A stretch of 24,337 bases of DNA from IMG/VR virus record IMGVR_UViG_3300025073_000637, positions 1 through 24,337 of that record, one strand, 5' to 3'. This DNA comes from a virus. The stretch's first letter is position 1. Each line of letters begins with the position of its first letter. The position numbers were made by a program, and so were the translations under genes. Below are positions 1 to 24,337 of the stretch, in pieces. Under the pieces are notes generated by a model. That model was not told where the DNA came from. It made no database searches and was given only the letters and a program-made list of their open reading frames with translations.

Positions 1-28
1 CGACCCGCCCGGGCGGCGGCGAGGTCAC
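1..28 (-). CDS. 5' end of the next downstream gene (partial)
   Basis: A GTG at 28-26 overlaps the TGA stop of the upstream membrane-protein gene in the GTGA arrangement used throughout the window, and the frame stays open to the window edge. Only nine codons are visible (V-T-S-P-P-P-G-R-V), too few to name a product. In HK97-like phages the gene after the portal is often a prohead protease or scaffold, but nothing here shows that. Confidence 0.35.
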
Positions 29-213
29 TCGCCGGCCCCGAGCGCGCGCCGGAGGTGGGTCCGGACCGAGGCGCGGTGCCAAGCGAACATCGCCCACTCG
101 ACCGCGAGCGCGCCCGTCAGCGCCAGAGCCGCGACCCCGTACAGGACGGAGATCAGGAGGTGCGCGCGGGCGGCCGCCCGCTCGGTCGTCTCCCCGCAGG
201 ACCCGAGCCTCAC
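25..213 (-). CDS. small membrane protein after the portal
   Basis: A 62-residue protein starting at the GTG (213) that overlaps the portal stop codon as GTGA; a longer reading would run back into the portal gene. Residues about 17-43 are strongly hydrophobic (AHLLISVLYGVAALALTGAL and onward) and form one long or two short membrane helices, followed by a basic C-terminal tail (HRASVRTHLRRAL). No family was recognised. It is translationally coupled to the portal, so it is probably expressed with the structural genes, but a structural role is only inferred. Confidence 0.6.
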   Translation of the reverse strand: MRLGSCGETTERAAARAHLLISVLYGVAALALTGALAVEWAMFAWHRASVRTHLRRALGAGE

Positions 214-1652
214 GGCCGGCCCCGCAGCGCCCGCCCGAGCCACCGCATGGCGGCGCGCTCGTCCTCGGCCGGCTCCTCCTCGAGCGGCGGCTCAGGTGGC
301 CCCGGGGCGGGCGGCGCCTGGGGCGCGAGGTCCCGCACGACCTGGGACCCGAGCGGCAGGACGTGGACCGCGCCGCGCCCGCCCTCCATCTCGGGCGAGT
401 CCCCGAGCGCGCGCCACTCGTCCGCGCTCCAGGCCCAGGGTGCCGCCTGCCGGGTCTGGAGGTTGAACTCGTCGTCCTCCTCGATCGGGCTCACGTAGTC
501 GACCAGCAGGCGGTCATCGTACTCGGGCGCCAGCCGCTCCTGTAGGAGCGCGCGGAACATCTCGAGGTGCGGCACCAGCACCCAGCGGGCGAACAGGTAG
601 CTCGAGACCTTGGCGGTCGCGCGGCTGCTGCCCGGCTCGATGATCCCCATCACCTCGGGCGGGATGCCGAACGTCTGCCGGACGGTGTCGCGCTGGAATT
701 CCCGGAGCTGCACCATCTGGAGCGACCGCATGTCGCTGGCCTGGAACTCGTAGATCCCCAGCTTCCGGGTCGCGAACCTAGCCCGGAACGCGCGCCAGAA
801 CCCCTGGTGCTGGTCCTGCCAGTCCTGCTCGATGCGCCGCCGCTCGACGTCCGTCCAGCTCTTCCCCTCCTCGCCCGGGTAGACGATGAAGTCAGGGCGC
901 GCCTGGTTCAGGAACGTCTGGCGGGTGTGCCTAGCCGCGTACTCGTCCGTCTCGAGCTCGTCCGCCAGGGCGCGCGCCAAGCCCGTCCCCCGGCCATACG
1001 GGTTCGCCGGGTTGTGGCGCGGGAGCCACAGGATCTCGGTCTCCGGGATCAGGCCGTGCCAGCCCCGGAACCCGACCCGGTAGGCGGGGCGCGAGGGCGT
1101 CGGGGTCTCGAGCACCCAGTGCGGGGGGAGCGGCCACACGCTGGAGGGCGCCCCCACGGCGTTCCGCCCCTTGAGCCAGAAGGCCTCGCCCTCCAGCACC
1201 CAGTGGAGGCTCGAGACGTACCGGACCGCGAGGCCGGTCATCAGGGGGTTCCCGCCCCCCAGGGCCTCGCGCATCGGGTGGTCCTCGGGGGCGTCCACGA
1301 CCTCGGCGCCGGCCGGGAGGCCGCGCAGCAGCTCGCGGCGCCGCGCCTGCCCGTAGGCGCGCTGCGCGGCCTTCAGGCGGTACGCCCGGCCCTCGGGGCC
1401 GGCGCTGCGCGGATAGCTGAGGGTCCACTCGACGGCCGCGAACGAGGACGCCACCTTGTCGGCCAGAGCGTGAAGCCATGGCATGTCGGCGAACGCCCCG
1501 ACGCGCTCACGCGCCCCCGGGGTGGGGGGGTCGCCCGTCGCGCTGGGCCAGAGACCGCCCAGCAGGCCGTAGGCCTCGCGCCCGCTCTGGTCGCTGAAGA
1601 TCCCCACAGCAGCCTTCGCGGCCGCCCGCACGCGCGCCCGGAGATTCGCCAC
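210..1652 (-). CDS. phage portal protein, HK97 family
   Basis: A 480-residue protein of typical portal length. Portals form the dodecameric ring at one capsid vertex through which DNA is packaged and to which the connector and tail attach. Family-like features are the N-terminal segment PWLHALADKVASSFAAVEW (about 58-76), the YVSSLHWVLEGEAFWLK core, WLPRHNPANPYGRGTG, the DMRSLQ segment, TFGIPPEVMG, and a helical stretch with RATAKVSSYLF and VPHLEMF. The tail is rich in proline and acidic residues. The start is the GTG at 1652. There is no good Shine-Dalgarno sequence, but a TATAAT box ends exactly six bases upstream, so the message is probably leaderless. The large terminase gene is about 7.7 kb upstream instead of next door, which is unusual. 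Confidence 0.95.
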   Translation of the reverse strand: MANLRARVRAAAKAAVGIFSDQSGREAYGLLGGLWPSATGDPPTPGARERVGAFADMPWLHALADKVASSFAAVEWTLSYPRSAGPEGRAYRLKAAQRAYGQARRRELLRGLPAGAEVVDAPEDHPMREALGGGNPLMTGLAVRYVSSLHWVLEGEAFWLKGRNAVGAPSSVWPLPPHWVLETPTPSRPAYRVGFRGWHGLIPETEILWLPRHNPANPYGRGTGLARALADELETDEYAARHTRQTFLNQARPDFIVYPGEEGKSWTDVERRRIEQDWQDQHQGFWRAFRARFATRKLGIYEFQASDMRSLQMVQLREFQRDTVRQTFGIPPEVMGIIEPGSSRATAKVSSYLFARWVLVPHLEMFRALLQERLAPEYDDRLLVDYVSPIEEDDEFNLQTRQAAPWAWSADEWRALGDSPEMEGGRGAVHVLPLGSQVVRDLAPQAPPAPGPPEPPLEEEPAEDERAAMRWLGRALRGRP

Positions 1653-1658
1653 GGCTGC

Positions 1659-1668
1659 ATTATACCCC
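1659..1668 (-). promoter_or_regulatory. probable promoter -10 element for the portal gene (leaderless start)
   Basis: Minus-strand GGGG-TATAAT lies with TATAAT at 1664-1659, followed by six bases (GCAGCC) and the portal GTG. A transcript starting about seven bases after the -10 would begin at the start codon. No convincing -35 hexamer is seen. The same TATAAT-N6-start arrangement recurs at 11876-11881 and 19721-19726, each time after a break in the chain of overlapping genes. Confidence 0.6.
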
Positions 1669-1697
1669 GGGGCGACGGCCGACCGCGCGCGCTGGCG

Positions 1698-1919
1698 CTA
1701 GGGCGCCGCCAGGGCGGGCCCTTTCTGGAGCGCGGCCTGGAAGCAGTAGGAGGCGCAGTAGTGGCCCAGCGGCACCGACGATTTCATCGGGTTGCCCTGC
1801 TCGTCCCGGCCTCCCGAGAGGGCGACCTGCCCGGCGACCTCCATCCACCCGCGCTCCGCCCACATGTCCTCGGTCGTCCGGCCACACCCGTCGCACTTCG
1901 TGATCTCCACCTTGCTCAT
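1698..1919 (-). CDS. small putative zinc-binding protein
   Basis: A 73-residue protein with CDGC (about 9-12) and YCASYC (about 54-59), two cysteine pairs that probably bind one zinc ion. Between them is a short beta-rich segment (WMEVAGQVALSGG). The ATG at 1919 is supported by a strong Shine-Dalgarno (AAGGAGG, seven bases upstream). It is the last gene before the portal promoter and ends about 45 bases upstream of the portal. No specific function is recognised; such proteins in phages are usually unassigned. Confidence 0.7.
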   Translation of the reverse strand: MSKVEITKCDGCGRTTEDMWAERGWMEVAGQVALSGGRDEQGNPMKSSVPLGHYCASYCFQAALQKGPALAAP

Positions 1920-1931
1920 TCTTGGGCCTCC

Positions 1932-2138
1932 TTATTGCCCGACCGGCGGATGCGGGTACACGAACCCCGGCACTACCGCGTGGGCCGCCGCGGCCAGGAG
2001 GGCGGACCAGCACTCGCGGCACAGGTCGTGCCCCTTCATGGCCTTGGCGCGGCGCCTCGCGGTCGAGCCCCGGCGGGTCCCGCGACCCGGCGGCACCGTG
2101 CTGGGGCACCCGCACCCGTTCGCGCACATCTGTCGCAT
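1932..2138 (-). CDS. small cysteine-rich protein
   Basis: A 68-residue protein with CANGCGC near the N-terminus and CREC about 30 residues later, separated by a very basic stretch (RGTRRGSTARRRAKAMK). This looks like a small zinc-binding and possibly nucleic-acid-binding protein. I chose the ATG at 2138 over an upstream in-frame start because GAGGG lies a few bases before it. The 86 bases between this start and the previous gene (2139-2224) hold no recognisable feature. Function unknown. Confidence 0.6.
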   Translation of the reverse strand: MRQMCANGCGCPSTVPPGRGTRRGSTARRRAKAMKGHDLCRECWSALLAAAAHAVVPGFVYPHPPVGQ

Positions 2139-2224
2139 GTCGCCCTCCCCCTCGCGCGGGGCCGGGGCAGAATCACCCGTGGCGGCCCCTTCTGACAGGT
2201 GATATCCGACCGGCGCGGGATGAC

Positions 2225-2551
2225 TCACCCGCCCCGGAGCCTCGAGGCCCCGGGCGTTGCGCCACCGGGCCACCACGCCCCGTCCCGGCGCGCCGCCCGC
2301 TCGACTTCGCTCTCCGGCAGGGGCTCGGCGGCGAACGGCGACTCCCCGGTCTCGGGGTCCGGGGCCAGAACCTCAAGGACGCGCCAGCACTCGGCCCCAG
2401 TCTCGGGGTCCCGGACCGGCGAGCCGTCCGGCTCCAGGAGGCGGAACACGTCCCCGGCCCGGAGCTCCCGGCGGTCGGCCGGCGCCCAGCGCCCGCCGCG
2501 CAGGGCCTCGAGGCGCCGGCCGCTACCTTGAATTTCAGCGGGGTCAGCCAC
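2225..2551 (-). CDS. hypothetical protein, probable beta-barrel fold
   Basis: A 108-residue acidic protein starting at the GTG (2551), which overlaps the upstream stop by eight bases (GTGGCTGA). The segment RELRAGDVFRLLEPDGSPV (about 28-46) resembles short beta-barrel phage proteins of unknown function; it is followed by two PETG turns (DPETGAECW and DPETGESPF). No catalytic motif is seen. Its start lies in a 22-base direct repeat shared with the start of the preceding gene (see the repeat entry at 2544-2565). Confidence 0.65.
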   Translation of the reverse strand: MADPAEIQGSGRRLEALRGGRWAPADRRELRAGDVFRLLEPDGSPVRDPETGAECWRVLEVLAPDPETGESPFAAEPLPESEVERAARRDGAWWPGGATPGASRLRGG

Positions 2552-2565
2552 GCGGGGTCTTCCTC
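2544..2565 (-). repeat. gene-junction direct repeat, copy 2
   Basis: A 22-base segment at 2544-2565 matches 2773-2794 at 21 of 22 positions. Each copy spans the end of one gene (coding the final KxPRG residues and stop) and the GTG start of the next. It includes the GAGGAAG ribosome-binding sequence, so it acts as a ready-made coupling junction. Confidence 0.75.
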
Positions 2566-2780
2566 AGTCGCGCCTCGGCTGCACTCGCACACGGGCGGTA
2601 CGTGCCGGCTGGCCCGACGCGCTCGTGGCGGCTCCGAAACAACACCGTCACGAGGCGCCAGGGCGCACCGCAGTCAGGACAGCGGTAGCGCCGACCGCGC
2701 ACCAGAACGAGGTCGAGTCGGAAGGCGGGGCCCAGGCGGCACTCGGCGCAGAGGCGCACTCGTAGGGCGCGCTCAGCCAC
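2544..2780 (-). CDS. small zinc-ribbon-like protein
   Basis: A 78-residue basic protein with CAEC (about 11-14) and CPDC (about 34-37), the knuckles of a zinc ribbon, and a C-terminus ending RLRKTPRG. The GTG start at 2780 overlaps the previous stop by eight bases (GTGGCTGA). The C-terminal residues RLRK(T/A)PRG are nearly the same as those of the upstream gene product because both gene ends lie in the same repeated junction sequence. Function unknown. Confidence 0.65.
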   Translation of the reverse strand: MAERALRVRLCAECRLGPAFRLDLVLVRGRRYRCPDCGAPWRLVTVLFRSRHERVGPAGTYRPCASAAEARLRKTPRG

Positions 2781-2794
2781 GCGGGGCCTTCCTC
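2773..2794 (-). repeat. gene-junction direct repeat, copy 1
   Basis: This is the partner of 2544-2565 with one mismatch. It codes the end of the 2773-3030 product (RKAPRG) and carries the GAGGAAG ribosome-binding sequence and the GTGGCTGA stop-start overlap of the next gene. Confidence 0.75.
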
Positions 2795-3030
2795 CGGAGC
2801 CGGATCGGCGGGCCACTCGGCCGCTCTGGGTGCAACCTCCGCAAGCGCTCCCAGTCGGCCGACCAGAACGCGACGTGCTCCTTAAGGAATTGACGCATCT
2901 GGACGGCCGGCGAATAATCGCGCTCCACACGGGCGTCCCGCACCTCGAATTGGGGGCGCCACGCGGACCAGCGGCGACCGCCGAGGACGAAGCGGCGCTC
3001 CAGGACCCAGACGGCGCGCGAGCGAATCAC
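2773..3030 (-). CDS. hypothetical protein
   Basis: An 85-residue basic, tryptophan-rich protein (AVWVLERRF, WSAWRPQFEV, AFWSADWERLRRLHP). It starts at the GTG at 3030, preceded by GAGTGAGG at a usable distance. It begins 15 bases after the previous stop, one of the few non-overlapping junctions here. No known domain was recognised; the alternating strand-like N-terminus and helical middle (PAVQMRQFLKEHVAFW) suggest a small alpha/beta fold. Confidence 0.65.
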   Translation of the reverse strand: MIRSRAVWVLERRFVLGGRRWSAWRPQFEVRDARVERDYSPAVQMRQFLKEHVAFWSADWERLRRLHPERPSGPPIRLRRKAPRG

Positions 3031-3045
3031 GGGAACCTCACTCGG

Positions 3046-3252
3046 TCACCGCGGCACCGTTACGACCACCTGGATCGCCTCACCTTGCTGCGTGATGATC
3101 TCGACGTGAATGCTGCGCCGCCCATGCTTCGGTCCCTCCCGATAGGTCCATGCCGAGACACTCTGGGGCTGACCGTAAGCGATCCGGACACGTTTCAGCA
3201 AGCGCTGGGCATCCTTACGTCTTGTGTTGGTGATGATGCGAGGATCAGTCAT
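3046..3252 (-). CDS. hypothetical protein
   Basis: A 68-residue basic protein. The ATG at 3252 overlaps the previous stop as ATGA; the longer reading back to 3321 would overlap that gene heavily. The N-terminal half is helical and basic (TRRKDAQRLLKRVRIAYG) and the C-terminal half looks like a beta hairpin (SIHVEIITQQGEAIQVVVTV). No family was recognised. The gene is part of the run of small coupled genes between the GNAT and the portal. Confidence 0.6.
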   Translation of the reverse strand: MTDPRIITNTRRKDAQRLLKRVRIAYGQPQSVSAWTYREGPKHGRRSIHVEIITQQGEAIQVVVTVPR

Positions 3253-3509
3253 TGGCCAGCCAGCCGGGCGAGCATCACCGCGCGGATGACGCGAGCCCTC
3301 CGACGGAAGCTCTCCGTCCATGCGTCATTGGGATTGACCGTCTTCGGCCACACGTCCGGATCGCACCCAGACGCCAGCCGAGCCAACTCCTCCTCATCCG
3401 GCACCCGCGCGCGGGCGTAGGCGCGGACGGCGGCGGCGAGGGCGGGCGCACAACGCCATTCGGCGCCGAGGCGCGCCTGAATCATCTCCGCCAGTGAGTC
3501 GCCCATCAC
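3249..3509 (-). CDS. hypothetical helical protein
   Basis: An 86-residue, mostly helical protein (MGDSLAEMIQARLGAEW, ALAAAVRAYARARV). The GTG at 3509 overlaps the upstream stop as GTGA and is followed at once by an ATG at 3506. GGAGGAGGGGTG lies directly upstream, so either start could be used. The C-terminus (VMLARLAGQ) echoes the RLG-type endings of the two genes upstream, which hints that these junctions share an origin. Function unknown. Confidence 0.6.
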   Translation of the reverse strand: MMGDSLAEMIQARLGAEWRCAPALAAAVRAYARARVPDEEELARLASGCDPDVWPKTVNPNDAWTESFRRRARVIRAVMLARLAGQ

Positions 3510-3823
3510 CCCTCCTCCCCGCCCAGCCGGGCGAGCAGCGCCAACGCCTGGGGGACTGGCTGCTCATGATGCAGATACTGCCCGACGGACTCTGCCGTGA
3601 CCCGCGCGGCGGCGAGCACGTCGTCCGGGGAGATGTCGCCCGCCGCCGCGAGCAGCACGTCGCCAAGCTCGCGCTCCAGCGACTCGCGGTTGTCGACGCG
3701 GCGGTTCGGATGAAACGAGGCGTAGCCGTGACGCAGGACCTTACCGACCGCCTGCGCGGCCTCGCCCAGCTCCTCGACGAGCAGGGCCAGGCGCTCGACC
3801 TGCTCGGGCCTGAGGTCGCTCAT
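3506..3823 (-). CDS. MazG-like nucleotide pyrophosphohydrolase
   Basis: A 105-residue all-alpha protein with the paired acidic motifs of MazG-like NTP pyrophosphohydrolases: LVEELGEAAQA (E17, E18, E21) and, after a 30-residue loop, ESLERELGDVLLA (E52xxD55). The family hydrolyses (d)NTPs to (d)NMPs and pyrophosphate using magnesium held by these residues. In phages they are thought to adjust nucleotide pools or the alarmone response. The ATG at 3823 gives an ATGA overlap and has a strong upstream GGGAGGAGGGAG; an upstream in-frame start lies inside the previous gene. The short single-domain form is common in phages. Exact substrate unknown. Confidence 0.8.
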   Translation of the reverse strand: MSDLRPEQVERLALLVEELGEAAQAVGKVLRHGYASFHPNRRVDNRESLERELGDVLLAAAGDISPDDVLAAARVTAESVGQYLHHEQPVPQALALLARLGGEEG

Positions 3824-4062
3824 ACTCCCTCCTCCCTGCCCAGCCGCCTGAGCATCTCTGCCCGGCAAGTGTTCCAGCCGTGGCATTCCTCGGCAGACGA
3901 TTCGCGCGTGGGTGCCCGCTCTTTCGGCACCAGCTCGCTGGCGAACGCGAGGGCGACGCGGGCGAGGTCTTCTGCGCCCACCCAGAGGAGGATGATCGGC
4001 ATCCCGTCGCTGGTCCGGGTCGCCTTGAGCAGCTTCGCCAACGTCTTCACCATGGGGGTCAC
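3820..4062 (-). CDS. hypothetical protein
   Basis: An 80-residue protein starting at the GTG at 4062, which overlaps the upstream stop as GTGA; an alternative ATG lies three codons downstream. It has a hydrophobic strand (GMPIILLWV), a helix (EDLARVALAFASELV) and two cysteines in ECHGWNTC. The C-terminus (MLRRLGREEGV) resembles that of the next product (LLARLGGEEG) and encodes the purine-rich ribosome-binding sequence of that gene. No family was recognised. Confidence 0.6.
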   Translation of the reverse strand: MTPMVKTLAKLLKATRTSDGMPIILLWVGAEDLARVALAFASELVPKERAPTRESSAEECHGWNTCRAEMLRRLGREEGV

Positions 4063-4202
4063 GGTCGGCACCGTGCGCAGAGCGTGGTCGTGCCGCGCAC
4101 GTAGAACACGCCGGAGATTGCCGTTTTGCACGACACGCAGATGACGGGTGGGGCGGTGTTGCTGATTGTCGTCATCGGGGTGTACTCATCTCGCTTGCTC
4201 AT
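4059..4202 (-). CDS. 47-residue zinc-ribbon protein
   Basis: A very short protein with CVSC and CARC knuckles separated by 18 residues, the spacing of a minimal zinc ribbon, ending directly after the second knuckle (CARCRP). The ATG at 4202 overlaps the previous stop as ATGA. The upstream in-frame extension would overlap the neighbour by 100 bases and is rejected. Function unknown; it may bind nucleic acid or a protein partner. Confidence 0.62.
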   Translation of the reverse strand: MSKRDEYTPMTTISNTAPPVICVSCKTAISGVFYVRGTTTLCARCRP

Positions 4203-4402
4203 CGCGGCAACGGGCAGATCAAAGCATCGAGTAGACGAAACAATCGGACGGCCTGCCAGTGTGCTGGCTCGTCCAGGGGGATGCTGTCGATGTAGTCGAG
4301 GCACGCTTGCCCCCAGGCGTCGTAGTCGAGCGTGCCGTCTGCCTTCCGCATGTGCTCGACCTTTGCCTCAGCGTCAGTCACGATGCGCCTCAAATCACTC
4401 AT
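4199..4402 (-). CDS. hypothetical small helical protein
   Basis: A 67-residue protein, start ATG at 4402 in an ATGA overlap preceded by GGAGGACGCC. It has a charged helix (RRIVTDAEAKVEHMRKADG) and an aromatic-rich second half (DYDAWGQACLDYIDSIPL). The VTDAEAKV segment resembles the LADAEARV module of the neighbouring genes. No known domain was recognised. Confidence 0.6.
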   Translation of the reverse strand: MSDLRRIVTDAEAKVEHMRKADGTLDYDAWGQACLDYIDSIPLDEPAHWQAVRLFRLLDALICPLPR

Positions 4403-4731
4403 GGCGTCCTCCACACGTGGGCAGCCAGATAGAAGGCCGCAGTGTCAAGAACGTACCGCTCTGGAACGAGATCAGGCACCGACACGCCCCGGAGCACCTC
4501 GACAGTCCGCACTATCTCTAGCGCGTCCTGCTCGCTGGCGCAGATCGCTAACGTGTAGACACCCTCGCCTTCAACGCTCTCTTTGATGACCCATGTTTCC
4601 CGTGCTTGCTGTACCTCCTCCTCCAGCTCCCGCACGCGCGCCTCGGCGTCGGCGAGCCGCCGGCGGAGGTCCGTGACGACCGCCGCGGCGACAAGTTGCT
4701 TCGCGGCCTCCACGAACTCGGCCTCGGTCAT
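4399..4731 (-). CDS. coiled-coil protein of the mosaic small-gene array
   Basis: A 110-residue protein with an N-terminal MTEAEFVEA, a coiled coil (RRRLADAEARVRELEEEVQQ, about 24-43) and a C-terminal alpha/beta part (VYTLAICASEQDALEIVRTVEVL). The first nine residues, the RRRLADAEAR segment and the RVRELEEE segment recur in the genes at 5314-5769 and 4928-5317, at both protein and DNA level. This points to module exchange between neighbours. The ATG at 4731 overlaps the stop of the previous gene (ATGA). Function unknown. Confidence 0.7.
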   Translation of the reverse strand: MTEAEFVEAAKQLVAAAVVTDLRRRLADAEARVRELEEEVQQARETWVIKESVEGEGVYTLAICASEQDALEIVRTVEVLRGVSVPDLVPERYVLDTAAFYLAAHVWRTP

Positions 4732-4742
4732 GGCGTCTCCTC
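4707..4742 (-). repeat. 36-base start-region repeat, copy 2
   Basis: Partner of 5745-5780 with two mismatches. It covers the EETP ending of the upstream gene, the GAGGAGACGCC ribosome-binding sequence and the N-terminal codons of the 4399-4731 gene. Confidence 0.75.
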
Positions 4743-4931
4743 AACGGGTACGCACTCCCACAGGTCATAGGAGTACGCCTTCTCTTTTGACACAACGTAA
4801 CCATCTCGAATTGCGTGGACTGTCAATAGGTGTAAGCCGGTGTTCCGCTTGGCGACATATAGATCGCCGACCGCAAGTTCCTTCTGCACACGACGTAGGC
4901 CGAGGTCAGCAAGTTCTTTGTCGGAGATCAT
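4728..4931 (-). CDS. hypothetical small beta protein
   Basis: A 67-residue protein with a short N-terminal helix (MISDKELADLGLRRVQKEL) and a run of predicted strands (VGDLYVAKR, LHLLTVHAI, GYVVSKEKAYSY). The layout resembles small phage beta-barrel proteins. It ends VPVEETP; the last codons plus stop form the GAGGAGACGCCATGA junction that starts the next gene. The ATG at 4931 overlaps the upstream stop and has GGAGGACACC before it. Function unknown. Confidence 0.65.
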   Translation of the reverse strand: MISDKELADLGLRRVQKELAVGDLYVAKRNTGLHLLTVHAIRDGYVVSKEKAYSYDLWECVPVEETP

Positions 4932-4952
4932 GGTGTCCTCCGCGCGAGGGCG
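4928..4952 (-). repeat. 25-base gene-junction repeat, copy 2
   Basis: This segment matches 5314-5338 at 24 of 25 positions. It encodes the final ALARRTP of one gene together with the GGAGG ribosome-binding sequence and ATGA start of the next. Shorter relatives of the same junction are at 4399, 4728 and 5766. Confidence 0.75.
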
Positions 4953-5317
4953 TCGCGCACGCGCTCCCGCACAATGACTTGCTCCACGCACACGGGGCAC
5001 GTCCGCCCGGCGTTTCCTTGAGCGTCCCAATGCGAGTGGTCTGCGAGGCGCCCGCGCTGCCGCACATCTTCTAACGCCTCCTCCAGCTCCCGCACGCGCG
5101 CCCGCCACTTGTCCATCTCTCGCTCCCAGCCCGCCGCTTGAGCGACCGTCTCGCGTCGCAGCTTGCCGACTTCTGCCTGCGCGCCGATGAGTTGCTGCCG
5201 GAGCCCCTGTACCTCCGCGTAAACCGTGTTTGCGCCGTCGCACACGCACGGAAGTCCAGAGACATGCGGCACTCCACCACACGTTCCGCACGGCGGGACT
5301 CTGTTCGCTAGGGTCAT
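4928..5317 (-). CDS. zinc-binding coiled-coil protein of the mosaic array
   Basis: A 129-residue protein. The N-terminus has CGTC and a second cysteine pair (PCVC), resembling a zinc finger. The middle is a long coiled coil (VQGLRQQLIGAQAEVGKL, then ARVRELEEALEDVRQR) and the C-terminal part has CPVC and ends DALARRTP. The RVRELEEAL and ALARRTP pieces match the genes at 4399 and 5314. The ATG at 5317 gives an ATGA overlap and is preceded by GGAGGACGCC; a longer upstream reading is rejected because it runs into the previous gene. It may be a small scaffold or DNA-associated protein, but this is a guess. Confidence 0.7.
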   Translation of the reverse strand: MTLANRVPPCGTCGGVPHVSGLPCVCDGANTVYAEVQGLRQQLIGAQAEVGKLRRETVAQAAGWEREMDKWRARVRELEEALEDVRQRGRLADHSHWDAQGNAGRTCPVCVEQVIVRERVRDALARRTP

Positions 5318-5338
5318 GGCGTCCTCCGCGCGAGGGCG
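5314..5338 (-). repeat. 25-base gene-junction repeat, copy 1
   Basis: This is the partner of 4928-4952 with one mismatch. It codes the ALARRTP ending of the 5314-5769 product and the ribosome-binding sequence and ATGA start of the following gene. Confidence 0.75.
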
Positions 5339-5769
5339 GCGTTCGCGAAATCGAATGCCGATTTGGTGACAACAATCCATTCATCGGGATTCTCAAACTC
5401 AGCTACGGGTCGCATGCGTGTGTTTTTGCTGAGAAGGCCGTGTAGCGCCTCCTCCACCTCCCGCACGCGCCGCGCCGCTTCAGCCGCAATCGACGCCGCG
5501 ACATGTTCCCCCACACAGACGCCATCGGCCTCGGTCGCGCCGGGGAAGTTCTTCTGATCGTCCTTGTACCACGGGTAGCCGAGAACCTTGCCCAGCGTCT
5601 GGCAGATATCGTCTTCGTCCTTGGCTATCGCCTCTCTCAGTGTTTGTATGCGCGCCTCGGCGTCGGCGAGGCGCCGACGAACGTCATCACGCTCACTGAC
5701 AGCCTGCTGCATAAGCATTTTGTATTCGGCGGCCGCGCCCATCGCCTCCACGAACTCAGCGTCGGTCAT
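5314..5769 (-). CDS. coiled-coil protein of the mosaic array, paralogue of 4399-4731
   Basis: A 151-residue protein that begins MTDAEFVEA and carries RRRLADAEARIQTLREAI (about 31-48), matching the gene at 4399-4731. A central part (LGKVLGYPWYKDDQKNFPGA) is followed by a second helix (RRVREVEEALHGLL), and it ends ANAALARRTP. DNA at 5745-5780 matches 4707-4742 in 34 of 36 bases, so the two genes share recent ancestry at their starts. The ATG at 5769 overlaps the previous stop and is preceded by AGGAGGAGACGCC. Function unknown. Confidence 0.7.
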   Translation of the reverse strand: MTDAEFVEAMGAAAEYKMLMQQAVSERDDVRRRLADAEARIQTLREAIAKDEDDICQTLGKVLGYPWYKDDQKNFPGATEADGVCVGEHVAASIAAEAARRVREVEEALHGLLSKNTRMRPVAEFENPDEWIVVTKSAFDFANAALARRTP

Positions 5770-5780
5770 GGCGTCTCCTC
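5745..5780 (-). repeat. 36-base start-region repeat, copy 1
   Basis: This segment matches 4707-4742 at 34 of 36 positions. It covers the ribosome-binding sequence, the ATGA stop-start overlap and the first codons (MT[D/E]AEFVEA) of the genes at 5314-5769 and 4399-4731. Confidence 0.75.
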
Positions 5781-6101
5781 CTGCGCGCGGATCGCGGCGG
5801 CGATACGCACAGATTGACAGAGGTCGTCATCCCAAAAGTGACAGTGCTCCTCTACGAATATCGCATCCGCCTCCCGCTGCGCCCGGCGCGCCTCGGCGAC
5901 GAGGACGGTGAACATCGGTAGAAGGATCGTGTCCTGTATCCAGACCGCATACGCCTCGCACGCCGCGCGTTCGCTCAGCCGGATCACTGTGGAGCGCTGC
6001 GCGCCGTTGACCAGGACGACGCGCCACCACTTCCCGTCGGGCTCGATTGCGACGATCTCTCGCGCCCGCGCCCGCAGCCCCTCCGGGGTCAGGTCACTCA
6101 C
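5766..6101 (-). CDS. hypothetical protein
   Basis: A 111-residue protein. An N-terminal beta part (WWRVVLVNGAQRSTVIRL) is followed by helices (AACEAYAVWIQDTI and LVAEARRAQREADAIF) and ends CQSVRIAAAIRAQEETP. The RIAAAIRA ending resembles the C-termini of other short phage proteins of unknown function. The GTG at 6101 overlaps the GNAT stop by eight bases. No catalytic motif is visible. Confidence 0.68.
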   Translation of the reverse strand: MSDLTPEGLRARAREIVAIEPDGKWWRVVLVNGAQRSTVIRLSERAACEAYAVWIQDTILLPMFTVLVAEARRAQREADAIFVEEHCHFWDDDLCQSVRIAAAIRAQEETP

Positions 6102-6663
6102 CGCGCCCTCCGTTCAGGGCTTCTCCTGCTCGATCGAGGAGCACGAACCCCTCCGCGGGGCCCAGCGTGCGGCGGAGGTCGCCCGGCACCGCGCCGGCCG
6201 CGACCGAGGCGTCGCCCCGCCACTCGAACCCGCACGGCCGCCAGCCAGCCGCCAGGAAGGCGCGCAGGGACCGCGCGCTCTCCCGCCGGACCTCCGCGAG
6301 CCAGGCGCGGCGCGGGACCCGCAAGGTCGCGGCCTCGATCACCCGCCGCGCAAGGCCGCGGCCCCGGGCCTCGGGCGCGAGCGCGAGCGAGAGCTCCGAG
6401 ACCCCGGACTCGCGGTCGTCGACGCGCACGTACCCGACCGGCACCCACCGGGCCCACCACCCGGTGTCCGGGGCCTCGAGCTCCTCGGCCACGTACAGGG
6501 CGCGGCGCGGGTCCGCCAGGGCGCCCGCCAGCCACAGGGCGTGGAGGTCCGGGTCCGGGGCGGCGCGGGTCCGGCTCGCCCGGACGGTCTCGGGGTCGCT
6601 CCGGACCCGGAGCAGGAACTCAGCATCCCGCTCCTCGGCGGGCCGGAGCCGCAGGCCGCTCAC
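6094..6663 (-). CDS. GNAT-family N-acetyltransferase
   Basis: A 189-residue protein with the GNAT fold. It begins with LRLRPAEERDAEFLLRVRSD, typical of the RimJ/PseH-like branch. Acetyl-CoA-binding motif A is APEARGRGLARRVI (96-109; RxxGxA at R100, G103, A105), and motif B is RSLRAFLAAGW. These enzymes move an acetyl group from acetyl-CoA to an amine. PseH in the pseudaminic acid pathway is a GNAT that acetylates the 4-amino group of the UDP-sugar, and this gene could fill that step for the sugar cassette at 11877-17872. It lies 5 kb from the cassette, so the link is inference; acetylating a protein or toxin is an alternative. The GTG at 6663 gives a GTGA overlap. Confidence 0.85.
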   Translation of the reverse strand: MSGLRLRPAEERDAEFLLRVRSDPETVRASRTRAAPDPDLHALWLAGALADPRRALYVAEELEAPDTGWWARWVPVGYVRVDDRESGVSELSLALAPEARGRGLARRVIEAATLRVPRRAWLAEVRRESARSLRAFLAAGWRPCGFEWRGDASVAAGAVPGDLRRTLGPAEGFVLLDRAGEALNGGRGE

Positions 6664-6986
6664 CTCGCCCGCCAGTCGAGATCGTACGCCCCGCACCTGC
6701 ACGCGGGGGCCGCACGGTCCGTCACGCAGTACCATACCCCTCCCGCGGAGAGGACGGGGTGCGTGAAGCTGCGGCCCTCGACCACGAAGCTCCGCCGCGC
6801 GCCAGAGCCCTCGGGCCGGTGCCCGAGCCGCGCGCGTACGCCACGCCAGCACTCCTCGACCTGGGCGGCGGGCATCAGGCACCCCGCCAGGGCGCGGAAC
6901 CCCTCCCGGTCGCCGGCGCGCGCAAGGCCCACCAGCTCGGCCGAGGCGTTGTCGCCCTGCGGGTACGCGGCCCCCACCGCGCTCAT
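6660..6986 (-). CDS. hypothetical protein
   Basis: A 108-residue protein starting at the ATG (6986), which overlaps the stop of the holin-like gene as ATGA. The N-terminal half is helical (SAELVGLARAGDREGFRAL, then AAQVEECWRGVRARL). The C-terminal half looks beta-rich, with a cysteine cluster (WYCVTDRAAPACRCG) that may bind metal. No family was recognised. It sits between the lysis-type genes and the GNAT. Confidence 0.65.
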   Translation of the reverse strand: MSAVGAAYPQGDNASAELVGLARAGDREGFRALAGCLMPAAQVEECWRGVRARLGHRPEGSGARRSFVVEGRSFTHPVLSAGGVWYCVTDRAAPACRCGAYDLDWRAR

Positions 6987-7174
6987 CCCGCGCGCCGAAG
7001 CCGGGCCGCGCCGGACCGCGCGATAAGCGCCAAAGAGCACACTAGGGCAATCAGGTACAGGAAAAAGGCTATACCCCGGGCAAGAAAACCCCACTCGTAC
7101 CCAGCCCAACTCCACGCGCCAGCGAATCCCGCGAACGCGGCCCACATCGCGATGATTTTTCCCCAGACTCCCAT
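6983..7174 (-). CDS. two-helix membrane protein, possible holin
   Basis: A 63-residue protein with two clear hydrophobic segments (about 7-27, IIAMWAAFAGFAGAWSWAG, and 33-53, GIAFFLYLIALVCSLALIA) and a basic C-terminal tail (RSGAARLRRAG). Size and layout fit a class II holin or similar small phage membrane protein. It begins 26 bases after the lytic transglycosylase gene, which supports a lysis role, but there is no sequence-level proof. The ATG at 7174 has GGAGGACAG somewhat far upstream. Confidence 0.6.
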   Translation of the reverse strand: MGVWGKIIAMWAAFAGFAGAWSWAGYEWGFLARGIAFFLYLIALVCSLALIARSGAARLRRAG

Positions 7175-7199
7175 GAGTATTCTGTCCTCCGCCTGCCCT

Positions 7200-7820
7200 T
7201 TACGGCAGCACCTGCGTCAGGCGCAAGTACCCCAGCGCAATGTCCTCCGCGTACCGGTCCCCCGGCCTGTGCTCGGTCGCCTTGCCGGGCGGTCGGTTGT
7301 AGGCCCGCAGCGCCACCGGCAGGTGCGCGTAGCGCTCCATCTGGGCCCGCAGGTACGCGACCCCGACCCGAAGGTTGTAGTGCGCGCTCCCGAGGTCGCC
7401 GAGTGAGTCGTAGCGGCCGGACTTCCCGCGGACGGGCGGCGCGAACGGGACCCGCAGGATCCTCTCCGCCACCAGCGCGGCAGTCGCGGGCAACACCTGC
7501 ATGAGCCCCACCTCCCCGGCCGCCCCCACGGCGTCGGGCCGGAACCCGCTCTCCTTCTCGATCAGCGCCAGCACGAGCCGGTAGTCGAGGCCGGCCCGCG
7601 CCGACTCCTCGAACAGCGCCCCCGGCCACCCCGCCCAGTCCACGATACGGGCCCCGGGGTTCCGCTCGGTCACGATCTCCATGACGCGCGCGGCGGCGGC
7701 GGCCCGAAGATCCGCGTCGGCGGCTCGAACCCGCAGGCCTTCTCGGTACCCCACGAACGCCCCGGCTGCTCCGGAGAGCACGGCGCCCAGCATGACGAGA
7801 GCCATAACCCGGGCCCGCAT
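7200..7820 (-). CDS. lytic transglycosylase (SLT domain)
   Basis: A 206-residue protein. The N-terminus is hydrophobic (ALVMLGAVLSGAAGAFVGY), an anchor or signal-anchor. The catalytic domain shows the SLT pattern ALIEKESGF with catalytic E90 before S91, then GEVGLMQVLP (about 102-111) and ALRAYN near residue 165. Such enzymes cut the MurNAc-GlcNAc bond of peptidoglycan to form 1,6-anhydro-MurNAc. In phages they act as endolysins or virion-associated wall-opening enzymes. The membrane anchor and the two-helix membrane gene just downstream favour lysis, but virion entry remains possible. The ATG at 7820 directly follows the upstream TAA and has AGGAGG nine bases upstream. Confidence 0.9.
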   Translation of the reverse strand: MRARVMALVMLGAVLSGAAGAFVGYREGLRVRAADADLRAAAAARVMEIVTERNPGARIVDWAGWPGALFEESARAGLDYRLVLALIEKESGFRPDAVGAAGEVGLMQVLPATAALVAERILRVPFAPPVRGKSGRYDSLGDLGSAHYNLRVGVAYLRAQMERYAHLPVALRAYNRPPGKATEHRPGDRYAEDIALGYLRLTQVLP

Positions 7821-8036
7821 TTACACGTCCTCCTTTTCACAGCACCCGTCGCACCCGTGCGTAGACCACGTCCCGGGCGCGTGACCCAGGCGCCGGTCCA
7901 TCGCCTCGGCGGACTCCGGGACCGGATGCCCGACGCCGTGCCGGCACCGCACCTCGAGCAGCCCGGTATCCCGACGCTGGGTCATCGGGCGGCCGTGCAG
8001 CGGGTGGCCGGGAGAGTTGAATAACCATCCCATCAT
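7821..8036 (-). CDS. small zinc-binding protein
   Basis: A 71-residue protein with one cysteine-histidine site early (VRCRHGVGHP) and a second at the C-terminus (WSTHGCDGCC), a pattern fitting a single zinc. The ATG at 8036 overlaps the pentapeptide-gene stop as ATGA; another ATG lies six bases upstream. The next gene, the transglycosylase, starts at the base after its stop. Function unknown. Confidence 0.6.
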   Translation of the reverse strand: MMGWLFNSPGHPLHGRPMTQRRDTGLLEVRCRHGVGHPVPESAEAMDRRLGHAPGTWSTHGCDGCCEKEDV

Positions 8037-8677
8037 TCCCATCCCTGCAACCGCGCGATCACCTGCCACGCCTCCGTGGCGAGGTAGTACAGACCGCGGC
8101 GATTCTCGCGATTCGCGTAGTGCGCCTTCGCCTCGTTGAGCGTGAACGTGTGGCACCCCGCCAGGATGCGGTAGCCCTGATCGGTATGCCAGAGCGTCGT
8201 CACCCAGCCATCGATCAGGCCAAGGTGCGCGATAGCGAGCACCTTGGCGCTCCCGAGGTCGGCGCCCCCGAGGTTGGCGCCCCGGAGGTCGGCGCCCCGG
8301 AGGTCGGCGCCCCGGAGGTGGGCGCCCCCGAGGTCGGCGTCCCGGAGGTCGGCGCCCCGGAGGTGGGCGCCCCCGAGGTCGGCGTCCCGGAGGTCGGCGC
8401 CCCGGAGGTCGGCGCCCCGGAGGTCGGCGCCCCGGAGGTGGGCGCCCCGGAGGTTGGCGCCCCGGAGGTCGGCGTCCCGGAGGTCGGCGCCCCGGAGGTC
8501 GGCGCCCCCGAGGTCGGCGCCCCGGAGGTCGGCGCCCCGGAGGTCGGCGTCCCGGAGGTAGGCGCCCCCGAGATCCGCACGCTGCTTGACTGCAATCTCT
8601 AGCGCGAGACGCCAGGACGCCGCCTCGACAGCGCAGAGCACAGCACCGGAGAAGCGATGCGAGATCGAAATCTTCAT
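8033..8677 (-). CDS. pentapeptide-repeat protein
   Basis: A 214-residue protein. Residues 34-143 are 22 uninterrupted A(D/N/H)LxG pentapeptides, which fold as a right-handed quadrilateral beta helix. The C-terminal part (about 144-214) has WHTDQGYRILAGCHTFTLNEAKAHY, a tail I associate with phage pentapeptide proteins. Some pentapeptide proteins (Qnr, MfpA) mimic DNA and protect gyrase; others have no known role. The last half suggests an added ligand or docking domain. The ATG at 8677 gives a TGATG overlap. The 15-base units are almost identical in DNA, which suggests recent expansion. Other open frames across the array are artefacts of the 15-base period. Confidence 0.9.
   Translation of the reverse strand: MKISISHRFSGAVLCAVEAASWRLALEIAVKQRADLGGAYLRDADLRGADLRGADLGGADLRGADLRDADLRGANLRGAHLRGADLRGADLRGADLRDADLGGAHLRGADLRDADLGGAHLRGADLRGADLRGANLGGADLGSAKVLAIAHLGLIDGWVTTLWHTDQGYRILAGCHTFTLNEAKAHYANRENRRGLYYLATEAWQVIARLQGWE
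8249..8578 (-). repeat. tandem 15-base repeat array (22 units)
   Basis: This is the coding array of the pentapeptide protein. Units vary mainly at two or three positions that switch D/N/H/Y at position 2 and RG/GG/RD at positions 4-5. A 45-base higher-order pattern (ADLRD-ADLGG-AHLRG) appears twice. Near-identity of synonymous sites indicates slippage or unequal recombination. Confidence 0.9.
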
Positions 8678-8850
8678 CAGTACACCCCCTCGACCGTCAG
8701 GAGGAACCGGTCCCCGGGCCGGAGGTCCGCGACGGACTCGAGGTCGACCCGCTTCGCGCCCTCGACGCGCGACACCGCCACGACGCGCAGATTCTCGCCG
8801 CGCGCGCTCTCCTCGGTCGAATACCCAAACCGCGCCTGTGCTCCCTCCAT
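8677..8850 (-). CDS. hypothetical small beta protein
   Basis: A 57-residue protein with LRVVAVSRVEG, RVDLESVADLRPGDRFLLTVEGVY; the LRPGDRFLL segment resembles other small phage beta-barrels (compare RAGDVFRLL at 2225-2551). The start may be the ATG at 8850 or the GTG at 8853 directly before it; GGTGGAG lies just upstream and the upstream stop overlaps both. Function unknown. Confidence 0.6.
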   Translation of the reverse strand: MEGAQARFGYSTEESARGENLRVVAVSRVEGAKRVDLESVADLRPGDRFLLTVEGVY

Positions 8851-8972
8851 CACTCCACCCCCAGCGCGAGGCCGGCCCGGTCCCGGAGCCACAGCGAGTC
8901 CGCCAGCGTCGCGAGGTAGAACGCCAGGAGCCCAACCGTAACGACCGCGAGCGCGCGGCCCAGGGCCCTCAC
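8850..8972 (-). CDS. 40-residue membrane peptide
   Basis: The GTG at 8972 overlaps the previous stop as GTGA. The product has one hydrophobic segment (RALAVVTVGLLAFYLATLAD, about 6-25) followed by a charged tail (SLWLRDRAGLALGVE). It is a single-pass membrane peptide and could belong to the lysis group downstream, but no family was recognised. The longer reading to 9266 is compositionally odd and overlaps the upstream gene, so it is rejected. Confidence 0.58.
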   Translation of the reverse strand: MRALGRALAVVTVGLLAFYLATLADSLWLRDRAGLALGVE

Positions 8973-9151
8973 TGCGTCCTCTCGATGTCGATCAACACCT
9001 CGAGCACCCGCGCCATCTTCCCCATCTGCCTCGCGACCTCCACCAGCGCCAACCCCACGGCCTCCAGAGCAAGGGCGCTCCTGACCTCCGGGCTGGAAGG
9101 CAGCAGGCTCAAGATCTTCCGCGCTTCCTCGAGGTCGTCCATTTCTCCCAT
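8969..9151 (-). CDS. hypothetical helical protein
   Basis: A 60-residue, almost wholly helical protein (DLEEARKILSLL, SALALEAVGLALVEVARQMGKMARVLEVLID) ending IERTQ. I chose the ATG at 9151 because GGAGGGAGAA lies directly upstream; a GTG at 9229 would add 26 residues of less protein-like sequence, and a second ATG at 9142 is also possible. No family was recognised. It is the first gene after the large terminase. Confidence 0.6.
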   Translation of the reverse strand: MGEMDDLEEARKILSLLPSSPEVRSALALEAVGLALVEVARQMGKMARVLEVLIDIERTQ

Positions 9152-9317
9152 TTCTCCCTCCGCGACTTCTCGGCTGGACCCGCCTAGCCCAACTCCCGGG
9201 TCCCGCCTGTCGCGCTGCGCTTCGGCCACTCACTAGAGGGAAGACTACTCTGGGCGCTCGTACCACCCACCCCCCTCCGCGCTTCAGCTAGGTCACGCCG
9301 CGCCTATCCTGTATATC
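9152..9317 (-). other. intergenic region after the large terminase gene
   Basis: This is the largest apparent non-coding gap in the window at 166 bases. Just after the terminase stop the minus strand reads GGATATACAGGATAGG, an AT-richer patch. A 28-codon frame beginning at a GTG behind GGAGGGGGG can be drawn near 9270-9185, but it has no support. No hairpin with a T-run was seen. The region may hold a processing site or weak promoter. Confidence 0.4.
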
Positions 9318-10709
9318 CTACAACCGCAGGATGACTCTCCTGGGGCCCGCCGGCTGGCCCAGGACCCCCACCTCCGTGGGGCCGTCGAGCGCCAGCTTGG
9401 CGAACGCCCCGCTGCTGGCGTCGACCTGGTCGTCGTGGCGCCCGTCCGGAAAGCCGTGGAGCTCCCGCAGGTACTCCTCATTCCATTCCGCCCGCACGAG
9501 CCTGACGTTCCCGGCCTCCGCCTGAGCGGAGAGCGGGCCGGCACGCACGAGCTTGCTGCCGGCGCCGCTCACGCGGTCCGCCCGGACGCTGTAGCCCGCG
9601 AGTTCCATGACCGTGATCTCGGCCGACTCCTTGCCCCCGCTATTCCCCTCCTGCTCGACCCAGACCTCGACCTCCGGGCCGTCGGCCTCCGCGACCTGCC
9701 GCATCACACGGTTCCGGTTCAGGGCCGACCAGCGGTCCCGCACCACGTCCTCGACGTAGTAGACCCCGCCGGCGCGCGCCATCCGGACCCCCGCGCTGTA
9801 GTCGCCCGCGCCCTCCGTCGACGCCTTGTCCCAGTACCGGACGCGCCGCGCCTCGGCGGGGGCCGCGTCCACGACCGGGAACCACGCCCGGTTGAACACC
9901 TTCCCGGCCGTGGGGCGGACGTTCCAGTTCCCGCCCAGCAGGCGCTCGCGCTCGACGAGCGGCAGCAGCATCAGGTTCGCGCGGTAGCCGGGGTCCGCGC
10001 GCTCGAAGATCGGGTTGTCCGCGAGGCACGACGGGATGAAGGTGAAGCTCTTCGGCTGCGCGCCTGAGCGCGCCGCGGCCGCGGCAGAGTCGTACCACTC
10101 GACAGCATCCCCGTCCTGGGCGCGCGCCAGCCACCGCACGGCGCCGGCCCTGGCCTCGAGCGCGAGGCCGGTCCCGGGGTCGATCCACCACGAAATCAGC
10201 TCCCGGAGCCAGCCCCCGACCGCGTCGTCGGCGGGGACCGGGTTGCAGGTCCCGAACACGTGCGACCGCACCCGCCCGCTCGGGTCGCGGTTGCGCGAGA
10301 GCATGTACCAGAACTGCCCGGCCGTGAACGACTCGAGCTGGTCGAACCCGACCAGCGGGATCTGCGAGCCATTCCACGCGAGCTTGTCGTCCTCGTACTG
10401 CATGTGGGCGAACTTCACGCGCGCGCCGGACGGGAACCTCCACTCCAGGAGCTGGCGGTTCGGGGACGCGCCGAGGCCGAGGTAGATGCGCGAGGACTCG
10501 TCCCACAAGCCGCCAGGGTTCGTGATCTCGGGCGACTCGCGCCGGAAGATGACGACCGAGAACGTCGGGATGTCGACGAACTGGAGTGGCTTGAGCAAGA
10601 GCGAGAACGTCTTTCCTCCACCAGCGGCGCCGCCGAACACCACCACGTCGGCCGGGGACGTGAGCGCGGTCTGCTGCGGGCCGGGCTGGGGCCGGATCGG
10701 GTCAGCCAC
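9318..10709 (-). CDS. terL: terminase large subunit (TerL)
   Basis: A 463-residue packaging motor with all core parts. An adenine-binding Q motif (PQQTAL) is followed by Walker A GGAAGGGKT (26-34), Walker B LVGFDQLESF (about 119-128, D123/E126) and coupling motif FGTCNP (152-157). The C-terminal RNase H-like nuclease has RYWDKAS (D294), an acidic VEQEG (about 351) and the final HDDQVDASSGAF (D426/D427, D430). TerL drives ATP-powered DNA translocation into the prohead and cuts the concatemer. The GTG at 10709 overlaps the HNH gene stop by eight bases. It is followed by accessory genes instead of the portal. Confidence 0.97.
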   Translation of the reverse strand: MADPIRPQPGPQQTALTSPADVVVFGGAAGGGKTFSLLLKPLQFVDIPTFSVVIFRRESPEITNPGGLWDESSRIYLGLGASPNRQLLEWRFPSGARVKFAHMQYEDDKLAWNGSQIPLVGFDQLESFTAGQFWYMLSRNRDPSGRVRSHVFGTCNPVPADDAVGGWLRELISWWIDPGTGLALEARAGAVRWLARAQDGDAVEWYDSAAAAARSGAQPKSFTFIPSCLADNPIFERADPGYRANLMLLPLVERERLLGGNWNVRPTAGKVFNRAWFPVVDAAPAEARRVRYWDKASTEGAGDYSAGVRMARAGGVYYVEDVVRDRWSALNRNRVMRQVAEADGPEVEVWVEQEGNSGGKESAEITVMELAGYSVRADRVSGAGSKLVRAGPLSAQAEAGNVRLVRAEWNEEYLRELHGFPDGRHDDQVDASSGAFAKLALDGPTEVGVLGQPAGPRRVILRL

Positions 10710-11244
10710 CGGGCCGTCTCGCGGCGTTCAGGCGGCGCCGCAGCGCGCCCGTCTCGCGCGAGTGGCACCAGACGCAGAGCGTCCGGAGGTTCTCGAGCCC
10801 GCACGCGCCACCGCCCTCGGCGACCGGCACGACGTGGTCGGCCTGCCAGAGTCGGGCCGCGCTGATCCGATGGGGGCCGCGCCACCCCCAGCTCACCGGC
10901 ACCTCGTAGGGGTGACCGTCCAGAAGGACGAGAACGCGCCATAGATCTCGAAGAGGCTGAGGCCAGTCACGGCGCGAGTCAGCCGCGAGGGCCTTGACTC
11001 GCCGAAGTTCCGCCCCCGCGACAGCCGCGAGCCTCACGGTATCGAGCCCGCAGAGCGCGCACACGCCGCGATCCCGCCCGTACACCAGTCGACGCGCGGT
11101 CGCCGGGTCGGAGCGCACGAGATACTGGTCCACGCACGCCTGCGAGCACCACGACCGGCGCCTCCCGCCAACGGGCTTGCCGCACCACCGGCATTCGCCC
11201 TTCTTCCGCGGCGATAGGTCCCGGAGGCTAAGGTTCCGCTTCAC
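10702..11244 (-). CDS. HNH endonuclease, terminase-associated
   Basis: A 180-residue protein with three cysteine pairs (C18/C21, C33/C37, C62/C65) and an HNH core: ADHVVPVAEGG (D136, H137), N152 in LENLRTL, and CVWCH (C157, C160, H161). HNH nucleases next to terminase genes, such as HK97 gp74, work with the terminase in DNA maturation and are common in cos-packaging phages. Its position between TerS and TerL, with overlaps on both sides, strongly suggests that role. Start GTG at 11244, overlapping the TerS end by 17 bases. A free-standing homing nuclease is less likely because it is embedded in the overlapping operon. Confidence 0.9.
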   Translation of the reverse strand: MKRNLSLRDLSPRKKGECRWCGKPVGGRRRSWCSQACVDQYLVRSDPATARRLVYGRDRGVCALCGLDTVRLAAVAGAELRRVKALAADSRRDWPQPLRDLWRVLVLLDGHPYEVPVSWGWRGPHRISAARLWQADHVVPVAEGGGACGLENLRTLCVWCHSRETGALRRRLNAARRPGG

Positions 11245-11869
11245 CGTCCGCGATCTCGGCGGGCCTCTCTGCCTCGGCCGCCACGACGCGGTGCGGAGAC
11301 GCCGGCAGGATGACGAGCGGCCCGCCGCCCGGGCCCGAGACCTCGGCCCGAACTGGCGCCAGCCACCCCCGGATCTTGGCCAAGAGGCCGAGTGCCGCGA
11401 TCTTGTCCCACGCCTTCACCTCGACGTGCTCGATGACCCGCCTTGAGGATTTCCCACCACCGACGATAGTCTGGGTGACCTTCATGCCGGCGACAATCGC
11501 CTGCGTGGCGGGGTCCAGTTCGTCGACCCGCCCCTCGGCCACCGCCCGCACGACCTCGTCGATCTGCTGGGCCGTGAGGGTCCCGATGCGGCTCAACTCC
11601 CGGGCCGCGCGTTCGATGCCGCACTCCGTATCGCAGGAGTGCCGCTCGATCAATTCCTGAGTCTTGGGGTCCTTCAGCATGTAGTGGCCATGGACGGACG
11701 CGCTCGCTCGCGTCGTCGCGAGGCCTGCTCGCAGCGCCGACTGCGTGGCGTTCCCCGCCACCCCCGGGCCCCCGCCCACGTACTGTTCCACGAACCGCAA
11801 GCGCATCAAGCGCCGCCGACGCGCGCCATTCGGCCCCGGAACTCCCGGCTTCTTCCCCCGCTTACCCAT
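11228..11869 (-). CDS. terS: terminase small subunit (TerS)
   Basis: A 213-residue protein that starts with a basic tail (MGKRGKK and RRRRLMRLRF). Its helix-turn-helix region (about 24-75) has the Terminase_2-like pattern RFVEQYV...NATQSALRAGL...MLKDPKTQELIERH. A central helical part is followed by a C-terminal region that probably contacts TerL. TerS recognises the packaging site on phage DNA and recruits TerL; adjacency to HNH and TerL supports this. The ATG at 11869 lies six bases after a TATAAT box and has no clear Shine-Dalgarno, so leaderless expression is likely. Confidence 0.87.
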   Translation of the reverse strand: MGKRGKKPGVPGPNGARRRRLMRLRFVEQYVGGGPGVAGNATQSALRAGLATTRASASVHGHYMLKDPKTQELIERHSCDTECGIERAARELSRIGTLTAQQIDEVVRAVAEGRVDELDPATQAIVAGMKVTQTIVGGGKSSRRVIEHVEVKAWDKIAALGLLAKIRGWLAPVRAEVSGPGGGPLVILPASPHRVVAAEAERPAEIADGEAEP

Positions 11870-11875
11870 CAGTGC

Positions 11876-11885
11876 ATTATAGCCC
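11876..11885 (-). promoter_or_regulatory. probable promoter -10 element for the terminase operon (leaderless start)
   Basis: Minus-strand GGGC-TATAAT (TATAAT at 11881-11876) is followed by GCACTG and the TerS ATG, the same six-base spacing as at the portal. The TAA stop of the upstream cytidylyltransferase gene lies inside this box. No clear -35. Confidence 0.6.
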
Positions 11886-12815
11886 GGTGGAGCGGTAACC
11901 CTGCATCACCGCGTCCTCGAGCCCGAGGCGCCACGCCGCCGCGAGGGCTGGGTCCGAGTACGGGCAAGGCGCCGCGACTGCGCTCCAGACGCCCGCCACG
12001 AAGGCGGTGCGCGCCGCCGCAAGGGCGCCCGCCCCAGCGCCATAGACCTCCAGAGCCCGCGCCTCAGCGATACCCGGATACGCCTCGCGATACGCCGCCA
12101 GGACGTCGCGCCACGTCGGGCGCTCGACGCCCCGGAGGCGAGCGTACACCCGCCGCACGCGCTCAAGGTCCCGCGGCTCGTCGACGCTCAGCTTGACGGC
12201 AGAGTGGTCCTCGCCATTCGGGCACGAGACGTTCGAGCGCGCCACGCCCGTGACGCGGGGGTCGCACCACATCCAGGTCGTGACGTGCTCGCGCTGGTCC
12301 GGCCCCGCGTGGCGCGCCGCGGCCCGCAGGAGCCCGACCGTGAAGGCTTCCGCGTCGCATCCATCGTAAAAGGTCGGCGGATGGACGTTCGAGGCGTAGG
12401 CGTCACGGACCTCGAAGGCCTCACGCGCGCGGTGGCACTCCAGCGCCACCAGGCCCGCCACCTCGGGGTCGAGGAGCGGGCAGTCGCTCGTCAGCCGCAG
12501 GACGACGTCGTCGTCCGCGAGCCCAAGCGCGTCGGCGGCCGCCAGGTACCCGGCCAGCACGTCCCGGCGCCCCGGGCGCCCTGAGAGGTCCGCCTGGCCG
12601 CGCGTCCACGGGACCCCCATCCGGTAGCACACGCTCAGCACCGCGTCGTCAGCCGGGTCGGGAGTCGTGGTGACCGCCACGGCGTCGACGCCCGGCACCC
12701 GACGAGCGAGCGTCAGGACGTGCGCCAGGATCGTGCGCTGCCCCACGCGCTCCAGGATCTTGCCCGGCAGGCGGCTCGACCCAACCCGCGCCTGGACGAC
12801 GGCCGCGGCCCTCAC
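11877..12815 (-). CDS. SpsF/NeuA-like cytidylyltransferase
   Basis: A 312-residue sugar nucleotidyltransferase of the SpsF type. The nucleotide-binding signature QARVGSSRLPGK (8-19) is followed by DVLAGY (85-90), RLTSDCPLLDP (107-117), REHVTTW and KLSVDEPRDL. Relatives activate 3-deoxy-nonulosonic or similar sugar acids with CTP to give the CMP-sugar donor. SpsF proteins are usually near 240-250 residues; the additional C-terminal segment (from about 225) is of unknown function. It follows the NeuB-like and acyltransferase genes with GTGA coupling, which fits the last activating step. The start may be the GTG at 12815 or the one at 12818. The stop lies within the TerS -10 box. Confidence 0.9.
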   Translation of the reverse strand: MRAAAVVQARVGSSRLPGKILERVGQRTILAHVLTLARRVPGVDAVAVTTTPDPADDAVLSVCYRMGVPWTRGQADLSGRPGRRDVLAGYLAAADALGLADDDVVLRLTSDCPLLDPEVAGLVALECHRAREAFEVRDAYASNVHPPTFYDGCDAEAFTVGLLRAAARHAGPDQREHVTTWMWCDPRVTGVARSNVSCPNGEDHSAVKLSVDEPRDLERVRRVYARLRGVERPTWRDVLAAYREAYPGIAEARALEVYGAGAGALAAARTAFVAGVWSAVAAPCPYSDPALAAAWRLGLEDAVMQGYRSTGL

Positions 12816-13741
12816 CACCGCACCCCGAACATCGGGACCTCGACATCCCGGCCCCCGAACCCCGACTTGAAGAACTCGATCGCCCGCTCCTTGTCAGTCG
12901 CGGCGGTCCCGCGCCACCCGAGGCTCGCGGCCCGCACCCCGCGGGCGCCGAGCGCGAGGAGCGAGCGCCACACGACAGCGTGCGAGACGTCCCGCGCCGC
13001 GTAGGCGCCGCTCCCGTAGTAGGCGCCGCCCTTGTAGACGAACCAGTACGCCGCCCCCCACGTGACGTCCCCCGTCTCGGCGAGCGCCACGGCCGCGAGT
13101 CCCGCCTCGAGCCAGTGGCGCTGGAGCCGGTACGTCTCGTCCGGGCGCCCCCCGTAGAGGCGCCGGTGGAGGGACTGGTACCGCACGAACGCGACCTCGG
13201 CCCCGGAGCCGGTCCCGGAGTGGAACGAGATCGCGTACTCGCGGCCGGCTCGGTGGATCAGGGAGCGGTACGAACTCCGGACCTCCGACCACCTGAGGTC
13301 GCAGAGGTCCACGACCCGGTGCGCCACGCCAGACGGCCGGAAGAGCTCCCCCCAGTACGGGGACACCGGCGGGCGGCCGAACGGGTGCCCCGCCATCCGC
13401 GCGCCCCGCGCGCCGGCGGCTGCCGCACGGCGCTCGACCTCCGCTTCGACGAGGTCGGCCGCCTCCTGGTCGTCGGCGAGCGGCACGGGCAGGGGGCCGC
13501 CGACGTACGAGCACTCACCCGGCGTCCGGTCCGGGAGCAGAAGCGGGGCGACAGCCGCGACGCGGTGCGCGTCGTCGACGACCGCGAACGAGAGGTCCCG
13601 GCATGGCGCGTAGGCGCGCTGGTACGCCAGCCACCCCGTCGTGTGCCAGAACCACCCCGCAGGGTGCTGGAGCACGTACTCGTCCCACGCCCCCGCCAGC
13701 CACGGCGCCAGGGGCGCGGCCCGCAGGGCCGGGTCCGTCAC
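12812..13741 (-). CDS. FemAB/GNAT-like acyl- or aminoacyltransferase
   Basis: A 309-residue protein resembling the FemAB-like members of the GNAT superfamily. It has an early FWHTTGWLAYQ (31-41), a central YRSLIHRAGREY, a YYGSGAYAARD strand-loop and an ending KERAIEFFKSGFGG. Such proteins add amino acids to lipid II or acyl groups to sugars and occur in many surface-polysaccharide clusters. Its place between NeuB and SpsF suggests that it decorates an amino group of the sugar, before or after CMP activation. That substrate is inferred; wall-bridge modification is an alternative. The GTG at 13741 overlaps the NeuB stop as GTGA; the longer reading is rejected. Confidence 0.75.
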   Translation of the reverse strand: MTDPALRAAPLAPWLAGAWDEYVLQHPAGWFWHTTGWLAYQRAYAPCRDLSFAVVDDAHRVAAVAPLLLPDRTPGECSYVGGPLPVPLADDQEAADLVEAEVERRAAAAGARGARMAGHPFGRPPVSPYWGELFRPSGVAHRVVDLCDLRWSEVRSSYRSLIHRAGREYAISFHSGTGSGAEVAFVRYQSLHRRLYGGRPDETYRLQRHWLEAGLAAVALAETGDVTWGAAYWFVYKGGAYYGSGAYAARDVSHAVVWRSLLALGARGVRAASLGWRGTAATDKERAIEFFKSGFGGRDVEVPMFGVRW

Positions 13742-14574
13742 GCTACGCCGGTCCGGTACCGGAGCATCGGCTCCTCCGCGGGTGAGAGCAGCCACCCGGA
13801 CTCGCCCTCCGGCCCGAGCATCGACTCCGCGGTCCGGATGTTCCGCACGTACTCCAGCGCCGCGAGGGGATCGCGCGCCACCTCGCGGTCGGGGTCCGTC
13901 TCGTCGGTCTCCCAAGACCGGAGGTGGAACTCCACGATCCGGGCCCCGACCGCGACCGCGAGCGCGCCGGTCCAGGGGTGCCGCGTGTGGTCCGAGAGGC
14001 CGGCGTACTGGAAGGGAATCATCGTAGTAAAGTCGTGGCGCAGCCGCGCGAGGCGGATCTCACCCTCCGGACACGGGTACGCGCTCACGCAGTGCAAGAC
14101 GCTGACGTCCGGCGTCTCGGGCATGTATACCCGAAAGTAATGTTGGAGTACGCCAAAAAGCCCGGCCGAGACGGCCCCCATCCCGGCGCTCACGAGTAAG
14201 GGCTTCCGGTACTCGGCGTGCAAGAGCACGAAGTGCCGGTCCAGCGCCTCGAAGCTCGAGACCTTGAACCGGCTGACGTGCTGGGCCACGACATGCACGT
14301 CCTCCGGCAGGTAGGCCGTGCACATGAACTCGACGCCCTCGACCTCAGCGCGCTCCTTCAAGGCGGAGAACCACCCGCGGGGGAACGCGAGCCGCCGGTA
14401 CTGCTCCCGGTACTCGGGCGCGCGGCGGCGCTCGACCAGACGCTCGGGGTCCGAGAGCCATTGGAATTTCACGGCGTCGGCCCCGACCTCGCGCGCAAGG
14501 CCCACGAGCTTGAGCGCTGCGTAGAGAGAGCCGCCGTGCGTGGCGGCCACCTCCGCGATGACGAACGTCCTCAC
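13738..14574 (-). CDS. NeuB/PseI-like nonulosonic acid synthase
   Basis: A 278-residue TIM-barrel enzyme that joins phosphoenolpyruvate to a six-carbon amino sugar to make a nine-carbon sialic-like acid. Family motifs are intact: IAEVAATHGG (6-15), DAVKFQ (33-38), SRFKVSS (101-107), VSAGM (128-132), LHCVSAYPCPE (160-170), GLSDHT (192-197), VEFHL (214-218) and DPDRE. Family members usually have about 340-350 residues with a C-terminal SAF (antifreeze-like) domain; that domain is missing here, as the protein stops soon after the barrel. The GTG at 14574 is coupled (GTGA) to the small gene upstream. With the dehydratase, aminotransferase and SpsF it forms a nonulosonate pathway. Choice between Pse, Leg and Neu product is not settled. 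Confidence 0.93.
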   Translation of the reverse strand: MRTFVIAEVAATHGGSLYAALKLVGLAREVGADAVKFQWLSDPERLVERRRAPEYREQYRRLAFPRGWFSALKERAEVEGVEFMCTAYLPEDVHVVAQHVSRFKVSSFEALDRHFVLLHAEYRKPLLVSAGMGAVSAGLFGVLQHYFRVYMPETPDVSVLHCVSAYPCPEGEIRLARLRHDFTTMIPFQYAGLSDHTRHPWTGALAVAVGARIVEFHLRSWETDETDPDREVARDPLAALEYVRNIRTAESMLGPEGESGWLLSPAEEPMLRYRTGVA

Positions 14575-14780
14575 TCGCTCCTCCCCTCGACCCGCTGCGC
14601 GGCCTGATTGGCCAGAAACGCCTGCTGTAGCGCAGACACCAGCAACAGAGCCTCGGACCTCGTCAGCCCGGCCTCGACGAGCAACGCCATGTAGCGCCCC
14701 ACGACGGGCGCCAGATGCTCGAGCGCCTGCTGCGCCGCCTGGGTCTGTCTGCAGAACGCCTCCTGGTCGAACTCAGCCAT
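14571..14780 (-). CDS. small helical protein within the sugar operon
   Basis: A 69-residue, fully helical protein (FCRQTQAAQQALEHL, GRYMALLVEAGLTRSEALLLV, LQQAFLANQAAQR). The ATG at 14780 has AGGAGGGG upstream. It resembles short phage proteins of unknown function with a LTRSEAL-type motif. It sits between the aminotransferase and synthase genes, which suggests either a subunit or a phage gene that predates cassette insertion. No further assignment. Confidence 0.65.
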   Translation of the reverse strand: MAEFDQEAFCRQTQAAQQALEHLAPVVGRYMALLVEAGLTRSEALLLVSALQQAFLANQAAQRVEGRSE

Positions 14781-14798
14781 CTGCCCCTCCTGTGAGAG

Positions 14799-16112
14799 TC
14801 ATTGCGCCACCCGCCAAACTGGCTCGGGCGAGATCGGGTCGCCTTTGATCAGGGCGCGGGGGTCTGCGGCGTTCGCCACGACCTCCATCGCGGCGGCACA
14901 CGCCTCGAGTAGCGACTCCGTGTGCTCGCGCGAGTGCGCGAGCATCACATTGTTCCCGTTCGGGTGCAGAAGGTGGCCGCGCCGGCAGACTTCCTGGTAG
15001 AAGAGCGACGCCCGCAGGCGCGCTGGGTACTGGCGCGGGGCCTCGTAGGCGCCCGGCGCGTCGCTCGGCTCACTAGTCCCGACCTCGTCCCACTCGATCT
15101 TCGGGTGCGGGGCCTGGCCGACCGCCCGCGTCACGCCCGAAAGCCCGTACCGCTCGGCCAGGCGGTTGTATCCATCGATGACCGCCCGGCCCAACCGCGC
15201 CATGTGGCCGCACACGTCCTCGGCCAGGTAATGATCGATCGTCGCGCCCGCGGCCACGAGCCCCACGCAGTCGCCGTTGAATGTCCCGCTCGCGAGTCGC
15301 GCGTGCCGCATGAAGTCCCCACGCCCCACGAGCGCGGCGATCGGGTACCCGTTCCCCATCGCCTTCCCGAACGTCGCGAGGTCTGGCGTGACGCCGCTAA
15401 GCGCCTGGTACCCGCCGCGGTGCCAGCGAAACCCTGTGATCATCTCGTCGAAAATCAGGACAGCCCCGATCCGGGTCGCGCGCTCCCGCACGCCCTCCAG
15501 GAACCCGGGCTCCGGCTCCGCGATCAGCGTTGGCTCGAGGATGATCGCGGCGACGTTGTCGCCCTCCAGCTCGCCCGCGATCAACGTGTCGAGTGACGCG
15601 AGGTCGTTGTACCGGAATTCCCCGATCGCTGTTTCGTAGCACCACGGTACGCCGGGATGCTCCGGGCGCAGGGCAGCCCATTGCGAATGCCATCCGTGAT
15701 AGCCCGCACTCGCGATGAAAAACCGCTCGCTTCCGCTGCGCGGATTCCTCGTCGCGGCGCGCGCTACCCGGACCGCCGCCTCGGTGGCCTCGCTCCCAGT
15801 CTTGAGGTACCGCACCGACTCCGCGCACGGCACCAGGTCGACGAGCTGCTGCGCGACCCGCTCCTCGAGGCCCCGCGAGGGGAGCGAGAAGATCGGGCCA
15901 CACGCGACCTGCTGCCGGACGCACTCGTCCACCAGCTCGTCCCCGTACCCGAGCGAGAGAGCCCCGAGCGAGCAGATCCAGTCCGTGTACCAGGTCCCGT
16001 CCTCGGCCTGGACATGCGCCCCGGCGCCGCGGATCAAGCTCCGCGGGTAGGCGCCCGGGAACTGCGAGGGGAACTTCGAGATCGTCTGGGCGCCGCCTGG
16101 GATCAGTTCCAT
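14799..16112 (-). CDS. class III aminotransferase (HemL/GSA-aminomutase-like)
   Basis: A 437-residue PLP enzyme of fold type I. KTGSEATEAAVRVARAATRN (104-123) and YHGWH (138-142) build the active site, LIFDEMITGF (219-228) holds the PLP-nitrogen aspartate (D222), and FGKAMGNG (248-255) carries the PLP lysine K250. It resembles glutamate-1-semialdehyde aminomutase but sits among sugar genes, where HemL-like enzymes transfer amino groups to keto-sugars. It could replace PseC, a DegT-family enzyme, in turning the 4-keto sugar into the 4-amino sugar. A role in haem synthesis is unlikely. The ATG at 16112 has GGAGGAGG four bases upstream; an in-frame start at 16133 lacks this. Confidence 0.92.
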   Translation of the reverse strand: MELIPGGAQTISKFPSQFPGAYPRSLIRGAGAHVQAEDGTWYTDWICSLGALSLGYGDELVDECVRQQVACGPIFSLPSRGLEERVAQQLVDLVPCAESVRYLKTGSEATEAAVRVARAATRNPRSGSERFFIASAGYHGWHSQWAALRPEHPGVPWCYETAIGEFRYNDLASLDTLIAGELEGDNVAAIILEPTLIAEPEPGFLEGVRERATRIGAVLIFDEMITGFRWHRGGYQALSGVTPDLATFGKAMGNGYPIAALVGRGDFMRHARLASGTFNGDCVGLVAAGATIDHYLAEDVCGHMARLGRAVIDGYNRLAERYGLSGVTRAVGQAPHPKIEWDEVGTSEPSDAPGAYEAPRQYPARLRASLFYQEVCRRGHLLHPNGNNVMLAHSREHTESLLEACAAAMEVVANAADPRALIKGDPISPEPVWRVAQ

Positions 16113-16501
16113 GAGCCCTCCTCCACGCCCCACTTATCGCGCGCGGCCCAGATGTCCGACGCCACGCACTCCGCCAGCCCCACCCCGCCCGTGTCCTCGA
16201 CGGCGTGGAGGTCCCGCACGAGGTGTCGGTCCGCGCCCCCAATCGACGTCGCGCTGTTGGTGTGGTGGGGGACGCGCTGGCCGCAGAGGCCGCAGACCAC
16301 CGCGGCCGCAAGCTCCAGCGCCCGAGGAATACGCCCGTCCCGCTCCGGGACGTAGAGCTTGAGGCCGTCGCGCTGGAGCCACATGAGGATCACTCTCGGG
16401 CCGCCGCAGCCATGCTCGAGGATCTCGCCGGCCCACTCCCGGTCGTCCACGACCATGACGCCGCCCCCCAGGAGGATGGCGCGGAGCGAGACCTGGGTCA
16501 C
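16103..16501 (-). CDS. hypothetical protein of the sugar operon
   Basis: A 132-residue protein. A hydrophobic start (VSLRAILLGGGVMVVDD) resembles a beta strand and Rossmann-like loop, the middle has CGGPRVILMWLQRDGLKLYV, then CGLC and HHTNSATSIGG, and it ends in an acidic helix. The CGLCGQRVPHH segment may bind zinc. It does not match any pathway enzyme I recognise. The GTG at 16501 overlaps the upstream stop as GTGA; the ATG 14 codons later also has a plausible ribosome site. Because it is coupled to the aminotransferase it may have a missing sugar step, but that is speculation. Confidence 0.55.
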   Translation of the reverse strand: MTQVSLRAILLGGGVMVVDDREWAGEILEHGCGGPRVILMWLQRDGLKLYVPERDGRIPRALELAAAVVCGLCGQRVPHHTNSATSIGGADRHLVRDLHAVEDTGGVGLAECVASDIWAARDKWGVEEGSWN

Positions 16502-16761
16502 GAGTCCCCCTGCGGCGGCGCAGGCACACCCTCGCCCGGCACCTTCGGGCGGACGCGCGTCGGGACCACCGCGTGTGCGAGCTCCCCGACCAGCACGGCG
16601 CCCCGCTGCGCGCCGGGCGCCAAGACCCCGACGTGGATCTTGCCCAGCACGCACTTCACCTCGCCGGTCGCCCGCAGGCCCCAGAGGCCCGCCACCCACC
16701 CGGCGTCGACCTCGAGCCACGCCTGTTCCGTCTGCTTCGGGCTGTATCCCTCGACGGCCAT
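16498..16761 (-). CDS. hypothetical protein
   Basis: An 87-residue protein with a mixed strand pattern (AWLEVDAGWVAGLWGL, GEVKCVLGKIHVGVLAP) and a proline-rich basic C-terminus (VPTRVRPKVPGEGVPAPP). The ATG at 16761 has GGGGGGAG upstream. The longer reading to 17088 overlaps the SDR gene and is rejected. Function unknown; possibly a small secreted or structural protein. Confidence 0.6.
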   Translation of the reverse strand: MAVEGYSPKQTEQAWLEVDAGWVAGLWGLRATGEVKCVLGKIHVGVLAPGAQRGAVLVGELAHAVVPTRVRPKVPGEGVPAPPQGDS

Positions 16762-16766
16762 CTTTT

Positions 16767-16868
16767 TCACTCCCCCCGAAGGTAAGCGAGAAGCCGGCGC
16801 CACCACGGCAACCGGCGAAACTCCACCCTCGTCAGCGGGAGGGGGCGCAAGCACGCGGGGCACCTCAC
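16767..16868 (-). CDS. 33-residue peptide with a CxxC motif
   Basis: The GTG at 16868 overlaps the SDR stop as GTGA. The product begins VRCPAC and then has a basic, tryptophan-containing amphipathic helix (EFRRLPWWRRLLAYLRG). It could be a membrane-active or protein-binding peptide. Its size makes it uncertain, but the coupling and the following ribosome site of the next gene, contained in its last codons, support it. Confidence 0.5.
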   Translation of the reverse strand: MRCPACLRPLPLTRVEFRRLPWWRRLLAYLRGE

Positions 16869-17872
16869 GGCACCCTCCCGAGCATCTCGACCAGTTCGTC
16901 CTCCCCCAGCCACCCGACGGGGGCATCGCTCGTGTACGCCTGCCCGACGGGGTCGAGCCCGGCCGTGTCGTACACGGCGCGCCACGAGTGGTGGGTCGGG
17001 AGCACCACGACGCGCCCGCGCCCGGAGTCGAGCCACGCGCGTCCCGGCTCCTCGCGCGAGAGCAACGACTCATGGAGCTTCTCGCCACCGGGCCGCAGGC
17101 CCGTCACTACGGCCCGCTGCGGCACGCCCCTCGTCTCTCCGCGGCCCACCCACTCCCGCGTCACGGCCAGGAGCAGAACGCGGAGCCGCGCGGCCGGCAG
17201 GAGCGGGACGAAGACCTCGCCCCCCTCCATCGCGTCGAGTGCCCCCAGCACGAAGGCCGCCGCGTCCCGAAGCTCGACGATGAACCGCGTCATCCGCCAG
17301 TCCGTCACGGTCGGGGCCTCGCCCCGCGCGAGCTGCGCGCGCCAGACGTGCGGCACGGACCCGCGGGAGCCCAGCACGTTCCCGTACCGCACGCACGACA
17401 CCCGCGTCCCGCGCGGGAGCGAGTAGCTGTTGGCCTGGACGGCGTACGTCTCGGCCGCCGCCTTGCTGACCCCGTAGAGGTTGGTCGGCTCCACGGCCTT
17501 GTCGGAAGACACCACCACGACGCGCCCGACCCCCGCCACCGTCGCGGCCCGCACGACCGCCATCGTACCGAGCACGTTCGTCTTGAGGACCTCGCCCGGG
17601 CTGTAGACGCTATGCCCGACGCGCTTCAGGGCTGCGGCGTGCAGCACGACGTCGCACCCGCGGAACAGCTCCTCCATGCGCTCGGCGTCCCGGACGTCCC
17701 CGAGCTGGCACCGGAGCTGCGGGAGGCGCGCGCCCCACCGCTCGTCGAGGTCCCCGGACTTCACCTCGTCACGCGACACCGCCACGATGCGCGAGGCGCC
17801 CCCGCGCTCCTCCAGCGCCGCGAGCAGCGCGCCCCCCAGGCTCCCGGTCGCTCCGGTGATCGCGATCCTCAC
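16865..17872 (-). CDS. PseB-like UDP-GlcNAc 4,6-dehydratase (SDR)
   Basis: A 335-residue extended short-chain dehydrogenase. ITGATGSLGG (5-14) binds NAD(P). HAAALKRV, SSDKAVEPTNLYGVSK (122-137; Y133/K137 and D124/K125), VRYGNVLGSRGSV, WRMTRF, GGEVFVP and RPGGEKLHE follow in order, closing with WLGEDELVEML. This order is that of PseB/FlaA1-type inverting UDP-GlcNAc 4,6-dehydratases, which start the pseudaminic acid pathway; RPGGEKLHE carries an additional glycine relative to RPGEKLHE. The GTG at 17872 is two bases after the upstream stop. With the aminotransferase, synthase and cytidylyltransferase it forms the phage cassette. CapD-like use in polysaccharide synthesis is possible. Confidence 0.92.
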   Translation of the reverse strand: MRIAITGATGSLGGALLAALEERGGASRIVAVSRDEVKSGDLDERWGARLPQLRCQLGDVRDAERMEELFRGCDVVLHAAALKRVGHSVYSPGEVLKTNVLGTMAVVRAATVAGVGRVVVVSSDKAVEPTNLYGVSKAAAETYAVQANSYSLPRGTRVSCVRYGNVLGSRGSVPHVWRAQLARGEAPTVTDWRMTRFIVELRDAAAFVLGALDAMEGGEVFVPLLPAARLRVLLLAVTREWVGRGETRGVPQRAVVTGLRPGGEKLHESLLSREEPGRAWLDSGRGRVVVLPTHHSWRAVYDTAGLDPVGQAYTSDAPVGWLGEDELVEMLGRVP

Positions 17873-17873
17873 C

Positions 17874-18134
17874 CTAGTCGTCCCCGTCGAGCGGCCGAAA
17901 GCTCTGAGATGGGTTTGTAGGGGAGATGCGGGGCGAAACCCCCGCCCGGATGGACCACGGCGTGAAGACTCGGCGGCATCTGTGTGCGGACTTCGAGACC
18001 CACTGGTCGCACTTCCGGCACTGCTGGACCCCGCGCTCGCGCCGGAACTCGTCGACCGACAGGGTGCGGGACGCGCCCGAGGCGTCGGTGATCGTCACGG
18101 TGAGCGGCACGAGACTTGGTTCGGCAACCTTCAT
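17874..18134 (-). CDS. small putative zinc-binding protein
   Basis: An 86-residue protein. The first half has beta-like segments (LVPLTVTITDASGASRTLSV), and the second has CRKC (about 39-42) followed by SAHRC, suggesting a CxxC-H-C zinc site. A basic, serine- and proline-rich tail follows. The ATG at 18134 gives an ATGA overlap with the nuclease-like gene. No family was recognised. Confidence 0.6.
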   Translation of the reverse strand: MKVAEPSLVPLTVTITDASGASRTLSVDEFRRERGVQQCRKCDQWVSKSAHRCRRVFTPWSIRAGVSPRISPTNPSQSFRPLDGDD

Positions 18135-18598
18135 CGCTCGCCCCTCCGCTTGGACTTCTCGACGTACGCCGCGACCCGCCGCCTAGCGCCCGGGAGTTCG
18201 TGCAAGCAGTCCCGCACAAGCCCGCCGAAGCTCAGCTTCGCGTAGCGGGCGGCAATCGCCTCACCGTCGGCTGCCGTGAGGTCGGGTTTGTCCAGCCCTG
18301 CTAGCAGGCGCACGAGCCGCCACGCCTCGGCCGGCAGCACGACCAGCACGGGGGTCGGGCGCCCGGCGCTCCGCTTCACCACCACCATCGGGATCCGCCC
18401 AGAGTCAATCCCCAGGAGGGTCATCTCCTCGACCAGCCGCTCGAGCTCGGCGAGCGACATCTCCTTGGGGTTCTTGACCTGCTGGGCGAACAGCGGGGAG
18501 TCCGCGTCGACCCGCTCCCCGGAGTTGGCCCAGTGCCGGCGAGCCCCGACCAGGGCCGCGGCGCCGCGCTCGACCTGCTTCCAGCCCGTACGCGACAC
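18131..18598 (-). CDS. putative nuclease-like protein (degenerate PD-(D/E)XK)
   Basis: A 155-residue protein. The N-terminal pattern WKQVERGAAALVGARRHW...DADSPLFAQQVKN resembles a phage PD-(D/E)XK endonuclease family (WKxxER, D, ExK) related to Holliday-junction resolvase-like enzymes. Here E10, D31/D33 and K42 are present, but the usual glutamate two residues before the lysine is Q40, so activity is uncertain. A later beta strand (TPVLVVLPAEAWRLV) and a basic C-terminus (EKSKRRGER) complete it. The GTG at 18598 follows the upstream stop by one base. Family assignment is from memory and moderate. Confidence 0.6.
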   Translation of the reverse strand: MSRTGWKQVERGAAALVGARRHWANSGERVDADSPLFAQQVKNPKEMSLAELERLVEEMTLLGIDSGRIPMVVVKRSAGRPTPVLVVLPAEAWRLVRLLAGLDKPDLTAADGEAIAARYAKLSFGGLVRDCLHELPGARRRVAAYVEKSKRRGER

Positions 18599-18599
18599 C

Positions 18600-19157
18600 T
18601 CAGCGCTCCCTCTCCACCCTATGGCCCATCAACTCCACGAACCTCAAGAGGAAAGCCGCACGGGCAGCCTCGGGCGATATCGGAACGATGATCTCAGGGA
18701 TGGGCTCGGGCCCTCCCCACCGGAGGCGCTCCACCCGCTGGTATGACGGGAAGAGATTCCGTACCTCAGCAGCATAGACGGCACGGTCCGCCAACACGAC
18801 ATCCATCGGGAGGACGGGATATACCCCAAACTTTCGGGCGATCGCGGCGTGGATCCTCACCTCGAGTTCCCGGAGACCGGCCGCAGCGTCGGTGTGCTTG
18901 AGAGGCGCCACAAGGTCCCCGACGTACGCTTCGGCAGCGTCATGCAGGAGTCCATCCAGCGCGTGCTTCGGGTTGCACCACCGCGACACCAGGACTGAGT
19001 GCTGAGCAACCGTGTAGAGGGACTCGATATGGCCCCCGAACCGGCAGATGCGTGAGAGCGCCAAAGCGATGTCAGTTAGACTGATAGCCGAGTCCGGGAT
19101 CTCACCCCCATACGGAAACCGCCGACCCGTGTAGGTGACGATGTAGGAGTCCGTCAC
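18600..19157 (-). CDS. HD-domain phosphohydrolase (YfbR-like)
   Basis: A 185-residue metal-dependent phosphohydrolase. H53 lies in SLYTVAQHSVLV, H72-D73 in LLHDAAEAYVGD, and D124 in LADRAVYAAE, the four ligands of the HD fold. The layout resembles YfbR-type 5'-deoxynucleotidases, which cleave dNMPs to deoxynucleosides. In phages such enzymes may redirect nucleotide pools or support base replacement. The GTG at 19157 is in a GTGA overlap. It sits with the dNMP kinase and MazG-like genes in a phage with several nucleotide enzymes. Exact substrate unknown. Confidence 0.85.
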   Translation of the reverse strand: MTDSYIVTYTGRRFPYGGEIPDSAISLTDIALALSRICRFGGHIESLYTVAQHSVLVSRWCNPKHALDGLLHDAAEAYVGDLVAPLKHTDAAAGLRELEVRIHAAIARKFGVYPVLPMDVVLADRAVYAAEVRNLFPSYQRVERLRWGGPEPIPEIIVPISPEAARAAFLLRFVELMGHRVERER

Positions 19158-19714
19158 ACGACCACCGGGTGCTCGCGATCCCAGGCCGAGAGACTGGCCA
19201 CGACGTGCTGGATCTCGTGCCAGTAGGTATCCCAGCGCGAAACGCTGGGCTGACTCCGCAGGACGTGAACGACGGCCGAGTACCCGCGCGGTACGTCGTC
19301 CGAGAAGACGTCGCACGCGCCCCGCGCCTCCGCCTCGTCGTCGTCCAGGAACTCCCGCAGCGCAGAGGCCGACGAAACAAAGACCCGGACCCTGTGCCCG
19401 AGCCCGAGGTCGAGTGCCCGCGGGAGCTGGCCGGACGCCGCGCCGTGCTCCCGATCCCAGTCCGTCACATCTAGGACCGCGTGCTGGAGGCCAGCCCAGT
19501 AGGTCTCGCGCTTCTTCTGGACCGGCAGACTGCTCAGCACGTAGATCGTCCCGGCGGGCCCGGACGGCGCTCGATCCACCGAGTTGTCGAAGTGCCCGCT
19601 CAGCAGGAGGTTACTCTCCTCCGCGACTTCCTGGATCATGCGCTGCGGCGCGAGTACGACCCCCACCCTGTAGCCACCGCCGAGGTTCACGACACGGGGG
19701 AGCCTCATGCGCAC
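19154..19714 (-). CDS. tandemly duplicated zincin-like protein
   Basis: A 186-residue protein made of two 85-residue copies 92 residues apart: copy 1 at about 5-90 and copy 2 at 97-182. Shared signs are LPR(V/A)xxLGxGxRV, an (I/V)xVLxS strand and TYWxxxQHxV...WDREH. Copy 2 contains a full HExxH metal site, HEIQH (166-170), with WDREH as a possible third ligand. Copy 1 reads AGLQH (74-78), so its metal site is lost. It resembles short phage zincin-like proteins of unknown role. The GTG at 19714 lies exactly six bases after a TATAAT box; an ATG two codons later is the alternative. It leads the inferred operon. Confidence 0.75.
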   Translation of the reverse strand: MRMRLPRVVNLGGGYRVGVVLAPQRMIQEVAEESNLLLSGHFDNSVDRAPSGPAGTIYVLSSLPVQKKRETYWAGLQHAVLDVTDWDREHGAASGQLPRALDLGLGHRVRVFVSSASALREFLDDDEAEARGACDVFSDDVPRGYSAVVHVLRSQPSVSRWDTYWHEIQHVVASLSAWDREHPVVV

Positions 19715-19720
19715 GCCCAC

Positions 19721-19730
19721 ATTATAGCCC
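19721..19730 (-). promoter_or_regulatory. probable promoter -10 element for the accessory/sugar operon (leaderless start)
   Basis: Minus-strand GGGC-TATAAT (TATAAT at 19726-19721) is followed by GTGGGC and a GTG at 19714. This is the third TATAAT-N6-start in the window. A possible TTGACC lies 15 bases upstream (about 19747-19742), short for a standard spacer. The gap between genes here (19715-19762) is larger than usual. Confidence 0.6.
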
Positions 19731-19762
19731 CTCAGCCTGGTGGTCAAGCACGAGATCGGCCA

Positions 19763-20251
19763 CTACCGCAGGACCCGGACCTCGCCCGCCAGGGCCCGGA
19801 CAAGCGGCACGAGCGGGGCTTCGGGGTCGTACATGGTCTCGGGCCTCGAGCAGTCGTATTCGGCCACGAACGTCGCCTCGCCAGCATACGCGAGCGCTAG
19901 GCACACGAGCGTCTCGCCGGACCCGCACGGCACCACCAACTCCTCATCCCCGAACTCCCCCAGCACGGAACGGAACTCAGCTCCGATCGCCGACATCAGG
20001 GAGACCGGCAGATGGCCACTCGTCGCGTCGAAGTGCTCGGGCCACGCCCTCCGGATCTCGCCGACCGTCCACCACCCGCCCGCCAGGAGACGCCCGCGCG
20101 GCCCCACCTCGAGGACATCGACCCCCGCCCTCCGGAGGGCGTCAGCCGCGTTCCCGCACGAGAAGCACACCGCCCTTCGGTACCCGGCCTCCTGCATGTA
20201 ACGCCGAATGTGATGAGAGCGGACATCCTTACCGAGCGAAAGCCGGCGCAC
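19763..20251 (-). CDS. unknown protein with PLP-fold-II-like loops
   Basis: A 162-residue protein. SCGNAADAL (31-39) resembles the substrate-carboxylate loop (SxGN) of cysteine-synthase or ACC-deaminase-like PLP enzymes. VVPCGSGETL (106-115) resembles their glycine-rich phosphate loop. K8, 24 residues before the SCGN loop, could be the PLP lysine. The protein is half the usual size (300 or more), so it may be a minimal or degenerate form, or the match may be chance. The GTG at 20251 has AAGGGGGAT upstream and overlaps the methyltransferase by 23 bases. Position suggests a link to DNA or nucleotide modification, but that is weak. Confidence 0.6.
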   Translation of the reverse strand: MRRLSLGKDVRSHHIRRYMQEAGYRRAVCFSCGNAADALRRAGVDVLEVGPRGRLLAGGWWTVGEIRRAWPEHFDATSGHLPVSLMSAIGAEFRSVLGEFGDEELVVPCGSGETLVCLALAYAGEATFVAEYDCSRPETMYDPEAPLVPLVRALAGEVRVLR

Positions 20252-21176
20252 GCCGAGGATCCCCCTTATAGAACACCAAGACGGCCTGGTGAGCCCGCTC
20301 TAATTTCAGCCTCCGCGGAAAATGCCTCGACGCCCTAACCGGAACGCTCCCGAGTGGCGTCACGTATACCGCCTCGTTATAAAGGTGAAATCCGAGGGAC
20401 TGAAACAACTTAATGTTATCGGCCACGAAACCTCGCTGGGCCCCGCGCTCGTCGCGGATCTCCCCGACCTTGATAACTAAGAACCTTCCCTCCAGTAACC
20501 GTTCAGCCGCCTGCCGGAACACCGTGAGATACCATGCCATGAAATCTTCGTACGTTGGCATCGCAGACCCATCGTCCCTGCGCTTGCTATAGACCTCAAG
20601 ATCGTAGTAAGGCGGAGAGGTGAAAACGAGATCGAACGATAGCCCCATCGGGACGATCTCTCCCAACTTCGACGAGTCCCCGACGGTCCATGCCGGCCTT
20701 GGATCGAGAACAGGCCCGATCTCGCGCACCCGTTCCTCGTTCGCCGCCACCTGTTCGGGCCGAAGCTCCACCCCCACGTACCGAAGACGCAGCGCCGCAG
20801 CAACGATTCCTTTCGTCGATTCCCCGGCGAAGGGGTCGAGGACAGAACCCTCCGGGGGACAAAACCAGCGGTAAATCAATTCGCAAAGAACAGGATCGAA
20901 AACGCTGGTTGCTGTAGCGTTTTTCCGGTCGTACTTTAGTCCCCCACCTCGGGACATAATACTATTTATACCACCACCCAAAAGGTCTTCTCGCCGCCCT
21001 TCCTCGCCCCGAACCCCAAACGCCCGCCACTCAGCCTTCCGAGCCCGCCAATACCCCTGCCGAGCATCCAGAACGCTGAAAGGTGGAACCGTGAAGCGGT
21101 CAGTCAGGATGGAACCCGTGAGCCGGGGGCGGCCCGGGTCAAGAAAATCGTCCTGGATCGGGGCAGGGCCGCTCAC
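20229..21176 (-). CDS. N4-cytosine/N6-adenine DNA methyltransferase
   Basis: A 315-residue enzyme. The SAM-binding motif DPFAGESTKG (114-123) comes before the catalytic TSPPYYD (186-192), giving the I-to-IV order seen in gamma-type enzymes; the SPPY form fits N4-cytosine or N6-adenine methylation. An N-terminal PPFSVLDARQGYW (31-43) segment is one I associate with phage methylases. No cognate restriction enzyme is seen, so an orphan methylase protecting phage DNA from host restriction is likely. The ATG at 21176 overlaps the dNMP kinase stop. Several stretches (about 20340-20480 and 20860-20970) are AT-richer than neighbours, hinting at separate origin. Confidence 0.92.
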   Translation of the reverse strand: MSGPAPIQDDFLDPGRPRLTGSILTDRFTVPPFSVLDARQGYWRARKAEWRAFGVRGEEGRREDLLGGGINSIMSRGGGLKYDRKNATATSVFDPVLCELIYRWFCPPEGSVLDPFAGESTKGIVAAALRLRYVGVELRPEQVAANEERVREIGPVLDPRPAWTVGDSSKLGEIVPMGLSFDLVFTSPPYYDLEVYSKRRDDGSAMPTYEDFMAWYLTVFRQAAERLLEGRFLVIKVGEIRDERGAQRGFVADNIKLFQSLGFHLYNEAVYVTPLGSVPVRASRHFPRRLKLERAHQAVLVFYKGDPRRAPAFAR

Positions 21177-21748
21177 AGATTCGCCCTCAGGCCGAACAGT
21201 TCCCGCGCCATCGCCTCGACCCGCCGCTCGAGGTCCTCGAGCGTGCCGTCGTTGCGGACCACGTAGTCGGGCTCGACCCCATCGAGTTCAGACTCTGAGG
21301 CGTGGGTGTCGAGCGCCGCCAGCTCCACCCCGGGCCTGTCGACCCGCACGTACCGGCCCCCCAGGGCCCGCACGAACTCTATCTCGTTCCGGAACCTCAC
21401 GTCCGGCACCACGAGCCGCTGCGGTCGACAATCCTCTACCCACCCGGCGACCTTCTTAACCCAGTACCGGGGATCGTCGGTCCGCCGCACCTCGGTCCCG
21501 TACTCTTGGAGCAGAGCGCGGACGAGAGGTGGCTTGAGCACGTACACGAGCGAGCGGCGGAGGCCCACCGTATCTTCCAGCCCCGCAAGATCGAGGTACG
21601 CGCCAAGCGTCCGGGGCAGGCGATCCAACACCTCATCCTTGAGCGCGTCGGCAAACCCCCGTCGCACGAATCCGTAACGCCGCACTAGCATATCGGCGAC
21701 GGAATCCTTCCCGACCCGCATCCGGTACCCCAGTCCGACGACGATCAT
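21173..21748 (-). CDS. deoxynucleoside monophosphate kinase
   Basis: A 191-residue P-loop kinase. GLGYRMRVGKDSVA (5-18) is the Walker A loop of T4 gp1-like dNMP kinases, followed by the RYGF and FADALK segments and the conserved VPDVRFRNEIEF, typical of the family. These enzymes phosphorylate dNMPs to dNDPs, often accepting modified bases in phages. The ATG at 21748 shares a base with the stop of the 28-codon ORF upstream (TAATG); a start at 21757 is less likely. It sits beside the methyltransferase and recombination-type genes in the nucleotide and DNA metabolism block. Confidence 0.88.
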   Translation of the reverse strand: MIVVGLGYRMRVGKDSVADMLVRRYGFVRRGFADALKDEVLDRLPRTLGAYLDLAGLEDTVGLRRSLVYVLKPPLVRALLQEYGTEVRRTDDPRYWVKKVAGWVEDCRPQRLVVPDVRFRNEIEFVRALGGRYVRVDRPGVELAALDTHASESELDGVEPDYVVRNDGTLEDLERRVEAMARELFGLRANL

Positions 21749-21834
21749 TACGCCCACCTCTGGATCACGGCTTCGACGTACCGGACATCGGCGAGGACGA
21801 GCATGAGGTTCACGTCGTCGCTACTAAGGATCAC
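21748..21834 (-). CDS. 28-residue coupled ORF
   Basis: The GTG at 21834 overlaps the upstream stop as GTGA and the TAA overlaps the dNMP kinase ATG as TAATG, so the ORF fills the interval exactly and couples the two genes. The acidic product begins VILSSDDVNLM and ends AVIQRWA. Its size makes it uncertain that the peptide itself matters, but the perfect overlaps at both ends suggest that it is translated. Confidence 0.45.
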   Translation of the reverse strand: MILSSDDVNLMLVLADVRYVEAVIQRWA

Positions 21835-22586
21835 CGCGCCCTGCCGGCCGCCACGCGCCGGGGCGTGATCTTGACCCCTGGGATCTTAATGTTCCCGCGC
21901 ATCGCGCGCACCACACGCCGGATCTTGGCCTCGTCCGGAATCAGATATTCCGCGGGCACCAACGCCGGGTCCTCGACCACCACATCCCACTCCTCCCGGA
22001 ACCCGTACCCGCTCACGTGGGGCGGTTGGGCGGCGGCCGGCGGAGTCGCGACGAACACAGGCTCGGGCGCCACGACCGGCGCCTCGACCGGCTCCTCGAT
22101 CAGCCGCTCCGCGCCCTCGCGGTCGCCCGCCGCCTCGAGCGCCGCCGCCTCCTCGAGGCGTCGCGTCTCAGCTTCGGCGAGCAGGCGCCGCTGCTCGGCT
22201 TCCGCCCGTTCTCGGGCCTCGCGCTCCAGGCGCTCCTGCTCGCGGCGCGCAGCGGCGGCAGCCTCGTCCGCGATCCGGCGCTGCTCGCGCTCCCAGGCCT
22301 CGGCCTTCTGGTCGACGATCCGCTGCGCCTCCTGGTAGGGCGCCAGCACGGCCGCGCGGTGCGCGACCGCCGCCTTGTGGGCCTGGTCCGCCGTCCGGAC
22401 GAACGGGTCGAGGACCTCCTTCGCGCGCGCGAGCGCCCCCCGCAGGCGCTGCGCGACCGCCGCCGCGAACTCGAACCCCGCCGCATCCAGGACCTCGAGC
22501 GACCGCGCCGAGGCGATCAACTCCTGCCCCTGAGCGACCAGTTTCCCAGACTCCGCCGGTACCGCGAGCTGCTGCGTCTCCGCCAT
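21831..22586 (-). CDS. coiled-coil protein of the recombination module
   Basis: A 251-residue protein. A helical N-terminus (SARSLEVLDAAGFEFAA) is followed by a long alanine-, glutamate- and arginine-rich coiled coil (about 80-155), a proline-rich linker (VEAPVVAPEPVF) and a conserved C-terminal part with VPAEYLIPDEAKIRRVVRAM and NIKIPGVKI. Proteins with this ending are frequent beside phage RecB-like nucleases and RecT-type annealing proteins, and the nuclease gene lies six bases upstream. Function in the pair is not known. The ATG at 22586 has GGGAGGT seven bases upstream; a longer start at 22637 is less likely. Confidence 0.75.
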   Translation of the reverse strand: MAETQQLAVPAESGKLVAQGQELIASARSLEVLDAAGFEFAAAVAQRLRGALARAKEVLDPFVRTADQAHKAAVAHRAAVLAPYQEAQRIVDQKAEAWEREQRRIADEAAAAARREQERLEREARERAEAEQRRLLAEAETRRLEEAAALEAAGDREGAERLIEEPVEAPVVAPEPVFVATPPAAAQPPHVSGYGFREEWDVVVEDPALVPAEYLIPDEAKIRRVVRAMRGNIKIPGVKITPRRVAAGRAR

Positions 22587-22591
22587 CTTCG

Positions 22592-23137
22592 CTACCTCCC
22601 GGTGATCGCGCCGTGCACCACCAGCGCGGCGCGCCACACGTTCAGGGCCCTCGGCAAGTTGACCTCTCTGTAACGATATGTTTTATCCTCCCTCACCTCG
22701 ATGACTCCTCCGACCTCCACCCTCTCGGTCGGGTGCTGGACGTTCCAGGCATCGACGTAGCCGGCGACCTGATAGTCCGCGCCCTCCGAGGCCCCGGTCT
22801 TGACGTCCAGGATCGCGCGGCGGCCCCGGAGCCACGCCAGCAGGTCGAGCCGGCCGGCGTACCGCCAGAGCGGGTGCGCGACCTCCACCTCCGCGGCCAC
22901 GACCCGGCACCCGGAGTCCGCGAGGAACTTCCGGAACGCCTCAAGATACGGGGCGACACGCGGTGATACAGATTCGTCCCGCCCCTCCGCGAGCGCAGCG
23001 ACCGCCTCGTGGGCCTGGCGGCCCCGGAGCTGGGCGGCCGCCAGGACGTTGATCGGGACGTTGCCGAAGTCCGGGCCCAGCCCCACCGCCCGGATGATGC
23101 GCGTCACGCGCGGCCAGCCGCGGGTGTCGAGGCTCAC
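22592..23137 (-). CDS. PD-(D/E)XK nuclease (RecB/Cas4-like)
   Basis: A 181-residue nuclease with the whole RecB-like motif set: RGRQAHEAV (H43), E83/E85, GRLDLL (D98), ILDVKTG (D111, K113) and QVAGY (Q123, Y127). Such enzymes digest DNA ends or cut flaps, and in phages serve replication-linked recombination. No iron-sulphur cysteine set of Cas4 is seen. The GTG at 23137 overlaps the upstream stop as GTGA; a longer form to 23221 is rejected because of overlap. It pairs with the coiled-coil gene downstream; no RecT-like annealing protein is in the window, but could be just outside it. Confidence 0.83.
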   Translation of the reverse strand: MSLDTRGWPRVTRIIRAVGLGPDFGNVPINVLAAAQLRGRQAHEAVAALAEGRDESVSPRVAPYLEAFRKFLADSGCRVVAAEVEVAHPLWRYAGRLDLLAWLRGRRAILDVKTGASEGADYQVAGYVDAWNVQHPTERVEVGGVIEVREDKTYRYREVNLPRALNVWRAALVVHGAITGR

Positions 23138-23475
23138 TCGAACGCCACTCCCGTGACGCAGTGCCGCGGTCGGCACCCGGTGTTGATCCCCTGGCAGGGC
23201 GCGCAGCCGCAGTGCCGACACCGCGGGGCATCACGAATCACCCCGCCGAGTACGTCCCGGAGGGCGTTCTGCCACCCGGTCCGCACCGGGGCCAAGGACC
23301 GCGCGCGGGTCACAGCGCGCGTCGCGCAGAGGTCTCGGTCAAGGCAAAGCACGCCAAGATCGCGGGCGCCACTCACGCCCCCGTCGCCATTTACATCCGC
23401 CAACAGAACCACATACTGCTCACCCGTCGGGACGTGCGCGTCACACAGCAGGCACGCCGAACTCATCACCCTCAT
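23134..23475 (-). CDS. cysteine-rich putative zinc-binding protein
   Basis: A 113-residue protein with an N-terminal CLLC pair, LCLDRDLC in the middle and a C-terminal CRHCGCAPCQGINTGC-RPRHC cluster, enough cysteines and histidines for two zinc sites. The ATG at 23475 overlaps the upstream stop (ATGA) and has GGAGG seven bases before it; an ATG three codons later is possible. The long upstream extension is rejected. Function unknown; the C-terminal cluster may contact nucleic acid. Confidence 0.62.
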   Translation of the reverse strand: MRVMSSACLLCDAHVPTGEQYVVLLADVNGDGGVSGARDLGVLCLDRDLCATRAVTRARSLAPVRTGWQNALRDVLGGVIRDAPRCRHCGCAPCQGINTGCRPRHCVTGVAFE

Positions 23476-23816
23476 CTCCCGGCCTCCTCTCTCACCCCAA
23501 GAGCCCGCACGAGCGCCGTACCCAAAGCCTTGAGCCCCCGAGGGCTCACCACCACCGCGCCGGCCGGGAGCTGACTCCAGGCCGAGAGGGGCGCGAGCCA
23601 AAACTCCCCGACACGCGGCACGCGGACCAACCAGCAGCTTCCCGCGCGCTCCTCAAAATCGACGAGTTCGGCATCCGGCAGAGCCGAATACCGCATGACT
23701 GCCTCAAGCACCTCCGCATCCTGGTCGTCGCACTCCCCGATCGCGGCCTGGGCGGCGACGTCCGGCCTCCCCTGCTCCGCGGTCCGGCAGAGGTCCGCAA
23801 GGCGCTCAGGTTTCAT
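23472..23816 (-). CDS. hypothetical protein
   Basis: A 114-residue protein. Helical first part (KPERLADLCRTAEQG and AQAAIGECDDQDAEVLEAVM) then a beta-rich region (CWLVRVPRVGEFWLAPL) and a final helix (GLKALGTALVRALG). The ATG at 23816 is in an ATGA overlap. No known family or catalytic motif was seen. It is part of the tightly coupled run upstream of the nuclease gene. Confidence 0.65.
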   Translation of the reverse strand: MKPERLADLCRTAEQGRPDVAAQAAIGECDDQDAEVLEAVMRYSALPDAELVDFEERAGSCWLVRVPRVGEFWLAPLSAWSQLPAGAVVVSPRGLKALGTALVRALGVREEAGR

Positions 23817-23911
23817 CGCCCGAGAAACAGCCGTACGAGGGCGACGAAAAAGATACCGACGAGCACCAGCGCGATCAACCCGACGACGAGGTCCACCTGC
23901 TCGGGCGTCAT
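23813..23911 (-). CDS. 32-residue single-pass membrane peptide
   Basis: The ATG at 23911 overlaps the upstream stop and the stop overlaps the next ATG, both as ATGA. The product starts MTPEQVDL and continues with one hydrophobic helix (VVGLIALVLVGIFFVALVRL) and ends FLGR. Exact fit between neighbours and the clean transmembrane pattern support it although it is very short. The long reading to 24157 in the same frame is rejected. Function unknown. Confidence 0.58.
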   Translation of the reverse strand: MTPEQVDLVVGLIALVLVGIFFVALVRLFLGR

Positions 23912-24114
23912 CGGCGTACCGCGAACTTGACCGACTTGAGCCCGTGGTCTCCGCAGTAGAGAGTGATAGTCCGCCAGCCGTCCGCGACCGCGTCCGCCAC
24001 GGTCTCGAGGCCGCACTGCGGGCCGCACAGGCCAGCGCGGTCGGCCGCCTCCTGGACGGCGCGCGCCGACTCCTCGACCTTCCGGAAGCTGAAGCCCTCG
24101 AGCGGCTCCCTCAC
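23908..24114 (-). CDS. small hypothetical protein
   Basis: A 68-residue protein starting at the GTG at 24114 (GTGA overlap). It has a helix (EGFSFRKVEESARAVQEAADRAG shortened as EESARAVQEAADRAG), CGPQC, a second helix (LETVADAVADGW) and a strand with one more cysteine (RTITLYCGDHG), which could form a CxxxC-C-H zinc site. No family was recognised. Confidence 0.6.
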   Translation of the reverse strand: MREPLEGFSFRKVEESARAVQEAADRAGLCGPQCGLETVADAVADGWRTITLYCGDHGLKSVKFAVRR

Positions 24115-24337
24115 GCCACGGCCTCCGGATGCTGGGCCGCCCACTCGAGCCACTCACTCGTGGTCTTGAACTCCACGGTCTCGGCCTCGCCGGTCTCGCG
24201 GTCGACGGCCTTGTGCTGGGCGGTCCCGTCCTCGCGCACCAGGACGCGCCCCTCCATGATCATCTGCTGGAGGAGCCCGCCCCAGCGGTGGACCCCGCGC
24301 TCGAAGTCGATGTAGAAGTCCGCGCGCCGGTCCAAGG
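24111..24337 (-). CDS. hypothetical protein, probably truncated by the window edge
   Basis: The frame is open from the right edge of the window. A TTG at 24335 could be a start, but no upstream sequence is available to judge it, so it is treated as partial. The visible part has FYIDFERGVHRWGGLLQQMI, a strand-rich segment (GRVLVREDGTAQHK) and a final helix (SEWLEWAAQHPEA). No family was recognised. Confidence 0.55.
   Translation of the reverse strand, partial: LDRRADFYIDFERGVHRWGGLLQQMIMEGRVLVREDGTAQHKAVDRETGEAETVEFKTTSEWLEWAAQHPEAVA

Follow-up and report, generated by a model that had tools for sequence, protein, structure and literature searches.

Among the described proteins close to the phage protein considered here are the mini-Asp-zincins Acel_2062 and TTHA0227, both of which are dimers (PMC3890501). 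In TTHA0227, one chain has an unbroken final helix and the other shows a turn there, Asp109 lies too far from the histidine residues, and a nearby glycine is replaced by a tryptophan in orthologs (PMC3890501). A second C-terminal helix belongs to the general description of other phage zincins (PMC5512222), and in those we compared HExxH is followed by one more C-terminal helix, whose acidic residues contribute the third ligand. Small zincins are common in phages, and most have no known function. The gene described below encodes a protein that, on sequence and predicted structure, we read as a duplicated phage mini-zincin in which copy 2 would hold any metal site and copy 1 would be a dead partner, a reading to which we give about an even chance of being correct.

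The window, that is, the whole stretch of DNA analyzed, comprises the 24,337 bases of virus record IMGVR_UViG_3300025073_000637, in which Pfam and PHROGs identify genes for a portal protein, terminase, a dNMP kinase, a DNA methyltransferase, and a deoxynucleoside monophosphate phosphatase. The gene of interest is a single open frame of the minus strand (third-position GC 0.87), correctly located by the original prediction, and is surrounded by the following features:

19742..19747, minus strand: TTGACC, a −35-like element 15 nt before TATAAT
19721..19726, minus strand: TATAAT, separated by 6 nt from the GTG of the zincin gene
19154..19714, minus strand: putative tandem mini-zincin gene, 186 amino acids, start codon GTG (19714), stop codon TGA (19156-19154)
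18600..19157, minus strand: next gene, HD-type deoxyribonucleoside 5'-monophosphate phosphatase (phrog_318, E 6e-51), whose GTG overlaps the zincin stop codon

The overlap between the zincin stop and the phosphatase start reads GTGTGA and, because the second gene begins inside the stop codon of the first, the two are probably translationally coupled. Three genes of the window (portal at 1652, terminase small subunit at 11869, and zincin at 19714) have a TATAAT upstream of the start codon with a spacing of exactly 6 nt, an arrangement that would be compatible with leaderless mRNAs. The zincin gene sits in a stretch of nucleotide and DNA-modification genes, with neither head nor tail genes adjacent. 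Immediately upstream, the gene at 19763-20251 (minus strand), which has no Pfam or PHROG match, belongs to a widespread unnamed phage family present at 28 IMG/VR loci (39–51% identity) and in one INPHARED phage record. Farther away, positions 11877-17872 of the minus strand appear to encode a nonulosonic (sialic/pseudaminic-like) acid pathway carried by a phage; these genes are listed with two other features of the window:

16865-17872, minus strand: PseB/FnlA-like dehydratase
14799-16133, minus strand: glutamate-semialdehyde-type aminotransferase
13738-14574, minus strand: NeuB/PseI-like synthase
12812-13915, minus strand: acyltransferase-like protein, judged by eye
11877-12818, minus strand: cytidylyltransferase
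8033-8677, minus strand: pentapeptide-repeat protein with A[DN]LRG units (array at 8246-8572, 15-bp period, 21.8 copies)
6598-6681, minus strand: tRNA-Arg, anticodon CCG

The pentapeptide array gives shifted self-matches between the window virus and two other loci, L030, which represents this virus itself, and L041, related to it at roughly 92–95%; the zincin gene lies outside both.

The 186-residue protein is made of two copies of 86 residues each, which align without gaps and are identical at 30 of 86 positions. Their BLOSUM62 local score reaches 149, against a best of 47 and a median of 24 among 2000 shuffled pairs, and the tandem two-copy architecture first proposed for this protein is thus borne out. 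The motifs are also found where they had been reported, HEIQH in copy 2, AGLQH in copy 1 and WDREH in both, the members of each pair being exactly 92 residues apart:

19445..19702, minus strand: copy 1 (residues 5-90), with a degenerate metal site, from the ungapped alignment to copy 2
19481..19495, minus strand: AGLQH (74-78), the degenerate HExxH position of copy 1, from sequence and copy alignment
19445..19459, minus strand: WDREH (86-90) of copy 1
19169..19426, minus strand: copy 2 (residues 97-182), with HExxH retained, from the alignment to copy 1 and predicted structure
19205..19219, minus strand: HEIQH (166-170) of copy 2, from sequence and predicted structure
19169..19183, minus strand: WDREH (178-182) of copy 2, in which Asp179 is the only family-conserved candidate third ligand

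Because an HExxH arises in 1.6% of shuffles of this protein, the motif by itself is weak evidence, and the argument depends on the duplication together with the relatives and the fold.

By searching IMG/VR with a degenerate DNA pattern for TYWHExxH, we retrieved 38 stretches, among which two on other viral contigs, L066 and L080, encode true single-copy relatives; the phage homologs that the original prediction had proposed to look for are therefore found. L080 is 46.7% identical to copy 1 and 28.9% to copy 2, L066 is 35.2% identical to copy 1 and 31.9% to copy 2, and the identity between L080 and L066 is 52.7%. Both carry HExxH-x7-WD, so that WD is conserved in all four domain copies, whereas REH is not kept in the single-copy proteins; because the retrieval pattern required HE..H, the presence of the motif in them does not independently show that it is conserved. 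The same two relatives alone were recovered by a four-row alignment search that accepted AG in place of HE, and relaxing the pattern to WHExxH plus WD revealed no additional family member. In L066, the gene follows terminase, portal, and DNA repair exonuclease genes and precedes a GP88 gene, and the L080 contig also encodes a head protein; these settings indicate that the family is viral and that its gene position is not fixed. Since single-copy relatives exist in other phages, the tandem form, though uncommon, can be understood as a variation on a type of protein that is common in phages.

At the motif, the single-copy relatives weakly match zincin profiles: phrog_1233 (best E 0.0089, obtained with L080 over residues 42-84, the window protein having no match), phrog_87 "metallo-protease" (best E 0.017), and, around HExxH and below the curated cut-off, Peptidase_M78 (PF06114; E 0.014–0.043). 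A tblastn search with L080 also led to a protein of phage MW202497 (a weak match, 30%, E 0.3) which is itself a clear phrog_1233 member with HEILH. The gene for a phrog_1233 zincin with HEILH is unannotated in MW202497 (L124, 4001-4288), where it lies between a glycosyltransferase gene and groEL. Two further results were set aside: the hhalign probability of 97% between the family profile and other phage zincins, as the TYWHE pattern had served to select most of the latter, and a phrog_87 match of a hand-made composite query (copies 1 and 2).

In a tree of the four domain copies and ten other phage zincins, the four copies form a group (support 93/92) within which copy 1 pairs with copy 2 as its sister (83/83), the longer branch being that of copy 2. 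The simplest history would be a lineage-specific duplication followed by loss of the motif from copy 1 and its retention in copy 2, the remainder of which changed faster; given the few columns of the tree, this scenario is only moderately supported.

As for the tandem protein itself, we found no second member across the searches made. It matched nothing in Pfam, PHROGs, NCBIfam, or PDB sequences, peptide patterns gave no match in IMG/VR and genome contigs, and the phage and plasmid collections returned chance-level matches only (E 2–10). Related phages, reached via the neighboring gene (28 loci) and via terminase (35 loci), contained no relative by two-copy or four-row profile, and neither the window nor the contigs of L066 and L080 matched PF06262 (Zincin_1) at E ≤ 10.

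A single-sequence model of the full-length protein was poor (pLDDT 37.7). AlphaFold2, run on copy 2 alone with an alignment of 14 sequences composed partly of proteins picked for HE..H, gave a pLDDT of 90.4 and a pTM of 0.82, and predicts two strands, a helix, two more strands, and a long helix, in this order. HEIQH (in copy 2 only, copy 1 having AGLQH) is placed inside the helix spanning residues 63-87, after the strand 53-58, with a local pLDDT of about 97. In a second look at structure matches, TTHA0227 topped the list (Z 4.8, rmsd 3.5, 76 aligned), followed by the SprT-type protease 6mdx/6mdw (Z 4.3/4.2), Acel_2062 (Z 3.0), and HtpX (Z 2.7). Foldseek scores were weak, with E > 1 for PDB (Acel_2062 first, E 1.6) and E > 0.08 for BFVD, whose best-ranked named entries include metalloprotease, SprT-like, and IrrE. 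The profile and structure matches are individually weak but, when combined, make a zincin core likely.

The metal site is less straightforward. The C-terminal helix that bears the third ligand is absent from all four domain copies, each of which ends within about ten residues of WD or enters the next copy. A frameshift hiding this helix was considered and rejected, as the domain stops at an identical point at three natural C-termini and at the internal copy junction, and the stop codon in the window overlaps the next start. The Asp of WD lies nine residues after the second histidine, a spacing at which TTHA0227 Asp108 aligns. In the model, HEIQH and WDREH share one continuous helix and no third metal ligand is placed; Asp179, being on the same unbroken helix as HEIQH, would be more than two turns from the metal and, in the predicted conformation, too distant to close the site. 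The proposal of one intact and one dead zincin thus stands in part: the predicted fold and the weak profiles agree with a zincin-type domain, and copy 1 does lack the first metal-binding histidine and the general-base glutamate, but these features of the C-terminal region lend no support to copy 2 as a complete catalytic domain. On the other hand, since the two TTHA0227 chains differ in the final helix, the helix predicted for copy 2 may not be its active conformation. For copy 2, this leaves three options: a functional mini-Asp-zincin that adopts a different conformation, a site completed by a ligand from copy 1, or a domain without enzymatic activity.

If copy 2 is dead without a third ligand, the entire protein could be a non-catalytic scaffold of zincin fold that binds another protein or a nucleic acid, a possibility that we regard as a serious if lesser one. 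The missing ligand helix and the single long helix carrying both motifs are what it would predict, and pseudopeptidases acting through binding are well documented (PMC11266112). However, copy 2 has kept H, E, and H despite being only about 29–32% identical to the single-copy relatives, and the helix that counts in favor of a scaffold may be an inactive conformation, as the TTHA0227 chains illustrate. The identity of WDREH in the two copies, despite diverged flanks and with no evident ligand inside the domain, together with the dimerization of related mini-zincins (PMC3890501), would also suit a composite site in which HEIQH of copy 2 receives its third ligand from copy 1 (Asp87, Glu89, or His90), and from a second subunit in the single-copy relatives. 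The protein would then have one catalytic site built across two fused copies; this is improbable, as L066 and L080 keep WD but not REH. Least probable, and very unlikely, is an unrelated small alpha/beta repeat protein in which HEIQH arose by chance, a reading that the shuffle frequency and the lack of any profile match for the window protein would allow, but the motif follows an edge strand, the relatives have HExxH at the equivalent place, and the zincin profile and structure matches, although weak, are consistent.

According to the duplicated mini-zincin reading, which we prefer, a mini-zincin gene would have been duplicated head to tail inside one reading frame. Copy 2 would have retained the HExxH helix and, if an enzyme, would hold the sole metal site, metal binding and peptidase activity being presumed. 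Copy 1 would have lost the metal-binding histidine and the general-base glutamate while keeping the scaffold, and would most likely serve as a permanent partner in a built-in pseudo-dimer, stabilizing copy 2 or shaping its substrate groove. The dimeric state of Acel_2062 and TTHA0227 makes such a covalent pseudo-dimer plausible. The location of the gene among nucleotide and DNA-modification genes suggests that the protein is probably intracellular; its neighbors, encoding a dNMP kinase, a DNA methyltransferase, and a 5'-dNMP phosphatase, lend no support to the role in virion maturation that had been suggested, while the other suggestion, a putative attack on host proteins, is possible. A natural protein that joins one copy with the motif to one lacking it, along with relatives devoid of the third-ligand helix, offers a compact test of whether such proteins need a third ligand, act as dimers, or are no proteases.

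Compared with known systems, the phage minimal zincins of PHROG_1233 type (MW202497 at 37.4–37.6 kb, L098, L088, and L065) have in common with this protein an N-terminal P-x(3)-[LIV]-x-[LIV]-G strand, a next strand, a conserved glycine, and an I-x-[IV] edge strand followed by a T-x-x-HExxH helix; they are single-copy proteins with an acidic C-terminal helix, whereas the window protein has two copies without that helix. The mini-Asp-zincins Acel_2062 (3E11) and TTHA0227 (2EJQ) and the family PF06262 (Zincin_1) share little sequence with it beyond HExxH. TTHA0227 resembles it in the candidate Asp nine residues past the second histidine, at the place of Asp108, in the tryptophan found for the nearby glycine in orthologs, and in the continuous final helix of 2EJQ chain A (PMC3890501). 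Unlike PF06262, in which HEXXHXXGXXD is the signature, copy 2 (HEIQHVVASLSAWD) has no glycine at this place and its Asp comes nine instead of six residues after the second histidine; unlike Acel_2062 and TTHA0227, the window protein is duplicated, has one dead copy, and is phage encoded. The likeness to ImmA/IrrE peptidases (Peptidase_M78) is weak and limited to the HExxH region of the single-copy relatives, the window copies having no match, and we saw no antitoxin or repressor partner. Finally, tandem metallopeptidases such as carboxypeptidase D also carry an inactive domain beside active ones in the same polypeptide (PMC11266112) and, their fold and biology being unrelated, are an analogy only.
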